A stretch of 64,000 bases of DNA. It comes from a bacterium. GTDB lineage: Bacteria > Hinthialibacterota > Hinthialibacteria > OLB16. The stretch covers positions 1 to 64,000 of the forward strand of contig JAJVIK010000017.1 of assembly GCA_022072055.1 (NCBI GenBank), read 5' to 3'. Below, in pieces: positions 1 through 64,000 of this stretch. Numbering within the stretch: the first letter of the stretch is position 1; each line of letters opens with the position of its first letter. The notes below the pieces were generated by a model that worked only from the letters and a program-made list of their open reading frames with translations, did no database searches and had not been told where the DNA came from. Position numbers and translations under genes: made by a program.

Positions 1-416
1 TTGGCGACCACCGAGGGGAGTCGTTTCGAGAAAGCGGGGTCCTGGCGCGCCTCGCGACGACCGCTCACAAGGTCGAAGCCCTCCCTGAGTTTGTCGAGGA
101 GCTTGGGGATATCCGCCGGGTCGTTCTGACCATCGCCGTCGAGGGTAACCACGACCCTGCCCCGCGAGTGGTCGAATCCGGCTTGAAGCGCGCCGGTCTG
201 CCCCATGGACTTGCGCAGGCGAACCCCGACAAGTTGAGGCCACTCATCGGCGAGAGCTTCGATCTGCTCGAAGGTCCCGTCGCGGCTCCCATCATCCACC
301 ACGATCACCTCATAGGGTTCGCCGTGGCGATCCATCACGGCGCGGAGCTCCGGTAGCAAGGCGGACAGCCCCTCGCGTTCATCCTTGGCGGGAATCACCA
401 CAGAGATGTCGGTCAT
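1..416 (-). CDS. Family 2 glycosyltransferase, C-terminus cut by window edge
   Basis: Only the first 138 or so residues are in the window; the rest lies before base 1. The start ATG is the complement of 414-416. The N-terminus MTDISVVIPAKDE is the usual GT-A opening, followed by VVDDGSRDGT, the nucleotide-sugar binding loop, then MGQTGALQAGFDHS and a TLDGDGQNDP motif. That order is typical of dolichol-phosphate mannose synthase/ArnC/GtrB-like enzymes, which move a sugar from a nucleotide donor to a polyprenyl phosphate on the cytoplasmic face of the membrane. The membrane-anchoring C-terminus that would separate these subtypes is missing, so the acceptor cannot be named. It runs away from the mazEF-like genes with a 71-bp gap. 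Confidence 0.85.
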   Translation of the reverse strand, partial: MTDISVVIPAKDEREGLSALLPELRAVMDRHGEPYEVIVVDDGSRDGTFEQIEALADEWPQLVGVRLRKSMGQTGALQAGFDHSRGRVVVTLDGDGQNDPADIPKLLDKLREGFDLVSGRREARQDPAFSKRLPSVVA

Positions 417-487
417 GCGGGGAGGATAGTGGAAATATGAATCCGTTTCATTCACCCATCGAGAATGCTCACCGACTCTTGCCCTCC

Positions 488-826
488 TCAAAGAGAAAGG
501 ACCATTCGGAGCCCTCGATCAACTAGGGATAGATACTGCGAGCTGATCCGTCCAATGCGCTCGGTCAAGAATCTCTTATCAACCGTGAGAACTTGGGACA
601 CATTGGCAATGGATGGAGTCTTGAGGCCTGTCCCTTCGGTGGGGAGATACACATTCCCGGGCGCATTTCCGAGTCGGAGGTTTGAGGTAATGGCGACAAC
701 GACAATAGTCCCGATTCTGCTTTCGTTGAACGCATCAGAGGACACCACTAAGAGGGGCCGCCTGAACCCAGGCATGGATCCGGCGGGTTCAGGAAGAGAC
801 CCCCACCAGACTTCCCCGCGTCGCAC
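488..826 (-). CDS. mazF: MazF/PemK-type endoribonuclease toxin
   Basis: A 112-residue protein, the normal size for this family. It begins MRRGEVWWGSLPEPAG and continues with RRPLLVVSSDAFN and TIVVVAITSN, the conserved strands of the PemK/MazF fold. The family cleaves mRNA at short sequences and is neutralised by a DNA-binding antitoxin. The start codon is GTG and overlaps the antitoxin stop in the string TAGTG (complement of 824-828), so the two genes are translationally coupled, antitoxin first. The order and coupling support a type II toxin-antitoxin pair. Confidence 0.88.
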   Translation of the reverse strand: MRRGEVWWGSLPEPAGSMPGFRRPLLVVSSDAFNESRIGTIVVVAITSNLRLGNAPGNVYLPTEGTGLKTPSIANVSQVLTVDKRFLTERIGRISSQYLSLVDRGLRMVLSL

Positions 827-1068
827 TACTGTTCCTCAGGAGGAATTGATCGGGTTTGGAGCAAACTCAGCGCGGGATCGAGACAGGGTTCCTCCCCATC
901 GAGTCCATAAACTTCATTCAGCCGTGAGGTAATGGAACCCTCGCTGTGTTGGCAGAGCATGGCGGCCAGCGCCCTGGAATAAAGCTCACTCCTGGAGAGT
1001 CCAAGCCGAGCCGCAAGCTCTTCGGCCGACCTAAAGATGGGATCCGGAATGGAAATCGCGGTCTTCAT
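826..1068 (-). CDS. mazE: Ribbon-helix-helix antitoxin of the MazE/CopG type
   Basis: An 80-residue protein starting MKTAISIPDPIFRSAEEL. A beta strand followed by helix-turn-helix with LGLSRSELYSRALA is the classic ribbon-helix-helix DNA-binding pattern, and the acidic C-terminal tail (EEPCLDPALSLL) is the part that would wrap the toxin. I chose the internal ATG (complement of 1066-1068) over one three codons upstream because MKTAISIP matches the family start. It probably represses its own promoter with MazF as co-repressor. Its start lies inside the 3' end of the preceding small gene. Confidence 0.85.
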   Translation of the reverse strand: MKTAISIPDPIFRSAEELAARLGLSRSELYSRALAAMLCQHSEGSITSRLNEVYGLDGEEPCLDPALSLLQTRSIPPEEQ

Positions 1069-1351
1069 GAAAACCAATTATACCCTGGGTTACTCCCGAA
1101 TCAACTCGGTGGCGTCCCCCATTTCTCGCTCCCAGGCGCCGCGCAACCTCAGTCAGCGAACCCAGCGCATCATTGACCGCCTCTTCCGTGGGGAAAACCG
1201 CCGCGACCTCCGGCTTGAGCAGAACGAGATTTGTACCCTCTCGATAGGCGTGATCGTGTTTTCCGCGGACGCCTCTCCCAAGATCCTCTCGACGATACTC
1301 GGCGCGAAGATCATCCTGGTTCACTTCAAAGAGTCCATTCTGCAAATCCAT
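1031..1351 (-). CDS. Small conserved protein, antitoxin-like, upstream of mazEF
   Basis: A 106-residue protein with the core DLGRGVRGKHDHAYREGTN, then VLLKPEVAAVFPTEEAVNDA. This core is common in small bacterial proteins often found in toxin-antitoxin neighbourhoods; I know no proven function for it. The last ~38 residues after the core look unrelated to the usual family end, and the reading frame overlaps the mazE start by 38 bp. A frameshift near 1140 or a true C-terminal extension are both possible. The start is the ATG at the complement of 1349-1351, 46 bp from the divergent Gfo/Idh gene, so the promoter must lie in that gap. Confidence 0.6.
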   Translation of the reverse strand: MDLQNGLFEVNQDDLRAEYRREDLGRGVRGKHDHAYREGTNLVLLKPEVAAVFPTEEAVNDALGSLTEVARRLGARNGGRHRVDSGVTQGIIGFHEDRDFHSGSHL

Positions 1352-1397
1352 GGCCGCTCCACTATGATGGTCCGCAAGAGGGATCGAGGAACAGACC

Positions 1398-2399
1398 ATG
1401 CACACACTCCTGGTTATTGGCGCGGGTTCCATCGGGGAGCGTCACGCCCGCTGCCTGCTCGCCACGGGTCGCGCGGAAGTGGGAATCTGCGAGACCGATC
1501 CGGAGCGCCTTCGGGAGGTCGCCGAACGGTATCACCTTGGAACAGGCTGGACCTCCTTGGAGGAGGCCCTCGCGGAGGCTTGGGATGCCGCGGTGGTCGC
1601 GACCCCCGCGCATCGTCATGTTCGCCAGGCGCTCGTGCTCGCGGAGCGCGGGATCCACCTGCTGATCGAGAAGCCGCTTTCGACTTCATTTGAGGGTGTC
1701 TCTGAGTTGGCCTTGGCGATCCGTGACCGCCGAGTCAAGGCGTCGATGGCCTATGTGTACCGGGCGCATCCGGGAGCCCAGCGCTTCCGTCAACTGCTTA
1801 TGGCGGGAGCGCTTGGAAGGCCGGTGGAGCTCCTGGTGACTTCGGGGCAACATTTTCCAACCTATCGTCCGGCATACCGGGAGATCTACTACGCGCGCCG
1901 TGAAACCGGCGGCGGCGCGGTTCAGGATGCTCTCACCCATCTCATCAATCTGGGGGAATGGCTGCTCGGCCCGCTCACTCGCGTGGCCGCCGACACGGCC
2001 CGTCTTGGTCTGGAAGGAGTGGAAGTGGAGGACACAGTCCATGTACTGGCCCGTCACGGCGATCTTCTCGCCGCTTACACCCTCAATCAGCACCAGGCCC
2101 CCAACGAGACCACGGTCACTGTGAACTGCGAACGTGGAACCCTGCGCTGGGAGCTGCACTCCAATCGCATTCGGAAGATGACAAGAAATGGACCGTCCTG
2201 GGAAGATGAGCACCTCCCGCCGCTGGAACGGGACGAATGGTTCATTTGTCAGGAAAACGCCTTCCTCGAACTGCTGGAGGGGAAGCGCCCGCCGCTCTGC
2301 ACCCTCGCGGAGGGCGCGCAAACTCTCGCGGCGACCCTCGCGATTCTCGAATCGGCGGACCGAGGCGAGTGGGTGGAAATCCAACCGTTCAACCCTTGA
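1398..2399 (+). CDS. Gfo/Idh/MocA-family oxidoreductase
   Basis: A 333-residue NAD(P)-dependent dehydrogenase. The Rossmann motif VIGAGSIGERHARCL is at residues 6-20, VVATPAHRH follows near residue 75, and LIEKPLS near residue 95 carries the lysine of the family's EKP signature. Members oxidise or reduce sugars and inositols at a ring carbon using tightly bound NAD(P). The C-terminal alpha/beta substrate domain includes GGAVQDALTHLINL, where the aspartate/histidine pair of the active site normally lies. The substrate cannot be read from sequence. The gene converges on the symporter and their 3' ends overlap by 11 bp. Confidence 0.9.
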   Translation: MHTLLVIGAGSIGERHARCLLATGRAEVGICETDPERLREVAERYHLGTGWTSLEEALAEAWDAAVVATPAHRHVRQALVLAERGIHLLIEKPLSTSFEGVSELALAIRDRRVKASMAYVYRAHPGAQRFRQLLMAGALGRPVELLVTSGQHFPTYRPAYREIYYARRETGGGAVQDALTHLINLGEWLLGPLTRVAADTARLGLEGVEVEDTVHVLARHGDLLAAYTLNQHQAPNETTVTVNCERGTLRWELHSNRIRKMTRNGPSWEDEHLPPLERDEWFICQENAFLELLEGKRPPLCTLAEGAQTLAATLAILESADRGEWVEIQPFNP

Positions 2400-3873
2400 T
2401 CGTAAGACCCTTCCCGACCTCTCGCGCGGGGAAAGCGCGGCTCGCCAGATATCCCACCGAGAAGGCGACCGAGAAGCTGATGGGGAAATAATAGATGAAG
2501 TGGACCGCGCCGGAGCTCTTCAGATAGAGCGTGGCGGGAATCGCCGCCGCCACTCCGCAAAGCCACCCCGCGAACACCGCGCGTTGGGAAAAAATCCCAA
2601 GCAGGAACAACGCCAGAACGGGGCCGGAGAAAAGCCCGATGAAGGTTTGGGACGCCTCGATCAAAGCCCCGATCCGCGAGGCGATGAACCCGGCGCCGGT
2701 GGCGAAGACTCCAAACACAAGGGTTAGGACACGTGCGAGCCGGACCTGAGCCGTGTCGGTCATGGTTCGCGCCCTGAACGGCCTGAGGAAATCGTTGACC
2801 ACCACGGTGGCGAGGGAATTGATCCCCGAATCGAGGCTGGACATCGCGGCGGCGAAGATTCCGGCGATGACAAGTCCGGAGACTCCGGGCGGAAGGGCGT
2901 GGACGGCGTACCAGGCGAAGATCTTGTCTCCCTCCAGATTGGGGGGAAAAGCCCGCGGATGGGATTGGGAGTAGGCGAAGAGTCCCAGCCCGATAAGGGC
3001 CAGGAGGACGAAGAACACCACGGTGACCAGTGAGTTGAGGAAGGTCGCTTTGGCCATGTCGCGCGGGGTGCGGGTGGCCATGAGGCGCTGCACGGTCACC
3101 TGGTCCACACCATAGTCATGCAAGAACTGAAGGAAGTAGCCCACGACCACGCCGCCGAGGGTCATTTCCACCCAGCTGGGTCTCCAGTTCGCCAGATTGA
3201 TTCGCCCGGATTCTTGACCCACTCGCAGGATTTCGGCGATTCCGCCGGGAACATCCGCGATCAGCTGCAGGCAAACCCAGAGGGCCCCTCCTGAAAGGAT
3301 CACGAACTGAATCACATCGGTGCAAATCACCGCCGCGAGTTCGCCGAGGACCGTGTACAAGGTTCCCAGCCCTCCCATGATCAGGATGGCGAGGCGGATA
3401 TCCATTCCGGTCACCACCGAAAGCGCGAGCGCGGGGGCGTAGATCACTGTCCCGAGCCACCCCAAGCGTGTGAGGAAGAAAAGTCCCGCCGCCAAGACGC
3501 GCGCGCCCGCGCCGAAGCGTTGATGGATGTAATCGTATGAAGTGGTGACTCGAAGCCTCTGGTAGAAGGGGAGAAACACTCGGATGATGACCGGCGCGGC
3601 GAGGGGCATCATGCAGATGCCCGCAAGGAAGGAAATGTTCTCCCGAAACGCAAGCCCCGGCACCCCCATGTAGGAGACCGCGCTGGTGATCGAAGCGAAC
3701 ACACTGACCGCCACGGCGAGCCAGGGCATGTTCCTTCCGGCCAGGAAGAAATCTTCGGCGGTTTTCTGGCGGCCAGCGAAGAAGAAACCGACCCCCACCA
3801 CGGACACCAGGTAGAGGATGAGCACCACGGTGTTCAAGGCGCCGAAGGATACGGAGCCATCCGGGTTTTCCAT
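2389..3873 (-). CDS. Sodium:solute symporter (SSS/SLC5 family)
   Basis: A 494-residue integral membrane protein with about 13 hydrophobic helices, the expected LeuT-like fold size. Early residues VLILYLVSVVGVGFFFAGRQ are followed by FFLAGRNMPWLAVAVSVFAS, matching the conserved start of SSS transporters. FAAAMSSLDSGINSLATVVV in TM8 is the family's Na+-site signature. It would import a sugar, sugar acid or related organic solute with Na+. It begins one base after the SMP-30 lactonase ends, so the two are co-transcribed, pointing to a sugar or sugar-lactone substrate. Confidence 0.92.
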   Translation of the reverse strand: MENPDGSVSFGALNTVVLILYLVSVVGVGFFFAGRQKTAEDFFLAGRNMPWLAVAVSVFASITSAVSYMGVPGLAFRENISFLAGICMMPLAAPVIIRVFLPFYQRLRVTTSYDYIHQRFGAGARVLAAGLFFLTRLGWLGTVIYAPALALSVVTGMDIRLAILIMGGLGTLYTVLGELAAVICTDVIQFVILSGGALWVCLQLIADVPGGIAEILRVGQESGRINLANWRPSWVEMTLGGVVVGYFLQFLHDYGVDQVTVQRLMATRTPRDMAKATFLNSLVTVVFFVLLALIGLGLFAYSQSHPRAFPPNLEGDKIFAWYAVHALPPGVSGLVIAGIFAAAMSSLDSGINSLATVVVNDFLRPFRARTMTDTAQVRLARVLTLVFGVFATGAGFIASRIGALIEASQTFIGLFSGPVLALFLLGIFSQRAVFAGWLCGVAAAIPATLYLKSSGAVHFIYYFPISFSVAFSVGYLASRAFPAREVGKGLTIKG

Positions 3874-3874
3874 A

Positions 3875-4762
3875 TCAACCTCCGTGGCGGGGCGCCGACT
3901 GAAGCGGGATCATTCCGATCCGCGACCGGAATTCGGTCCGACCCCGCGCTCCGGGGCGTACGAAGTAGATCGCGCCGTCCTCAGGGTGAGTCTTCGTGTC
4001 CCCCTTGGCGGTGGTGATGAAGAGAGTGTCCAAGTCGCTCCCGCCAAACGTGAGCGAGGTCACGTTCGCGACCGGCATATCGATTCGATCAAGCGCCTGT
4101 CCGTCCGGTGAGAGGCGCCGGAGGGAATGCCCTCCCCAAAGCGCCGACCACAGGCATCCGGTCTCGTCCGCCGTCAGGCCATCGGGAATCCCTTCCTCGG
4201 GCGGGACCTCAACCAGGACTGTTTCATCGGAGAGCTCCCCGGCGCGGCGATTGTACCGGAAGCGATAGATCCGCCCTCGGGTGGAGCAGGTCCAATAGAG
4301 GAATTCGAGGTCGGGGGAGAAGGCGATCCCATTGGAGCAGCAGGTGCCCCGGAGGAGGCTCCGAATCGGTCCGCCGGGGTCCACTCGGAAAAGACCTCCG
4401 TTCTCGGGATGCTCCGCGATCGTTCCGGCAAACACTCGCCCCTCGGGGTCGGCGATCACATCGTTAAACCGGGTCATGCCGGGATCGATATCCTCCACGA
4501 GAGTTCGCGCCTGTCCATCAAGGCCCACGCGCGCGATGCGATCCTTTTGAAACAGGAGGAGCGCGCCATCCGCTTCAAGGGTAAATCCGCCCACCGGTTC
4601 CCCCTCATGCAGAATCCCGTGCGCTCTTGTCTTAGGGTCGCACCAGTGGACTCGTCCCTTGGGGATATCCGTCCAATACAGCAACTCGCGCTCGGAGTCC
4701 CACAGAGGGTTCTCCGCGAGTTCACAGTGGAGGTTGAGGAGCAGTTCCGGGGTTCTCGACAT
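3875..4762 (-). CDS. SMP-30/gluconolactonase-type lactonase
   Basis: A 295-residue six-bladed propeller of the SMP-30/LRE family. HCELAENPLWDSERELLYWT near the start holds the first metal-binding glutamate, and repeated blade patterns follow (TRFNDVIADPEGRVFAGT, NGIAFSPDLEFLYWTCS, IPDGLTADETGCLWSALW). The N and D residues in these segments are the usual divalent-metal ligands. The family opens sugar lactones after an aldose has been oxidised. I use the ATG at the complement of 4760-4762; a GTG three codons upstream is also possible and neither has a strong Shine-Dalgarno. It is first in a two-gene unit with the symporter. Confidence 0.9.
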   Translation of the reverse strand: MSRTPELLLNLHCELAENPLWDSERELLYWTDIPKGRVHWCDPKTRAHGILHEGEPVGGFTLEADGALLLFQKDRIARVGLDGQARTLVEDIDPGMTRFNDVIADPEGRVFAGTIAEHPENGGLFRVDPGGPIRSLLRGTCCSNGIAFSPDLEFLYWTCSTRGRIYRFRYNRRAGELSDETVLVEVPPEEGIPDGLTADETGCLWSALWGGHSLRRLSPDGQALDRIDMPVANVTSLTFGGSDLDTLFITTAKGDTKTHPEDGAIYFVRPGARGRTEFRSRIGMIPLQSAPRHGG

Positions 4763-4839
4763 GTCGGACACGACCCCGGATTGGACAGGGCCGAGGGCGG
4801 TTGATACTATCGAAGAGGGAGGGGCCTGTCCAAGCCAAA

Positions 4840-5796
4840 ATGCTCATCGATTGCCACAACCATGTCGGAGTGGAGCTCTCGGCTTATCTGCGTGGAGAGT
4901 TCCCCTATAGCCAACACTTGGCGACCATGGTGGCCGAGGGGGGAGCGCTCGGGATTGACCGCTGGGTTGTCTTCCCGATGGTAACTTACCTCGCGCTCGA
5001 TCTCGCGGCGCTCCGAAGCGGGGTCATCCAGCTCGAAAGCCCGCTTGAACGGGTCCCTTACGCCTTTGAGAATCGTCGCCTGCTTGAGGAGGTTCATGAG
5101 CTCTTTCCCACGGAAGGGGCGCGGGTCTGGCCATTCGTGATGGTGGACCCGGAGCGCGGAATCGAGGGTCAGGTGGCCGCCTTGCGCGCACTCCGCCAGG
5201 AGTATCGTTTTGATGGGATCAAGCTCCAGACCACCATGATCCAGGCGCGGGTGAAAAAGCTTCTGTCGGAGGGAAGGGTGTTTCTCGAACTGGCCGAGGA
5301 GTGGAATCTGCCGATGTTGATCCATTCGAGCGTGCTGCCCTCGGATGTCTGGGCGCAAGCCGAGGATATTCTCGATATAGTTGAACAAACACCGAAGGTC
5401 CGTTTTTGTCTCGCGCATTCCTGCCGCTTCGACCGAGTCTCTCTCGACCGATTGAGGAGCCTTCCCAACGCCTGGTTCGACTGCTCCGCGCATGGAATCC
5501 ATTGCCGGCTTGCCGCCGCCGAGGATCCCAATGTGGCCCAGGCGGAGCGGCGTTTCGACAGCGATTACACCGACCCTGGAAGGGTCTTGCGCGATCTGGC
5601 GGAGGCGTATCCGGACAAGTTTCTATGGGGATCGGATTCACCTTATTACAGTTTTGTCGGACGTTCCGGCGGGAAGTTTTTCAGTCTCCGCTCCAGTTAC
5701 GAGGATGAAACCCGCCGGCTCTTGGACCTTCCCGAGAATCTCAGGAAACAGGTATCGGAGACCAACACCCTCGCCTTTCTCGGGACCAAACCATGA
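4840..5796 (+). CDS. Amidohydrolase-2 family metal-dependent hydrolase
   Basis: A 318-residue TIM-barrel hydrolase starting MLIDCHNHVGVELS, with the HxH-like metal motif of the amidohydrolase_2 family. PMLIHSSVLPSD supplies a second metal histidine, CLAHSCRFD a third, and FLWGSDSPYYSF the final aspartate. Relatives include sugar-lactone hydrolases (LigI and L-rhamno/fuconolactonase types) and decarboxylases. In this setting, a lactone- or sugar-acid-opening role is the simplest reading. The start was moved inside a longer frame to the ATG that begins the metal motif; a GA-rich stretch lies ~16 bp upstream. It overlaps the following SDR gene by 4 bp (ATGA). Confidence 0.82.
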   Translation: MLIDCHNHVGVELSAYLRGEFPYSQHLATMVAEGGALGIDRWVVFPMVTYLALDLAALRSGVIQLESPLERVPYAFENRRLLEEVHELFPTEGARVWPFVMVDPERGIEGQVAALRALRQEYRFDGIKLQTTMIQARVKKLLSEGRVFLELAEEWNLPMLIHSSVLPSDVWAQAEDILDIVEQTPKVRFCLAHSCRFDRVSLDRLRSLPNAWFDCSAHGIHCRLAAAEDPNVAQAERRFDSDYTDPGRVLRDLAEAYPDKFLWGSDSPYYSFVGRSGGKFFSLRSSYEDETRRLLDLPENLRKQVSETNTLAFLGTKP

Positions 5797-6554
5797 GCGC
5801 GGGCGCGCTCAGCGGTCGGTGCGCGCTGGTGACCGGCTCCTCGACAGGAATCGGGAGGGCCATCGCGGAGGGGATGCGCGAGGCGGGCGCGGAGGTGGTC
5901 TTTCACTCGCTTGAAGAGCGCCCTTCGGACCTGCCGGCGAGCGCCCCGAATCTCCAGGTCGATTTGTCGGAAATGGGCGCTCCGGAAGGGTTGATCGAAG
6001 AGGCCTTTCGCCTGAGGCCCAAGCTTGACATCCTGGTCAGCAACGCGGGGAGCTATTTCGATCTGCCGTTTCTGGAAATGACGCTTGACCGATGGGGGTC
6101 CACGATCAACTTGAACCTGCGCGCGGCCTATTTCCTGGTCCGGGCTTTCGCAAGGCGTCTTGTTTCGGAAGGACGTACCGGTTCGGTGGTGGTGGTTTCC
6201 TCCACCAATGCGTTCCAGGCGGAATTGGCGTCCTCCGCCTATGACATTTCCAAGGGGGGACTTGTTTCCCTGGTTCGCGCCGCCGCGCTGGAGCTCGCCG
6301 GGCATGGGATTCGAGTCAATGGCATCGCGCCGGGTTTGATCCGCACTCCGCTTACCGAGGGGTGGATGCGGAAGGACCTAGCTCTTGTGCGCCACTATGA
6401 GCGGACCATTCCGATGAAACGGATCGGCGACCCGCGCGATTGCGCGGGCGCGGCGGTGTTCCTGGCCTCGGAGGCCGCGGCTTACATCACCGGGCAGACA
6501 TTGATCATTGACGGCGGCTTGAGCGTGCAGCAGATCGGGGAGCTGCCGGGGTGA
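5793..6554 (+). CDS. Short-chain dehydrogenase/reductase
   Basis: A 253-residue classical SDR. The cofactor loop is TGSSTGIGRAIAEGM near residues 14-28, LVSNAGSYFDL supplies the NAG motif, SSTNAF holds the catalytic serine region, and YDISKGG gives the Y-x-x-x-K pair. The C-terminal FLASEAAAYITGQTLIIDGG is standard for FabG-like SDRs. The acidic or basic residue that would separate NAD from NADP preference is not clear to me. The 4-bp overlap with the amidohydrolase shows a two-gene operon, so it likely oxidises or reduces a sugar in the same route. It ends 10 bp before a convergent antitoxin gene. Confidence 0.9.
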   Translation: MSAGALSGRCALVTGSSTGIGRAIAEGMREAGAEVVFHSLEERPSDLPASAPNLQVDLSEMGAPEGLIEEAFRLRPKLDILVSNAGSYFDLPFLEMTLDRWGSTINLNLRAAYFLVRAFARRLVSEGRTGSVVVVSSTNAFQAELASSAYDISKGGLVSLVRAAALELAGHGIRVNGIAPGLIRTPLTEGWMRKDLALVRHYERTIPMKRIGDPRDCAGAAVFLASEAAAYITGQTLIIDGGLSVQQIGELPG

Positions 6555-6564
6555 GCGGTTCGGG

Positions 6565-6780
6565 CTATAGGGCGTCGCGCCTCGAATTTGAGGGGATTGG
6601 TCCGGTGGGAAGCGGATCGGGTGAAACCACGCGACCCTCGAACCTCGTCCAGAGGGGATCCTCTCCAAGGAGTGCAATTGTACGCCGGCTTTTCTCCTCC
6701 CAGGTCAAACCTTCGTCCTCCCGATCAATTTCCTCCCGACGCCTCCGCATGAAAGCCACGGCGTCAAATGGCCTATTCAT
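6565..6780 (-). CDS. Small antitoxin-like partner of reversed PIN module (copy 1)
   Basis: A 71-residue charged protein starting MNRPFDAVAFMRRRREEI. It overlaps the 3' end of the PIN gene by 8 bp and so is translated after it. Its opening FDAV..M.RRR.EEI resembles the partner at 57322-57495 (FDCVEMMHEGQRRL), which sits in the same place next to a related PIN gene. I infer an antitoxin that binds the PIN nuclease. It has no clear DNA-binding motif, unlike VapB, so autoregulation cannot be assumed. Confidence 0.7.
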   Translation of the reverse strand: MNRPFDAVAFMRRRREEIDREDEGLTWEEKSRRTIALLGEDPLWTRFEGRVVSPDPLPTGPIPSNSRRDAL

Positions 6781-7234
6781 AGCTCAGCACCTCCTTTGGG
6801 GTTCTGATTTCCAGTATACCATAACCCATCTCCAGGTTAACGGCATTGAATTGTCGGATGCGCCCGAGGTTGACAATGTGCTTGAAGTTCCAGCTTACAA
6901 GGACATCGGCATGACTCATGGTTGCGAGGGCAACGTGTAGGGCGTCGGACGTTGATCCGGGTCCCACGACGCCATGAGCCAAATAGGCCCCGGCCAGTTC
7001 GGAGGCCTCCTCTGAATCGCCGAGGATGACCACGTGGAGGGGCGGAATCCTGAGCAACTGATCCCTGACTGGCTCCGGAGCTCCTTCAAGCTCTCTCAAA
7101 GTGTGTGCTGAAAAGACGGCTATATGGTCACCCCTCTCGAATCGGCTCCATAGTGCGAGGCTGTCGGCGGAAAACTCCATATCCTCACAGCCTCCGACCA
7201 CGGAGGCGTCGACATAGATTCGCAGTTTTTTCAT
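6773..7234 (-). CDS. PIN-domain ribonuclease toxin, toxin-first module (copy 1)
   Basis: A 153-residue PIN protein. Acidic active-site candidates are D9 in RIYVDASVVGG, the glutamate in TLRELEGAP, and the aspartate in TSDALHVALATM. The fourth position is in VSWNFKHIVN, where this subfamily keeps N rather than D. The last third, with INLGRI/FNAVNLEMGY/TPKEV spacing, is shared with the PIN protein at 56880-57332. PIN proteins of the VapC kind cut tRNA or rRNA. The toxin precedes its small partner, opposite to classical vapBC. The start is the ATG at the complement of 7232-7234, chosen because MKKLRIYVD fits the family; a frame extends 8 codons upstream. Confidence 0.85.
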   Translation of the reverse strand: MKKLRIYVDASVVGGCEDMEFSADSLALWSRFERGDHIAVFSAHTLRELEGAPEPVRDQLLRIPPLHVVILGDSEEASELAGAYLAHGVVGPGSTSDALHVALATMSHADVLVSWNFKHIVNLGRIRQFNAVNLEMGYGILEIRTPKEVLSYE

Positions 7235-7280
7235 CGCTTGCACCCCTGACAGACCCAATCCAAGAAGGCTGAAGGCCTAT

Positions 7281-8057
7281 TCACTTCCCCGTATACCCCC
7301 CATCCACCACCAGGTTGGCGCCGGTGACATACGCGGAGGCTTCCGAGGCCAGGAACACCACCGCGCCCTTGAGGTCGGTCTCCCCCGCCATTCGACCAAG
7401 AAAGGTCCGCGCCTCGTACCGTTTGACAAAAGTCGGGTCCTGATTGTTGAAGAATCCGCCGGGAGAGATCGCGTTCACCCGAACACCGCGCGGTCCCAGG
7501 ATCGCGGCGGCGTAACGGGTCAGCTGAAGCAGCCCTCCCTTGTGGAAGAAGTAGTCCGGCGGGATGCCCCAATCGAGCCCCTCGTAAAGGGCCCTGTCGG
7601 GTCCCACCATCCCCTGAATCGAACCGATGTTAAGAATCGACCCACCCCCACGTTCGGTCATCCGTTCGCCGAACTCGCGGATCATCAGGAACAAGCCGAC
7701 CGCGTTGACCCTCAGGCTTGTCTCGAAGTCGGCGGCTGGAGAGCTCCAGTCCCGCATCGGACGCGCCACCGCGTTGTTCACCAGGATGTCGACGCCGCCA
7801 TGGTCGGCGTCCATCCGCGCGCGGATTTGTCGGATCGAGTCCTCCGAGCCTTGATCGAGCTCGAGGGCCTCCACCTCCAGCCCTTGCGCGCGAAGTTGCT
7901 CCGCTTGAAGTCTGAGTTTCACCAGGTCGCGCGAGGCCGTGTAGGCTTTCGCTCCGGCCTCGGCCAGCGCCTCCACAATCTGCCGCCCGAAAAGGCCCGC
8001 CCCCCCGGTGACCAGCGCCACCTTCCCTTTCAAACGGAACGAATCGATCACGTTCAT
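7281..8057 (-). CDS. Short-chain dehydrogenase/reductase
   Basis: A 258-residue SDR with VALVTGGAGLFGRQIVEALA near residue 13 (a GGAGxxG variant of the cofactor loop), ILVNNAVARP for the NNAG position, a serine in ILNIGSIQG, and YFFHKGG as the Y-x-x-x-K pair. FLASEASAYVTGANLVVDGG closes the fold. It is most like gluconate 5-dehydrogenase or other sugar-acid dehydrogenases in general layout, but the substrate is not proven. It overlaps the HpcH/HpaI aldolase by 4 bp and is the last gene of a tightly packed minus-strand operon that begins with the ABC ATPase or further upstream. Confidence 0.9.
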   Translation of the reverse strand: MNVIDSFRLKGKVALVTGGAGLFGRQIVEALAEAGAKAYTASRDLVKLRLQAEQLRAQGLEVEALELDQGSEDSIRQIRARMDADHGGVDILVNNAVARPMRDWSSPAADFETSLRVNAVGLFLMIREFGERMTERGGGSILNIGSIQGMVGPDRALYEGLDWGIPPDYFFHKGGLLQLTRYAAAILGPRGVRVNAISPGGFFNNQDPTFVKRYEARTFLGRMAGETDLKGAVVFLASEASAYVTGANLVVDGGYTGK

Positions 8058-8824
8058 GGCCGCGCTTGCTTCATGAGGCCGGAAAAGAACTGATGAAGCC
8101 CGATGACATCCGCTCCGAGATTGACAAAGTCATAACCCATCCCGACCAATTCCCGGAGAGTCCCGGGGGAGCCGACTGTCCCCGCGAATTTGCCGTGACG
8201 GTGCGCGGCCTCCGGAATTCTCCTGCGAGCGTCGGCGATGCGGGGATCATCGAACTTCCCCGGGACCCCGATCCCCTGGCTGAAATCCCCTGGGCCGAAG
8301 AGAAGCATGTCGATTCCGGGAGTGGCGGCGATCTCCTCCAGTTCCGCAAGCGGCTCGGGGTCCTCGATCTGCACGATCACAAAACGCTGGTCATTGGCTT
8401 GGCGCATGTACTCCTCGATGGGGATCAGGCAGAAGGCGCCATCGGAATAACCCCCATCCAGCGGGCGACGTCCCACCGGATGGAATTTGGTGGAGCGCGC
8501 CACGGCGCGGGCGTCCTCGGCGCTCATCAGGTGCGGGACCATGATCCCGGCGGCATCCATCTCCAGCGGATAGACCAGGTCGCTGTAACTTCCGCGACGG
8601 ACGCGCACAATCGTGTCCATGTCGTGCATCTTGGCCGCGCGGATGTGATTCTGAATCTCGCGCGGGTTGTTGGGAGTGTGTTCCACGTCGATCCAGATGC
8701 AATCAAACCCCGCGAGGGCGGCCAGCTCGGCGGCGATGGGGTCGGAGATCTTGAGCGCCACCGACAGCGCGGTCTCTCCCGCGCGCATCTTGGCGAGCAC
8801 ACGGCTCTTGCGCATTTCAATCAT
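8054..8824 (-). CDS. HpcH/HpaI-family class II aldolase
   Basis: A 256-residue TIM-barrel aldolase. GFDCIWIDVEHTPNN near residue 40 holds the active-site H and the loop of the 2-keto-3-deoxy acid aldolases; VRVRRGSYSDLVYPLEMDA carries the catalytic arginine; IVQIEDPEPLAELEEIAA and LLFGPGDFSQGIG hold the metal ligands E and D. The family splits 2-keto-3-deoxy sugar acids into pyruvate or a hydroxypyruvate plus an aldehyde (for example YfaU, GarL). This would be the last step of a non-phosphorylative sugar route. It overlaps both neighbours by 4 bp. Confidence 0.9.
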   Translation of the reverse strand: MIEMRKSRVLAKMRAGETALSVALKISDPIAAELAALAGFDCIWIDVEHTPNNPREIQNHIRAAKMHDMDTIVRVRRGSYSDLVYPLEMDAAGIMVPHLMSAEDARAVARSTKFHPVGRRPLDGGYSDGAFCLIPIEEYMRQANDQRFVIVQIEDPEPLAELEEIAATPGIDMLLFGPGDFSQGIGVPGKFDDPRIADARRRIPEAAHRHGKFAGTVGSPGTLRELVGMGYDFVNLGADVIGLHQFFSGLMKQARP

Positions 8825-9804
8825 GGTCTTAGTTCCTCATGTATTTCCGAAAGTGACACTCTTCGCCCTCCCTGGTTTCGACTCCGAATTCCGGCGATAA
8901 GCAGCGTGATGAGCTCAACTGTCTCCTCGAACGGAAAGGGGGGCTTTCCATCCCTCAAATAGTCGACAAAGGCCGACAGTTGCGCCTTGAACGCCGCGAA
9001 GGTATCACCGAAGGTCGCCCCGGTCGAACCCCGCGTTCCATGCAGATTCAGGCAGCCAAAGGCCCCTTGGAGATCATGGATCGCCGCGATGTGAACCTCC
9101 ACGCCACTCCCGTGACGGACATGGACCATGTTCGATCCGCCCTCTCCCGTGTTGACCAAGTCGAGCCAGCCACCGGGTGGAAGGATAGGGTAAACCCCCT
9201 CCAGGGCGTGAATCCCATAGCGCTCCCAAGTCTTGGACATGGTCATGGTGATCAGCCGAAGATCCCCCAGCTCGGAGAGATTGCGGGATAGAACGGAGTA
9301 CTCCCGGCAGTAACGCAGGCAGCTGGAGGACAGGAACCGGCGGCCCTTGCGGTGATGATCGAGGAACCAGCGAAGGTCCTCGACCGAATCGCAGAGCGGT
9401 TTGTCGATGAAGACTGGTATTCCGGCTTCCAGGAAAGGGCGCGCGCGGGCCACATGCTCCGAGCCGATGTCGGTCGCGATCAGGACCGCGTCCACTTCAC
9501 CGATCACCTCTTCCGGCCTGGCGACCACCTTGGGAATGCGCGCGGCGCGGGCGACCTGCTCGGAATCCCGGCGCTGATCGCACCACACATGGGTGACTCG
9601 CGCGCCGGGAAAGCCGAAAGCCTCGGGCGGCTCGTTCCCCAGATAGCGCGGGATCACCGGGTAGGGGCATTCGGCCATCGCCACCGGATCATAGCCGTTG
9701 AAAATGGCGCTCCAGCTGTAGGGGTGTCCGTTCCCCTCGACCATGCCGAGCATGGCCAGGCGGATACTCGTGGGATCGCGGACAAGCGGGCCTTGAGAGA
9801 GCAT
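8821..9804 (-). CDS. Gfo/Idh/MocA-family oxidoreductase
   Basis: A 327-residue protein of the Gfo/Idh/MocA type with an unusually long first segment: a Rossmann-like start IRLAMLGMVEGNGHPYSW replaces the usual GxGxxG. VDAVLIATDIGSEH and VFIDKPLCDSVEDL near residue 135 are the normal family landmarks, with the DKP variant of EKP. The C-terminal half is shorter than in typical sugar dehydrogenases, and the weak nucleotide loop may mean altered cofactor binding. Its gene lies 13 bp downstream of the ABC ATPase and overlaps the aldolase gene by 4 bp, so it belongs to the sugar operon. Confidence 0.8.
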   Translation of the reverse strand: MLSQGPLVRDPTSIRLAMLGMVEGNGHPYSWSAIFNGYDPVAMAECPYPVIPRYLGNEPPEAFGFPGARVTHVWCDQRRDSEQVARAARIPKVVARPEEVIGEVDAVLIATDIGSEHVARARPFLEAGIPVFIDKPLCDSVEDLRWFLDHHRKGRRFLSSSCLRYCREYSVLSRNLSELGDLRLITMTMSKTWERYGIHALEGVYPILPPGGWLDLVNTGEGGSNMVHVRHGSGVEVHIAAIHDLQGAFGCLNLHGTRGSTGATFGDTFAAFKAQLSAFVDYLRDGKPPFPFEETVELITLLIAGIRSRNQGGRRVSLSEIHEELRP

Positions 9805-9817
9805 CGGTTCGCCGGGG

Positions 9818-11326
9818 TCAGCTCCCCTCCGCCACCGCCCAGCGCATCATTTCCTCTTCGGTCCAATCTTCAACCGGGCGCGGTTCGGAGAGCACTCCTT
9901 TTCGCATCACCGCGAGACGGTCGCAGACCCCAAACAGCTCCGGAAGATACGAGCTCACCATGACCACCGCTTTGCCTCTGGACGCGGCCTCGCCGATCAG
10001 ACGGTAGAGATGCGATTTCGAGCCGACATCGATCCCGCGAGTGGGTTCATCCAGAAGAAACAGGTCCACATCATGGTGGAGGAGTCTTCCAAAGGCGACC
10101 TTCTGCTGGTTCCCCCCGGAGAGCGAGGCGACCGGCTGATCGACCGAGCGGCACACAAGTCCGAGGTTCACCGCCCACTTGCCGGAAGCCGCGCGACATT
10201 TCCAGGGGAGATACACCCCCCATCGTGTGTAAGGAGAGAGATGGGTGAGAGTCAGGTTGTCGGCGATGGAAAGCTGCGTGGCGAGCCCCTCGCTCTTCCG
10301 GTCCTCGGCCACCATCCCCGCCCCCGCGCGCCAACGCTCGCCCGGGCCGGATTCACGCGAGAACTCTCGCTCCAGGAGGCTCACCCTCACCGACCCGGAA
10401 CGGATCGGGTCGAGTCCGAAAAGCGCGCGCAGGAGCTCCGACCTACCGGCCCCGACCAACCCTCCGATCCCCAACACCTCTCCGCGATGCACATTGAAGG
10501 AAACCCCCTTGGGGAGCTTGACTCCCTGCAAATCCTTGACCTCGAGGAGCTCCTCGCCGCGCCTATGGGCCACCTTCGGGAAGAGTTCCCCGATTTCGCG
10601 CCCGACCATCAGACGGATGATCTCTTCGATGGAGAGCTCCTCCATGCGCCCCTCGCCCACCTTATGCCCGTCGCGCATGACCACCACGCGGTCGGCGACC
10701 TCGGCCACCTCCTCCAGAAAGTGACTCACATAAAGGATCGAGACTCCGCTCTCGCGAAGTTCGCGGATGGTCCGAAACAGATTGCGGGCATCATGCGCGG
10801 TGAGAGAACTGGTCGGTTCATCCATGATCAGGAGCCGGGCCTCACCCGCGAGCGCGCGCGCAATCTCCACGATCTGACGTTCCGCCGAGGAGAGCGAGGA
10901 GACCTTCGCGTCGAGGGGCAAATCCGGCCTCCCGGCCCGTCTGAGGGCGTTGGCGGCAACCTCGCGCTCCCGGCTCTTCCTCATAACTCCGAGGTTTGTG
11001 GCTTCGCGGCCAAGGAGGATGTTCTCAAGAACGGAAAGGTGCGGGGCCAGCGATAGCTCCTGGTAGATCATCGCCACCCCTTCGATTCGCGCATGATGCG
11101 GGGAGCCGGGGGTAAACGGGCGCCCATCCATCTCAAGGCTACCCCTGTCCGGCGGGTGCGCTCCGGAGAGAATTTTGAGGAGGGTGCTTTTCCCGGCTCC
11201 GTTCTCTCCCACCAGGGCCAAGACTTCACCCGCGCGCACCTCCAGGTTGACTCCATCCACCGCGTGCGTGGAGCCGAAGGACTTCCCGATGTTCCGCATG
11301 ACAAGGCGCGGAGTGGAGGCGGTCAT
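9818..11326 (-). CDS. Sugar ABC importer ATPase, double-domain RbsA/MglA/XylG type
   Basis: A 502-residue protein with two nucleotide-binding halves. The first has Walker A VGENGAGKSTLLK, signature LSSAERQ and Walker B LLIMDEPTSSL. The second has the degenerate P-loop GLVGAGRSELLRA, signature LSGGNQQKVAFGR and LFLLDEPTRGIDVG, the pattern of the CUT2 class for monosaccharides. These ATPases need a membrane permease and a periplasmic binding protein, neither of which is in the window. I used the ATG at the complement of 11324-11326; a TTG two codons upstream is less likely. It sits directly upstream of the Gfo/Idh, aldolase and SDR genes and probably powers uptake of their substrate. Confidence 0.9.
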   Translation of the reverse strand: MTASTPRLVMRNIGKSFGSTHAVDGVNLEVRAGEVLALVGENGAGKSTLLKILSGAHPPDRGSLEMDGRPFTPGSPHHARIEGVAMIYQELSLAPHLSVLENILLGREATNLGVMRKSREREVAANALRRAGRPDLPLDAKVSSLSSAERQIVEIARALAGEARLLIMDEPTSSLTAHDARNLFRTIRELRESGVSILYVSHFLEEVAEVADRVVVMRDGHKVGEGRMEELSIEEIIRLMVGREIGELFPKVAHRRGEELLEVKDLQGVKLPKGVSFNVHRGEVLGIGGLVGAGRSELLRALFGLDPIRSGSVRVSLLEREFSRESGPGERWRAGAGMVAEDRKSEGLATQLSIADNLTLTHLSPYTRWGVYLPWKCRAASGKWAVNLGLVCRSVDQPVASLSGGNQQKVAFGRLLHHDVDLFLLDEPTRGIDVGSKSHLYRLIGEAASRGKAVVMVSSYLPELFGVCDRLAVMRKGVLSEPRPVEDWTEEEMMRWAVAEGS

Positions 11327-11336
11327 GGGCAAGGGA

Positions 11337-11729
11337 TCAGCCGCTTGTCGAAGGGCGCGCGAGGGGGCTCGCGGTCATTAAGCGAGGGGTCTCCCAGCGG
11401 TAGGTGGCGCCGTTTTTCTCGATCTGTTCAAAGGTGTAGTAGTACTCCTCGCCGGTGACCACGCCCCGATCCACGAACTGATAGGGGATGAGGCCGCGGT
11501 TGCCGGGATGTTGGACAAGGGGACGCACGGGGGAGGTGTTGACCTTCACATCCGTGCCGTTTTCGGTGCGGCGGTAAATATTGAAGCCGGCGAGGTCCGG
11601 TTGACCGTTCCAGCGCAGGGTGATCTCCCCGGGTTCCTGAACCACGGGAGGCTCGGAGGGCTTCTTCGACCAGAGGGAGGCGCAGCCGAGGGTCTGGAGC
11701 GCGATGAGCAGGCAAAGGCAGAGTCGCAT
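11337..11729 (-). CDS. Small lipoprotein with a fibronectin-III-like fold
   Basis: A 130-residue protein. The start MRLCLCLLIALQTLGCASLW gives a signal peptide ending in a lipobox (LQTLGC), so the mature N-terminal cysteine should be lipidated. The rest, EITLRWNGQPDLAGFNIYRR followed by YQFVDRGVVTGEEYYYTFE, is the strand pattern of a single fibronectin type III domain. Such domains bind proteins or carbohydrates rather than catalyse. A longer open frame extends upstream but the internal ATG at the complement of 11727-11729 is the one followed by a signal peptide. It lies between the FapA gene and the ABC ATPase on the same strand. Confidence 0.72.
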   Translation of the reverse strand: MRLCLCLLIALQTLGCASLWSKKPSEPPVVQEPGEITLRWNGQPDLAGFNIYRRTENGTDVKVNTSPVRPLVQHPGNRGLIPYQFVDRGVVTGEEYYYTFEQIEKNGATYRWETPRLMTASPLARPSTSG

Positions 11730-11757
11730 GGTGTTTCCTTGGGGGAGTTGCGCCGGA

Positions 11758-13152
11758 TCAGTTGGTGCGTGTCCGGATCTCGCCCTGTTCATAGTAGAAG
11801 GTTGTGTGCCGAAGGTCATGCCCCACCGGATAGATGTCGCCGCCGATGCGAACGGTGACCCCTCCGAACACGGTGTCCGTGGCCTCGACAGTCCCCTTGC
11901 GGGCCTTGGCCAGCTCTTCCCGCATCGCCTGCACGCTCTTGGAAAGCGTTTCAATGTGTCCCTTGAGCAGGAACTTTTCCTTGATCGCCTTGATCCGGAT
12001 GACCTCCTGAGCGGGTGTCAGGTTCTTGTGTTGTTCCCTTACTTTATCCAGGCGCTTCAGGAGGGTTTCCAGATCCTCGGCGCGGGCCTCGAGCGTGGCC
12101 AGTTCCGGCTCGGCGTGTTGGATCTTGCGCAACAGATCGCTGTCGAGGCCGATTTGAACCAGGGTTTTGACTCCGATTTGACTCCCCAGGAAGGTGGTGG
12201 AGACTTTTTCGCCGGCGCGGATTTCACCCCCCACAATCGTTCCACCCCCGCCCGCGACCAGCACCGCGCCGCCGGCCTCGACGTTCGAGTTGACAATCTG
12301 TGAGTTGACCGTGACCCCATCCCCAGCGATCACCGTGGCGTCGCAGATGAATTTCGCGGTGATTCCCCCCTTGGCCCTGAGAACCGCGCGACCTCCGCCT
12401 TGAATTCCCCCGAAAATCGTGATGCTCCCCCCCGCTTCAAGCTCCGCCGCCTCGACCATCCCTCGCACAATGATGTCCCCTTCGGATTTCACCGAGAAAC
12501 CGGAAAGGACGCTCTTCCCCACATCCACTGTTCCATTGAACTCGATGTTGCCGGTCTTATAAGCGACATCGCTGGAGACCGTGTAGAGGTGCATGATCGC
12601 GATGCCGTTGCCGCGGGTGGTGAGGGCCCCATCCGCCGCCGCGACCGCGAGATATCCGTTCTCAACAATCTCGATCCCCTCGCCGGCGGGAATCGACAGG
12701 GTTGGGACCGCGGGGGGTTCGATGGGCTCCCCGGTGACATCCACTCCGGGGGCCCCGGGGGTTCCATCGTGCCTGCGGACCAGCTCCTGTCCCTTTTTGA
12801 CATTCAACACAAGGTTGAGATGCTTGTAATCCATGCGTCCATCCTGGGAGACCGCGCCGGTCCGGACGATGTGGAAGGGATCGACATAGTACTCCAGGCG
12901 GGGTGGGACTGGGGGGGTTGCGGGGGTTCCCCTGGCCACTGGGACCCATTCGGTTGTTCCCTCGGAGAGAAGGCTCTCCAAGGCGCTGGGATCCATCTGG
13001 GCTTTGATCCCGGCTTCGGCCAAGGCGGCTTGGAACTGATCGGGAGCCGCGCCCTTCGCGTACGATTCCGTGGCCCGACAGAGGACTTCGAGACGGTCCT
13101 CGCTGATCCGCCACTCGATTCCGTTGATCTGGCCGTTCGTGGGACCCTTCAT
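11758..13152 (-). CDS. FapA/DUF342 polymer-forming protein
   Basis: A 464-residue protein of the DUF342 family. GVDVTGEPIEPPAVPTLSIP and the repeated short strands IEFNGTVDVGKSVLSGFSVK and IIVRGMVEAAELEAGGSI form the parallel beta-helix ladder, with VIAGDGVTVNSQIVNSNVEA continuing it. A coiled-coil follows (about residues 365-430) ending in the C-terminal RIGGDIYPV region. In Vibrio and Bacillus relatives this protein is linked to flagella or cell-surface assembly. No flagellar genes are visible here, so I infer a scaffold or surface function. It is on the same strand as the lipoprotein, 28 bp upstream. Confidence 0.85.
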   Translation of the reverse strand: MKGPTNGQINGIEWRISEDRLEVLCRATESYAKGAAPDQFQAALAEAGIKAQMDPSALESLLSEGTTEWVPVARGTPATPPVPPRLEYYVDPFHIVRTGAVSQDGRMDYKHLNLVLNVKKGQELVRRHDGTPGAPGVDVTGEPIEPPAVPTLSIPAGEGIEIVENGYLAVAAADGALTTRGNGIAIMHLYTVSSDVAYKTGNIEFNGTVDVGKSVLSGFSVKSEGDIIVRGMVEAAELEAGGSITIFGGIQGGGRAVLRAKGGITAKFICDATVIAGDGVTVNSQIVNSNVEAGGAVLVAGGGGTIVGGEIRAGEKVSTTFLGSQIGVKTLVQIGLDSDLLRKIQHAEPELATLEARAEDLETLLKRLDKVREQHKNLTPAQEVIRIKAIKEKFLLKGHIETLSKSVQAMREELAKARKGTVEATDTVFGGVTVRIGGDIYPVGHDLRHTTFYYEQGEIRTRTN

Positions 13153-13277
13153 TCCGTTATCCCGCGCGAGTCTCCCTGGCTGTCCGCGGCTCCGGCGGCG
13201 CGTTATTGTACAGGGCCGCGCAACCGCTTGAATAGACAGGAAACTGTGTCATAGAGCAAGTATAAAGGAGTCCTCCC

Positions 13278-14219
13278 ATGCATTTCGCGCAACTCGGGAA
13301 AACCGACTTGGTTGTGTCCCGGATCTGTTTCGGCTGTTGGCAGCTTTCGCCATCCTTCTGGGGGAAGATTCCCTTGGAGCCTTGGCATGCCGCCCTCAAG
13401 AAGGCGCTGGACCTGGGGGTGAATTTCATCGACACGGCGGACGCCTATGGGGATGGATACGCCGAAAGCAGCCTGGGAGAGTTTTTGCACAAGGAGGGGC
13501 TGCGCGACCGGTTCATCGTGGCCACCAAGTTCTTCTGGGATTTCACGGTCTCGCCGCGAGTGCCGAACACAACCCACGATTACATCTTGCGCGCCTGTGA
13601 GGATTCGCTCCGCCGTCTCAAGACCGATCGGATCGATCTGTACCAGATTCACGCCTGGGATCCGCTGACTCGACCGGAGGAGGTGGCCGCCGCGTTCGGG
13701 AGGCTCAAGAAGGAAGGGAAAGTCCGTTGGTTTGGAGTGAGCAATCAGAATCTGGAGCAGATTCGGCTGTATGGGAAGCATTTTGAGGTGGCCTCGTTGC
13801 AGCCGCATTACAACCTGTTGTTTCGGGACATCGAGGCGCGCGAGCTTCCCTACTGTTTGGAGAGCCGGATCGGGGTGATCCCGTATTCGCCGTTGTATCG
13901 CGGGTTGCTCGCCGGGACGTATTCGCGCGACCAGGAATTCGAGGACCACCGCGGGAAGCTGGAGCTCTTCACCGGCGAGAAGTTCCAGCGAATCCTGGAC
14001 GGGTTGGATGAGATCGGTCCCATCGCGCGTGAGCTGGGGCTGACCGTTTCGCAACTCGCGATCCGTTGGGTGCTCACCCACCCGGCGATCACGAGCGCGA
14101 TTGTGGGGATCAAGACTCCGGAGCATATCGAGAGCATTGTCCCCGCGGCGGAGGGCATGCTCCCGCGCGATGTGTGGCACAAGGTGGCGGGGGTGCTGGA
14201 AAGGGCGAAGGGAGGGTAA
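13278..14219 (+). CDS. Aldo/keto reductase
   Basis: A 313-residue AKR of the YajO/Tas-like group. The catalytic tetrad is visible in order: D in FIDTADAYGDGYAES, Y in the same segment, K in FIVATKFFW, and H in YQIHAWDPL. The C-terminal PAITSAIVGIKTPEHI is the NADPH-phosphate binding loop. Such enzymes reduce aldehydes or sugar ketones, or oxidise pyranoses such as L-fucose. AAGGAG lies 7 bp upstream of the ATG. The neighbours do not define the substrate; downstream DNA holds only a gene relic before convergent argG. Confidence 0.9.
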   Translation: MHFAQLGKTDLVVSRICFGCWQLSPSFWGKIPLEPWHAALKKALDLGVNFIDTADAYGDGYAESSLGEFLHKEGLRDRFIVATKFFWDFTVSPRVPNTTHDYILRACEDSLRRLKTDRIDLYQIHAWDPLTRPEEVAAAFGRLKKEGKVRWFGVSNQNLEQIRLYGKHFEVASLQPHYNLLFRDIEARELPYCLESRIGVIPYSPLYRGLLAGTYSRDQEFEDHRGKLELFTGEKFQRILDGLDEIGPIARELGLTVSQLAIRWVLTHPAITSAIVGIKTPEHIESIVPAAEGMLPRDVWHKVAGVLERAKGG

Positions 14220-14230
14220 AAGCCCTGTCC

Positions 14231-14338
14231 ACCCTCTCCCCCATCGAATGGACCGAATCCACCTGGAACCCCCTGACCGACTGCACAAAGGTCAGCCCCG
14301 GGCGGCTACTCGAGGGGCGAACCTGGGATGAAATGCCG
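14231..14338 (+). pseudogene. Relic of a Gp37/Gp68-like (DUF5131) gene with internal deletion
   Basis: Reading this stretch in one frame gives TLSPIEWTESTWNPLTDCTK and SPGRLLEGRTWDEMP. The first part resembles the N-terminus of Gp37/Gp68 proteins (SxIEWTxxTWNPxxGCTKVSPG, where the first active-site cysteine cluster begins); the second resembles their C-terminus (GRLLDGRTWDEMP). The middle of about 200 residues is gone, joined at the SPG/GR point. There is no start codon or ribosome site and the frame continues into argG antisense. It follows the aldo/keto reductase by 11 bp and is best read as a decayed remnant. Recognition is by memory of the family's end motifs. Confidence 0.6.
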
Positions 14339-14368
14339 AGGGTCGCAAAGCTCGCCGGTTTGCCTCAG

Positions 14369-15583
14369 CTACTTGCCCCCCAAAAGCCGCGACCGCATCT
14401 CAATCGGCAGACCGAAGAGCTTCATGAACCCAGTGGCCTCCGCGTGGCTGTACAGCTCCCCACTGTCGCCGAAGGTGGCCACCTTGGTGCTGTAAAGGCT
14501 CATCGGTGACTCGCTGCCGATAGGCGTGCAGTTGCCCTTGTAAAGCTGAACCCGGACCTTTCCGGTGACCACCTTCTCGCACGAGTTCACGAAGGCGTCC
14601 AGGGCTTCCTTGAGCGGGGTGAACCACTCTCCGTTATACACGAGCTCGGCGTATAGCGGGGCGACCTGCGCGCGGAAGAAAAGCGTGCGGCGGTCATGGG
14701 TAAGGTGCATCAGCTCGCGATGCGCGGCATAGAGCATGGTGGCCGCCGGGCATTCATAGACCCCGCGAGACTTCATCCCCACCAGGCGGTCCTCGACAAT
14801 GTCCACGCGCCCGACCCCGTGCTCGCCCGCGACTTGGTTGAGGTGGCGGATCAGGTCAAAACCGCCCATGCGCCTGCCATCCACCGACACGGGGTTGCCC
14901 TGCTCAAATCCGATCTCGACCACTTGGGGCTTGTCCGGAGCCTTCATCGGGTCGACGGTGAGAATGAACATGTCCGGGTCCGGGGCGTTGGCCGGATCCT
15001 CAAGAATTCCACCCTCGAAGGAGAGATGCCAAAGGTTGCGATCCATGCTGTAGGGCTTGGCGGCGGTCACCGGGACCGGGATGTCGCGCGCCTTGGCGTA
15101 TTCGATGGCCTCCTCCCGCGAGGTAAGGGTCCATTCCGGCTCGCGCCAACAGGCGATCACCTTGAGCGCGGGATCGAGCGCCTTGTAGGTGAGCTCGAAA
15201 CGGACCTGGTCGTTGCCCTTCCCGGTGGCGCCATGGGAGACCGCGTCCGCACCCTCCTTGTGCGCGATCTCCACCTGCTTCTTGGCGATCAGGGGGCGCG
15301 CGAGCGAGGTGGCCAGGAGATACCTGTGCTCATACACCGCGTCCGCGCGTAGGACCGGGAGGATGAAATCCCGGACAAGCTCCTCGCGCAGGTCCTCGAC
15401 AACCAGTTTCGAGGCCCCGGACTTGATCGCCTTGTCATGGAGGCCATCGAGTTCCTCGCCCTGACCCAGGTCCGCGGCGTAGGCGACCACCTCGCACCCG
15501 TAAGTCTCGCGCAGCCAAGGGATAATCACGGAGGTGTCCAACCCCCCGGAATAAGCGAGCACAACCTTCTTGACCGACTTCAT
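14369..15583 (-). CDS. argG: Argininosuccinate synthase
   Basis: A 404-residue enzyme joining citrulline and aspartate in ATP-dependent arginine synthesis, cytosolic. The PP-loop [10 protein letters not shown] is at residues 8-17. [13 protein letters not shown], the citrulline/aspartate site, follows near residue 120, and [20 protein letters not shown] near 185 is a hallmark. The length matches bacterial ArgG. The start is the ATG at the complement of 15581-15583, preceded by AAGGAG with 9 bp spacing; a GTG two codons upstream is not well spaced. argH is not in the window, so the gene is separate from an arg operon. Confidence 0.97.
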
Positions 15584-15780
15584 GAACACTCTCCTTATGG
15601 CGCGACCCCAAGGGACCGGCCCCGATCTGAAATGTGACGGTTGAAAATGGAAATGGGGAGGTTAGGGGCTTCAACTCCCTTCCGCAACCGGAGTAAAGTT
15701 TACCCCCGCGCGCGCGCCGGGGACAGGCCAGACCCTTCCGGAGGGGCCATGGTTGGATCCGGGATGGAGGTTGCCCAGAG

Positions 15781-16503
15781 GTGTCGCCCCCGATCCAGCT
15801 CCTGATCCTTGCGATTCTCTTGTTCCTGGGGATTTTCCTGGCCTTCATCGGGCTGGACATGGCCGGCAGCCCCACGGTTTATTCCTTTCTTAACCCGGAC
15901 TTATGCGTGGCGTTCGGGTACACGCTCATTCCGGTCGGGTTCATCCCCGCGTTTCTGATGACCGTTTACATTCTCGGTTGGGGGCGCGGCGGGCCCCTGC
16001 CGCAGGCTGCCGAGTCTCCAAGCCCCCAATCGGTTGCCGAACCTCGACCTCAGGGTGAGCCCCCGCTCATGGCCCGCGCGGTCTCGGTCGAACTGCTCAA
16101 ATCCGGAGCCGGAGATCAGGCGATTGTCCCTTCGCGAAATACCCCGCACCTGATCGGCTTGACTGGGGGGCTGCCCAATCGCGTGACGGTCCCCGAAGGC
16201 GTGTTCACCATCGGTCGCGCGCCCGACAACAAGCTGGTGCTCACTTCGCAATTGGTGTCGCGGCATCACTGCAAGTTGGAGTGGAGCGGCGAGAAGCTGA
16301 CCATCGAGGACCTCGACAGCAGCAATGCCACCCATGTCAATGACCAAAAAGTCTCGGGAAGCACCCTGCTCAATGAAGGGGATGTGATTCGGATTGTGGA
16401 CTATGCCTTGGAGGTGGAACTGCCCCCATCCTTGGCCGAGACCCTGAAACGACCCGAAGGGCAACCGGACCCCGCAGCCACGATCCGTCTTCCCGCATCC
16501 TAG
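15781..16503 (+). CDS. Membrane-anchored FHA-domain protein
   Basis: A 240-residue protein starting at GTG, with GGAGG about 12 bp upstream. Two hydrophobic helices lie at residues 5-25 and 42-65 (LILAILLFLGIFLAFIG and VAFGYTLIPVGFIPAFLMTV). A proline-rich linker leads to an FHA domain at ~140-220: VFTIGRAPDNKLVLTSQLVS, the RHHCKLEW serine/histidine pair, and IEDLDSSNATHVN. FHA domains bind phosphothreonine. The partner kinase is not seen nearby. The C-terminal tail is short and proline/alanine rich. Confidence 0.85.
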   Translation: MSPPIQLLILAILLFLGIFLAFIGLDMAGSPTVYSFLNPDLCVAFGYTLIPVGFIPAFLMTVYILGWGRGGPLPQAAESPSPQSVAEPRPQGEPPLMARAVSVELLKSGAGDQAIVPSRNTPHLIGLTGGLPNRVTVPEGVFTIGRAPDNKLVLTSQLVSRHHCKLEWSGEKLTIEDLDSSNATHVNDQKVSGSTLLNEGDVIRIVDYALEVELPPSLAETLKRPEGQPDPAATIRLPAS

Positions 16504-16656
16504 CGCCCGATCAGGCGGCTGGGAGGGGATCCCGCGTCCGTGGGAGGGATGAATCTCGGATGGCTGAGTTTTCGGCAAAGACCGTGGATGACCCTTCCCG
16601 TTTCCCCCTTTCGCTTTCAAAATGAAGCCATTCCCACTCTGAAGGAGGAGCCGAAC

Positions 16657-17193
16657 ATGAGCACCTGTGGCAAGCGGTTGGGATCGAGCGTGGTGGGGTT
16701 GTTGGTGGTGGTGGTTTTTTCCGGGCTTGCGCGCGCGGCCGAGGAAGACCGAGGCAAGGCCGAGCTGGTCCTCGGCGGGGAGAAGATCAGCGTGGACTAT
16801 GGGCGCCCATCCACCGAGGGAAAGGGTTACCACTCCCTGGAGAAAGGGATCGCCGAGGGAACCTTGTGGCGCATGGGCAAGAACGAGGCCACGCGCCTGG
16901 AGAGTGAGGCCGACCTCAAATTCGGCGATGCCGTGGTCAAAGCCGGGAAATACCGTCTTGCGGCCAAGAAAACCAAGGATGGCTGGGACCTGTTGGTTCA
17001 CCCCAAGGCCGAGGGTTGGGGCACCCCGGTCCCCAAGGATGGTTATGTGGCCACGATTCCACTCAAACTGGGCGAGATCGAGGAAGAGGCCAAGCTGTTA
17101 ACCATCGCCCTTGCGGAGAAGGAAGGGACCGCAACCTTCACCCTGAGCTGGGGCAAACAGACCCTATCCGCGGAATTCAAGTTGGCCGAATAG
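16657..17193 (+). CDS. DUF2911 secreted protein
   Basis: A 178-residue protein with a signal peptide (VVGLLVVVVFSGLARAAEED, likely cut after ARA). The body matches DUF2911: KISVDYGRPSTEGKGYHSLE, LWRMGKNEATRLESEADLKF, KAGKYRLAAKKTKDGWDLLV and FTLSWGKQTLSAEF. This beta-rich family has no defined biochemical role; it is common in Bacteroidota and related phyla as an exported protein. GAAGGAGG lies 8 bp upstream of the ATG. A strong hairpin follows the stop codon. Confidence 0.85.
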   Translation: MSTCGKRLGSSVVGLLVVVVFSGLARAAEEDRGKAELVLGGEKISVDYGRPSTEGKGYHSLEKGIAEGTLWRMGKNEATRLESEADLKFGDAVVKAGKYRLAAKKTKDGWDLLVHPKAEGWGTPVPKDGYVATIPLKLGEIEEEAKLLTIALAEKEGTATFTLSWGKQTLSAEFKLAE

Positions 17194-17220
17194 CCGGGCC
17201 AAGAACGAAAAACCTGCTTC

Positions 17221-17255
17221 AAGCGGGGCGCGAACCGATGGGTCGCGCCCCGCTT
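17221..17255 (+). terminator. Hairpin terminator between DUF2911 and SGNH genes
   Basis: A perfect 13-bp inverted repeat: AAGCGGGGCGCGA at 17221-17233 pairs with TCGCGCCCCGCTT at 17243-17255, loop of 9. It lies between two convergent genes and can serve both. There is only a short pyrimidine tail on the plus side, and a T-run 8-12 bases past the hairpin on the minus side (complement of 17204-17208), so use by both transcripts is an inference. Confidence 0.7.
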
Positions 17256-17274
17256 GCTCTTCCGGTCCGATTCT

Positions 17275-18795
17275 CTATATCCCTTCGGCCCGCTCGATCC
17301 GGGCGATCCGGTGAATCTGGACTGTCTGGGTCGCCGCGCCGCGGACACGGTCCTCCGGGCGCGGGATCCGCGCGGGGCCGTGCGCGGTGAACTCCACTTC
17401 CACCGTGGCCTGGTGAAGCCCATCCGGAATCGGAAAGGAGCACAGCCCCCTTCCGGCCACCGCCTCGGTGGTTCCCTCCACCGCGACCCCTTCGATCTTC
17501 GCGGAGAGCCATTGAGGAGCCTCGGGGGAGGAGAGCGGGGCGGAGACCTCGACCTGGATGGTGTCGCCGGGACCGCCGAGGCGCACCAGGCCGGTTCGGG
17601 CCATCATCCCGTTGGCTTCAATCCCAGCCAGCACCCCGATGATCCCCGACCCCCCGGTGATGTCGATCTCCGAAGGGGCTGACAGCGCTTTCGCCTCCAG
17701 ACTCGCGCTTAGAGCCGGATCGAAGCGCTCGTCGTACGGTTGGACCGGGATCGGGCGCGCAAAGAAGTCCCCTGGTAGGACCCCCTGCTCGACCAGGAAG
17801 GACTGAAGCCGATCCGCCATGAGCTCGTTGCCCAGCGGGTTGCAGTGCGAGTCATAGCCGAGGGAGTGGGTGTCGGTGTAGGTGGAGTACTCGAAGATCG
17901 GGAGAGTGGTTGCCAGGGGAAGCCCGCGCTCGTCGCACAAGCCCTTGAGGCGGGTCACGATCGGTTCGGCGTTCCCTCGCAGTCCGAAGGCATAGATCAG
18001 GAGCGGGACCCCGGCTTGGTCGCAGAGGGCTTTCATCCGGTCCAGCTCGGCGGCGAACATCCCCCAGCGGCGAAGGGTTTCCGGATGGTTCCCGAGCAGA
18101 AGTGGGGGTGGGGTGGCGCAGACCTCGTTGAACTGAGTGTCGAAAAGCCCTTTGATCCGCGAGAGGAACCCCGAGGTGTCCATGCGTTTCCGCTGAATCA
18201 GCCAGAGTCCCGGAAAATCATCCATCATGAAGGGGGCATCCGGAGGCTGTGTGGGGTCCAGGGTGATCAGCCAGCCCCCCGGACCGACTGAAAGGGAATC
18301 ATCCATGTCGTTTTCCACAAAGGTGTACACCACCACATCCGGGCGCAGGCTCGGGAGGTGTGTTTCCATAAGGCCGCGGATATTGCGAGCGTTGTAGGCG
18401 CTCACCCCCGCGTTGATGACATCGATGACCGTTCCCGGACTGGCCAAGGCCTGGAGCCTACTCTCCAAGACATTCGGGAAGGTCTGTTCATTGGTCACCC
18501 CGGTCCCGAATGTGACCGAGTCCCCCACACACATGATCCGAAGCGTGGAGGGGGTCTTTTCACGGATCGGGCCATCCCGAAATCCCAGTTCATTGGTGCG
18601 GAACGGGACTCCGAAGGTGACAAAGGAACTGTTGGGTTGGAGCATGTAGGTCATGTCCGGATTGGGCGCGACCTGGCAGAGCCAGACATTCTCACGTTGC
18701 GCGGGAGCCGCGGAAACCGGAACGAAAGTCAGGCCGCCCGCGAGCAGGGCCAGGATCGGAACCCGCCTCCGCCGCGTGGAACTGTTTGAGTTCAT
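17275..18795 (-). CDS. Secreted SGNH/GDSL hydrolase-like protein
   Basis: A 506-residue protein with an N-terminal signal region (MNSNSSTRRRRVPILALLAG, then an alanine-rich cleavage zone). The SGNH block I is IMCVGDSVTFGTGVTNEQTF with the catalytic serine; VDVINAGVSAYNARNIRG gives the G block and VVYTFVENDMDDS the N block; the catalytic D/H pair is DSHCNPLGNELMADRL. Family members remove acyl or acetyl groups from polysaccharides and lipids. The C-terminal ~130 residues look like a beta-sandwich (IEVSAPLSSPEAPQWLS). I chose the internal ATG with AAGGAG 10 bp upstream. It may de-acetylate an exported glycan. Confidence 0.85.
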   Translation of the reverse strand: MNSNSSTRRRRVPILALLAGGLTFVPVSAAPAQRENVWLCQVAPNPDMTYMLQPNSSFVTFGVPFRTNELGFRDGPIREKTPSTLRIMCVGDSVTFGTGVTNEQTFPNVLESRLQALASPGTVIDVINAGVSAYNARNIRGLMETHLPSLRPDVVVYTFVENDMDDSLSVGPGGWLITLDPTQPPDAPFMMDDFPGLWLIQRKRMDTSGFLSRIKGLFDTQFNEVCATPPPLLLGNHPETLRRWGMFAAELDRMKALCDQAGVPLLIYAFGLRGNAEPIVTRLKGLCDERGLPLATTLPIFEYSTYTDTHSLGYDSHCNPLGNELMADRLQSFLVEQGVLPGDFFARPIPVQPYDERFDPALSASLEAKALSAPSEIDITGGSGIIGVLAGIEANGMMARTGLVRLGGPGDTIQVEVSAPLSSPEAPQWLSAKIEGVAVEGTTEAVAGRGLCSFPIPDGLHQATVEVEFTAHGPARIPRPEDRVRGAATQTVQIHRIARIERAEGI

Positions 18796-18994
18796 GAGCG
18801 AATAACTCCTTCTCGATTCGATGTGTGTTTCAAGTCCCAATCCGGCGTCGATCCAAGGGATCGGCGGCAGCCGCCCATTGAAGGATGGGATGGATGGGGA
18901 CTATTCGGGTTGATAGGCGCGCGCGAATGGGCAGACCCAGGGTGACTCCGAGCGTCACACGGAATCGCCTCTCAACGCGCCTGATCGAGGAGGT

Positions 18995-19468
18995 TCAACA
19001 CCGAAGGGAAAGGTCAAGAAGGAAAACGGGAACGGAGCCGCCGCGGCCGGCGGAGAGCTCCAAATCGGGACGGGCGCGCAGGGCCGTGGGGGCAAGGACC
19101 CCGGCGTGTGAGGGGGCAAGGAATGAAGGCATCCCCGCGCCGCGCACCCAGTTGCTACGATCCTTGGATCCGGTGGTTGGCGGAGTGGCCTCTCGCCCCG
19201 TGGTCTGGCAATTCACACAACACCCACAGCCCGATCCACCGAGGGGTTGTGATCCCGAGGGTGGGCAGGAGCAGGTCGGCACGGCCGCATAACCCCGGCA
19301 GCAGGGGGACACCGCTCCTTCGGCATGCGCGCCATGACAACAACAGGCAGGCTCCGCATGGGCTCCCTGGCAGCATCGCGCCAGATGCCCGGAGCAAAGA
19401 CACGCGGCGGGAACTGTCCCCATGAGCAACGACAGGCAGAGCCCCCAAATAAGCCCGGAATCACGCAT
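18995..19468 (-). CDS. Exported cysteine-rich protein of unknown function
   Basis: A 157-residue protein. A signal sequence (SGLIWGLCLSLLMGTVPAAC) is followed by clustered cysteines: CLCSGHLARCCQGAHAEPAC, then CCCHGAHAE, SPCCRGYAAVPTC, CGCCVNCQ. Two near repeats, CCQGAHAEPACC and CCCHGAHAEGAV, each carry cysteines and histidines, a composition that suggests metal binding rather than disulfides alone. The C-terminal third is proline/alanine/arginine rich and could be disordered. I do not recognise a family. It is 199 bp upstream of the SGNH hydrolase on the same strand and divergent from the ABC-2 gene. Confidence 0.55.
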   Translation of the reverse strand: MRDSGLIWGLCLSLLMGTVPAACLCSGHLARCCQGAHAEPACCCHGAHAEGAVSPCCRGYAAVPTCSCPPSGSQPLGGSGCGCCVNCQTTGREATPPTTGSKDRSNWVRGAGMPSFLAPSHAGVLAPTALRARPDLELSAGRGGSVPVFLLDLSLRC

Positions 19469-19626
19469 GGAAGTATGGTACCGAACGGGTCTGCGGGCGT
19501 CAATGAGAAGGAAGCCCCGCCCGGTCCGCCACCTCCAAACCCAGGCTCGGATCGAATCCCCTCCAGCCCCCACCGGGCGGAAAAACCTCGCCGACAGGGC
19601 CGGATCGCGCTACCCTGAGCTCCGAG

Positions 19627-21339
19627 ATGCTCGCGCGTTTTCCCCTGTTGCATCTGCGTCTGTTGCTCTGGAGGGCGGGGCTGGTCTCGCTCGCGCGGAA
19701 GGGTCTGCTCAAGGCGATCCTCTTCGGGGTCGCCGGCGCGCTCTTTCTCGCCTTTGAGACCTATCTGTTCCACAGAATCTTCTATTTCCTTTTCCATCGC
19801 GTGGACCCCTCGCTGCACATGATTTCCCGCGCGCTTTCGCTTCACCTCCTGCAGATGATCTTCCTTGTGTTCGGGGCGATGCTGGTTTATTCCAACCTGA
19901 TCACCTCGATCTCGGTGTTCCTCGCCTCCAACGACATGAAGCCGCTTCTGATCTGGCCGATACGCTCGTCGTGGCTTTATTTGCACAAATTCGTTGAAAC
20001 CCTGGTTCGGTCTTCGGCGGTGCTGGCGCTGTTTGTCATGCCCGCGCTGGCGACATATGGAGCGGCTCGCGGCGTTGGCGCGGCGTACTATGTGGTGTTC
20101 CCGGTTCTTGTGGGCCTGTTCCTGATTATTCCCTCGGCGATCGCTGTTCCGGTGATGCTCCTGCTCGCGCGCGTGTTCCCAACTCGCCGTCTCCAGCAAG
20201 GCTTGATCGCCTTGGGGCTGGTGGCGACCACCCTCGGACTGTTCGCGTTTCGTCTCCTGCGAGTGGAGGACATGTTCCAGAAGGCGGGCACCGCCGACCA
20301 GTTGATTCAGTGGGCCTCCACCTTTCGCCTCCCGGATTGGCCTTGGTTGCCGAACTCCTGGCTGGTTCACGCGATCGATTCGCTGGTCGAGTCCCCCTCC
20401 TTGGAGGGGGCCGGGGAGTGGGTGGGCCGACTCGTTGTCGGTTCAATCCTCGCGGTGGTCCTATCCGTGCTCATCGGGGCCGCGCTGCTGCGAGTCACCT
20501 GGTCACGCTCCTTCGGGGTGGCGCGAAAAAACATGGCGAGCGAAACCGGGCTTCGCTTTGGGAGGTTTGTGGTTCCGGGGCTGACGCGAGGGGACTCCGC
20601 GATGATCCTCAAGGAGATCAAGGTCTTCACTCGCGACCTGTCCCGTTGGAGCCAGATCGTGATGATGATCCCGCTGGTCGGTTTCTATCTGCTCAACATG
20701 CATCTGCTGCCGTTTCGGGACCAGTTTCGGGAGATCTACTACCTCCTCAACCTCTTCATGATCGCGTTCATCCAGGCGGCCATCGGCGCGCGCTACCTCT
20801 TTCCGGCGATCAGTTGGGAAGGCCCGGCGCTGTGGCTTGTGCGGGTTTCGCCCTATTCGGTGTGGCGGCTGGTGGCGGTGAAGTTCCTGTTCCTCTCCGC
20901 GCCGCTGCTGGTGGGGACCGTGGCGCTGACCGCGCTCTCCTTCTATATCCTCGGTTTCCCCGGGGAGCTTCTCGCGCCCTCGCTGGCGATGGCGCTGGCC
21001 ACCACGATCCTCTTGTCGGGGCTGGCGGTGGGCTTCGGGGCTCTGCTTCCCAAGTTTCGCTATGAGCACCACCTGGAGATCTCACTGGGACCGGGAGGAA
21101 TCCTCTACATGCTCACCGCGCTGGCCTTTTCGTTCCTCTACATCTTCCTGCTGGCGCGTCCCGCGATGGAGGCGCTGGGGGACCGGGTGTGGCGGTGGGA
21201 GGTCTGGAACTTTTCCAACCTCGCGGGCCCCTCCGGCGCCCTGCAGCTGAACTGGCTCCTGCTTTCGCTTGCCGTGGCGCTGGCTGCTCTCGCGGCGGGG
21301 GCCATCAGCCTGTCGCGGCGGGAGGAATTCGATCGGTGA
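19627..21339 (+). CDS. Putative ABC-2-type exporter membrane subunit
   Basis: A 570-residue integral membrane protein with about 12 hydrophobic helices. Early helices surround LLWRAGLVSLARKGLL and ALFLAFETYLFHRIFYFLFH, and a long middle stretch LKEIKVFTRDLSRWSQIVMM precedes a second helix set. This resembles the large ABC_tran_2 family of ATP-binding-cassette exporter permeases, which pair with a separate ATPase. No ATPase gene lies next to it in the window. The start was set at the ATG after a GC-rich leader; the Shine-Dalgarno is weak. The transported molecule cannot be inferred. Confidence 0.72.
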   Translation: MLARFPLLHLRLLLWRAGLVSLARKGLLKAILFGVAGALFLAFETYLFHRIFYFLFHRVDPSLHMISRALSLHLLQMIFLVFGAMLVYSNLITSISVFLASNDMKPLLIWPIRSSWLYLHKFVETLVRSSAVLALFVMPALATYGAARGVGAAYYVVFPVLVGLFLIIPSAIAVPVMLLLARVFPTRRLQQGLIALGLVATTLGLFAFRLLRVEDMFQKAGTADQLIQWASTFRLPDWPWLPNSWLVHAIDSLVESPSLEGAGEWVGRLVVGSILAVVLSVLIGAALLRVTWSRSFGVARKNMASETGLRFGRFVVPGLTRGDSAMILKEIKVFTRDLSRWSQIVMMIPLVGFYLLNMHLLPFRDQFREIYYLLNLFMIAFIQAAIGARYLFPAISWEGPALWLVRVSPYSVWRLVAVKFLFLSAPLLVGTVALTALSFYILGFPGELLAPSLAMALATTILLSGLAVGFGALLPKFRYEHHLEISLGPGGILYMLTALAFSFLYIFLLARPAMEALGDRVWRWEVWNFSNLAGPSGALQLNWLLLSLAVALAALAAGAISLSRREEFDR

Positions 21340-21361
21340 TCCACCTTGGGGCGAACTCGCG

Positions 21362-22600
21362 TTACACCGCGCACTCCGTCCGCGCGGACTGCTCCATCAT
21401 TTTACGGCGCGAAATGGGGGCGACATGGTCCGCGATCCACTCCCGCATCGCCTTCCCGCGCGCGGTGTCTTGGGGATAGGAGAGGAAACCGAGCTCCAAA
21501 TCGAGGGCATCCGCGACCTTCAGCGCCAGAATCGGCCACACCGCCCCGAGGTCCCCGATGATCGGCAGGCTCCCGGAGAGACGCGCAAAGCCCGACATCT
21601 CCATCCGGAAGGGGACATCGAAAAGCTTGGTCTTGGGAAGTCCCTGGTTGATCGCCCCTTGGACCTCGCCACCTTTTCGCTCGGCCTCCCAGACCTTCTC
21701 CAGGTTCGGGTCGAGGTCGATGCGGATGAGACTCTTGCCCTGGAGCGAATAGGTCGGTTCGCCGTCCCAAGCCGCCCACAGCCCATGCCCGGTGTGGGTC
21801 TCAAAGGGGCCGTCATGGATTTCCTGCGCGAGGGCCACGCCCGACTCGATGATGACCTCGGATTCCTCGAGAATCCCCGCAACTCGCCTCGCTCGCTCGG
21901 TGACCGAGAGGCTGTCGCCGATCGCAAGCCCCACACGACCGCTCCCCACCAGTTGGGGAATGGTCACGATCACCGGGATTCCCCGCCTGGAACCGGCCCC
22001 GATCATGGTCCGCTCATCCGCGCCCCATCCCGCCACCTCCTCGAAGGGCTTTCCGGTCTCTCGCGCGATGGCGAGGATCTCCGTGCTGAGACGTTCCAGG
22101 TATAGCCCCATCGGATAGCCCAGGTTCCCCGCCGCTTTGATGATCTCAACCCCGGGCGCGTTTTGAAGCTTGTGGATGAGCTCCCAGTCCAGCGAGGTCT
22201 CGGAGTCAAGCTCCGCCAAGCTGGAATCCTCCAGTTGGGTGAGCTCAAAATGGCCGCCGTGGGGAAGCAGCCGCTGCTCGATTCCAAGCGTCTCCCCGGA
22301 AACCCGCTTGACCCGGTCCAGGGTCCCTCCCATCTCATGCCCCACCACCGCGGAACTGGTGGTCACCCCATCGATCACCCCCACTCGGATCAACTCCGCG
22401 ATCAGGGTGGTGACCCCTTCATGCAGATTGGGGCCGCTCCCGGTGACCACCGACACTTTTCCGCCGGACCGCTTGGCCTTCACCACCCGCTCGACAGCTG
22501 TCGCGATGCGCTCACGGGTTCGGGGGCCGAAGCTGTTCTCAAGGTCCCTCAGGAGGTCTCGATCCACCGCAGGCTCGGATGGGCTAGTGGGCTTGGTCAT
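21362..22600 (-). CDS. Conserved protein of unknown function, dehydrogenase-like alpha/beta fold
   Basis: A 412-residue soluble protein. SVVTGSGPNLHEGVTTLIAE near residue 50 and TTSSAVVGHEMGGTLDRVKR near 85 look like loops of a Rossmann-type or deoxyhypusine-synthase-like fold. IKAAGNLGYPMGLYLERLS and GAGSRRGIPVIVTIPQLVGS follow. I cannot assign a reaction. The start was moved to the ATG at the complement of 22598-22600, with GGGAGGGG 7 bp upstream. It is divergent from metH with 135 bp between, so the two may share a promoter region. It has no partner on its strand and no signal peptide. Confidence 0.6.
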   Translation of the reverse strand: MTKPTSPSEPAVDRDLLRDLENSFGPRTRERIATAVERVVKAKRSGGKVSVVTGSGPNLHEGVTTLIAELIRVGVIDGVTTSSAVVGHEMGGTLDRVKRVSGETLGIEQRLLPHGGHFELTQLEDSSLAELDSETSLDWELIHKLQNAPGVEIIKAAGNLGYPMGLYLERLSTEILAIARETGKPFEEVAGWGADERTMIGAGSRRGIPVIVTIPQLVGSGRVGLAIGDSLSVTERARRVAGILEESEVIIESGVALAQEIHDGPFETHTGHGLWAAWDGEPTYSLQGKSLIRIDLDPNLEKVWEAERKGGEVQGAINQGLPKTKLFDVPFRMEMSGFARLSGSLPIIGDLGAVWPILALKVADALDLELGFLSYPQDTARGKAMREWIADHVAPISRRKMMEQSARTECAV

Positions 22601-22735
22601 GTTGTTCCCCTCCCTTTTCGAGGGAAGCTTAGCAGCGCGACGGAATTCCAGTAGCCCCGCAAGCATTCGCGTGACAAGCCGACTCCCCGCGCCCTTCTCA
22701 TCGGCGTTGTTTCACGCCAAACTCAACGGACTGAT

Positions 22736-25700
22736 ATGGACCCAAACCGCCTTAACGCCCTTCGATTGAAAGACTCGCACAAGCGCCTCCAGGAGCTCCT
22801 GGAGACACGTCTGCTGTTTCTCGATGGCGCGATGGGGACTCAGATCATGTTGCTGCACCCCACCGATGAGGATTGGGGCGGAGCGCGCTTCGAAAACTGT
22901 TCCGAGCACCTGGCGCTCACTCGTCCCGAGTGGATCCTCCAGATCCATCGGAACTACCTCGCCGCGGGCGCGGACATGGTGGAGACCAACAGTTTCGGGT
23001 CCACCCCCACCGTGCTCGCCGAGTTCGGGATCGCCGAGCAGGCCTACGCCATCAGCAAGCGCGCCGCCGAGCTGGCCCGCCAGGCGGCGGACGAATTCAG
23101 CAGCGCCGATTGGCCGCGCTTTGTGGCCGGCTCGATGGGTCCGACCACCAAACCCCTGTCGGTGACCGGCGGCGCCACCTTTGACCAACTGGCGGACTCC
23201 TTCGGACTCCAAGCCAAGGGGCTGATCGATGGCGGAGTGGACACCCTCCTGCTGGAAACCGCGCAGGACACGCTCAACATCAAGGCGGCGATTTTCGGCT
23301 GTCATCGCGCCATGCGCGAGGCCGGCGTCCGTCTTCCGATCATGGTCTCCGCGACCATCGAGCCGATGGGAACCATGCTCGCGGGGCAGGGGGTCGAGGC
23401 GCTGCTGGCCTCGCTGGATCATGTCGATCTGCTTTCCATCGGTCTCAACTGCGCCACCGGCCCGACCTTCATGACCGATCATATCCGGACCCTTTCGATG
23501 GGGTCCGCGCGGCATGTCTCCTGTTACCCCAACGCGGGGCTGCCGGATGTGGACGGCCATTACAACGAAACCCCGGAGATGATCGCCTCGGAGCTGCGTC
23601 GCTTTGTCGAGGAGGGTTGGTTGAACATCGTGGGCGGCTGTTGCGGCACCACGCCCGAATACATCCGCGCGATCCGCGCGGAGCTCGAGCGCCTCCCGCC
23701 GCGCCGTCCGCCCCGGATTCGCCCCGCGCGTCTTTCGGGGACCGAGGTCTTGCCGCTCGATGATCCCACGGCCGGCCTCCTGATTGTCGGCGAGCGCACC
23801 AATGTGATCGGCTCACGGGCCTTCAAACGTCTCATCCGCGAGGGGGACTTCGATCAGGCCTCGGAAATCGCGCGCCGCCAGGTCCGCTCCGGCGCGCACC
23901 TCATCGACATCTGCACCGCCGACCCGGACGGAGATGAGCTTGAAAGCATGAAGCGGCTGCTCGACCTGGCGGTCAAGAAGGTTAAGGTCCCGATCATGAT
24001 CGATTCCACCGATCCGGTGGTGATCGAGGAGGGGCTCAAGCGCATCCAGGGCAAGGCGATCATCAACTCGGTCAATCTGGAGGATGGCGAGGAGCGTTTC
24101 GAGCGGGTGGTCCCGCTCGCGCGAGCCTATGGCGCGGCGCTGGTTGTCGGCTGCATCGACGAAGACCCCCAGCAAGGCATGGCGGTCACGCGGCATCGAA
24201 AGCTGTCCGTCGCCGAGCGGAGTCACAACCTGCTCACCGGGAAATACGGGGTCCCCGAGGAAGACCTGGTCTTCGATCCGCTGGTGTTCCCATGCGCCAC
24301 CGGCGATGCGAACTACATCGGCTCGGCCGCCGAGACCATCGAGGGAGTGCGCCTGATCCGCGAACGCTTTCCGCGCTGCGGCATCGTGCTCGGGATCAGC
24401 AATGTCTCCTTCGGACTCCCCGAGGCGGGGCGGGAGGTGCTCAACTCGGTTTTCCTCCACCGCTGCATGGAAGCGGGCCTTTCGATGGCGATTGTCAACA
24501 GCGAGAAGCTGGTTCGATTCTCTCAGATTCCGGAGGAGGAGCTGACTCTCGCGGAAGACCTGCTCTTCAATCGGACCGAGGACCCGGTGGCCGCCTTCGC
24601 CGCGCAGTTCCGCGACCGGGCCTCGCGCGCCAAGGTTCACGAGCGTCCGGAGTCGGTGGATGAGCGCCTCTCGCTGTACATCCTGGAGGGCAGCAAGGAT
24701 GGCCTCATCGAGGACCTCGACCTGAAGCTCCGGGAAGCCACCCCGCTGGAGATCATCAATGGGCCGCTGATGGCCGGCATGGACGAGGTCGGGCGGCTGT
24801 TCAACGACAACCAACTCATCGTGGCCGAGGTGCTCCAGTCCGCCGAGGCGATGAAGGCCGCCGTGTCGCACCTGGAGAGGTTCATGGACAAGGCCGAGGT
24901 CGAGACGCGCGGGCGGGTGCTGCTCGCCACGGTCAAGGGGGATGTCCATGACATCGGCAAGAACCTGGTTCAGATCATCCTCTCCAACAACGGCTATCAG
25001 GTGATCGACTTGGGGATCAAGGTTCCCCCCGAGCGCCTGATCGCGGCGGTCCGGGAACACAATCCGCGCATCATCGGCCTCTCGGGCCTGCTGGTGAAAA
25101 GCGCCCAACAGATGGTGGTGACCGCGGCGGACCTCCAAGCCGCCGGAATTAGGCTCCCAATCCTGGTCGGCGGAGCGGCGCTCTCAAGGAAGTTCGCCGA
25201 CACCCGCATTCAGCCCGAATATGACGAGCCGGTGCTTTACGCCAAGGATGCGATGGAGGGGCTTGATCTCGCCAATCGGATTGTGTCCGAGGAGCGCTAT
25301 CCGGCCATCCGCGAACAGCGCCGAGCGGTCCGCGAGGGAATCGAAAAGGTTCATCCGGTCACCGCGCCGTCCCGTCGCAAGGCCCCGGAGGAAATCCGGC
25401 GGATCTCGCACGATTTCCCGCTGCCGATTCCTCCGGACCTCAAGCGCCATGTCCTTCAAACGGTTTCGCTGGATGAGGTTTTTCCGTATCTCAACCTCCA
25501 AATGCTCTACGGCAAGCACTTGGGGCTACGCGGGGTCGTGGAGAAGCTGATCGAGCAGGGGGATGAAACCGCGCTCAAGCTCCGCGCCCAGGTCACCTCT
25601 CTTCAGGACGAAGCCCTTGCCAACCGGTGGCTCCCGCCGCGTGGGGTGTATCAGTTCTTCCGCGCGGTGTCGGAGGGAGAGGCCCTGGTGTTGCTCGATG

Positions 25701-26239
25701 GCTCCGGCAAGAACGAGATCAGGCGCTTTGTGTTCCCGCGTCAGGAGTTCGGCGACAGGCTATGCCTCGCCGATTTTGTCCGTCCGGCGGAGATGGGCGA
25801 GCTCGATTCGGTCGCTCTCTTCGTGGTCTCCTGCGGGGAAGGGGTGCGCGAGCTCTATCAGGATTGGCGCGAGGGGGGGGAGTATTTGCGCAGTCACGCC
25901 ATCCAGGCGCTGGCGGTGGAAACCGCCGAGGCGCTCGCGGAGTTCCTGCATGAACGGATTCGGCGGATGTGGGGAATTGTCGATCCACCCGAGCTCACCC
26001 TCAGGGATAAGCTCCGCGCGCACTACCGCGGCATCCGGGTTTCGTTCGGATACCCGGCTTGTCCGAACCTCGAGGACCAGCGTGTTCTCTGGGACCTGTT
26101 GCGGCCCGACGAGATCGGAGTGGAGCTCACCGAGGGTTGCATGATGGAGCCGGAAGCCTCGGTCAGCGCGCTGGTGTTCCATCATCCGGAGGCAAGGTAT
26201 TTCTCCGTGGGCGAGGTCTTGGAGGAGGTGGGGGTGTAA
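22736..26239 (+). CDS. metH: Cobalamin-dependent methionine synthase
   Basis: A 1167-residue four-module enzyme, slightly shorter than E. coli MetH. Module 1 (~1-325) is the Zn homocysteine domain: [12 protein letters not shown]239 in GLNCATG and the pair at ~302-303 in [10 protein letters not shown]. Module 2 (~345-610) binds methyltetrahydrofolate ([17 protein letters not shown]). Module 3 (~650-870) is the cap and B12 domain with [10 protein letters not shown] near 735, the base-off histidine. Module 4 (~890-1160) is the AdoMet reactivation domain with [14 protein letters not shown] near 1100. It makes methionine from homocysteine. No clear Shine-Dalgarno or cobalamin riboswitch is visible in the short leader. 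It overlaps the next gene at TAATG. Confidence 0.97.
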
Positions 26240-27912
26240 TGCCCCACGCCCTTTTCTCCCGCGGCCTCTCGCCGTATCAAATCGTCCTTGCCGCCTCCGC
26301 GTCCGAATCCGAGCGCTGGGCCGCCGAGGAGCTGCGCCGCGCGCTCAAGGAGATCGGCGGCATGGAGCTGCCGGTCGTGGATGACACCACCGAGAGGCGG
26401 GACAGGGAGATTGTGCTCGGTTGGAACCGGCGGGCGGCCCAATTGTTGCCCGAGGAGCCGTCTCCCGATCCCCAAGACGAATCCTTTGCCTATCGCTCCA
26501 TCGGCCCCTCCCTGGTGATCTGGGGCGGCGCGGAGCGTGGAACGCTCTACGGCGTGTTCAGCTTCCTGGAGCGCGAGCTTGGCTGCCGTTTCTACACCCC
26601 TAGCGTGACTGTCCGCCCCAAGCGCGAAGCCTATGAGTTCGACAATCTGGAACACCGGGAATCTCCCGGAATCTCCGTTCGGAATGTTTTCTACTTCGAG
26701 GCCTTTGACCCTGTCTGGGCGGCGCGTAACAGGGTCAACGGCGCCATGTTCCACCGCGAGCAGATCGGGGGAGTTGAAGGTTACTGGGGAGTGCACACCT
26801 TTGAACGCTTTGTTCCACCCGAGGAGTTCTTTGAAAGCCATCCGGAATACTTCCCGGTGATCGAGGGGAAACGTTCGGCGCACCGGGCGCAACTCTGTCT
26901 CACCAACCCGGATGTGCTGCGGATTGTCGGCGAACGCCTGCTTGAGCGGATGCGCGCGGAGCCGGAGTATCTGATCTACGATGTCTCTCAGAATGACCAC
27001 CGCGCCGGGACCTGCGAATGCGAGGAGTGCGCGCGCATCGCGCGCGCCGAGGGCGGCGAATCCGGGCTTTACATCGGATTCGTCAACCAGGTGGCGGAGC
27101 GCGTGGAGGCGGAGTTCCCGGACAAATATGTCGGGACCCTCGCCTATCACTTCACCCTCGACCCGCCCAAGACAGTCCGTCCTCGCGCCAATGTGGTGGT
27201 CCGTCTGTGCAGCCACGACTGCTGTTTCTCGCACCCCTTCGACTCCTGTCCGCGCAACGAGAAGTTCATGGGCTATCTGCGGGGTTGGTCGGCGATTTCT
27301 CCGCACCTCTACATCTGGGATTACGTCGTGGATTTTGATCACTATGTGATGCCCTATCCCAACTTCAAGGCGCTTCAAAGGAACATTCGGATCCTCCGGG
27401 ACCACAAGGTGATCGGAATCATGGAGCAAGGCGCTTATTCCAGCCGCGGCGGGGATTTCGCGGAACTCAAGATGAACCTGTTGGCCAAGTTGCTCTGGAA
27501 TCCGGACGCGGATGCCGAGCGAATCATAAGCGACTTCATGTACGGTTATTACGGTCACGCCGGGGAGCATATCCGAGCCTATTTCGACCTGGTCCAGGGC
27601 CTCGCGGGACCCGACACGCACATTCACATCCGGGTCCAGCCGACCGACTCGATGTACAGCGACTCCTTCATCCGCGAGGGCGAGCGTCTCCTCGATCTGG
27701 CCGAGGAGGCCGCCGATGGCGAGGAGTTCTTACACCGAGTCGAGCTCGCCCGCCTTCCACTCCTGTATCTGCGTCACATGCGCGACCCTCAAAAGGGGAA
27801 ACAGGATGGAACCCTGGCGCGGATCCGGGAGATTGCGAGACGCGAGCGGGTCACCCATTTCGAGGAGTTTCCGAGGCGACGCTTGGCGGATTTCTACCGG
27901 GACCTTGACTAA
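26239..27912 (+). CDS. DUF4838-containing glycoside hydrolase-like protein
   Basis: A 557-residue protein. The N-terminal part (LAASASESERWAAEELRRAL, then LGWNRRAAQLLP) is the alpha-glucuronidase-like N-domain found before DUF4838, and the body (GTLYGVFSFLERELGCRFYT, NDHRAGTCECEECARI, VNQVAERVEAEFPDKYVGTL) is the DUF4838 TIM-barrel. Relatives act on or bind plant-type polysaccharides; the catalytic residues are not established. There is no signal peptide, so it may be cytoplasmic, which is unusual. The ATG overlaps the metH stop (TAATG) and GGAGGAGG is ~10 bp upstream, so the two genes are coupled although their functions differ. A longer frame upstream is antisense-like reading of metH. Confidence 0.8.
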   Translation: MPHALFSRGLSPYQIVLAASASESERWAAEELRRALKEIGGMELPVVDDTTERRDREIVLGWNRRAAQLLPEEPSPDPQDESFAYRSIGPSLVIWGGAERGTLYGVFSFLERELGCRFYTPSVTVRPKREAYEFDNLEHRESPGISVRNVFYFEAFDPVWAARNRVNGAMFHREQIGGVEGYWGVHTFERFVPPEEFFESHPEYFPVIEGKRSAHRAQLCLTNPDVLRIVGERLLERMRAEPEYLIYDVSQNDHRAGTCECEECARIARAEGGESGLYIGFVNQVAERVEAEFPDKYVGTLAYHFTLDPPKTVRPRANVVVRLCSHDCCFSHPFDSCPRNEKFMGYLRGWSAISPHLYIWDYVVDFDHYVMPYPNFKALQRNIRILRDHKVIGIMEQGAYSSRGGDFAELKMNLLAKLLWNPDADAERIISDFMYGYYGHAGEHIRAYFDLVQGLAGPDTHIHIRVQPTDSMYSDSFIREGERLLDLAEEAADGEEFLHRVELARLPLLYLRHMRDPQKGKQDGTLARIREIARRERVTHFEEFPRRRLADFYRDLD

Positions 27913-28008
27913 GACTGTCTGGGAGCCCGTGCGGAAGGGCTTGCCCAGCTCGCTCGGCGCGGTTAAAAACAGGGGCCGCCAAAGGGGGCGGTTCAAGGGG
28001 GAAGACAC

Positions 28009-29106
28009 ATGAGCGCGAAGTCGCAGCCGCCGATGGTCAAGAAGATCGAGGGTCTCGCCAGGGAAGTTCAGAAGAAAGCGGTCGAACGAGAACTCCCCAG
28101 GATGGATTTCCCCATTCGCGCCTTGCTGAATGTCGAGTACGACGAGAAGAGGGGGTTTTTCCAGATCGGCGACCGGGTCAAGACACGGACCCTTTCGTTC
28201 AACACGGTTAAGACTTTTGCGCAGACCCTGCGCATGGTCAGCGAGAGCAAGAAGCTGATCCTCACCGACGACATCGCCAGCAAGCGAGAGGTTTACTATG
28301 TCGCCAAGGGGTGGGGCGCGGCCAAGTTCGATGAGCAGACCGAGTCCGACACGGTGATGGATGATGTCGAGGCCTTCTTCGGGGTCAATCGCGAGCAGCT
28401 CCGCTTCATGCCCGAGGAGAAGGGCGGCGAGGTGATGGGGCAGCTTGTGATCATCGATCAGAATCCCTCCACCGGAAAGGACATCGCCATCGACTGCATG
28501 AAGTTCGGCACCGGGGCCTACAGCATCCCGACCACGGTGGAGCACCTGCGATTCAGGACCAAGGCCAAGTTTGTCCTGGTGGTCGAAACCGCCGGGGCCT
28601 TTCAGCGCCTGGTGAAACACAATTTCGCGGAGACCGCGAACTGCATCATCATCTCAATGGGGGGAGTTCCGACTCGCGCCTGCCGACGCTTCATCCGCCG
28701 TCTTTCGGACGAGATCAAGATCCCGGTGTACGCCTTCACCGACGGCGACCCTTACGGTTACATGAACATCTACCGGACGCTTAAGGTCGGCTCCGGCAAC
28801 GCCGCGCACATCAACGAGTTCTTCTGTGTCCCCAAGGCGCGCTTCCTGGGCGTGACTCCGGAGGACATCACCAAATACGATCTCGACACGCACCCCCTTA
28901 AGGATGTGGACATCAAGCGCGCCAAGGACGCCCTCAAGAACGATCCCTTCGTGCTCCGTCACAAACCCTGGCAGAAGGCGCTGGAGAAGATGATCAAGAT
29001 GGGTGTGCGCGTGGAGCAGCAGGCCTTCGCCAAGCACGGGTACAATTTCGTGCTCGAGACTTATCTCCCGGAGAAACTGGCGAACACCAAGGCGTTCCTG
29101 CCGTAG
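28009..29106 (+). CDS. top6A: DNA topoisomerase VI subunit A (Spo11-like), without a B subunit nearby
   Basis: A 365-residue Spo11/Top6A family protein. The 5Y-CAP part carries SKREVYYVAKGWG; the second tyrosine, Y97, aligns with the nucleophile that forms a covalent bond with DNA 5' ends. FDEQTESDTVMDDVEAFF is a family hallmark. The Toprim part has E193 in LVVETAGAF and the DxD pair D245 and D247 in YAFTDGDPYGY, which bind Mg2+. Length matches archaeal Top6A. In archaea the A and B subunits form an A2B2 type IIB topoisomerase and are usually adjacent. Here the flanks are a DUF4838 gene and an RND pump, so no GHKL ATPase partner is visible. GGGGGAAG lies 6 bp upstream of the ATG. Confidence 0.93.
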   Translation: MSAKSQPPMVKKIEGLAREVQKKAVERELPRMDFPIRALLNVEYDEKRGFFQIGDRVKTRTLSFNTVKTFAQTLRMVSESKKLILTDDIASKREVYYVAKGWGAAKFDEQTESDTVMDDVEAFFGVNREQLRFMPEEKGGEVMGQLVIIDQNPSTGKDIAIDCMKFGTGAYSIPTTVEHLRFRTKAKFVLVVETAGAFQRLVKHNFAETANCIIISMGGVPTRACRRFIRRLSDEIKIPVYAFTDGDPYGYMNIYRTLKVGSGNAAHINEFFCVPKARFLGVTPEDITKYDLDTHPLKDVDIKRAKDALKNDPFVLRHKPWQKALEKMIKMGVRVEQQAFAKHGYNFVLETYLPEKLANTKAFLP

Positions 29107-29114
29107 GAACCCGA

Positions 29115-32100
29115 TCAACCTTCCACGGGTTCGGGTCCGGGTTCCGGGGTTGCCTCCGGAGCTTTCGCGCCGGAGACACGCTCCGCGAGGCCCTGCACCA
29201 CCACATACAGCATCGGGATGAAGAAGATTCCGACCACCGAGGCCATGAGCATGCCGCCGAAGACCGCGGAACCGATGCTCGCGCGGGCGTTGGCCCCGGC
29301 CCCATGCGCCTTCACCAGGGGAACCACGCCGAGGATAAAGGCGAAGGCGGTCATCATGATGGGGCGGAAGCGGAGCTTCGCGCCCTCCACCGCCGCCTCG
29401 AACAGGCCCATGCCCTCGCGTTCATGCTTCTCCTTGGCGAACTCGACAATCAGAATCGCGTTCTTGGCCGCCAGCCCCATAAGGGTCACAATCCCGATCT
29501 GGACATAGACATCGTTGATGAACCCGCGCAACCAGACAAAAAAGAACGCCCCGAGGACCCCAATGGGGAGTCCGAACAGGACCGAAAACGGAACCGCCCA
29601 GCTTTCATATTGCGCGGCGAGCACAAGGAACACAAAGATCAGCGCCATGCCGAAGATGATCCCTTGGGAGCCGCCCGCCTCCTTCTCCTGGTAGGCCACG
29701 CCGGACCACTGGAAGCCGTACCCCTGAGGCAGCTCCGCGGCGGAGACCGACTCCATCGCCGCGAGCGCGTCCCCGGAGGAGAACGCCGCGGCGTTCGCGC
29801 CGCTGATTTCAGCGGTTCGAAACATGTTGAACCGCTGCAAAATGTCCGGGCCGGTCATCATTTCCACGTTGCTCAACGTGGACAAGGGGACCATTGAGTC
29901 GTCCGCCGAACGCACATAAATGTCTCGGATGTTTTCCGGGGTCCGCCGGAATTCCTGCTCGGCTTGAACCATCACCTTGTAGGTCCGACCAAAGAGATTG
30001 AAATCGTTGACTTGGAGACCCCCCAAATAGATTTGGAGCCCCTCAAAGACCTGGTTGATGGGAATCCCCAGGGTCCGCGCCTTGTCGCGGTCAATGTCGA
30101 GTTTGATTTGCGGGACCGTCGTCCGGAAACCGGTGTATAGGTTGGTGACCTCGGGGCGCTGGGCGGCGGCTTGGATGAAGCGTTGAGCGGTTGCGGCCAG
30201 GTCCGCGGGCTGGGCGCCCGCGCGATCCTGCAGTTCATACTGAAATCCCCCGGCGTTTCCGAGTCCCGGAATCGGCGGAGGCGCGAACACAATGCTAACG
30301 GCCTCGGGGTAGGCGGCGAACATCCCCTTGACCTTCGCCATGATGGGCTTGATCTGCTCTTCCGGCGTGTGCCGCTCTTCCCACGGTTTGAGCATCACAA
30401 TGATGGTGGCGTTGTTGGAGGTGTATGCATTGGTCAAAAGGTTGAGTCCGCCCATGGTGAGGACTTCACCCACCCCATGAATGGACTTGAGATCCTCCTC
30501 GGCGCGCCGCATCAGGGCGTCCGTGCGCTCCATCGAGGCCCCATCCGGCAGGTTAAAGGCGACGAAGAAATACCCCTGGTCCTCATCCGGAACAAACCCG
30601 GTCGGCAGCATTCCCATGAACGCCCCAGCGCCATACCAAAGCCCCGTGAGCGCGGCCAGCGCGATCAAGGTCCGCCGGGCAAGGAAGCGGACCCCGAACA
30701 GATAGCCGCTGGTGGTCTTGTCGAAGACATAGTTGAACCCGTTGAGAAACCAGCCGATGGGCCCGCGCATCCGCTTGCGCGGTCGCAGCAGTATCCGGCA
30801 CAGCGCCGGAGTCAGGGTCAAGGCGACCAGGGCTGAAAGCAGGACTGAGATCGAAAGGGTGATCGCGAACTGGCGATAGAGTTGCCCGACGATGCCGCCC
30901 ATGAAGGACACCGGGACAAACACCGCGCAAAGGACAAGAGCAATGGCCACCACCGGGCCGCTGACCTCTTCCATCGCCTTCTCGGTGGCCGCAAGCGGGG
31001 AAAGGCCATGCTGGATGTGATGCTCCACGGCCTCCACAACCACGATGGCGTCATCCACCACAATCCCCACCGCGAGCACAATCGCCAGCATGGTGAGGGT
31101 GTTGATCGAGAAACCGAGCGCGGCGAAGGCCGCGAAGGTTCCCACCAGCGAGACGGGAACCGCGAGCATCGGAATGAAGGTGGCGCGAAGGTTTCCCAAA
31201 AACACAAACACCACGATGAGGACCAGGATGATCGCGTCGCGCAGCGCGAGAAACACCTCGTGGATGGCGACTTTGACAAATTCGGTGGTGTCGAGGGAAA
31301 CGCGATACGCCAGACCCGGAGGAAAGTTCCGGGCGGTTTCCTCGAGCAGCTTGCGGACCGCGTCCGCGGTCTGGATCGCGTTGGCGCCGGGCAGCTGATA
31401 GACGATGACGAGGGTGGAGGGGATGCCATCCTTGCGTCCGAAACTGGTGTAGCTCTTTCCCGAGAGCTCCGCGCGCGAAACATCCTTCATCCGCAAAATC
31501 GATCCGTCCGGCAACGTGCGGACAATCATGTTCTCGAATTCCTCGGCGTCGGTGAGACGGCCTTTGACATTGACCGAATACTGGAACTGAGTGCCCGCCT
31601 CGGCGGGCGGCTGGCCCACCTGTCCGGCGGCGGCCACCAGATTCTGCTCCTGGATCACATCCGCGATGTCGGAGCCGGTGATTCCGAGCTTGGCGAGCTT
31701 GTCGGGGCGAACCCAGAAGCGCATGGCGTAATCGCGCTGCCCCACGATCATCGTGGAGCCCACGCCGGAGGTTCTCGCGATGGCGTCCACCAGATTGATC
31801 GAGGCGTAATTGGACAGAAAGGTTTCGTCGTAAGTCTTGTCGGGGGAATAGAGCGAAATCACCAGGAGCATGTCGGGCGACTTCTTCTTGACCGAGATGC
31901 CCGCCGAGACCGCCTCCTTGGGCAGCTTCGGCTGCGCCTTGTTGACCCGGTTGTTGATGTCCACGTTCGCCAAGTCGAGGTTCGTGCCGACCTTGAAGGT
32001 GCATTGCAGCACGTAGCGGCCGTCGCTGGTGGACTTCGAGGACATGTAGATCATGTTCTCCGCGCCGTTGACCTCGGCCTCCACGTTGGTGGCGATGGAC

Positions 32101-32276
32101 TGTTCGACCGTCTCGGCGTTCGCCCCGGGATAATTGATCTCCACCTCGACCGTGGGAGGAGAGATTTGCGGGTACTGCGCGATGGGCAGGACTCCGATGC
32201 TGATCCCCCCCGCAAGCAAAATAATCAGAGAGATGACAATGGCGAAAACGGGCCGATGGATGAAAAAGCGGGCCAT
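29115..32276 (-). CDS. RND multidrug efflux transporter, AcrB/MexB (HAE1) type
   Basis: A 1053-residue inner-membrane pump. It opens with MARFFIHRPVFAIVISLIIL, the family's first helix, and has the two large periplasmic loops. TM4 carries VLAVGIVVDDAIVVVE, with the paired aspartates of the proton relay. The length and GLAAKNAILIVEFAKEKHE near the C-terminus are standard. It exports hydrophobic compounds across the cell envelope using proton motive force, with a membrane fusion protein and an outer-membrane channel. The fusion protein lies 3 bp upstream on the same strand; no TolC-like channel gene is in the window. Confidence 0.96.
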   Translation of the reverse strand: MARFFIHRPVFAIVISLIILLAGGISIGVLPIAQYPQISPPTVEVEINYPGANAETVEQSIATNVEAEVNGAENMIYMSSKSTSDGRYVLQCTFKVGTNLDLANVDINNRVNKAQPKLPKEAVSAGISVKKKSPDMLLVISLYSPDKTYDETFLSNYASINLVDAIARTSGVGSTMIVGQRDYAMRFWVRPDKLAKLGITGSDIADVIQEQNLVAAAGQVGQPPAEAGTQFQYSVNVKGRLTDAEEFENMIVRTLPDGSILRMKDVSRAELSGKSYTSFGRKDGIPSTLVIVYQLPGANAIQTADAVRKLLEETARNFPPGLAYRVSLDTTEFVKVAIHEVFLALRDAIILVLIVVFVFLGNLRATFIPMLAVPVSLVGTFAAFAALGFSINTLTMLAIVLAVGIVVDDAIVVVEAVEHHIQHGLSPLAATEKAMEEVSGPVVAIALVLCAVFVPVSFMGGIVGQLYRQFAITLSISVLLSALVALTLTPALCRILLRPRKRMRGPIGWFLNGFNYVFDKTTSGYLFGVRFLARRTLIALAALTGLWYGAGAFMGMLPTGFVPDEDQGYFFVAFNLPDGASMERTDALMRRAEEDLKSIHGVGEVLTMGGLNLLTNAYTSNNATIIVMLKPWEERHTPEEQIKPIMAKVKGMFAAYPEAVSIVFAPPPIPGLGNAGGFQYELQDRAGAQPADLAATAQRFIQAAAQRPEVTNLYTGFRTTVPQIKLDIDRDKARTLGIPINQVFEGLQIYLGGLQVNDFNLFGRTYKVMVQAEQEFRRTPENIRDIYVRSADDSMVPLSTLSNVEMMTGPDILQRFNMFRTAEISGANAAAFSSGDALAAMESVSAAELPQGYGFQWSGVAYQEKEAGGSQGIIFGMALIFVFLVLAAQYESWAVPFSVLFGLPIGVLGAFFFVWLRGFINDVYVQIGIVTLMGLAAKNAILIVEFAKEKHEREGMGLFEAAVEGAKLRFRPIMMTAFAFILGVVPLVKAHGAGANARASIGSAVFGGMLMASVVGIFFIPMLYVVVQGLAERVSGAKAPEATPEPGPEPVEG

Positions 32277-32279
32277 GGC

Positions 32280-33614
32280 TCAGTGCCCCGCCGCCGCGCC
32301 GGACGGTTTTTCTTGGGTGATCGGCTTGTCGGACGGCGTGACCACGGCGCCGGGTCTGACCTTGAGTTGCCCTTCGACAATCACCTTTTCGCCGGGCTGG
32401 AGCCCCTCGGTCACAATATAAAGGTCCTCATGGCGCTCTCCCACCACCACGGTGCGGAAGGCGACCTTGTTGTCCGGTCCGACCACATAGACCACCTTGG
32501 CGCTCTGCTGCTCGAAGACAGCGCGTTGGGGAACGAGCACCGCGTTTTCCACGCGATCGATTGCCACGCGGACCCGGCAGAACAGTCCGGGACGGAGGAA
32601 GTTGCCCGGATTGGGAAACTCGGCGACCACGCTCAAGGTGCCGGTCTTGAGGTCCACCGCCCTTTCCGCCATCAGGAACTTGCCCTTGTGGGGGAACAAC
32701 GACCCATCTCCCAGCGCCATTTCAAACTCAGGCGAAGCTTGTGCGGCTCCCCGCCTGCGCGCGAGCTGAAGGTAATCCGATTCACTGACCGCGGTGTGAA
32801 CCCGGATGGGATCCAGCGCGGAAACCGTGGCGAGCAGAGTCGGCTCGCCACGCCCCACCAGGTTGCCGACATCCACCTGCGAGAGACCGATCAAGCCATC
32901 GAACGGCGCGGAGATGGTGCAGTAGCCCAGATTCAATTCCGCCTGGGTGATGTCGGCCTTGGCCATCACCACCGCCGCCGAGGCCTGCTTGATGTTGGCG
33001 TCCTCGGTCAGTTTGGCGTTGGTGAGCTGCGCCCGGCGCGTCTCCACCTCGGCGCTGGCGGCTTCGGCGCGCGCCACGGCGGTGTCCAGGTCTTGCGGGG
33101 TTTGCACCCCCTGCTTGACCAGCGCCTGGGTGCGCTCCAGCTCTTTCTGTTCACGGACATTCCGCGCTTGGGCTTGCAGCAATTCCGCCTCCGCCGCTCG
33201 GACCGAGACCTGCTGCTGGGCATAGGCGAGATCAGCCAGCGCCTTCTGGTGCTTGGCCTTCACCGACTCCAGCGTGGCCTCGAACGGCAGTCGGTCGATC
33301 CCGAACAGAACTTGCCCCTTCTTGACAAGCTTGCCCTCCTCGAAGAGCTGCTCCTCCAGGATTCCCTCGACCCTGGCGCGAAGGTCCACGGACGCGCTCG
33401 CGTCAATCCTACCCGTGAATTCGCGCACAAGCGGGACAGTCTGCCGGGTGACCTCCGCGACCACCACGGCGGGCGCGGGACCGGAAGGAGATCCGCCGGT
33501 TGTCGCTGGGGTCTTTTCCTCTTGGCACCCCGCGGTCAGAATGCCGAGAATTGCCAAAGCGCTTACTGAGAGAAACCGGACACGGCCATGGTGGGACAGC
33601 CGAATGGGCATCAT
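32280..33614 (-). CDS. RND periplasmic adaptor (membrane fusion) lipoprotein, MexA/AcrA type
   Basis: A 444-residue adaptor. The start MMPIRLSHHGRVRFLSVSAL leads to the lipobox GILTAGCQEE, so the mature protein is lipid-anchored. VDLRARVEGILEEQLFEEGK is the biotinyl-lipoyl half, followed by a long alpha-hairpin (QQVSVRAAEAELLQAQ to KADITQAELNLGY) and the lipoyl partner YCTISAPFDGLIGLSQVDVG. The adaptor bridges the RND pump to an outer-membrane channel. A longer frame extends upstream, but the ATG at the complement of 33612-33614 has GGAGGG 6 bp upstream. Operon order: adaptor then pump. No regulator gene is adjacent. Confidence 0.93.
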   Translation of the reverse strand: MMPIRLSHHGRVRFLSVSALAILGILTAGCQEEKTPATTGGSPSGPAPAVVVAEVTRQTVPLVREFTGRIDASASVDLRARVEGILEEQLFEEGKLVKKGQVLFGIDRLPFEATLESVKAKHQKALADLAYAQQQVSVRAAEAELLQAQARNVREQKELERTQALVKQGVQTPQDLDTAVARAEAASAEVETRRAQLTNAKLTEDANIKQASAAVVMAKADITQAELNLGYCTISAPFDGLIGLSQVDVGNLVGRGEPTLLATVSALDPIRVHTAVSESDYLQLARRRGAAQASPEFEMALGDGSLFPHKGKFLMAERAVDLKTGTLSVVAEFPNPGNFLRPGLFCRVRVAIDRVENAVLVPQRAVFEQQSAKVVYVVGPDNKVAFRTVVVGERHEDLYIVTEGLQPGEKVIVEGQLKVRPGAVVTPSDKPITQEKPSGAAAGH

Positions 33615-33885
33615 TGTAGGCCCTCCAACATAGGCGAGGATGATATTCGAGGGGTTTCCCGGAAACAACCGGAAGGAGTCGTTTTCCCCGTGGAAGTCGA
33701 GAATGGTCCCTTGGGTTGCGAGGGCAAGCATGGCTAGGAGAGACAAGCATCCCATCCAAAAGGTTCGCCGCCCGATGCCTCCGCCCACCAAGGTCAAACC
33801 CAACAAGCGCAAGGAAGTGGAGCGTAGACCCTGGCGCCCCGGCGAGATCAGTCCGGAAGATTTACCCCCAACCAAGGAGTGACCC

Positions 33886-34605
33886 GTGACCCTGTGCCTT
33901 CGACCCATTGCAGCCGTGCTTACCCTGATGCTCCTCTCGGGAGCATGCTTCGGCAAACCCGTTGGGGAGGTTGTCCACCTCCTGAACGGCAAGGACCTCT
34001 CGAGCTTCTACACCTTCCTCACCGATTTCGGGGTGGACAGCGATCCGGACAAGGTCTTCTCGCTCGAGGAGGGAACCCTCCGGATTTCCGGGCAGCATTA
34101 TGGGTATCTGGCGACCAAGGCGGAGTACTCGAACTATCGCCTCCTGGTCGAGTTCAAGTGGGGTGACAAGACTTGGGCGCCGCGTGAGAAGAACGCGCGC
34201 GACAGCGGGGTGCTGGTTCATTGTGTCGGCCCGGACAAGGTTTGGATGAAGTCGATCGAGTGCCAGATCATCGAGGGGGGAACCGGAGACATCCTGGTGG
34301 TCGAGGGCGCGGGATTGACCGTGGGAGGACAGCGCCTGGAAGGCAAGACCGCGCGCTTCGACCGTCCGGGCCGCAACCCCTGGAAGGATGAACTCGGTTT
34401 CCGTGGTCCCAATGAAATCGAAAACCCACATGGAGAGTGGAACACCATCGAACTGCTCTGCGAGGGGGGCAAGGTTCGGGTGACCGTGAACGGCCACTTG
34501 ACCCTGGAGGGGGTCGACGCGACTCCGAGCGCGGGAAAGATAATCCTCCAATCCGAGGGCGCCGAGATCTTCTTCCGAAGGCTGGACCTGTACCCGCTTC
34601 CCTGA
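33886..34605 (+). CDS. Secreted DUF1080 (3-keto-disaccharide hydrolase-like) protein
   Basis: A 239-residue protein starting at GTG, with AAGGAG 8 bp upstream. A signal peptide (LRPIAAVLTLMLLSGACFGK) precedes the DUF1080 concanavalin-like domain: HLLNGKDLSSFYTFL, FSLEEGTLRISGQHYGYLAT and YRLLVEFKWGDKTW, then GVLVHCVGPDKVWMKSIECQ. Members cleave 3-keto-glycosides formed by Gfo/Idh/MocA-type dehydrogenases; others only bind sugars. The acidic active-site residues are not certain to me. It is followed 101 bp later by the isomerase, so the two may be co-expressed in sugar use. Confidence 0.88.
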   Translation: MTLCLRPIAAVLTLMLLSGACFGKPVGEVVHLLNGKDLSSFYTFLTDFGVDSDPDKVFSLEEGTLRISGQHYGYLATKAEYSNYRLLVEFKWGDKTWAPREKNARDSGVLVHCVGPDKVWMKSIECQIIEGGTGDILVVEGAGLTVGGQRLEGKTARFDRPGRNPWKDELGFRGPNEIENPHGEWNTIELLCEGGKVRVTVNGHLTLEGVDATPSAGKIILQSEGAEIFFRRLDLYPLP

Positions 34606-34652
34606 GACTGCATTCGCTGGGAAGTTGGTCCGATGGATTGTCCCGGCCAACG

Positions 34653-34661
34653 TGTTACAAT
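34653..34661 (+). promoter_or_regulatory. Possible extended -10 element before the isomerase
   Basis: TGTTACAAT has the TGN extended -10 plus TACAAT (5 of 6 to TATAAT), 46 bp upstream of the isomerase ATG. No convincing -35 is present at 16-18 bp spacing, as is common for extended -10 promoters. It would allow separate transcription of the isomerase gene. This is a pattern match only. Confidence 0.3.
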
Positions 34662-34706
34662 TTGCCTTTCCAAAATGCCAATAACCATCCACGAGGAGGG
34701 AGTCCC

Positions 34707-36164
34707 ATGAAGATTGGAATCATCACCTTCACCGATGGCCGCGAGCGAGTCGCCAAGGCCACCAAGGAAAACTGTCTCGGATTTCAAAAAAAGATCGCCG
34801 ACTGGCTCACCAAGCAGAAGCATCAGGTTGTCGGTTCCAAGACAGTGGTTTGGAATTGGGAAACCGCCCGAAAGGCCTCCGAGCAGGTGGCCGGCGCCGG
34901 GGTGGATGTGTGCATCTTCAATTTCTGTGTCTGGTCCTACCCCGACCTCACCGCGCAGGTCGCGATCCGGATGAGCTGCCCGATCCTGTTCGTGGGCAAC
35001 ATCAATCCGGGGTTCCCCGGCTGGGTGGCGTTCTTCGCCTCGGCGGGAACCATGAAGGAACTCGGAGTCCCCTTCGGGCGCGTTCTTGGCGATGTCTCCG
35101 AAAAGCCGGTTCAGGAGGAGATCAACCGTTGGCTCCGCGAGCACAACCCGGATGTGCGCGCGCGCGGCGAGCAGGTGGCTTACGAGCTCCACGGCATGCG
35201 CTACGGCGAATTCGACGGACCCTCGATGGGGATGTACACCGGGCATGTGGATCAGAGCCAGTGGATGGAGCAGTTCGGGGTCCATGTGTACCACCGCGGC
35301 CAGCTGCACCTCTGGGAGATGGCCAAGCGGATCAAGAAAGAGCGGGTCGAGGCGGGCCTCAAATGGCTGGAGCGCTACTGCAAGGACATCAAGTACAACG
35401 GCACGACCCTCACCCCCGGAGTGGATGGGACCCTCGCGCGTCAGGTGCGGATGTATCTGGCGATGAAGGATTTCTGCAAGGAGGAGGGGATCGACTTCTG
35501 CGGACTCACCGGGCAGCTCGACATGACCGAGTGGTCCGACCTGTGCATCGCGGATGTTCAGGAGGCGCTCCTCAACGACACCGCGGACTGGGAGGAGAGC
35601 GACAAGAAGCCGATCATCTGCGCCACCGAGTGCGACTCCAACGGCGCCCTGACCATGCAGATCCTGCACATGCTCACCGGCACGCCGGCGCTCTTCGCCG
35701 ATCTGCGCCACTATCACGCCGATCTCAAGATCTATGACCTGGTGAACTCCGGACAGCATGCTCCCTGGTTCGCCAAACGTTCCAAGGATTTCCGAAGGAA
35801 CTGGAAAGAGGTCACCCTCTACCCCTCGGAGAGCTTCTATTTCCGAGGCGGCGGGGCCTCGGTGCATTTCTACGCCGCCCCGGCCAAGGAGGTCACCTAC
35901 GCCCGGATCACCCGGGATCGCGGGCGTTTTGTGATGCACATGTTCACCGGGAGTTGGGTGGAGTATTCCTTCGCCAAGAGCGAAAAACTCGGCGCGATGA
36001 CCAACTACACCTGGCCGCATGTGTGGGCCAAGTTCGATATCTCGATGCAGACCCTCGCGCAGCACTTCTCCTCGAACCACATTCACGCCGTGATCGGGAA
36101 CCACATCGGGGAACTCCAGGCGGTTTGCGAGGCGCTCGACATCGACGCGGTCGTGTTGAGGTAG
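34707..36164 (+). CDS. L-fucose/L-arabinose isomerase-family protein
   Basis: A 485-residue protein starting at the ATG with GAGGAGGG 6 bp upstream. The N-terminal MKIGIITFTDGRERVAK and the Rossmann-like fold of domain 1, with FNFCVWSYPDLTAQVAIRM, match the FucI/AraA group of Mn2+-dependent ketol isomerases. ICATECDSNGALTMQILHML, the substrate and metal loop, contains E and D candidates, and NHIGELQAVCEALDIDAV near the C-terminus gives the last metal histidine. It would interconvert an aldose and ketose such as L-fucose/L-fuculose. The reaction is inferred from fold; the exact sugar is open. Confidence 0.85.
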   Translation: MKIGIITFTDGRERVAKATKENCLGFQKKIADWLTKQKHQVVGSKTVVWNWETARKASEQVAGAGVDVCIFNFCVWSYPDLTAQVAIRMSCPILFVGNINPGFPGWVAFFASAGTMKELGVPFGRVLGDVSEKPVQEEINRWLREHNPDVRARGEQVAYELHGMRYGEFDGPSMGMYTGHVDQSQWMEQFGVHVYHRGQLHLWEMAKRIKKERVEAGLKWLERYCKDIKYNGTTLTPGVDGTLARQVRMYLAMKDFCKEEGIDFCGLTGQLDMTEWSDLCIADVQEALLNDTADWEESDKKPIICATECDSNGALTMQILHMLTGTPALFADLRHYHADLKIYDLVNSGQHAPWFAKRSKDFRRNWKEVTLYPSESFYFRGGGASVHFYAAPAKEVTYARITRDRGRFVMHMFTGSWVEYSFAKSEKLGAMTNYTWPHVWAKFDISMQTLAQHFSSNHIHAVIGNHIGELQAVCEALDIDAVVLR

Positions 36165-36228
36165 CCGCGTTGGCGCTTCAACGAAAATTGATTTAGACTC
36201 AGGGAGGTCGACGACGGGAGGGATTCGC

Positions 36229-36783
36229 ATGACTGTCCAGGTCCGTTCTCATGGAAGCTTCCGCGCCGAGGACCTCCTCGCCCCCGGCATGCCGGAGAAG
36301 TTCGTCGAAATCATCGATGGAGAGTTGGTGACCATGACGCCCGCGGGGAAGTTCCACAACCGCATCGCCCATAGATTTGAGGACCTATTCGATCTCTTTT
36401 GCCGCGATCAATCTGATTTGGATTTCGGGGGCTACAATGATGGGTTCCTTCTCCAGAGGGAACCGGATGTTCTTGTTTCTCCCGACGCCTCCTTGTATCG
36501 AAGGCGACCTGAAGGCGAGGGGCCTTGGCTGGAGTTCGCCCCGGAGATCGCGGTGGAAGTCCTCTCCCCAAGCAACACGCCCGCGGAGATCGCGCACAAG
36601 ACCGCGCTTTACCTTCAGGCGGGAAGCGAGCAGGTCTGGATTGTCGATCCCGAGGCGCGTTCGATCGAGTTTATCCATCGCGATGGCCGTCGGGTTCGTG
36701 TCGAGGGGGACGAGGTGGTCCGCGCCGAGGGCATCGCGGAGGGGTTGGAGATTGATTTGAGGACGATCTTCGCGAGAGTGTAA
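36229..36783 (+). CDS. Uma2-family PD-(D/E)XK nuclease-like protein
   Basis: A 184-residue Uma2 protein (DUF820). The core is EFAPEIAVEVLSPSNTPAEI followed by HKTALYLQAGSEQVWIVDP, where E-V-L-S and the H-K / Q-V-W segments hold the acidic residues and lysine of the restriction-endonuclease-like fold. REPDVLVSPDASLYRRR supplies the first aspartate. Uma2 proteins are common accessory genes, often several per genome, with no proven cellular role; some are thought to be mobile. It stands alone, 65 bp after the isomerase and 86 bp before fdhA. Confidence 0.9.
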   Translation: MTVQVRSHGSFRAEDLLAPGMPEKFVEIIDGELVTMTPAGKFHNRIAHRFEDLFDLFCRDQSDLDFGGYNDGFLLQREPDVLVSPDASLYRRRPEGEGPWLEFAPEIAVEVLSPSNTPAEIAHKTALYLQAGSEQVWIVDPEARSIEFIHRDGRRVRVEGDEVVRAEGIAEGLEIDLRTIFARV

Positions 36784-36869
36784 GACGAATTTTTTCGGTT
36801 GACCCTTTGCCATCCCAAGCCTAGACTGAGGCCCTCAGCAGCAGACAACACTGGCTTGGAGGTAGTGTG

Positions 36870-38066
36870 ATGGCAAGCAATCGTGGTGTGGCGTACATCA
36901 AACCCGGGGTGGTCGAGGTCCAGAGTATCGATTTCCCCAAGCTGGCGCTGGGCGACCGCAAGTGCGAGCACGGCGTGATTCTCAAGATTGTCTCAACCAA
37001 CATTTGCGGCAGCGATCAGCACATGGTCCGCGGCAGGACCACCGCCCCCGAAGGGCTGATCCTGGGGCACGAGATCACCGGCGAGGTGTTGGAGTGCGGC
37101 CGGGATGTCGAGTTCATCAAGAAGGGGGATCTGGTTTCCGTTCCGTTCAACATCGCCTGTGGGCGCTGCCGCAACTGCAAGGAGGGCAAGACCGGCATCT
37201 GCCTGAATGTGAACCCGGCGCGGCCCGGCGCGGCCTACGGGTATGTGGACATGGGCGGCTGGGTCGGCGGCCAGGCCGAGTATGTACTGGTGCCTTACGC
37301 CGACTTCAACCTGCTCAAGTTTCCGGACAAGGACCAGGCGCTGGCCAAGATCCGCGACCTCACCCTGCTCTCCGACATCTTCCCCACCGGGTATCACGGC
37401 GCGGTGACCGCGGGTGTGGGGCCCGGCTCGACCGTGTATGTCGCGGGCGCGGGTCCGGTGGGATTGGCCTGCGCGGCCTCGTGCCATCTGCTCGGCGCGG
37501 CCTGCGTGATTGTCGGCGACATGATCGATGAGCGCCTGGCGCAGGCGCGGAGTTTCGGGTGCGAAACCATCGACCTCAAGAAGAGTGCCAACCTGGCCGA
37601 ACAGCTCGATCAGATCCTCGGCGTGCCGGAGGTCGATGCCGCGGTGGACTGCGTGGGTTTCGAGGCGCGCGGGCATGGCGCCAACGCGGTCAAGGAGCAA
37701 CCCGCCACCGTGCTCAACTCGATCATGGAGATCACCCGCGCGGGCGGCGCGCTCGGCATTCCGGGGCTGTATGTCACCGGCGATCCGGGCGGGATCGACG
37801 ACAACGCCAAGATCGGCATGCTCGGCATCCGTATCGGGCTGGGCTGGGCCAAGTCGCATTACTTCACCACCGGCCAGTGCCCGGTGATGCGCTACAATCG
37901 CGCGCTGATGAACTGCATCCTTTACGACAAGATTCAGATCGCCAAGGCCACCAATGTGACCGTGATTTCGCTCGATGACTCCCCGCAGGGGTACAAGGAC
38001 TTCGACAAGGGCGCCGCCCGGAAGTTCGTGATCGACCCCCACGGCATGGTTTCCAAGGCGGCGTAA
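36870..38066 (+). CDS. fdhA: Glutathione-independent formaldehyde dehydrogenase, zinc MDR
   Basis: A 398-residue medium-chain dehydrogenase. The catalytic Zn site is C46 in TNICGSDQH and H67 in EGLILGHEITGE; the structural Zn cysteines are C97, C100, C103 and C111 (CGRCRNCKEGKTGIC). GPGSTVYVAGAGPVGLACA is the NAD+ loop. The length and the early VLKI/GSDQHMVRGR segments match Pseudomonas putida Fdh, which oxidises formaldehyde with tightly bound NAD+ and no glutathione. The ATG with GGAGG 7 bp upstream was preferred over a GTG one codon earlier. It stands alone and could detoxify formaldehyde from one-carbon reactions. Confidence 0.93.
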   Translation: MASNRGVAYIKPGVVEVQSIDFPKLALGDRKCEHGVILKIVSTNICGSDQHMVRGRTTAPEGLILGHEITGEVLECGRDVEFIKKGDLVSVPFNIACGRCRNCKEGKTGICLNVNPARPGAAYGYVDMGGWVGGQAEYVLVPYADFNLLKFPDKDQALAKIRDLTLLSDIFPTGYHGAVTAGVGPGSTVYVAGAGPVGLACAASCHLLGAACVIVGDMIDERLAQARSFGCETIDLKKSANLAEQLDQILGVPEVDAAVDCVGFEARGHGANAVKEQPATVLNSIMEITRAGGALGIPGLYVTGDPGGIDDNAKIGMLGIRIGLGWAKSHYFTTGQCPVMRYNRALMNCILYDKIQIAKATNVTVISLDDSPQGYKDFDKGAARKFVIDPHGMVSKAA

Positions 38067-38080
38067 GACTTCGCTTCACT

Positions 38081-38109
38081 CCCCCCTCTCCCGGCGCGGG
38101 AGAGGGGGG
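38081..38109 (+). terminator. Intrinsic terminator of fdhA
   Basis: A 13-bp perfect stem: CCCCCCTCTCCCG (38081-38093) and CGGGAGAGGGGGG (38097-38109), loop GCG, 15 bp after the fdhA stop, followed by CTTTCTCC. The tail has only a modest U-run, so it may be a weak terminator. Confidence 0.75.
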
Positions 38110-38189
38110 CTTTCTCCACCCCAAGCTTGTTCCCTGTTTCCCCAGCTCTTACACTCACGCTTAGTACACACCCCCGCAGGAGAAGAACC

Positions 38190-38444
38190 ATGCCGACAAG
38201 TCTGACAATGGCCGAGGCCAAAGCCCAGCTCGGGAAGCTCCCGGAGATTCTCGCCAGGAAGCGCAAGCACCGCTCGATCACGGTTCGCCGCGCCGGGAAA
38301 CCGGTTTTGACGATCCTCCCGTACGAGGACTGGCGGGCAATCCAAGAGACTCTGCGCCTCCTTTCGATTCCCGGCATGCGGGAGTCCATCCGGAAGGGCA
38401 TGAAGACCCCCATCGAGAAGTGCTCCAAAGAACCAAGCTGGTGA
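38190..38444 (+). CDS. Phd/YefM-family antitoxin, no toxin gene adjacent
   Basis: An 84-residue protein with the Phd/YefM N-terminus: SLTMAEAKAQLGKLPEILAR followed by HRSITVRRAGKPVLTILPYE, the dimerisation and DNA-binding layout of the family. The C-terminal tail is basic (GMKTPIEKCSKEP) rather than the usual acidic toxin-wrapping tail. AGGAGAAG is 5-10 bp upstream of the ATG. The stop is 7 bp from the 3' end of purU on the other strand, so there is no room for a RelE or Doc toxin downstream. Either the toxin was lost or this is a stand-alone regulator. Confidence 0.82.
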   Translation: MPTSLTMAEAKAQLGKLPEILARKRKHRSITVRRAGKPVLTILPYEDWRAIQETLRLLSIPGMRESIRKGMKTPIEKCSKEPSW

Positions 38445-38451
38445 GAGTCCT

Positions 38452-39318
38452 TCACCCAAACACCACCGTCTTGTTGGCGTAGCAAAGCACATTATGCAGC
38501 AGGTGGGCGCGGACCGCGCGCGCCAGAACCTGCTTCTCCAGGTCACGCCCCTTCCGGATCAGATCATCCAGCGTGTCGCGGTGGCTCACCCGGACCACAT
38601 CCTGGTCGATGATCGGCCCCTGATCCAAGTCCTCGGTCACATAGTGGCTGGTCGCCCCCACCAGTTTGACGCCGCGCTCATAGGCCTTCCGGTAAGGGTT
38701 GCTCCCGATGAACGCCGGAAGGAACGAATGATGGATGTTGATGATCCTTCTCGGAAACGCCTGCACGATCTGGGGCGAGAGGATCTGCATGTAGCGCGCC
38801 AGCACCACCAGATCAATCTCCGCCTCCCGGAGGAGCGCGATCTCCTTGGACTCCTGCGAGTGCTTGGTCTCCGGGGTGATCGGGAAATAGCGAAAGTCCA
38901 TTCCATACTCACGCGCCACCATCCCATACTCCATGTGGTTGGAGATCAGCAGCGGAATCTCGGCCCGGAACTCCCCGGCCTTGTAGCGCCACAGCAGGTC
39001 CATCAGGCAATGGTCCTGCTTGGAGACAAAGATGGCGATGCGCGGAATCTGGGTGGAATAATGCAGGGTCCACTCCATCGCGAGCGGGGCGACATACTCC
39101 CCGAACTCCCGGCGGAGCTCCTCCGAGCCGAGACCGAATCCCTCCTGCTCCCATTCCACTCGCATGAAGAAGGTCCCCGCCTCGCGGTCCACATGATGGT
39201 CGGCGTGAACAATGTTGGCCCCGTGCTGATAGAGGAATTGGGCCACCTTGGCGACCAAACCCTTCTGGTCGGGGCACGACATGAGCAGGGTGGCGGTTTC
39301 CGGCGCGTTCGGGTTCAT
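38452..39318 (-). CDS. purU: Formyltetrahydrofolate deformylase
   Basis: A 288-residue enzyme that hydrolyses 10-formyl-THF to formate and THF, feeding purine synthesis and the folate pool. The N-terminal ACT domain is TATLLMSCPDQKGLVAKVAQ near residues 7-26. The catalytic domain has IINIHHSFLPAFIGSNPYRK near 210 (His) and ATSHYVTEDLDQGPIIDQD near 240 (Asp), with YFPITPETKHSQE before them. The size matches E. coli PurU. Its stop is 7 bp from that of the Phd gene. Confidence 0.96.
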   Translation of the reverse strand: MNPNAPETATLLMSCPDQKGLVAKVAQFLYQHGANIVHADHHVDREAGTFFMRVEWEQEGFGLGSEELRREFGEYVAPLAMEWTLHYSTQIPRIAIFVSKQDHCLMDLLWRYKAGEFRAEIPLLISNHMEYGMVAREYGMDFRYFPITPETKHSQESKEIALLREAEIDLVVLARYMQILSPQIVQAFPRRIINIHHSFLPAFIGSNPYRKAYERGVKLVGATSHYVTEDLDQGPIIDQDVVRVSHRDTLDDLIRKGRDLEKQVLARAVRAHLLHNVLCYANKTVVFG

Positions 39319-39477
39319 GGAGGCAATGGTAGCACCCGGAAACGTTGCTCGGACAGGCGTGTGAACCGTGTCCCCCGGGATTCCTTGTTGCGCGAGGTTA
39401 GCCCGCTTTCACTCAGTAGTGGCATGAGACGGGGAATGAGAAGTAGAATGGCCGCCGGGAGGTGGTTTTTGGAACGC

Positions 39478-41871
39478 ATGAAGAGACATCACCGATTGAC
39501 TTCGAGCGCTCGGTTCGCCCTCCTGTTCGCGACCATCCTCGCGACCGCCCAGAATGCTCCCCGGATGAGTGTTGAGATTACCCTGGAGAGCGGCATCCAA
39601 ACCTACGAGATACAGCGTCTTTATCCGGATCGGGTGATCCTCCTGGACAGTGGAGGCAAGAGGGTCACCCTCACCGCCAGGGAAATCCGCAAGGCCTCAA
39701 GCAAGGAGGTGAGCGCTCGCCTGGAGGAATCGAGGGCGCTTGTCCGGGAGGCCCCCGCGGTTTCGCTCGCCGGACTTGCGGAGCTGGAGACCCGAGTGGG
39801 GAAGACCCATGCCGCGCTCGATTCGGCCCGCTTGGTCTACGGTTGGCTGATCCCCCAGACCACCCCGGCGCTCCTGGAACTGGCGGCGCTTCAGCAGACC
39901 CTCCGAGTGGTCCGGGAGGCCGCGCGCCAAGTGACCCTCGGCCTGGAGAGGATTGAGAAACCCCTCGCGCAAGGTCAGGGACCTCCCCAGAACTGGCGCA
40001 AGACCTTGGAAGGGTGCGCCCTGGAGCTTCCCAAGGTTCCGTTCACCGCGCTTGGAATTGAGCTTGGCGGTAAGATCAAGTCCGCCGAAAAACAAGCGCT
40101 CGAGGCGGAAGCGCGGCAGGCAGCCCAACCGGCGCGCCAGGATCCGCCGTCGGGAGCGGCTCCTGTTCCCACTCCGACTGAATCGGCTCCAATGCAAGCC
40201 GAAATGTCCCCCGATGTTGTCCTAGAGGCAAGCCCCGCCATCCCCCCTCGCGCCACCTCGGAGCTGACACAGGGAAACGCCGCGCTCCGTGAACGAACCC
40301 GCCAGGCGATCTGGATCTCGTTCGGCGTTGCGGCCATCGGCATCACCGGAGTGCTGGCGTTTTTCTCCCTTCGATCCAGGAGGACCGCGCCGAAGGTCAA
40401 GGGGAAACCCCTGGTCCGCCCCTTCACCCCGCCGACTCAAACCCAACCTCCGGAGGAAACTCCTGCTTCTCCCGGGCCAACCCCTCCATCCCCCCACTTT
40501 GAACCGGCCTTTCCGCAAGAGGCGTTTCATCCGGCGGCCAAGGAGCCGGAACCACTGGAACCGCCGGTGATTCTTGAGGAGGAGGTCCCTGAAGAGCCTG
40601 CCGAGACGCAAGAAGGGGTCCCATTGATCGATGAGACCCTCGCGGAGGTTCGGGAATCGATCCGAGAGGCGCCTGTTCAAGGGGCGCCAGCCGATGAGCG
40701 GCCCACGGTTGCTGCGGATTTCGAGCCACTCTTCGAGATCGGCGCGGAGGAAGAACTCCCCGAGGCCTGCGAGCCGACGGAAAGGAGCGCGCTGATCGCC
40801 TCGGAGGAGCTGGAGGCAAGACTGACCGAGGGAATGGTGATTCCGGATGTGGTCCCAACCGGGCTTGTGCGAATTGGAGGACGTCTGGGCCTTGTGGGAA
40901 CCACCGAGGGTGGGAGCGCGAGCTTCATCGCGCTTCTGGACTTTGAGGCCGGCCCGGATGAGGCGCTCGCGGTGGCCGAGGTCGCGGTGGCGAAGACTTT
41001 CGGCCTGACCATTCATGACGGGGTCCTCTGGTCGGTTCATCCGGATGGATCTCGAGCCTTCGCGCGCGTGGGATGCGATTTGGAGGAGCGCTGTCATGTT
41101 CCGACACCTTTCGACTCCACACACCTGAGGGGAGGGTGGATGGATGTTTCTGGGGAACTGCTGGGGCTTTGCTGGACCGGAGATCGGATCGCATGCCGGA
41201 GATTCGCACGGTCCGGGAGCTCCGTGGGGGTCACGGGTTCCTGGGAACGTGAGATGCAGGGTGAAGCCATCCTTACCTCCCCGGTTCGCGCCGGGGAGCG
41301 GATTGCGGTCCTTGTAAGTCCGAGCGGGCTCCGGCTCCTGGATCCCCTGAGCGGGACGGCGGTTCTGGATATCCCGCTCCCGTCCATGGAAAAGCCTGTC
41401 GCCCTGGCCGGCTGGGGGGAGGTTTTGGCATCCATTGGGCTGGACTCGGAGGGTTCATGGGCCGCGCAAAGCCGGCGCTCCGGAGAGGGGCTTCCCGGAC
41501 CGGACACCCATTTCGAGGCCATGGAGCATGCCCGGATCGAATCGCTTGAGGATGGATTCCTGGTGGTTTCGGACGTGGAGGCGACTTTCCTTGAGGCGGA
41601 AGACCTCTCGCCGCGCTGGAACTATCCCCTCGGCGGCAAGTCACCGGGAGCGGTGGCGGCGGGCCATGGGAAGGTCGCGCTCACGCTCGGCGGATCGGAG
41701 GGAGGCTCGCGGGTGGTCGTTCTTGGGGTGAATTCGGGAGCGGAACTCTGGGATTTTGAGTTGGACTCCGAAGGTTTCGCCTCGGTGTCGGGCCTGGCCC
41801 TTGAGGGCGAGGAGGTCCTGCTCTGGGGACTGAACCCCTCCGGCCAGGCCCTCCTCAAGCTGATTCGCTAG
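39478..41871 (+). CDS. Secreted/membrane protein with coiled N-part, one TM helix and a C-terminal propeller-like domain
   Basis: A 797-residue protein by the chosen ATG, where MKRHHRLTSSARFALLFATI is a signal sequence; ATG codons at 39436 and 39448 also give open frames. Residues ~20-230 are helical and alanine/glutamate rich, a proline-rich stretch follows, and a hydrophobic helix lies at ~276-297 (IWISFGVAAIGITGVLAFFS). A proline/glutamate-rich linker leads to residues ~460-797, a series of beta repeats (LVRIGGRLGLVGTTEGGS, VRAGERIAVLVSPSGLRLL) like a beta-propeller. I do not recognise a named family. The gene is divergent from purU by 159 bp. Confidence 0.6.
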   Translation: MKRHHRLTSSARFALLFATILATAQNAPRMSVEITLESGIQTYEIQRLYPDRVILLDSGGKRVTLTAREIRKASSKEVSARLEESRALVREAPAVSLAGLAELETRVGKTHAALDSARLVYGWLIPQTTPALLELAALQQTLRVVREAARQVTLGLERIEKPLAQGQGPPQNWRKTLEGCALELPKVPFTALGIELGGKIKSAEKQALEAEARQAAQPARQDPPSGAAPVPTPTESAPMQAEMSPDVVLEASPAIPPRATSELTQGNAALRERTRQAIWISFGVAAIGITGVLAFFSLRSRRTAPKVKGKPLVRPFTPPTQTQPPEETPASPGPTPPSPHFEPAFPQEAFHPAAKEPEPLEPPVILEEEVPEEPAETQEGVPLIDETLAEVRESIREAPVQGAPADERPTVAADFEPLFEIGAEEELPEACEPTERSALIASEELEARLTEGMVIPDVVPTGLVRIGGRLGLVGTTEGGSASFIALLDFEAGPDEALAVAEVAVAKTFGLTIHDGVLWSVHPDGSRAFARVGCDLEERCHVPTPFDSTHLRGGWMDVSGELLGLCWTGDRIACRRFARSGSSVGVTGSWEREMQGEAILTSPVRAGERIAVLVSPSGLRLLDPLSGTAVLDIPLPSMEKPVALAGWGEVLASIGLDSEGSWAAQSRRSGEGLPGPDTHFEAMEHARIESLEDGFLVVSDVEATFLEAEDLSPRWNYPLGGKSPGAVAAGHGKVALTLGGSEGGSRVVVLGVNSGAELWDFELDSEGFASVSGLALEGEEVLLWGLNPSGQALLKLIR

Positions 41872-41889
41872 AGCGGATTGGGCTTGCCC

Positions 41890-42513
41890 TTATCGTCTCC
41901 GGAACAGACCCGACCACGCCAGCGGGGTCAGCGCGCGTCCGTTCGTGATCACCCCATCGAAACGGAACTCGCGGAGCTGGACCAGGTCAAACAACGGCGA
42001 AAGCTCGCTGCAAAGGTCATGGGCATGGACTCGCGGCGGGCCGCCATCAGCCGGTTCGGGGTCGTTGGCGTTTCCCGCGAGAGTGAGATAGTGCCCGCCG
42101 GGGGCCACCACCCGCTCCAGCGTGGTCAGAAACCCAGCGAGATCCACGCGCCGGACCACGTGATAGAGTCCCCGGTCGAAGACAAAGGGGAAGGGACCGC
42201 CCAGGTCGGGCAGAGAAAGCGCATCCGCCGTCTCAAACCGGACCGAGACCCCCTCGCGCTCCGCCTTTTCCCGCGCGCGCTCGACCGCCAGCGGAGAAAG
42301 GTCGGTCGCGGTCACCTCGAAGCCGAGCGTGGCGAGGAAGACCGCGTTGGTCCCGGTTCCGCAGCCGAGCTCCAGCACCCGTCCCAGCCCGAACCACTCC
42401 TCGGCCAGGATGCGTTGAAGTTCCCTCGAAGGCTCGCCGCTGTCCCAGGGCGTGTCGTTGGCCGCGTAGCGGCCCTCCCACCGCTCAAGTTCGCTGAGTT
42501 CTCGATTTTCCAT
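41890..42513 (-). CDS. Class I SAM-dependent methyltransferase
   Basis: A 207-residue methyltransferase. LGRVLELGCGTGTNAVFLAT near residue 38 is motif I, with VTATDLSPLAV as the adenosine-binding acidic loop and RFETADALSLPDLG following. The remaining residues form the usual seven-stranded fold (HYLTLAGNANDP). The methyl acceptor is unknown. The ATG overlaps the stop of the upstream GH2 gene (TGATG, complement of 42511-42515), so both are in one operon. Its stop is 18 bp from that of the propeller protein on the plus strand. Confidence 0.87.
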   Translation of the reverse strand: MENRELSELERWEGRYAANDTPWDSGEPSRELQRILAEEWFGLGRVLELGCGTGTNAVFLATLGFEVTATDLSPLAVERAREKAEREGVSVRFETADALSLPDLGGPFPFVFDRGLYHVVRRVDLAGFLTTLERVVAPGGHYLTLAGNANDPEPADGGPPRVHAHDLCSELSPLFDLVQLREFRFDGVITNGRALTPLAWSGLFRRR

Positions 42514-44783
42514 CAGGGCTGCTCCCTTCCAAGCAAGAGACCGGCGTCGATGACCTGCCCGCCATCGTCCTGATGGGTGTGGATCGCCAATACATTCCTC
42601 CCGGTCTCCAGGGTCGCGCGGATTGTATCGGTGAGCTCGAACGCCTCGTGACGGTGATTGTAGCCGCTGAAGCGCCCGATCTCCTTCCCGTTCAAGTAAA
42701 CCTCCGTGCCGTTGTCATACCACAGGAGCAGCAACGCCACATCAAAGCCGGAGCCATCGTGCCGGAACTCCCGCCGGATCCAAATGTCCTTGCCGGTCCA
42801 TTCCGTGCCCCGCAGCGGACCTTCCTGACTTCCGAATCCCGGCAAGCCCTTGGGCCATTTGGAATCATCAAAGCCCGGAGCCTCCCAACCCGCGCCGGGG
42901 TCCTCCGTGGCGTAGGTCCATTCGTCGCCGGGCGCGCGCTCATGCGCCGTGGGGATAAGGGTCTTCCAGTCTCGGATGGGGGACGAGGGAGGAGCGGTGG
43001 GCGGATTAGATTCATAAGCGGCAGTCATGGTTTGAACCGCTCGCAGGCGCGCGTTGTCGAACTTCGCCTCGCGGTTGTAGGTGTAGATGCCGTTGCGCTC
43101 CTGCTCCACATCGGTGAGTTGGGTGTAACAGTAACCGAACACGTTCGGGTTCTCGAGGTTGGCGTTCACCAAGCCCTCGAAGCGGGCATGGAACTCATCC
43201 AGTGTCTTGGGGGCGTTGCCGTAGCCCCAACCCCCCTCGACATTCCAACCGATCCCGCCGAACTCGCTGACAAAGAACGGCTTCTCCAAGGTCACGCCGG
43301 AGAGGATCCCATAGCGCGCGGGAAGCGCTCGCCTGGGGTCGAAGAAAGCATCCCAGCGCGCGCGGTAACTCTCCGGGCTTTGATCATAATCGTGAGCGTC
43401 CGAAAGGTCGGCCGCCGGGCTGGTGTGGGTCCACCCGCTGGTGTCGAGCACCGGGCGCGTCGGGTCGATTTGACGGGTCAGGGCGACCACGATGTTTTGG
43501 ATGCGAGCGGCCTGCTGGGAGGTCTCGTTGAACGGGCACCACCCCACAATGGCCGGGTGGTTGAAGTCACGCGAAAGGATTTCGGTCCATTCCCGAATCA
43601 CCGGCTCATCGATGCGGGGATCGGAATAGTTCAGCCCCCAGTTCGGATATTCGCCCCACACCAGGTATCCCAGACGGTCCGCGTGATACAGAAATCGCGG
43701 TTCGAAGACTTTCTGATGGAGACGCGCGCCGTTGAACCCGGCCGCCATCGAGAGGCGGATGTCCCGCTCCAGAGCTTGGTCGCTCGGCGCGGTCCAGATC
43801 CCATCGGGGTAAAAGCCTTGGTCGAGCACCAGGCGTTGGAACAGCGGCTCGCCGCTCAGCAGGATCGCGCGCCCGCGGACCTCCACCTTGCGGAACCCGA
43901 AATACGAGCTGACCTCATCCAACACCTTGCCGTCCTTGAGGAGCCAAAGCTTGAGGTCATACAGGAACGGGTCCTTCGGAGACCAGGAGCGTTTGAAGGC
44001 GATGGTTCCTGTCAGCTGGGTCACTCCCCATTCGAGCGCGGTCTGGGCGCGTCCAACCGACTTCCCCTCGGCGAAGGCCTCCGCCGCGAGCTGAATCCCC
44101 GCCCAGGGGCCGTTGACGCGGACAGTCACCGAGAGGCTTCCGCTTTCGGGGTCGGTCACCACCGAGTGGTTCTCCAGATAAGTCTCCGGGACCGCCTCCA
44201 ACCAGACTGTTTGCCAGATTCCCGTGGTGCGGGTGTACATGCAACCATAGCTCTCCACGCGGTCGGACTGTTTCCCGCTCGCCTGGCAGCCGGTGCGGTG
44301 ATCGTCATAAACCTTCAGGACCAGCGTGTTGGACCCCGGCGCGAGGGCATGGGTGAGCTCAAAGGTGAAGGGGGTCGAGCCTCCCCGATGGGTTCCGAGC
44401 TCGCTCCCGTTCAACCAGGCGGTGGTTTCCCAATCACAGGCGCCGATGTGGAGCAGGACTCGTTTCCCGGCCCATTCGGCGGGAATCTCAAACGACTTTC
44501 GATACCAGACTTGCTTCACAAAGCCCTTGCGCTCCAGCCCGGAGAGTTTGCTTTCTCGACAGAAAGGAACCACGATCCGGTCGGGGAGGGGTTTCACCCG
44601 GAAGTCCTCTTTCTCATCATCGGTTTCGGCGAATTCCCATTCCCCATTGAGGTTGAGCCAAGCCGGGCGCATGAAGTCCGGGCGAGGATGCTCAGGTCGG
44701 GGGATCTCGGCGACGCTCGCGGTCATGAGAAGCACGGTGCTCAACAGCAGGAAGAAACTAGCACGGATCGTGTGGAAACGCAT
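42513..44783 (-). CDS. Secreted glycoside hydrolase family 2 protein
   Basis: A 756-residue enzyme with a signal peptide (IRASFFLLLSTVLLMTASVA). The sugar-binding N-domain (LNLNGEWEFAETDDEKEDF, then VWYRKSFEIPAEWAGKRVLL), a beta-sandwich and the TIM-barrel follow. The acid/base glutamate sits in IVGWCPFNETSQQ at ~416, and the nucleophile in FFVSEFGGIGW at ~506. A C-terminal jelly-roll (WIRREFRHDGSGFDVALLLL) resembles a CBM. GH2 members are beta-galactosidases, glucuronidases and mannosidases; the FNE context leaves the linkage open. It is co-transcribed with a methyltransferase and probably acts in the periplasm or outside. Confidence 0.93.
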   Translation of the reverse strand: MRFHTIRASFFLLLSTVLLMTASVAEIPRPEHPRPDFMRPAWLNLNGEWEFAETDDEKEDFRVKPLPDRIVVPFCRESKLSGLERKGFVKQVWYRKSFEIPAEWAGKRVLLHIGACDWETTAWLNGSELGTHRGGSTPFTFELTHALAPGSNTLVLKVYDDHRTGCQASGKQSDRVESYGCMYTRTTGIWQTVWLEAVPETYLENHSVVTDPESGSLSVTVRVNGPWAGIQLAAEAFAEGKSVGRAQTALEWGVTQLTGTIAFKRSWSPKDPFLYDLKLWLLKDGKVLDEVSSYFGFRKVEVRGRAILLSGEPLFQRLVLDQGFYPDGIWTAPSDQALERDIRLSMAAGFNGARLHQKVFEPRFLYHADRLGYLVWGEYPNWGLNYSDPRIDEPVIREWTEILSRDFNHPAIVGWCPFNETSQQAARIQNIVVALTRQIDPTRPVLDTSGWTHTSPAADLSDAHDYDQSPESYRARWDAFFDPRRALPARYGILSGVTLEKPFFVSEFGGIGWNVEGGWGYGNAPKTLDEFHARFEGLVNANLENPNVFGYCYTQLTDVEQERNGIYTYNREAKFDNARLRAVQTMTAAYESNPPTAPPSSPIRDWKTLIPTAHERAPGDEWTYATEDPGAGWEAPGFDDSKWPKGLPGFGSQEGPLRGTEWTGKDIWIRREFRHDGSGFDVALLLLWYDNGTEVYLNGKEIGRFSGYNHRHEAFELTDTIRATLETGRNVLAIHTHQDDGGQVIDAGLLLGREQP

Positions 44784-44824
44784 GAGAAGGCTCCTGATCT
44801 TAGAGCGGTTTACCCGATTGTGTA

Positions 44825-44901
44825 GCGCTTTGGAGGGCCACGCTCTGTCGTGGCCGGGCTTACGGCGACAGCGAACGCGACGGAGCGCGTCCCTCCAGCG
44901 C
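44825..44901. repeat. Short imperfect inverted-repeat element, MITE/REP-like
   Basis: A 77-bp element bounded by GCGCTTTGGAGGG (44825-44837) and CCCTCCAGCGC (44891-44901). The arms continue inward: GCCACGCTCTGTCGTGGCC on the left and the complement of GCGACGGAGCGCGTCCCTCC on the right, near-matching with several mismatches, so RNA would fold into a long hairpin. It lies between GH2 and DUF423. I recall similar GGAGGG-CGCTCTGTC palindromes being abundant in some planctomycete/verrucomicrobial-type genomes, but that memory is unverified. Confidence 0.6.
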
Positions 44902-45002
44902 CGTATTCAAGCGAGAAAGGCTCTCGTTGGGCGATTGTGGAGCAGCGGGCCGGAATGAGAAGGGGGGAGGAGTCCCCAGGCTCCGCGTGCTACTCTCGCC
45001 GC

Positions 45003-45386
45003 ATGAATGGTCCGCGCTGGCTTGGGGTCGCGGGAGTTGCCGGAGCCACCGGAGTGATCGCCGGGGCTTTCGGCGCGCATGCCCTCAAGGAAACGCTTGA
45101 GCCGGACCTGCTCGCCATCTTCGATACCGGGGCGCGCTATCACCTGATCCATGCGGTGGCGCTCCTAGGAGTTGCCTTGCTCGCCTTGCGAGATCCCGGG
45201 AACGTCTGGCTGAACCGTGCCGGCTGGGCCTTCTTACTCGGAGTCGGGGTCTTTTCTGGAAGCTTGTACCTACTCGCTCTCACTGGGGTCCGCACCTTTG
45301 GGGGGATCACCCCTTTCGGGGGAGCGGCGCTGATTTTGGGGTGGGTGATGCTTGTCCCGGCGGCGCGTGAGGCAGATTCGGATTGA
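45003..45386 (+). CDS. DUF423 membrane protein (YwdK/YgdD type)
   Basis: A 127-residue inner-membrane protein with four hydrophobic helices. VAGATGVIAGAFGAHALKET followed by FDTGARYHLIHAVALLGVAL is the diagnostic opening, and LLGVGVFSGSLYLLALTGVR with ITPFGGAALILGWVMLVPAA completes the DUF423 fold. The function is unknown. The ATG was chosen inside a longer upstream frame because it starts exactly at the family N-terminus. It is followed 189 bp later by the porin gene. Confidence 0.9.
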   Translation: MNGPRWLGVAGVAGATGVIAGAFGAHALKETLEPDLLAIFDTGARYHLIHAVALLGVALLALRDPGNVWLNRAGWAFLLGVGVFSGSLYLLALTGVRTFGGITPFGGAALILGWVMLVPAAREADSD

Positions 45387-45437
45387 ACTCAAGACCGGAG
45401 AGCGGTAGTCTCGTTCCGGGTGTGGGAAAGTCGCTGC

Positions 45438-45461
45438 TCAAGTCAAAATAGCCAGACTTGA
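45438..45461. promoter_or_regulatory. Inverted repeat, possible operator upstream of the porin gene
   Basis: TCAAGTC (45438-45444) and GACTTGA (45455-45461) are a perfect 7-bp inverted repeat with a 10-bp AT-rich spacer, a common dimeric-regulator spacing. It lies 114 bp upstream of the TorF porin ATG. No regulator is identified; it could also be a weak RNA hairpin. Confidence 0.3.
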
Positions 45462-45575
45462 TGCGGGGGAAAGATTGTGTTTTTCTCTCGCACGCTGGAC
45501 CGGGTTGCCCCGCCCGGTGGCCACCAGCGGCAGGTGTTGGTTGGGGAGCCGCATATCCTTGAGGAGGATTCTGAA

Positions 45576-46589
45576 ATGGGCAGGAAACAGGCTTGGTTGT
45601 TGGTGATTGCGCTCGCAATCTGTTGTTTCTGGAATGGGGGTTTGGCGCTCGCGGAGCCGGTTGCGGATATCTCGTCGGCGCCCTGGCAAGGGGGTTCGAG
45701 TTGGACGCCGAATCAACCCGCGACTTACAACTCCTCCACGCTCGCCTTGGCCGAGCCGGAGCAGAAGTTGTGGGTCGCGCAAGGTGAGGAGGCGGCTCCG
45801 GCGGTGGATGCTCAGGCCCCGCTGCACAAGGAGGTTCCAGCCGAACCGGCCGCCGAGGGTGATGGCCCCTCGGGTTTGGAGATCACGGTCCTCAACGACT
45901 GGGTCTCGAAGTACATGTTCCGTGGGTTCGACATCTATGATGACCGCGGGGCTTACCAGCCCAGCGTGGACATCGGTTTCTGGGACACCGGGATCCACTT
46001 CAACTGGTGGGCCTCGCTGGCCACCGCGGGCAGGCACAACGACACGGCCGTCGCGGGCGCGCTGACCACGGAGGATTTGGACGAGTTCGATTACACTCTT
46101 TACTACACCAACTCCTATCTCGATGGTTGCATCGACATGAGTGTCGGTGGGGTTTATTACGACATTATCGGGTACTCGAACGATGACCTCGATTTCTGGG
46201 AGGCCTTCGGAAAGGTGACCCTCTCCAAGATGCCGCTTTCCCCGCACGCGTACTTTTTCTATGACTTCCCGGTGCATGACTCGGTGGGTGGCGAAGGCTG
46301 GATGACCTGCCTGGGCGGCAGCCACGCCGTGGAGCTGGGTTGCCTGCCGCTGTGTGGTCCCGACCCGCTCGAACTGAACCTCGCGGCGGATGTCTGGTAC
46401 AACGGCGGTGCGTTCGTGAACGGGGTCGACACCGGCTGGTCGCACGCGATCTTCGGCGGCAGCGTCGCCCTCCCGTTGCCCTGCGACCTCACTCTCACCC
46501 CCGGGGTTTGGTATCAGGTTTCGATGACCGACACGGTCAATCCGGATGACGAGTGGTGGACGAGCTTATCCCTGGCGTACAGCTTCTGA
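45576..46589 (+). CDS. TorF-family putative outer-membrane porin
   Basis: A 337-residue secreted beta protein. The signal peptide AWLLVIALAICCFWNGGLA ends near LAEP. After a proline/alanine/glutamate-rich segment, NDWVSKYMFRGFDIYDDRGA begins the conserved region of TorF/TIGR02001-type porins, followed by amphipathic strands and a final TSLSLAYSF ending in phenylalanine, as expected for outer-membrane barrel insertion. It likely passes small solutes or sugars. GAGGAGG is 7 bp upstream of the ATG, and a strong hairpin follows the stop. Not linked to the neighbouring genes. Confidence 0.82.
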   Translation: MGRKQAWLLVIALAICCFWNGGLALAEPVADISSAPWQGGSSWTPNQPATYNSSTLALAEPEQKLWVAQGEEAAPAVDAQAPLHKEVPAEPAAEGDGPSGLEITVLNDWVSKYMFRGFDIYDDRGAYQPSVDIGFWDTGIHFNWWASLATAGRHNDTAVAGALTTEDLDEFDYTLYYTNSYLDGCIDMSVGGVYYDIIGYSNDDLDFWEAFGKVTLSKMPLSPHAYFFYDFPVHDSVGGEGWMTCLGGSHAVELGCLPLCGPDPLELNLAADVWYNGGAFVNGVDTGWSHAIFGGSVALPLPCDLTLTPGVWYQVSMTDTVNPDDEWWTSLSLAYSF

Positions 46590-46600
46590 CCTTGTCTCTC

Positions 46601-46633
46601 GGAGAGGGGCGGGTGTCATGCTCGCCCCTCTCC
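46601..46633 (+). terminator. Intrinsic terminator of the porin gene
   Basis: An 11-bp stem: GGAGAGGGGCG (46601-46611) pairs with CGCCCCTCTCC (46623-46633), loop of 11. It lies 12 bp after the porin stop codon. The tail TTCGG has only a short T-run, so termination may be partial. Confidence 0.7.
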
Positions 46634-46762
46634 TTCGGATGCAGACTTCTCCCGCCAAATCACCTTCCTTCCTTCTTCATTCATTCCACGGATGAGACCA
46701 TAATAGCCCTCCTTGGGCGCTCCGGATGATGCGCCCCGCCAGCTGGAAGGAGGGCCGCCGCC

Positions 46763-48295
46763 GTGCCGAAGTTTTTCCTGGGAATCGATGTCGGAACCAC
46801 CGGAACCAAGACCATCCTGGTCAACGCGCGGGGCAAGGTGATCGCCTCCGCCACCGAGAACTACCCTCTACTCACCCCCAAACCCGGCTGGACCGAACAG
46901 AACCCCGAGGATTGGTGGACCGCCACTCGCAAATCCATCGCCACGGTCCTCAAGACCTCCAAGATCAAGCCCAAGGAGGTCAGGGGGATTGGGTTCTCCG
47001 GACAGATGCACGGCTCGGTGTTTCTGGACAAGAACCGCAACGTGGTCCGGCCCTGTCTGTTGTGGAACGATGGGCGAACCGCGGAGGTCTGCGAGGAGAT
47101 CACCCACCGGATCGGGGAGAAGATGCTTCACCAGTGGGTGGCCAATCCGGTTCTCACCGGCTTCACCCTCCCCAAGGTGGTCTGGCTGCAACACAAGGAG
47201 CCCGCACGATTCAAGCGGGTCCGCCATATCCTGCTTCCCAAGGATTATGTCCGCATGCGCCTCACCGGCGAGGCGCTGACCGAGATCTCGGATGCCGCCG
47301 GGACCCTCATGTACGATGTCCGCGAGAGCTGCTGGAGCCGTCCGCTGCTGGAGGCGCTTTCAATCCCCTCGGAGTGGCTCCCGGAGGTGCGCGGCTCGGA
47401 GCAAATCTGCGGCGCGATCACCGAGGAGGCCTCGAAAACCACCGGGCTTGCGGTGGGGACCGCGGTGATGGGCGGCGCCGCCGATCAGCCCGCTGGAGCG
47501 GTCGGCACTGGGGTGATTCGCGAGGGGCAGGTGATGTGCTCCCTGGGGACCTCCGGGGTGGTCTTCGCGGCCACCTCGAAGCCCGAAGCCGACCCGCGGG
47601 AGAGGCTCCACACCTTCAATCACGCGGTCCCCGACACCTGGTATCTGATGGGCTGCATCCTCTCGGCGGGGGGAAGCCTCGCCTGGTATCGCAACACCTT
47701 CGCCGACACGGAGCGCGCCCTGGCGAGAAGGCTGAAGGAGGATGTCTACACCCTCCTGATGAAGCAGGCTTCCCAGGTCCCGATCGGAAGCGAGGGCCTG
47801 TTTTTCCTCCCGTACCTCACCGGCGAACGCTCGCCGCACAAGGACCCCCATGCCCGCGGCGCTTTCGTGGGGCTTTCGGTGCGGAGCACTCGGGGGCACA
47901 TGGTCCGCTCGATCTTGGAGGGGGTGACCTTCGCGCTGCGGGACTGCCTGGAGGTGATCCGGGAACGAGGGGTGAAGCTGACCGAAATTCGCGCCACGGG
48001 CGGCGGGGCGCGCTCTCCGATCTGGCTGCGGATCCTCGCCGATGTCTTTCAAACCGAAATCGCGGTTCTGGCCTCCGAGGAGGGGCCGGCGCTTGGTGGC
48101 GCGATTCTAGCCTCGGTCGGCGCGGGGGAATATGCAAGTGTCGGGGAAGCCTGCGAGGCGATGATCAAGATTCGCGCCCGGGTCAGCCCCAACCGAAAGA
48201 ACGCCGATCGCTACGACGAGGTCTATCGGCATTTCACCACGCTCTATCCGACCCTCAAGCGCTCCTTCCGGGGCTGTGTGGATCTCGGAGCCTGA
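46763..48295 (+). CDS. xylB: Xylulokinase
   Basis: A 510-residue FGGY-family sugar kinase. The start is GTG, with GGAGG 8-12 bp upstream. LGIDVGTTGTKTILVN near residue 5 is the phosphate-binding start, FSGQMHGSVFLDKN and PCLLWNDGRT the substrate segments near 80-100, and GGGARSPIWLRILADVFQTE near 413 the ADP-binding loop with conserved aspartate. The FSGQMHG motif is diagnostic of xylulokinases. It phosphorylates D-xylulose to feed the pentose phosphate route. It sits 21 bp upstream of the RNase gene, perhaps co-transcribed, though the functions differ. Confidence 0.93.
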   Translation: MPKFFLGIDVGTTGTKTILVNARGKVIASATENYPLLTPKPGWTEQNPEDWWTATRKSIATVLKTSKIKPKEVRGIGFSGQMHGSVFLDKNRNVVRPCLLWNDGRTAEVCEEITHRIGEKMLHQWVANPVLTGFTLPKVVWLQHKEPARFKRVRHILLPKDYVRMRLTGEALTEISDAAGTLMYDVRESCWSRPLLEALSIPSEWLPEVRGSEQICGAITEEASKTTGLAVGTAVMGGAADQPAGAVGTGVIREGQVMCSLGTSGVVFAATSKPEADPRERLHTFNHAVPDTWYLMGCILSAGGSLAWYRNTFADTERALARRLKEDVYTLLMKQASQVPIGSEGLFFLPYLTGERSPHKDPHARGAFVGLSVRSTRGHMVRSILEGVTFALRDCLEVIRERGVKLTEIRATGGGARSPIWLRILADVFQTEIAVLASEEGPALGGAILASVGAGEYASVGEACEAMIKIRARVSPNRKNADRYDEVYRHFTTLYPTLKRSFRGCVDLGA

Positions 48296-48316
48296 GAAGA
48301 ATCAAGCGATCCGCCC

Positions 48317-49867
48317 ATGCCGACAGTCCGCATTCTGATCTCTGAGGACCCCTACGAGACCCGCGTCGCGGTCTTCGAGAGCGAGCAACTGGTCGAGATC
48401 TTCATTCTGCCTTCCGGACAGAAGAGCCTGATCGGCAACATCTACAAGGGGCAGGTGACCTCGGTCATCCCGGGGCTTGAAGCGGCCTTCGTGGACATCG
48501 GGATCGGCAGAAACGCCTTTCTTCATGTCCATGACTTCGCGCCCAAGCCCAATCACGCCTGGGACCTTGAGAATTCCTCGGGCGAGGAAGAGGACCTGGA
48601 TGGCGAGACGGAGGTGTTGGAGCCTTCCGCGCGGCGACCCACTCGCCCGGCCCCGGAACCGATCCGGATTCGCGATTACCTCAACGAGGGGCAGTCGATC
48701 CTGGTGCAGATGGAAAAGGAGCCGCTCGGCCAGAAGGGCTGCCGGGTAACCGCGCACATCTCGCTGCCCGGACGTTTTCTGGTTTTCTTTCCGACCTCGA
48801 ATCATGTGGCCATTTCGCGCCGCATCGCCGACCCGGCCGAACGGGAGCGTTTGGCCGAAATCGGCAGACGGCTGGCGGGCGAGCAGTATGGAGTCATCCT
48901 GCGCACCGCCGCCGAAGCGGCGCCGGAGGAGGACCTTGCGCGTGAGTTCGACCTGCTCCGGAGACGTTGGGAGGGGGTGGTCGCCGACTCCGAAAAGGCC
49001 TCCGCGCCCTCGCTGGTGTATGAAGAGGAGGGACTGCTCTATCAGGTGGTTCGGGATTTCTGCGTCGCCGGAACCGAGGAAATCCTGGTCGAGGGGGCGG
49101 ATATTCACAAGCGAGTGAAAGGGTACATCTCCCAGATTCTTCCAAGCCTCGCCCCGCGCGTTCACCTTTACCTGGAGCTGATCCCGCTCTTCCGCGCGCG
49201 GGGCATCGACGCCGAGATCGAGCGATTGCTCCAGCGACGGGTGTGGCTCAAGAGCGGCGGGTATCTGGTGATCGATGAGGCCGAGGCGCTCACCGTGATC
49301 GATGTCAACACGGGACGGGACCTTGGCAGGGGCAGCCTGGAGGAAACCGCCTTCGCCACCAACCTGGAGGCCACCGCCGAGATCGCCCGCCAGCTTCGTC
49401 TCCGTGACATCGGCGGCATCCTGGTGGTGGATTTCATCGACATGCTTTCGCCGCTCAATCAGAAAGCGCTGCTGGACCAGTTCCGCTCGGCGCTCGCGCG
49501 GGATCGCTCGCATCCCACGCTCTTCTCCATGACCGAACTCGGCCTGGTGCAGCTCACCCGCAAGCGGGTCCGGAAATCGGTTCCCAAGAGCCTTTCGCGC
49601 CTCTGCCCCTACTGCAAGGGGGAGGGAATCATCCTTTCGGAAGAGACCATGGTCACCCGGATCATGCGCCGTCTTGAGGAACTCATCCTGGAGGACCCGC
49701 GGGACAACATCACCTTGCATGTCCACCCCGCACTCGCCGAGGAGATCAACTCCAACCGCTCGGATCGTTTGGAGGCGCTGGCGCGGAAGTTGGACGCTCG
49801 TGTCCGAGTGGTCGCCAAACCGGGGCTTCATCTGAACGACATCGAAGAGTCCTTTGAGGAGGAATGA
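48317..49867 (+). CDS. rng: Ribonuclease G/E family endoribonuclease
   Basis: A 516-residue protein. The S1 domain starts at IGNIYKGQVTSVIPGLEAAF with an acidic insertion (HAWDLENSSGEEEDLDGETE, ~residues 85-105). The catalytic DNase I-like half has LTVIDVNTGRD near residue 328 and LVVDFID near 375, the Mg2+-binding aspartates, and the Zn-link CPYCKG near 431. RNase G/E cut single-stranded RNA in A/U-rich segments and process 16S rRNA. The short length without a long C-tail fits RNase G rather than full RNase E. The next gene overlaps or abuts its stop. Confidence 0.94.
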   Translation: MPTVRILISEDPYETRVAVFESEQLVEIFILPSGQKSLIGNIYKGQVTSVIPGLEAAFVDIGIGRNAFLHVHDFAPKPNHAWDLENSSGEEEDLDGETEVLEPSARRPTRPAPEPIRIRDYLNEGQSILVQMEKEPLGQKGCRVTAHISLPGRFLVFFPTSNHVAISRRIADPAERERLAEIGRRLAGEQYGVILRTAAEAAPEEDLAREFDLLRRRWEGVVADSEKASAPSLVYEEEGLLYQVVRDFCVAGTEEILVEGADIHKRVKGYISQILPSLAPRVHLYLELIPLFRARGIDAEIERLLQRRVWLKSGGYLVIDEAEALTVIDVNTGRDLGRGSLEETAFATNLEATAEIARQLRLRDIGGILVVDFIDMLSPLNQKALLDQFRSALARDRSHPTLFSMTELGLVQLTRKRVRKSVPKSLSRLCPYCKGEGIILSEETMVTRIMRRLEELILEDPRDNITLHVHPALAEEINSNRSDRLEALARKLDARVRVVAKPGLHLNDIEESFEEE

Positions 49868-49872
49868 TTCCC

Positions 49873-51231
49873 ATGAAGCCTCTCCGCTGTTTAGCGGTGA
49901 TTCTCTGGTCTGGCGCGACACTGGCCTCGGCGGCGCCGTTCCGGATGGCGTTCCTGGAGGAGAGCGATCTGTGCGAGGCGCGCGGAGTCCGCTTGGCCGC
50001 GCATGGCTTTGTGCGCGAGGCCGGCCGGGTGCTGCTCCCATCCGACCCTTCGCGCCCCAGCTTGTGGTTCGCGCCGGTCGCGGCCATCCCTTCCGAAGAG
50101 GGGGTTCGCCTTTATTACCAACGAATCGACAAGACCCTCGAACCTTATGCCGATCAGCGCGCGCTGTGTGTGGGGATCCTCAAGCCCGACTTCGAATTCG
50201 CGCTTCCCGATCTCTCCCTCTATTCGCATTCGTGGGGCGGGCCTGGGAACACGGTCCTCCAGCGTTCTCCTCACAAGCCCACCTGGGGCGGCTTCAATGT
50301 GTTCCAGATTCTCCAGGAGGGGCCGGTTCTCTATCGCATGCTCTACTGGGATCAGCCCGAGCAGGGGGAGGCGGGAGGGATGGTCGCCGACTCCACGGAT
50401 GGGCTTTCCTGGAGGAAGCGGGATGAAACGCGCGCCGTGTTCACCGAGCACAACGATGCTTTCTCCTTGGTCTACTCTCAGGAACTCAAGGAATACCTCC
50501 TTTATCAGACCTTCCTGGAGGATTGGCCGGACAAGCCGGTGGAGGACAACTTGCCCAAGTGGCGCCGCGCGATCTCGATCCGCCACAGCAAGGATCTGGT
50601 GACCTGGAGCGCACAGGAGCCCATTCTGGTCCCGGATGCCCAGGATGCTCCCACCTGCGAGTTTTATCTGATGAAGGTGTTCCCCTTCGCGGGCCATTAT
50701 CTGGGGCTCTTGATGAAGTATTACGGCGATCCCCTGAACCCGAAGAAGCACAGCGCTCTCTATCGGTACGAGCTGGTGGTGAGCCGAGATGGGCTTGCTT
50801 GGCAACGGCCCTACAGGGAAACCGATGCCGGAACCTGGACCTACGCGGACCCGTTTGATTACCAGGGAAAGACCTGGGTGGCGGCCTACGACAAGGCGGG
50901 GCTGTGCGTTTTCCCAATCCGGAGCGGGGGATATGTGTCCTGCGGGGCCCACGATGCCGGAAGCTTTCTGACCCATCCGTTTACTGTCCCTTCGGGAACG
51001 CTGCGTCTCAACGCCGAGTGCCAAGAGGGATCGATTGAGATCGAGGTGGTGGATGCCCGGGGCCTTCCGCTCCCCGGCCTTGAGGGAATTCGCGCCGCGC
51101 TATCGGGCGCGGATGGGATCGATCTGCCGGTGGCTTGGAAGGGCGGGGGCTCGCCCCCGCCGGGTCAAGAGGTTCGGCTGCGGCTGACCCTTAAAAACGC
51201 GCGGGTCTACTCGCTGCATGCGGGGGAGTGA
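49873..51231 (+). CDS. Secreted propeller protein with glycosidase-like fold
   Basis: A 452-residue protein with a signal peptide (MKPLRCLAVILWSGATLASA, an upstream ATG at 49864 overlaps the RNase stop). The body alternates blades typical of five-bladed beta-propellers (GH32/GH43/GH130 layout): VLYRMLYWDQPEQGEAGGMV, FSLVYSQELKEYLLYQTFLE, DAQDAPTCEFYLMKVFPF. An N-terminal aspartate and later acidic residues lie where catalysis occurs in such folds, but I cannot confirm the triad. A C-terminal sandwich (~residues 365-452) follows. It might trim or bind a plant-type glycan. Confidence 0.6.
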   Translation: MKPLRCLAVILWSGATLASAAPFRMAFLEESDLCEARGVRLAAHGFVREAGRVLLPSDPSRPSLWFAPVAAIPSEEGVRLYYQRIDKTLEPYADQRALCVGILKPDFEFALPDLSLYSHSWGGPGNTVLQRSPHKPTWGGFNVFQILQEGPVLYRMLYWDQPEQGEAGGMVADSTDGLSWRKRDETRAVFTEHNDAFSLVYSQELKEYLLYQTFLEDWPDKPVEDNLPKWRRAISIRHSKDLVTWSAQEPILVPDAQDAPTCEFYLMKVFPFAGHYLGLLMKYYGDPLNPKKHSALYRYELVVSRDGLAWQRPYRETDAGTWTYADPFDYQGKTWVAAYDKAGLCVFPIRSGGYVSCGAHDAGSFLTHPFTVPSGTLRLNAECQEGSIEIEVVDARGLPLPGLEGIRAALSGADGIDLPVAWKGGGSPPPGQEVRLRLTLKNARVYSLHAGE

Positions 51232-51295
51232 GCGATCCGTTCCGAGTCCATGCCTCGGCGTGCCAGTCGCCACCGTAAGGTTGAACCCCCAACCC

Positions 51296-51850
51296 TCACA
51301 CCTTCGGCAAGGTGATCTCAACCTGTCCCTGATACTTCCCTTTGCGGTCGCCGTAGGAAACCTCGCACAGACCATCGGCGGAAAGGAAAATCACCTGCGC
51401 GATCCCCTCGTTGGCGTAGATCTTCGCGGGCAGCGTGGTGGTGTTGCTGATCTCCAGGGTGGCCGTGCCCTCCCACTCCGGCTCGAACGGGGTCACGTTG
51501 GTGATGATCCCGCAGCGGGCGTAGGTGGACTTGCCCACACAGATGGTGATCACATCGCGCGGGATCCGGAAGTACTCGACAGTCTTGGCGAGCGCGAAGG
51601 AGTTCGGCGGGATGATTGCGATGTCTCCCTTGAAGCGCACCATCGAGCGCTCATCCACCTGCTTGGGATCCACCAGGCTGTTGTTGACATTGGTGAAGAT
51701 CAGGAACTCATCGCTCACACGGATGTCGTAGCCGTAGGAGGACAGCCCGTAGCTGATGACGTTGTTCCTTTCGAGTCGGTCCACAAACGGCTCGATCATG
51801 CGATGTTCGAGCGCCATTTTGCGAATCCAGTGATCGGGTTTCGCGCCCAT
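51296..51850 (-). CDS. dcd: dCTP deaminase
   Basis: A 184-residue enzyme that converts dCTP to dUTP (some also dUMP), supplying thymidylate. [19 protein letters not shown] near residue 31 and [14 protein letters not shown] near 108 hold the nucleotide-contact and catalytic residues, followed by [20 protein letters not shown] with the catalytic glutamate. The length matches the homotrimeric Dcd family. It lies 36 bp upstream of a strong terminator belonging to the sod gene, on the same strand, and is transcribed separately. Confidence 0.97.
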
Positions 51851-51885
51851 CGGAAAAGCCCCCTCTGCTTGATAAGGAAAGACGA

Positions 51886-51917
51886 CAAAACGGGCGGCGC
51901 GTGTCCCGCGCCGCCCG
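51886..51917 (-). terminator. Rho-independent terminator of the sod gene
   Basis: On the minus strand the 11-bp stem CGGGCGGCGCG (complement of 51907-51917) and its partner (complement of 51891-51901) with loop GGACA is followed by TTTT. This GC-rich stem plus T-run is a textbook intrinsic terminator 37 bp after the sod stop. It separates sod from dcd. Confidence 0.85.
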
Positions 51918-51954
51918 GCGTAATAGTCCCGAAAACCGCGCCCAAATCAAGGGC

Positions 51955-52728
51955 TTACCCCGCCAGCATCTCGAAACGCTTGGAGACATCCGCCCAGTTG
52001 ATGATCTTGGGGAAGGCGTCCACATACGCCGCGCGATTGTTTTGATACTTGAGGTAGTAAGCGTGCTCCCAGACATCGATGCCGAGCAGCGGCACGGTGG
52101 CCCACTGAGTGAGCATCTGCTGGTTCTGGGCTTGGAGAATATTGAGGCGCCCGGAGGCGATGGAGTAGGTGAGCAACCCCCAGCCGGAGCCTTCCACCGC
52201 CTTGGAAGCGGCCTTCAGATGCGCCAGCATCGAGTCAAGCCCGCCGAAATCCCGTTCAATTGCCGCCGCGAGCTTGGCGCTCGGCTCCCCGCCCTGCCCC
52301 GGCGCCGCCATCGAGGCCCAGAAGATGCAATGCAGAGCATGCCCGCCGCCATGGAAGGCAACCTGACGGGAAAGCGCTTGGATATTCCCGAAGTCCCCCG
52401 ACTTACGCGCCTTGGCCAGGTCATCGTTGGCCTTGATCAGGCCCTTGACATAAGCGTCATGGTGCTTGTCGTGGTGGAGCTTCATGGTTCGTTCGTCGAT
52501 AACCTCCTCCAGCGCGTTGTACTCGTAGGGCAGCGGAGGGAGGACATAGTTCCCCTCGGCGTCCACCGCGCCCGGAACCACCGCTCTCATCAGCTCGCTG
52601 TGGGGCGGATGCCCGGCGCCGCCCTCCTCGGCGGTGGCGGGTCGGGCCAAGGCTCCGATGGCAAGTCCGGCGGCCAGGGCGCTCGCCGTTCCGGTGGACA
52701 GGAATTCGCGTCGGGACTGCTCAGTCAT
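51955..52728 (-). CDS. Tat-exported Fe/Mn superoxide dismutase (Mn-type by sequence)
   Basis: A 257-residue SOD with a twin-arginine signal (SRREFLSTGTASALAAGLAI), so it is folded and exported. Metal ligands by alignment are H85 (MKLHHDKHH), H133 (FHGGGHALHCIFW), and D218 and H222 (GIDVWEHAYY). Q203 in QAQNQQML takes the place of the E. coli MnSOD Gln146, and a Gly-rich segment precedes H133, so Mn is favoured over Fe. It would remove superoxide in the periplasm. The ATG is the complement of 52726-52728. Upstream lies a clear sigma-70 promoter (52847-52875), giving a ~110-base leader. Confidence 0.92.
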   Translation of the reverse strand: MTEQSRREFLSTGTASALAAGLAIGALARPATAEEGGAGHPPHSELMRAVVPGAVDAEGNYVLPPLPYEYNALEEVIDERTMKLHHDKHHDAYVKGLIKANDDLAKARKSGDFGNIQALSRQVAFHGGGHALHCIFWASMAAPGQGGEPSAKLAAAIERDFGGLDSMLAHLKAASKAVEGSGWGLLTYSIASGRLNILQAQNQQMLTQWATVPLLGIDVWEHAYYLKYQNNRAAYVDAFPKIINWADVSKRFEMLAG

Positions 52729-52846
52729 GGTGTTGCTCCTTTCGTGCGATCAGGAAGGTGAGGAAACCACAAAGACTCGAAACACAATAAGACAACGGCG
52801 GATCGGGCCGAAAGTCGCGGGCGAAATCGGCCTTTGAAGCGCACAA

Positions 52847-52875
52847 ATCATATCGAGGGGGAAGCTTGGGTGCAA
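52847..52875 (-). promoter_or_regulatory. Sigma-70-type promoter of the sod gene
   Basis: On the minus strand TTGCAC (complement of 52870-52875), a 17-bp spacer, and TATGAT (complement of 52847-52852) match the -35/-10 consensus at 4 of 6 and 5 of 6 positions. It is ~120 bp upstream of the sod ATG, so the transcript would have a leader of about 110 bases. No operator is obvious. Confidence 0.6.
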
Positions 52876-53430
52876 CAGGCAGGGGGGGATTGACCTGCCG
52901 GCTTGTTCCGTGTTTCCTCGGACAGCACCTTCAGCAGGCTTTCGATCTTCTTGTAGCCATCCAATCATTGGGGGGCTCGATCCCTCAGGGGCTTGGGATT
53001 TGTCCGGGCCAGTCATTCCCGTTCCCTGTCCGCGCCACATATGGAGACTCGTGCCTCTGACAGGTGGCCCGCCTGCGCTTGAGCCTTCCCCGGGTGTTGC
53101 GGAGAACCTGGGAAGCAGCCTTCGGCAACGACCCCTGCTGGAATAGGGTGCTCGCCTCTAGGAGGTATCGCCCCTGGTCTTCGGGAAGGCGTGGCCGATA
53201 ACGCAGAAACACACCCCTAGGCTGCCTTATCGTATAGATACCGTATGATGGACGGCTCATTACCCCTCCCTGAAGACTACAGGGTCGCCTTCCGGGGAAT
53301 GGGTGAGCTTCACGCCTCGAAAAACTGGCGTTAGGCCATGGAGCTACAGGAACTTGCGGAACCGTTGCGGGCATGGCCTTGCCTCTTCCAGTGGGAAATG
53401 GCCCATGGGTTCCTACCCGTCGCGGTGCAT
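52876..53430. other. Gene-free stretch of about 555 bp with a possible insertion-sequence scar
   Basis: I support no protein here; frames in this stretch lack start signals and family patterns. On the minus strand there is a small stem CCCTG/CAGGG (complement of 53268-53284) followed by GGAGGGGTAATG, preceded by GCGTGAAGCTCACCC. This layout resembles the structured right end of IS200/IS605-type elements near the tnpB 3' end, but no TnpB or Y1 transposase reading frame survives. I treat the scar as tentative. Confidence 0.3.
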
Positions 53431-55077
53431 CTAGCGGTTGGCTGGACAACCAGGCGAATACGAGACTCTTTCAACCGCCAAACCAAGTTCACGCCCGGCC
53501 GAGTCCCACCACGATCCCTCCGTGGTCAACCGCACCTCCACCGCCTCGATGTCCGCTGAATGGTGGAACGGGACTTCAAATTCCGCTGAGCGTGGGCCTG
53601 GGCCAGGAGTTTCCAGAATTCCCACTTCAATTTCGTTGACCTGCAATCTCGCCCTGAGGGCTTGGTTGGGTTGATATGTGGGCTGGAAATAGTCAATTCG
53701 AATCTTCTTGCCATCGGAGCGCGGGGGGGGAAGGAATACCGATGCGGAACGAGTCGTATACCTCACGGGGCGCCCCTCAGCCCATTCGGAGGCACGGAAC
53801 CCTTTGATTTGTATCTCCGGAAAGGGGAGCTTCACTAACTCCGCCGGTGCCATTAGCTTGCCAATCGGGAACATTCGGCGTAACGCAGAGTTCAGTTCTG
53901 CTCGATACTTGTCGGGGAAGAACAGCCACTCCGGTTTAAGGAAGCGTTTTCGGCCTGGATCGAGCTGGCGATTCCGCCGCCACGGGTGCGCCTTACGCCG
54001 GAGTTTGAAATTGCCGATGCAATTCATCCACAGCAATCGATGGAGCGGGACATCCCATGGCCCATCGGGAAACTGATTTGGCCCGGAGTAGCGATATCCC
54101 TTTCCGCGATTCCCACGTGAACCCAACGCGATCCGTAGTCCTCCATGCCAACCGGTAAAACCCTGAAGCTTTAGATGACCGGCACGAAAACCTCTGAGGT
54201 AATCCAGGATTCGTGGCATTCGTTCATGGAGACCTTCCTCGTAATCTATCGACCACTCCACATCGGTCCAGGGGTCCAAGTCTAGTATCGAGGCGGTTGG
54301 CTCCCCTGCTGCGGCCCAGGTTCCCCCCGGCCTCATCACGCGCCCAACCTCAGAAATGGCCTCCACAAGCGGTTCGATGTGGTGGAGAACTGAGCGGGAA
54401 TAAACCAATCCGATTGTCCCGCTCTGGAATGGCAGATTGCTCAGATCCGCGACTACCCGGAGGAATCGAATCTCTTCCTTTTTGAAATGGTCATGCTCCT
54501 CAAAATAGCTTGCATGAAACCGGCTCAAATCACGCAATTCCAAGCGGTTTCTGGGGGCCAACAACTCCAGTGGATTCAGGTCGACGGCTATCACCGAGTA
54601 TCCCATGTCCGACAATTTCTTGGCGTGGGTGCAGGAACCTGCCCCCGGCTCCAACAGGATCTCGCCCTTAGTGGATGGCAATGTAGCGATGGCCTGATCG
54701 CTCATTGCAGTTGTGGCATCCATGAAACCTTGCAGGCAAGGAACGAGGACTTCCCTCCGGTCTCTCTCGATTCGGTCGGTTAGGGCCTTTACCGCAAGGT
54801 CCTGTAAAGCCAGGACTTCGTGTAACGCCCAGAACCAAGTTGAATCAGCGTAGAAAAGTCCCAGTACGCCATCGTGGTGGAGATACGCTTCGCGACAGGT
54901 GAGGCAAGAAAACTCTTCTGTTTCCTTGGGAATCGCATGAAGCCCCAGTGAGGTCCCGCAGCGAGGGCAACACAGCACAGAAAGAAACCGGTTGAGGTCG
55001 TCGTTCAATCTGTTCACCTCATCCCACAACTCCGCATTCCTCCTGACATCGGGGAGGCGATTTTTTCGGCCCACCAC
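53431..55077 (-). CDS. Zn-ribbon class I methyltransferase with C-terminal sandwich domain
   Basis: A 548-residue protein. Residues ~33-65 have LCCPRCGTSLGLHAIPKETE and EEFSCLTCREAYLHHDGV, a four-cysteine Trm112-like zinc ribbon. A methyltransferase core follows: GEILLEPGAGSCTHAKKLSD (motif I, ~150) and SVIAVDLNPLELL, then LVYSRSVLHHIEPLVEAISE. The C-terminal part (~430-548) ends WDSAGRELGLAVERVSY, like beta-sandwich domains of polysaccharide-modifying enzymes. A role in methylating a surface glycan is inference. Start is a GTG at the complement of 55075-55077. Codon use and lower GC than its neighbours suggest transfer. Confidence 0.75.
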   Translation of the reverse strand: MVGRKNRLPDVRRNAELWDEVNRLNDDLNRFLSVLCCPRCGTSLGLHAIPKETEEFSCLTCREAYLHHDGVLGLFYADSTWFWALHEVLALQDLAVKALTDRIERDRREVLVPCLQGFMDATTAMSDQAIATLPSTKGEILLEPGAGSCTHAKKLSDMGYSVIAVDLNPLELLAPRNRLELRDLSRFHASYFEEHDHFKKEEIRFLRVVADLSNLPFQSGTIGLVYSRSVLHHIEPLVEAISEVGRVMRPGGTWAAAGEPTASILDLDPWTDVEWSIDYEEGLHERMPRILDYLRGFRAGHLKLQGFTGWHGGLRIALGSRGNRGKGYRYSGPNQFPDGPWDVPLHRLLWMNCIGNFKLRRKAHPWRRNRQLDPGRKRFLKPEWLFFPDKYRAELNSALRRMFPIGKLMAPAELVKLPFPEIQIKGFRASEWAEGRPVRYTTRSASVFLPPPRSDGKKIRIDYFQPTYQPNQALRARLQVNEIEVGILETPGPGPRSAEFEVPFHHSADIEAVEVRLTTEGSWWDSAGRELGLAVERVSYSPGCPANR

Positions 55078-55215
55078 GCGTCAACACAAGTCACCGGCAA
55101 ATTCCAAGCCGTTAGCAGCCACGATACAGTACCCGTTCACTCACAGTCTAGCTCACGGCAGCCAGCTGGCGCTTTCCCGCTGCGAGCAGGAGAAGGAATG
55201 GGGGAGAAATAGGGA

Positions 55216-55244
55216 TTGCCAATTCATTCGGATGAGTATAGATT
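55216..55244 (+). promoter_or_regulatory. Candidate promoter for the small YjfB-like gene
   Basis: TTGCCA at 55216-55221 and TAGATT at 55239-55244 have 17-bp spacing; TATAGA at 55237-55242 is a second choice with 15-bp spacing. Transcription would begin about 20 bp before the ATG at 55273, leaving a short leader with AAAGGAGG. Confidence 0.45.
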
Positions 55245-55272
55245 GCCTTGAAAGCAAAGGAGGAGGAATGTC

Positions 55273-55455
55273 ATGACCTCGGTCAACCCTGTCCAGGCAT
55301 CCGCTCAGCTGGTTTCCCAGCTCCTCGCCTCCCTGGTCTCGCAGACCCTGGAGCAAGCCACCGACTTGGCCCTGCTGAACCTCCAGATCGCGGCAAGCGG
55401 CGGAGCCGGCGCGAACCCCGAGGGGGTCGGCGAGCTCCTTGATGTGATCGCCTGA
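55273..55455 (+). CDS. Small YjfB-like protein of unknown function
   Basis: A 60-residue protein starting MTSVNPVQASAQLVSQLLAS, continuing QTLEQATDLALLNLQIAASG and ending GVGELLDVIA. The amphipathic helix followed by a short acidic tail resembles the YjfB/putative motility family. I would not rely on a motility role. AAAGGAGGAGG sits 6-12 bp upstream of the ATG, one of the best ribosome sites in the window, so the gene is likely expressed strongly. It lies alone between the methyltransferase and the Tat-type oxidoreductase. Confidence 0.65.
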   Translation: MTSVNPVQASAQLVSQLLASLVSQTLEQATDLALLNLQIAASGGAGANPEGVGELLDVIA

Positions 55456-55561
55456 GAGGCCCTCCTTTTTCCCGCTTTCTTCTTCCCGACACCCCTCCTA
55501 CACTGGAACCGGCCCATGCCTCAAGGGACATGGCCGCACGGTTTCCCCAGGAGGTGCTCAA

Positions 55562-56836
55562 GTGTCCGACCTTTCCCGACGTGAATTCCTGATTGGTTCA
55601 AGCGCCACTTTGGCGGCGACTGTCTGGAGCAGGGAGGCGGCATCCGACCCGACCCGACGGCTCCGTCACGCGATCATCGGCGTGGGCGGGCAAGGGACCA
55701 ACCATGCCAAGACCCTGTCGAAGATGACCGACCTCTGCGAGATTGTGGCCATCGCGGATGTGGATCCCGAGCGCCGGGAGAGGGCCGCGAAGGTCCTTTC
55801 CGAGCGCGCTCCCATCCAGGTGTATGAGGATTTCCGGAAACTCCTCGAAGATCCTTCCATCGATTCGGTGACCGTGGCCACACCCGACCACTGGCATACC
55901 CCGGTGGCGCTTCATGCCCTTCAGGCCCGGAAGCATGTGTATGTCGAAAAACCGTGCAGCCACAATGCGCGCGAGGCGCTCCTCTTAGCCGAAGCCGCCA
56001 AGAAGACCGGCAAGTGTGTTCAGCATGGAACCCAAGGCCGAAGTGGAAAGGGTTTCATCGACGGGGTGAAATTCCTGCGCGAGGGTGGGATCGGCAAGGT
56101 CCGCCTCGCCAAGGCGATCAACCACCAGTTCCGCGAGCCCATCGGGCGCGAACCGGACTCCGATCCCCCGCCGGGGGTGAACTACGACCTTTGGCTCGGC
56201 CCGGCTCCCAAGCGCCCGTTCTCGAAGAACCGCTGGCACTATAACTGGCATTGGTGGTGGGACACCGGCACAGGGGACATTGGGAATGATGGAGTTCATC
56301 AGGTCGATCAGGCGCGCTGGGGTCTGGGGGTGGGGCTCCCGAAGGCGGTCACCGCCAGCGGGGGGCAGCTGTTCTATGACGATGACCACGAAACTCCCGA
56401 CACGCAGATCGTGACTTACGAATACGATGACTGCTATCTGGTCTACGAGATGCGCTTGTGGACCGATTACCCGCTGGAGGGTCATGACAACGGGGTGATC
56501 TTCTATGGGGATGGTGGGATTGTGGAGTTCGGCCGTAAGGGGTGCATTGTGACCCGGATCGGGAAAGAGCCGGAGCCGCTTGGCGGCGGCTCGGACTTCA
56601 CCGAGAACATTCGGAATTTCTTGGTTTGCGCACGTGACAACAACCCGGCGGGGTTGAATGCCCCGATTTCGGAAGGCGCGCTTTCAACAATCCTTTCGCA
56701 TCTTGGGAACATCGGGGTCCGAGTGGGCCGCCGTCTGCGCCTCGATCCGGAAACCTGCCGGATCCTGGATGACCCAGAAGCGGACTCGATGCTCGGACGG
56801 ACCTACCGGGAGGGGTATGAGCTGCCGGTGGTGTGA
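55562..56836 (+). CDS. Tat-exported Gfo/Idh/MocA-family oxidoreductase
   Basis: A 424-residue protein starting at GTG with AGGAGG 9 bp upstream. Its N-terminus MSDLSRREFLIGSSATLAAT is a twin-arginine signal, so it is exported folded with its cofactor. The Rossmann motif is AIIGVGGQGTNHAKTL, then VTVATPDHWHTPVALHALQA and HVYVEKPCSHN with the EKP lysine. HWWWDTGTGDIGNDGVHQVD is the substrate-domain D-G-H motif. Exported members act on sugars or glycosides in the periplasm. It is the fourth family member in the window and ends 43 bp before the PIN module. Confidence 0.93.
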   Translation: MSDLSRREFLIGSSATLAATVWSREAASDPTRRLRHAIIGVGGQGTNHAKTLSKMTDLCEIVAIADVDPERRERAAKVLSERAPIQVYEDFRKLLEDPSIDSVTVATPDHWHTPVALHALQARKHVYVEKPCSHNAREALLLAEAAKKTGKCVQHGTQGRSGKGFIDGVKFLREGGIGKVRLAKAINHQFREPIGREPDSDPPPGVNYDLWLGPAPKRPFSKNRWHYNWHWWWDTGTGDIGNDGVHQVDQARWGLGVGLPKAVTASGGQLFYDDDHETPDTQIVTYEYDDCYLVYEMRLWTDYPLEGHDNGVIFYGDGGIVEFGRKGCIVTRIGKEPEPLGGGSDFTENIRNFLVCARDNNPAGLNAPISEGALSTILSHLGNIGVRVGRRLRLDPETCRILDDPEADSMLGRTYREGYELPVV

Positions 56837-56879
56837 GGGAGAGATCATCTCAAATCGAAGAGTCGGGGGGCATGGAGAC

Positions 56880-57332
56880 TTGAGGGTGTATGCCGACACA
56901 TCGGTCCTCGGAGGAGTCTGGGATATCGAGTTTGATGCTGCCAGCCAGAGGTTCTTGGACCTCTGCAGAGCAGGGGTCTTTTCGCTTGTGGTCTCGACTT
57001 CTGTGCGAGATGAGTTAGATGCCGCGCCGAGCAGAGTCAAAGATGTTTGGAAAGGCATCATGCCCTACGTGGAACTGGTTTCCGTTACACCGGAGGCCAC
57101 CAACCTTCAGCGTGCTTACCTGAATGCAGGGGTGGTAACCCCGAAATGTGATTTAGACGCCCTCCACGTTGCGATTGCAACTGTCTCCAAGTGCGATATA
57201 ACCGTCAGCTGGAATTTCAGGCACATCGTGAATTACCGCAGGATTCCGATGTACAACAGGGTGAACCTTGCCAGCGGCTACAAAGCAATTGGGATATACT
57301 CACCGTTGGAGGTGATCGGTGATGAAGGATAA
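56880..57332 (+). CDS. PIN-domain ribonuclease toxin, toxin-first module (copy 2)
   Basis: A 150-residue PIN protein by TTG start (GTG at 56886 is another choice with GGAG 8 bp upstream). The acidic sites are D6 in VYADTSVLGG, E in VRDELDAAP, and D in LDALHVAIATVS. The fourth site is in VSWNFRHIVNYRRIPMYN, with N in place of D. Its whole length can be aligned with 6773-7234, including the ending VNLASGYKAIGIYSPLEVIG. This paralogy at ~50 kb distance suggests a repeated module. The gene overlaps its small partner by 11 bp. Confidence 0.85.
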   Translation: MRVYADTSVLGGVWDIEFDAASQRFLDLCRAGVFSLVVSTSVRDELDAAPSRVKDVWKGIMPYVELVSVTPEATNLQRAYLNAGVVTPKCDLDALHVAIATVSKCDITVSWNFRHIVNYRRIPMYNRVNLASGYKAIGIYSPLEVIGDEG

Positions 57333-57495
57333 AGTTTTCGATTGTGTCGAGATGATGCACGAGGGACAGAGGAGATTGAAGGAGCGCTTGGAGCCGTTAT
57401 CAGAGCAAGAACGGTTGGAGTTCTGGCGACGGCGGAACGAAGAGGCCAAACGCGAGCAGGAGGAACTGCTCAGGAAACCATGCCGTCAAGGGTGA
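57322..57495 (+). CDS. Small antitoxin-like partner of reversed PIN module (copy 2)
   Basis: A 57-residue highly charged protein, MKDKVFDCVEMMHEGQRRLK then EQERLEFWRRRNEEAKREQE. The first part (FDCV..M) resembles the partner at 6565-6780; the rest is a coiled, arginine/glutamate-rich helix. It starts in the last codons of the PIN gene (ATG at 57322; PIN stop at 57330-57332), so it is made by re-initiation. This gene is too short for many gene finders. It probably masks the PIN active site. Confidence 0.65.
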   Translation: MKDKVFDCVEMMHEGQRRLKERLEPLSEQERLEFWRRRNEEAKREQEELLRKPCRQG

Positions 57496-57571
57496 GGTGG
57501 AAGAGCGAGCCAGGTCTATTGGCTCGCTCTTGCCTATGAGCTGCCCACACGGAATGGATCTTCCATGCTCC

Positions 57572-58141
57572 TCATTCCGGAACGTCGGTTTTCCCCAATG
57601 GAATCCAGGCGAAACATGTGAACCTTCCTGGTTCTTCAATCTTCAGCACGATATCAAGGTCTCCGTCTCCATCGACATCATGAAAGGCGCCCTTGGACCA
57701 AGCGGGGACACCACCGATGGACCGCCTCTTGAAAACCCTGCCGTCGTTGTTCCCGTAAAAAATGCGCATGACTGTGTCGCCGGGATCGCAGCACCAGGCA
57801 TCAGCTATCCCATCGCGGTCGATGTCTTTACGACATACAAGGACCTCCGTCTTGTATGGCATTCCATCTATTTCGATGGTTCGAACCTCAGGCGTGGCTC
57901 GCTCCTCAATCAAATGGTCAATGTCAGACAGATCGATCCCTGACACCTCAAGCGGGAAAGTGGTTCCACCGACCAATCTGTCTTCAAGAGCCCGAGGAGA
58001 CTCTCTCACGAGGAGGAAAGCGATTGCGCCAATGATCGCGGGAGAACAGCCGCCTACGATTGCCACAGCCATGAGAAGACTAAACAGAAATGGGGATTCC
58101 CCCGCTAGCCTCTTGTAGAGTGAAGGTTTGGACGAGGTCAT
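57572..58141 (-). CDS. Membrane-anchored protein with EF-hand-like aspartate repeats
   Basis: A 189-residue protein. An N-terminal hydrophobic helix at ~16-40 (FLFSLLMAVAIVGGCSPAII) anchors it. RKDIDRDGIADAWCCDPGDT and FHDVDGDGDLDIVLKIEEPG near residues 105 and 155 are DxDxDG-type calcium-binding loops like those of FG-GAP/VCBS repeat proteins, so two or three partial repeats are present. I do not recognise the gene as a family with known function. Start choices are the ATG at the complement of 58139-58141 or a GTG two codons upstream. It ends 76 bp from the antitoxin-like gene. Confidence 0.55.
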   Translation of the reverse strand: MTSSKPSLYKRLAGESPFLFSLLMAVAIVGGCSPAIIGAIAFLLVRESPRALEDRLVGGTTFPLEVSGIDLSDIDHLIEERATPEVRTIEIDGMPYKTEVLVCRKDIDRDGIADAWCCDPGDTVMRIFYGNNDGRVFKRRSIGGVPAWSKGAFHDVDGDGDLDIVLKIEEPGRFTCFAWIPLGKTDVPE

Positions 58142-58276
58142 ACGCACCCTAATCCTACATCACATTGGGAGATGCCCCAACCGAATTGGGAACCATGTAC
58201 CGTGCCTGACCGGCCAGCCAAAGAATCCGACTTGAAATCCAAGGAGAATCGAGCTAAGCTGTCGATAATGAAAGAG

Positions 58277-58365
58277 TGGGGTAGGCGGGGATCGAACCCG
58301 CAAGGCGTGGGCATCACGCCACCCGATTCCAGGTCGGGCGTGTTTGCCAGTTTCACCACTACCCC
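58277..58365 (-). tRNA. Class II tRNA with leucine-like body; folded anticodon UGG (Pro), C at position 33
   Basis: An 89-base tRNA gene. The acceptor is 7 bp (GGGGTAG with CTACCCC, discriminator A73), the D-arm is 3 bp (GTG/CAC) with an 11-base loop AAACTGGCAAA as in tRNA-Leu, the T-arm is GCGGG-TTCGATC-CCCGC, and the variable arm is long (GGCGTG paired with CACGCC). The anticodon stem CCCGA/TCGGG encloses the loop CCTGGAA, so positions 34-36 read UGG and position 33 is C, not the near-universal U. Shifting the loop one base gives GGA (Ser) but breaks the stem. CCA is not encoded. Charging with leucine is plausible since LeuRS reads the body and A73, while UGG is a proline anticodon; a pseudogene is also possible. 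Confidence 0.82.
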
Positions 58366-58379
58366 GTGTAGTCTAGGGT

Positions 58380-58427
58380 GGGCGTTCCGATGATTTACTG
58401 TTTGCCGCAGGTCTCATCGGAACGCCC
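58380..58427. repeat. Perfect 14-bp inverted repeat next to the tRNA
   Basis: GGGCGTTCCGATGA (58380-58393) pairs perfectly with TCATCGGAACGCCC (58414-58427) around a 20-base loop. It begins 14 bp upstream of the tRNA 5' end and 39 bp downstream of the winged-helix gene's stop on the minus strand. It may terminate that gene; no T-run follows on the minus strand. It could instead be an attachment or mobile-element relic. Confidence 0.6.
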
Positions 58428-58466
58428 CTTTGGGTATCGGTCGCCTAGCCAACCATCCTCATCTTC

Positions 58467-58880
58467 TCACGATGTTCCTCCTTCCGCTGTGCGGTACAAA
58501 TTGTCACCCCCCATGCTTATCAAACCCGCATCCTTCAATCGCCACAGCTCAGAAGAAATGACTTGCCGCAATGGGGTTTTCCCAGAAGCCTTAAACCCTC
58601 TCGATTCAACTGCCTCGAAGATTTCCTCTCGCTTCAAACCGTTGCGCGAAGAACCAACGACACTCAAAATAGTCTCCCGAAGTCCGGTGTGCGACCCTTT
58701 GCCCTTACGCCTGAGTCGCGCGCGCGGGGTGGTTGTCTGGATCGATTGGGGTTCCGAACGCGAGTCGCTGATTTCGGCAAGCAGGCGTGAGAGAACGCGC
58801 TCCTCCTCCTGCCCCTCGGCAATTTTCTTCTTGGCCTTCGAAATCTGGGCGTTTAGGAGGCGGATAGTTTCTGAATGCAT
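58467..58880 (-). CDS. Coiled-coil protein with C-terminal winged-helix-like domain
   Basis: A 137-residue protein from the ATG at the complement of 58878-58880, chosen because AAGGGG lies 8-12 bp upstream, unlike the longer frame. The N-terminal half is a coiled coil (AQISKAKKKIAEGQEEERVL). Residues ~75-137 look like a winged helix: RETILSVVGSSRNGLKREEI, then LRQVISSELWRLKDAGLISM. This suggests DNA binding. It is divergent from the 58956 gene with a symmetric repeat between them, so it could be its regulator. I do not recognise the family. Confidence 0.6.
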   Translation of the reverse strand: MHSETIRLLNAQISKAKKKIAEGQEEERVLSRLLAEISDSRSEPQSIQTTTPRARLRRKGKGSHTGLRETILSVVGSSRNGLKREEIFEAVESRGFKASGKTPLRQVISSELWRLKDAGLISMGGDNLYRTAEGGTS

Positions 58881-58907
58881 TTCCATTTCCCCTTCGCCCG
58901 GGATGGG

Positions 58908-58941
58908 CTTAGGCTTAGTAAAGCCGATCACTAAGCCTAAG
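58908..58941. promoter_or_regulatory. Shared divergent operator: perfect 12-bp inverted repeat built of CTTAG units
   Basis: CTTAGGCTTAGT (58908-58919) and ACTAAGCCTAAG (58930-58941) are perfect complements separated by 10 bp. Each arm contains the unit CTTAG twice (direct repeat), and another AGGCTTAGA follows at 58961-58969. It sits between the start codons of the winged-helix gene (58880, minus) and the small basic gene (58956, plus), the position of an operator for a divergent regulator. An attenuator hairpin is an alternative. Confidence 0.55.
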
Positions 58942-58955
58942 TCAAGGGGCTTTCC

Positions 58956-59153
58956 TTGCGAGGCTTAGATTTGGGTTCTGGAAAAAAACCCGTGCATGCA
59001 GTGCTTAAGAGACCATCGGGTCCAAAGGCGGAAGCTGTTAAAATCGAAGGCGATTGGGAATCCGCAATGGCGGAGGCATTGAAGGCCAAGCGCCCTAAAG
59101 GGGGCTGGCCCGACAAGCCACCAAAGGCGAAGGCGAAGAGGAAAAAGGCCTAG
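58956..59153 (+). CDS. Small basic protein with GDW motif, toxin-antitoxin-like context
   Basis: A 65-residue lysine-rich protein by TTG start (AAGGGG 6 bp upstream). EAVKIEGDWESAMAEALKAK then PKGGWPDKPPKAKAKRKK gives a conserved-looking GDWE..M..ALK..KPK.GWP core that I recall from small accessory proteins, some beside toxin genes; function unknown. Its 5' end and repeat are described above. The gene opposite is the winged-helix protein. Start choice is uncertain. Confidence 0.5.
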   Translation: MRGLDLGSGKKPVHAVLKRPSGPKAEAVKIEGDWESAMAEALKAKRPKGGWPDKPPKAKAKRKKA

Positions 59154-59204
59154 AGGCTAAATGCTCAGCTGGCTGAGAGTGCGGAGATCTGCGGGGGTTG
59201 CGTA

Positions 59205-59216
59205 GAGTATATACTC
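59205..59216. promoter_or_regulatory. Perfect 12-bp palindrome upstream of third PIN module
   Basis: GAGTATATACTC is self-complementary and lies 69 bp upstream of the 59285 ATG. Such a site suits a dimeric antitoxin or repressor controlling the 59285-60587 pair. A TAGGAT box at 59243-59248 could be the -10 element, without a clear -35. Confidence 0.4.
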
Positions 59217-59284
59217 CCGTCGAGAATTCCTGCAAAAAGGTGTAGGATAGTCTTGGGAAATGGACTGTGTCGTGAGGTGGTCCC

Positions 59285-60109
59285 ATGAAGAAGCGACAGG
59301 CGCCAACAACGGAACGATTGACAAAGGACACTCTGACCTTGGCGTTGGAGGGGGAAATTCCTCTTCAGGCTTTCTCCGAGGCGGTAAGAAACCTCTCCCT
59401 AATGATTGAATCCCTGACCCAGGAAATCTCCAGCCCTGATTCGGTGGACTGGATCATTCAGGACTTGAGCGCGGGGAGCGCGACGGCCACGATCCGGGGG
59501 CTCCCTCGCACCAAAGCGGGAAAAAGGACTATTGGAAAGGTTATCGCGGGGTACGAGGAGGTTGCCACATGTCTCCAGGAAGGGAGAAAGATCCCTTTCA
59601 GCGAAAGTGTAAGCGCCCCCGCGTTGGCCATCAGCGGCATCCTTAACGGAAAGGTGAAATCGGTTCGGTTTGAGACTTCGGATTTTGATGCGCAAGTGGA
59701 AAAGCCGGTTGCTACCACGCCATCCGGCTTGGTGGAAGGGGGGCTGCCTCCCAAGTCTTTCGTCAAAGTCCATGGGGCCATTCGAGGTCGGATTCAGAGC
59801 ATTTCGAACCGTGGCTCGCTCCGCTTCACCCTTTACGATATGAACGATGACCATGCGATCGGTTGCTACCTTAAACCGGGAAGCGAGGATCTCCTCCGCG
59901 CGTCTTGGGGCAAGGTCGCCGTCGTCCATGGTGTCATTCGCCGGGACACTCGCACGGGGAAAGCGTTCAGCGTGCGCGAAATCACTTCACTCAAGACTCA
60001 AAGGGAAAGAACTCCCGGAGCATGGCGTGGAATTGTTGGGATAGCTCCAGCCAAGATTTCCGGCGCAAGTTCTGAAACAGCGGTGAGGATTGGCAGAGAT
60101 GCCGGGTGA
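59285..60109 (+). CDS. Unassigned protein with OB-like C-terminal domain, partner of PIN gene (third module)
   Basis: A 274-residue protein. The N-terminal region (~15-90) has TLALEGEIPLQAFSEAVRNL and VDWIIQDLSAGSATATIRGL, a mixed alpha/beta pattern; the second half (~155-235) is beta rich: FVKVHGAIRGRIQSISNRGS, RFTLYDMNDDHAIGCYLKP, VVHGVIRRDTRTGKAFSV, like an OB fold that binds single-stranded nucleic acid. Its ATG is 69 bp downstream of a palindrome. It overlaps the PIN gene by 11 bp. As the PIN gene's partner it may be the antitoxin or a targeting subunit; I do not know a name for this pair. Confidence 0.6.
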   Translation: MKKRQAPTTERLTKDTLTLALEGEIPLQAFSEAVRNLSLMIESLTQEISSPDSVDWIIQDLSAGSATATIRGLPRTKAGKRTIGKVIAGYEEVATCLQEGRKIPFSESVSAPALAISGILNGKVKSVRFETSDFDAQVEKPVATTPSGLVEGGLPPKSFVKVHGAIRGRIQSISNRGSLRFTLYDMNDDHAIGCYLKPGSEDLLRASWGKVAVVHGVIRRDTRTGKAFSVREITSLKTQRERTPGAWRGIVGIAPAKISGASSETAVRIGRDAG

Positions 60110-60587
60110 ATCCGGAAGAAGGCGGATCTATTGGGACAGTTGCCTCTTCATCGATCTTCTTGAGAACACTGTGGAAAGAGGAAGGATCCTCGAGACCCTC
60201 CTGGAGGATTGTGAGAACGGGAAGTTTGAGATATTCACGTCTGTCGTGACCATTGCCGAAGTCGCGTATGCAAAACAAGAAAAGGACAAAGGAAGACTGG
60301 ACGCTCAGATAGCGAGGCGGATTCAGAGATTTTGGCATGTTGAATCTCCGGTCAAGCTCGTTGAGGTTCATTCAGGGATAGCTTCAGAAGCGCAATCGTT
60401 GATCCGCAAATGCCTCTCCGCGAAGAAGAAACTGACCCCAATGGACGCGCTCCATTTGGCAACGGCAAGGAGCGTGGATGTTGAGGAGATTCACACCTTT
60501 GACAATCAACTGGAGAGTCTCAGCAGGGTTTTGGGAATTCGGATCGTGCCTCCAAGCCCAAGCAAGTTGCTCTTTGAGGATTCATAG
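60099..60587 (+). CDS. PIN-domain ribonuclease (VapC-like), third module
   Basis: A 162-residue PIN protein. All four acidic positions are seen: D in RIYWDSCLFIDLLE, E in VTIAEVAYAKQE, D in LTPMDALHLATA, and D in IHTFDNQLESLS. It is more like standard VapC/PIN proteins than the two toxin-first copies and ends SPSKLLFED. It follows its partner with an 11-bp overlap (ATG 60099). A TTG at 60090 is an alternative start. The complete active site suggests an active nuclease. Confidence 0.82.
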   Translation: MPGESGRRRIYWDSCLFIDLLENTVERGRILETLLEDCENGKFEIFTSVVTIAEVAYAKQEKDKGRLDAQIARRIQRFWHVESPVKLVEVHSGIASEAQSLIRKCLSAKKKLTPMDALHLATARSVDVEEIHTFDNQLESLSRVLGIRIVPPSPSKLLFEDS

Positions 60588-60676
60588 GGGCCCGTGTGAA
60601 TATCAGAAATGTCCCTTTCCCGCTTGCCCCTTGCACCTCCCATCCATACACTCCCCCTCCAGGTCGAGTTGACGCC

Positions 60677-60928
60677 ATGCCCATCGCCAAATCCATGCGC
60701 ACCATCGTTTTCATACTCACCTCTCTCCTGTTGAGCGCTTCCCCCGCCTTCCCCTGCGCGGTGTGTTTCGGGGCCAAGGGGTCGAGACAGGTGGAGGGCA
60801 TGAACGCCGCGATCTTTGTCATGCTGGGGGTGCTCCTTGTGGTGCTCCTGGCCTTTGCGGCGTTCGCGGCGGTCTTGGGCTATCGCTCCGCGCGCCGGTT
60901 CGAGGACGCCGAGGAACCGCTCGCATGA
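60677..60928 (+). CDS. Small Cys-containing membrane protein at start of cytochrome oxidase cluster
   Basis: An 83-residue protein with a signal-like helix (MRTIVFILTSLLLSASPAF), then PCAVCFGAKGSRQVEGMNAA and a TM helix AIFVMLGVLLVVLLAFAAFA. The CxVCFG motif near the N-terminus followed by one membrane helix recurs as a short gene before oxidase subunit II in several phyla. A role in copper or heme insertion is only inference. It overlaps coxB by 4 bp (ATGA). I started it at the ATG before the signal region. Confidence 0.72.
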   Translation: MPIAKSMRTIVFILTSLLLSASPAFPCAVCFGAKGSRQVEGMNAAIFVMLGVLLVVLLAFAAFAAVLGYRSARRFEDAEEPLA

Positions 60929-61767
60929 GGGAACTTCTCGGCCTTCCGATCCTCGCCTCCGAGCAGGGCGCGAGGATCGATCTCACCCTTGCCCTCATCC
61001 ATGCCCTGATGGCGGCGCTGTTCCTCGGCTGGGCGGCCTTTTATCTCTACTGCCTCTACCGCTATCGGCGCTCGCGCAACCCCATTCCCAACACAATGGG
61101 CGCCCGGAGTCACCTCTCCACGTACGCCGAGTTTGCCGTGGCGGCGGTGATGGCCACGATCCTGATTGGGTTCTCGATCCCGATCTGGTCGCAGCGGGTG
61201 GAGGATTTCCCGGATGAGAAGGACGCCACCGTGGTGCATGTGATCGCCAAACAGTTCGCCTGGATCTGCCACTATGCCGGACCGGATGGGCAGTTCGGCG
61301 CGCGCGACCCCTCCTTGATCGACGCCGCCAACACCATCGGCCTGGACCGGGGCGGCGCGGGCAAGGATGACGTGGTGATCGAGCAGCTCCACCTCCCGGT
61401 CGGCAAACCCGCGATCCTCAAACTCACCAGCATGGATGTGATCCACTGCCTCTACCTTCCGGAGATGCGGGTCAAGCAGGATGTCATCCCAGGCTCCGAA
61501 ATCCCCATCTGGTTCACCCCCGCGCTGACCACCGAGGAGTTTCGCGCTCGCAAACAGGCCGAGGGGCTATCGGAGGGAACCGATCCGGCGATGGTCAATT
61601 TCCAGATCGCCTGCGCACAGCTCTGCGGGGTCGCGCACTACAGCATGGTCCGCACCCTGGTGGTTCACACCCCCGAAGGCTATGAGGACTGGATGCGTAA
61701 GGAGCAGGAGTTTCTCGCGGCGGAGGCGGCCGCCGGGGAGTATGAGTTCGAGGAGGAGACGCCATGA
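60925..61767 (+). CDS. coxB: Cytochrome c oxidase subunit II (CuA)
   Basis: A 280-residue subunit with two N-terminal TM helices (ALIHALMAALFLGWAAFYLY; ATILIGFSIPIWS). The periplasmic CuA domain carries H174 (VIHCLYLPEM), C230 and C234 in CAQLCGVAHYSM with H238 and M241: the full ligand set. Q instead of E at the third CuA-loop position is a common variant. It accepts electrons from cytochrome c. No subunit I or III gene is in the window, so the oxidase core must lie elsewhere. It is coupled to the small Cys protein and the SCO gene by 4-bp overlaps. Confidence 0.92.
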   Translation: MRELLGLPILASEQGARIDLTLALIHALMAALFLGWAAFYLYCLYRYRRSRNPIPNTMGARSHLSTYAEFAVAAVMATILIGFSIPIWSQRVEDFPDEKDATVVHVIAKQFAWICHYAGPDGQFGARDPSLIDAANTIGLDRGGAGKDDVVIEQLHLPVGKPAILKLTSMDVIHCLYLPEMRVKQDVIPGSEIPIWFTPALTTEEFRARKQAEGLSEGTDPAMVNFQIACAQLCGVAHYSMVRTLVVHTPEGYEDWMRKEQEFLAAEAAAGEYEFEEETP

Positions 61768-62513
61768 CCGAGATCGTGGCCAACCAGGACACCAGCCTGC
61801 GCTGGGAACGTCGCTGGGCGCTCCCCTTTGGAGGGCTGGTCTTGGCACTGTTTCTTGCCCTGACACTCACCCAATTCCTTCTGGCGCATCCGAGAGCGAC
61901 TGATTCCCTGAAGCCGCTCCCGGCGCTCGGCGCGGTTCCGGATGCGCGACTCACCGATGCTCATGGCAACCCCTTTTCGCCCGGAGACTTGAAGGGTCGG
62001 GTGTGGGTGGCCACTCTCTTTTTCACCCACTGCGATGGAACCTGCCCGATGATGGCGAGCCAGATGGCGGGCCTCCAGAAGACCATTGAGGGGACCGAGG
62101 CCGCCCTGGTCTCGATCTCGGTCGATCCCGCGCGGGACACGGTCGAACGGCTCAAGTGGTACTCCGACATGGTCGGGGCGAAACCCGGAGTGTGGCACTT
62201 TGTCACCGGCGCCACAAAGACCGTGATCGACTTGGCGGAAAACCATTTCAAACTCGGAACGGGCCTCCGCAGGGAAGCCCCGAAGGCGGCTGATGAGGCT
62301 CCAGCGGCCCAGGCGCCTTCAGGCGAGATCTGGGAATTCGAGGATGAGCAACCGGCCCCCGCCTCGCGCCAGGATGAAATTCCTCACAGCACCCGCTTCG
62401 CACTGGTTGACGGACAGGGTACTATCCGCGGCTACTATGATGGGTTGGAGGAGTCCGGAGTCGCCCATCTGCGAGAGGATATCGCCAAACTCTTGAAGGA
62501 ACAGAAACCGTGA
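61764..62513 (+). CDS. SCO1/SenC-type copper chaperone
   Basis: A 249-residue thioredoxin-like protein anchored by one N-terminal helix (FGGLVLALFLALTLTQFLL). CDGTCPMM at C90 and C94 gives the Cu-binding CxxxC, and H208 in HSTRFALVD the third ligand. SIDPARD and VTGATKTVIDLAENHFKLG match the SCO fold. There is an alanine/proline/glutamate-rich insertion (~175-205). It would load copper into the CuA site of CoxB directly upstream, with which it overlaps by 4 bp. Both operon position and motifs support this. Confidence 0.92.
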   Translation: MTEIVANQDTSLRWERRWALPFGGLVLALFLALTLTQFLLAHPRATDSLKPLPALGAVPDARLTDAHGNPFSPGDLKGRVWVATLFFTHCDGTCPMMASQMAGLQKTIEGTEAALVSISVDPARDTVERLKWYSDMVGAKPGVWHFVTGATKTVIDLAENHFKLGTGLRREAPKAADEAPAAQAPSGEIWEFEDEQPAPASRQDEIPHSTRFALVDGQGTIRGYYDGLEESGVAHLREDIAKLLKEQKP

Positions 62514-63058
62514 AACCCACCCGCGCCTTCACCCTGATCGAACTCCTGATCGTTATCGCCATCATCCTGATCCTGATCGCCATCGCGCTCCCCAATTTCC
62601 TCGAGGCTCAGGTCCGCGCCAAGGTCACTCGTGTCCGGGGAGACATGCGCACTCTCGCCCTGGCCGTGGAGGCTTACGGCATCGACCATTACAACAACTC
62701 GCCGGACGCGCGCGGAAACAACCAGACCTATCCCCCCAGCCCGATCGCGCAGGCCTTTGGGGATCCCACCGCCATCGCCGAAACCTGGCGCGTCACCACT
62801 CCGATCCAATACATCCGCGACATTCCCTCGGACACCTTTGTCCCGCCGCCGGGCGACCCGACCCAGGGCGGCCCCTTTGGAGTCGATGGGGCGTACCTCC
62901 ACTATCTGAACGACGCCTTGCTCGGCGAGGTTTGGATCATCTTCAGCTATGGTCCCGACACCGACCGGGAACCGGGCGACCTCAAGTATTCCCCCACCAA
63001 CGGGACCATCAGCGATGGCGACCTCTATCAGGTCGGCGCGCCTCAACACACACCCTGA
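62510..63058 (+). CDS. Type II/IV pseudopilin-like protein
   Basis: A 182-residue protein starting at GTG within the SCO stop (4-bp overlap). The class III signal is KPTRAFTLIELLIVIAIILI: prepilin peptidase would cut between A6 and F7, E11 (+5) is present. NFLEAQVRAKVTRVRGDMRT is a familiar prepilin helix of several uncultured phyla. The C-terminal domain is aspartate and proline rich (VPPPGDPTQGGPFGVDGAYL). It may be a secretion pseudopilin. Its position after coxB and SCO is odd, since no other secretion gene is near. Confidence 0.85.
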   Translation: MKPTRAFTLIELLIVIAIILILIAIALPNFLEAQVRAKVTRVRGDMRTLALAVEAYGIDHYNNSPDARGNNQTYPPSPIAQAFGDPTAIAETWRVTTPIQYIRDIPSDTFVPPPGDPTQGGPFGVDGAYLHYLNDALLGEVWIIFSYGPDTDREPGDLKYSPTNGTISDGDLYQVGAPQHTP

Positions 63059-63071
63059 AGGAGTCCGATTC

Positions 63072-64000
63072 ATGACGTTTCGGTTTTCCTCGCCCGCTCC
63101 GGCCCTATTGGCCAACTTCGGCGCGCTTTGCCTTTGTTTTTGGGGTTCCGCCTGGGGGCAGGACTCCCCGCCCAAGACCGGGCTGGAGGCGATCACGGTC
63201 CCCGAGGGTTTTGTGGTGGAAAAGGTCGCCGGGAACGATCTCACCGAATACCCGATGGTGGTGACCTTCGATGATCACGGGCGGTTGTATATCGCGGAGT
63301 CCTCCGGCCTCAATGTCTCCGGGCTTGAGATGAGCGCCAACCCCAAGTGCCGGATTCGGGTGCTTGAGGACAGCGATGGGGATGGCGTGTTCGACAAGAG
63401 CCAGGTGTTCGCCGACAAGCTCACCCTTCCGATGGGTCTGCTGTGGCGCGAGGGAAGCCTGTATGTCGCTTCCCCACCCGATTTCCTCCGTTTTGACGAC
63501 ACCGATGGGGATGGGGTCGCGGACCGGGAGCATGTGGTCCTGACCCGCTGGAATGTGCTGAACACCGCCAGCCTGCATGGTCCCTATTTCGGCCCGGATG
63601 GGTGGATGTATCTCACGCATGGCCGTCACGGCTATAAAATCACCACCAAGGAAGGGGAGCTCCTCCAGGGTCAGGCGGCGCGAATCTGGCGTTGCCGACC
63701 GGATGGGTCCGGCCTTGAGCGGGTATGCGGGGGCGGCTTCGACAACCCGGTGGAGTTGGATTGGACCTCGGCGGGCGAGATGCTCGGGACCATGACCTAT
63801 TTCACCGATCCGCGTAATGGCCAGCGGGATGCGCTCAACCATTGGATCGAGGGGGGTGTCTACCCGAAACCGCATGAGGTGATTCAGGAGTTCACTCGAA
63901 CCGGGGAGCTGCTACCGTCCGTAACCCACTTCGCGCGGGTCGCCCCCTGCGGTTTCATCCGCTACCGGAGCGATTCCTTCGGTCCCGAATACAAGGGCAA
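63072..64000 (+). CDS. PVC-type membrane-bound dehydrogenase (DUF7133), 3' end cut by window
   Basis: The first ~309 residues are present. A signal peptide (LLANFGALCLCFWGSAWGQD) is followed by the propeller GLEAITVPEGFVVEKVAGND, MVVTFDDHGRLYIAESSG, LEDSDGDGVFDKSQVFAD and MGLLWREGSLYVASPPDFLR. Family members usually end in a HEAT-repeat and a CxxCH heme domain, which lie past the window edge. The family is typical of Planctomycetota, Verrucomicrobiota and relatives and is thought to oxidise sugars and pass electrons to cytochromes. It is in the same direction as the oxidase genes, 13 bp after the prepilin gene. Confidence 0.88.
   Translation, partial: MTFRFSSPAPALLANFGALCLCFWGSAWGQDSPPKTGLEAITVPEGFVVEKVAGNDLTEYPMVVTFDDHGRLYIAESSGLNVSGLEMSANPKCRIRVLEDSDGDGVFDKSQVFADKLTLPMGLLWREGSLYVASPPDFLRFDDTDGDGVADREHVVLTRWNVLNTASLHGPYFGPDGWMYLTHGRHGYKITTKEGELLQGQAARIWRCRPDGSGLERVCGGGFDNPVELDWTSAGEMLGTMTYFTDPRNGQRDALNHWIEGGVYPKPHEVIQEFTRTGELLPSVTHFARVAPCGFIRYRSDSFGPEYKG

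Follow-up and report, generated by a model that had tools for sequence, protein, structure and literature searches.

The window, a stretch of 64,000 nucleotides from a bacterial genome (G000), contains a class II tRNA gene with a leucine-type body and a proline anticodon, and the family to which this tRNA belongs is very probably transposon cargo. Our main reading, held at a probability of roughly 0.55, is that it is a transposon-borne tRNA that accepts leucine and reads proline codons; we infer both the charging and the decoding. The initial annotation missed the key point, namely the carriage of the tRNA by a clade of IS1595-family transposons.

ARAGORN reported a class II tRNA-Pro(TGG) as the sole tRNA in the window, and the gene matched Rfam RF00005 with 53.3 bits (E 3.8e-10), a score that falls inside the range of 43.6-59.4 bits spanned by the class II tRNAs of the same genome. 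These results confirmed the intact class II cloverleaf with a leucine-type body and A73 that had been described from the sequence. The acceptor stem has 7 bp, the D stem 3 bp (with a loop of 11 nt), the anticodon stem 5 bp plus a G26-U44 pair, the variable stem 6 bp and the T stem 5 bp. The anticodon loop is CCUGGAA (C32 C33 U34 G35 G36 A37 A38), and an alternative anticodon frame was rejected because a shift of the loop by one base destroys the anticodon stem; the initial call of a UGG proline anticodon with C33 in the loop CCTGGAA therefore holds. A covariance model of the family, with the window included in its training set, gave the window tRNA 84.9 bits. The gene does not encode CCA, whereas most other tRNA genes of the genome do.

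Normal tRNA-Leu and tRNA-Pro genes, which the initial annotation had proposed to look for, are present elsewhere in the genome (5.86 Mb in 32 contigs, with 47 tRNAs). The five tRNA-Leu have the anticodons UAA, UAG, GAG, CAA and CAG and the tRNA-Pro have UGG, CGG and GGG, making the window tRNA supernumerary. The window tRNA is present in a single copy, and an integration site or a tRNA duplication was rejected as its origin because the genome holds no second copy. Another tRNA-Pro(TGG) of this genome (L049; G000:C18:28432-28505) is poorly paired and perhaps a pseudogene. In 13 genomes of the same class no DNA relatives of the window tRNA were found, and 60 other genomes gave no DNA match that was both close and full-length. 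An identity as a known gene of a phage or plasmid was rejected since the phage and plasmid collections gave no DNA match.

About 25 relatives of the window tRNA were found, with the anticodon UGG and rarely AGG or GGG. The search pattern, which combined a leucine-like D arm with TGG, was tested on the window. It matched 33 contigs of a viral collection. In 18 of these the match folds as a full class II tRNA with A73 and UGG; most of the others are tRNA-Leu genes that are split or broken. Of the 386 cellular genomes sampled, the pattern matched only the window's own, and it gave no match in 195 further cellular genomes. Control scans run to completion with an unchanged D arm returned no full tRNAs for TCG, four for TTG and four for other proline anticodons. 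G73, a glutamine feature, was present in three of the four TTG tRNAs. The recovery of 18 full tRNAs with TGG versus 0 with TCG and 4 with TTG indicates that UGG on a leucine body is not the product of random drift, and chance drift of the anticodon was rejected as an explanation. The relatives are mostly solitary and lie outside phage tRNA arrays. Contigs are called viral here because they come from the viral collection; host DNA may be among them, and we do not claim a phage-borne family.

Class II tRNAs with a leucine-like D arm and other anticodons also occur in the viral collection. Those with GUU (Asn) have U1-A72 and G73 (54 distinct, including L128, L130, L133, L143, and L147), and those with GUC (Asp) have G73 and mostly C38 (10 distinct, including L131, L182, and L211); these tRNAs with long variable arms are apparently class II tRNA-Asn and tRNA-Asp. 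Viral contigs also contain class II tRNAs that have a leucine body and an anticodon for a stop codon (TTA in L188 and L227, TCA in L157, CTA in L187) and are possible suppressor tRNAs; L157 and L187 have C33. In a Zixibacteria MAG, a tRNA with a leucine body and the Gln anticodon TTG (L054:4512-4593, minus strand) lies beside a tRNA-Leu(AAG).

One gene is common to the neighborhoods of the relatives, an IS1595-family transposase that usually adjoins the tRNA. The transposase of L105 matched PF12762 with 126 bits and PF12760 with 47 bits, and the transposase was detected in 14 of 22 contigs with NGG tRNAs versus 2 of 116 and 0 of 55 control contigs. The L108 element carries the transposase, an AlbA/Schlafen-like gene and a small ORF along with the tRNA, all enclosed by two inverted repeats with a perfect duplication of 8 bp. 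A matrix built from element ends was used to locate further complete elements, and five elements have the tRNA between inverted repeats and a perfect duplication of 8 bp (Table 1); in L325, L326, L327, and L332 both ends are present and no matching duplication is.

The association was also tested in an anticodon-neutral way, by a search with the transposase only followed by a tRNA finder blind to the anticodon. This search of the viral collection gave 42 loci, and a class II tRNA was found beside the transposase in nine of them, eight with UGG and one with AGG, three being new. Two further loci came from the family covariance model, L324 and, on a cellular contig, L407 (genome G220), both with UGG; because the model was trained on NGG tRNAs, these two finds are not fully anticodon-neutral. 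The tRNA-bearing transposases form one clade with the exception of a fragment (L125), and tRNA-free members are present within the same clade (L322 and L329). An outlier with the anticodon UGU lies near a more distant transposase (L174), and a decayed AGG copy lies between two ends in L194. When transposase loci were sampled in cellular genomes, the family model detected the tRNA in 1 of 20. The cargo of tRNA-bearing elements is varied (L319:6058-7509, L321:3491-4594, L325:7757-8305, and L326), with AlbA/Schlafen-HATPase, IrrE-like HTH protease, SocA/Panacea antitoxin-like, Bro-N and Clp-protease-like types.

Table 1. Features of the window around the tRNA gene and target duplications of complete tRNA-bearing elements
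Feature	Location	Strand	Remarks
Class II tRNA gene	58277..58365	minus (58365 to 58277)	leucine-type body, UGG, C33, A37, A73, CCA not encoded
Anticodon UGG (58329-58331) and C33 (58332)	58329..58332	minus	sequence read directly
Perfect 14-bp inverted repeat, 20-nt loop	58380..58427	minus	14 nt upstream of tRNA
ORF, 154 aa, coiled-coil plus winged-helix-like	58467..58931	minus	upstream of tRNA, same strand
Small basic ORF, 65 aa, K-EGDWE...ALK.KRP..GWP ("EGDWE")	58956..59153	plus	conserved in transposon family
Right-hand terminal inverted repeat CGGGAGTATATACTCTACGCAA	59198..59219	minus	17/22 identical to L108 end
Expected 8-bp target duplication TCGAGAAT	59220..59227		left partner not found
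8-bp target duplication TCTTTCCT	L319 (= L108)
8-bp target duplication CAGATTTG	L320
8-bp target duplication TAATTTTC	L321
8-bp target duplication CCATCGCC	L324
8-bp target duplication AAAAAATT	L335 (= L118)

Parts of such an element surround the window tRNA. The winged-helix-like ORF had a weak BLAST match to the tRNA-adjoining gene of L094 (E 3e-4, composition correction off) and no match in Pfam or NCBIfam; ORFs at the equivalent place and strand are present in L324 and L407, and their mutual similarity is weak. The "EGDWE" ORF matched small ORFs of L110, L307, L108, and L121 (E 2.8e-9 to 3.5e-4). Among 386 genomes it had a good score in only G000 and G220, and in G220 it occurs together with the transposase and the tRNA. 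The right-hand end scored 23.0 bits with a matrix from which the window was left out, and the runner-up in the 64 kb scored 13.0. The order of tRNA (minus), winged-helix-like gene (minus), small ORF (plus) and right end is identical in the window, in L324, a complete element of 2128 bp, and in L407. A left end was not found in the 64-kb window with the end matrix; a candidate at 55928 was rejected, having a low score and lying within a Gfo/Idh-like coding sequence. No match to the IS1595 transposase (PF12762) was found anywhere in G000. The missing left end and transposase indicate that the window holds a truncated passenger block, a remnant, and that its copy may be inert. The accessory location that had been assigned to the tRNA was right. 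Its placement in a toxin-antitoxin zone was partly right, with a PIN gene (60090-60587) located outside the right end of the element. Just beyond that end, a 274-aa ORF is followed by the PIN-domain gene (PF01850) in a toxin-antitoxin-like pair (59285-60587), and a defense-library search with the window genes gave no match.

The tRNA is structurally conserved in the family. Of the cloverleaf cells in 22 family tRNAs, 99.1% are paired, and compensatory changes, i.e., on both sides, are seen in 17 of 20 pairs; the compensation carries more weight than the 99.1% figure because most members were pre-filtered on folding. Variable arms range from 14 to 46 nt. Position 33 is U in 21 of about 25 members and C in four (the window, L105, L125, and L307), and G35 and G36 are invariant among the aligned members and the tRNAs found through the transposase. 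The hairpin upstream of the window tRNA has a folding energy of -29.9 kcal/mol (z -5.8), and the upstream stem was beyond every shuffle in 9 of 22 members, with several more coming close. Upstream hairpins of 11-14 bp, with loops of 18-21 nt and 8-28 nt before the tRNA, were observed in the window, L325, L331, L100, L123, L320, and L101; their structure recurs and their sequence does not.

Bacterial leucine determinants are A73, A15-U48, G18G19 and A20a, with neither the anticodon nor the variable arm needed, and bacterial proline determinants include G72, G15:C48, G35, G36, G37 and A73 (PMC9976931). The leucine elements A73, A15, U48, G18, G19 and A20a are invariant across the 22 aligned family tRNAs. 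The proline elements present in the family are G35, G36 and A73. Neither C1-G72 nor G15:C48 was found in any of the 22 (pair 1-72 is GC in 20 and GU in 2), and G37 is seldom seen; the window tRNA has G1-C72, A15, U48 and A37. The ProRS of G000 is of the bacterial type, with 618 bits to TIGR00409 versus 150 to TIGR00408. The retention of all leucine elements, the lack of the proline elements G72 and G15:C48 and the bacterial-type ProRS of the host make LeuRS the likelier charging enzyme, and the family tRNA is probably charged with leucine. A35 is common to leucine isoacceptors and is not needed for charging. Its replacement by G35 shows that the window tRNA is not a normal leucine isoacceptor. 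LeuRS ignores the anticodon, yet G35 and G36 are constant, suggesting a role for the anticodon in some other step, the simplest being the reading of proline codons. The majority of relatives with U33 and the unvarying G35-G36 argue for codon reading in the family, and we give about even odds that the family tRNAs would decode proline codons. Decoding of these codons by the C33 copy in the window is doubtful. Against good proline decoding, C33 in 4 of about 25 members and A37 rather than G37 in most are unlike good proline decoders.

Charging with proline would make the molecule a class II tRNA-Pro carried by a transposon and served by the host ProRS, or by an E-type ProRS in other hosts. G35, G36, G49 and A73 agree with this explanation, a review notes a G1-C72 tRNA-Pro charged by eukaryal/archaeal-like ProRS (PMC9976931), and other leucine-bodied tRNAs of viral contigs gained acceptor features that match their anticodons, U1-A72 and G73 with GTT (Asn) and G73 and C38 with GTC (Asp). 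It is nonetheless unlikely given that C1-G72 and G15:C48 occur in 0 of 22 members, G37 is missing in most, the leucine elements are all kept, and the G000 ProRS is bacterial. We also regard as improbable a non-decoding RNA, which might supply leucine to a non-ribosomal enzyme, act as a decoy for a modification enzyme or a toxin that cuts tRNA, or regulate the transposon. Such a role would fit the presence of C33 in four members (the window, L105, L125, and L307), the strong hairpin directly upstream in many, the absence of an encoded CCA from most, and the nearby PIN and Schlafen/AlbA-like genes, but no aminoacyl-transferase gene is a shared passenger, and the conserved anticodon and the U33 majority are left unexplained unless a partner reads the anticodon. 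The initial annotation had taken C33 as a sign of a non-decoding donor, a proposal weakened by U33 in 21 of about 25 relatives and by unvarying G35-G36 among the aligned members.

A decayed or chance tRNA-like sequence, e.g., a mutated copy of a host tRNA-Leu, would be in keeping with the single copy, the absence of a transposase from G000 and the lack of a close full-length DNA match in 60 genomes. This explanation is highly improbable, and for the family it is already refuted: the stems are all intact, 17 of 20 pairs are compensated, and the placement within transposons is conserved. The intact stems of the window tRNA, which the initial annotation took as an argument against a decayed gene, were confirmed.

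For a transposon-borne tRNA that accepts leucine and reads proline codons, the following mechanism is proposed. One IS1595 clade has, between terminal inverted repeats, a class II tRNA with leucine identity elements and a proline anticodon, often accompanied in the element by the "EGDWE" protein gene and the winged-helix-like gene. The host LeuRS would most likely charge the tRNA with leucine, and the charged tRNA would compete for CCN (Pro) codons, probably weakly in the window because of C33 and A37. The element could then cause Pro-to-Leu misreading, possibly controlled by the leader hairpin and by the neighboring regulator gene. That the clade keeps its own miscoding tRNA, with controlled Pro-to-Leu misreading, or its threat, regulating the element or acting on the host, is a tentative suggestion. 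Against the mechanism as a whole, Pro-to-Leu misreading should harm the host, and a benefit to the element is not visible. A recoding of proline codons to leucine was rejected. Of 279 CCA codons in the transposases, 132 align with Pro and 14 with Leu, and the alignment of transposase CCN codons with Pro in relatives indicates that the elements use no changed code.

The closest known case is the tRNA-ProX found in Streptomyces and Kitasatospora, which has a proline body, an Ala, Asn or Thr anticodon, its own ProRSx and A33, and mistranslates in E. coli (PMC11415595). Like the window tRNA, it joins the body of one amino acid's tRNA to the anticodon of another and has a base other than U at position 33. 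Unlike tRNA-ProX, with its proline body, A34 and partner ProRSx, the window tRNA has a leucine body, a proline anticodon and U34 and is transposon-borne; no partner synthetase was found among the annotated ORFs of the elements. The Sec/Cys hybrid tRNAs are likewise natural tRNAs of mismatched identity from genome mining, but they involve other amino acids and another structure, and no transposon link is mentioned (PMC11415595). The family resembles bacterial tRNA-Leu in the D-loop, A15-U48, G18G19, A20a, A73 and the long variable arm, and differs in having NGG rather than NAG or YAA, a variable arm that is often far longer (to 46 nt), a solitary location and usually no encoded CCA. The elements resemble IS1595-family insertion sequences in their ISXO2-like transposase (PF12762/PF12760), inverted repeats, 8-bp target duplications and passenger genes, and differ from the known ones in their recurrent tRNA gene cargo. 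No report of tRNA cargo in IS1595 elements was found in the open-access literature.

For annotation, a "tRNA-Pro(TGG)" call may be transposon cargo. A few bacteria are known to possess natural tRNAs whose identity is mixed. The purpose of such tRNAs becomes testable with a transposon clade in which one recurs as cargo and its anticodon persists among copies that have diverged strongly; the clade ties miscoding to a mobile element and provides many natural variants (U33 and C33; UGG, AGG and GGG) and a defined 2.1-kb element (L324).
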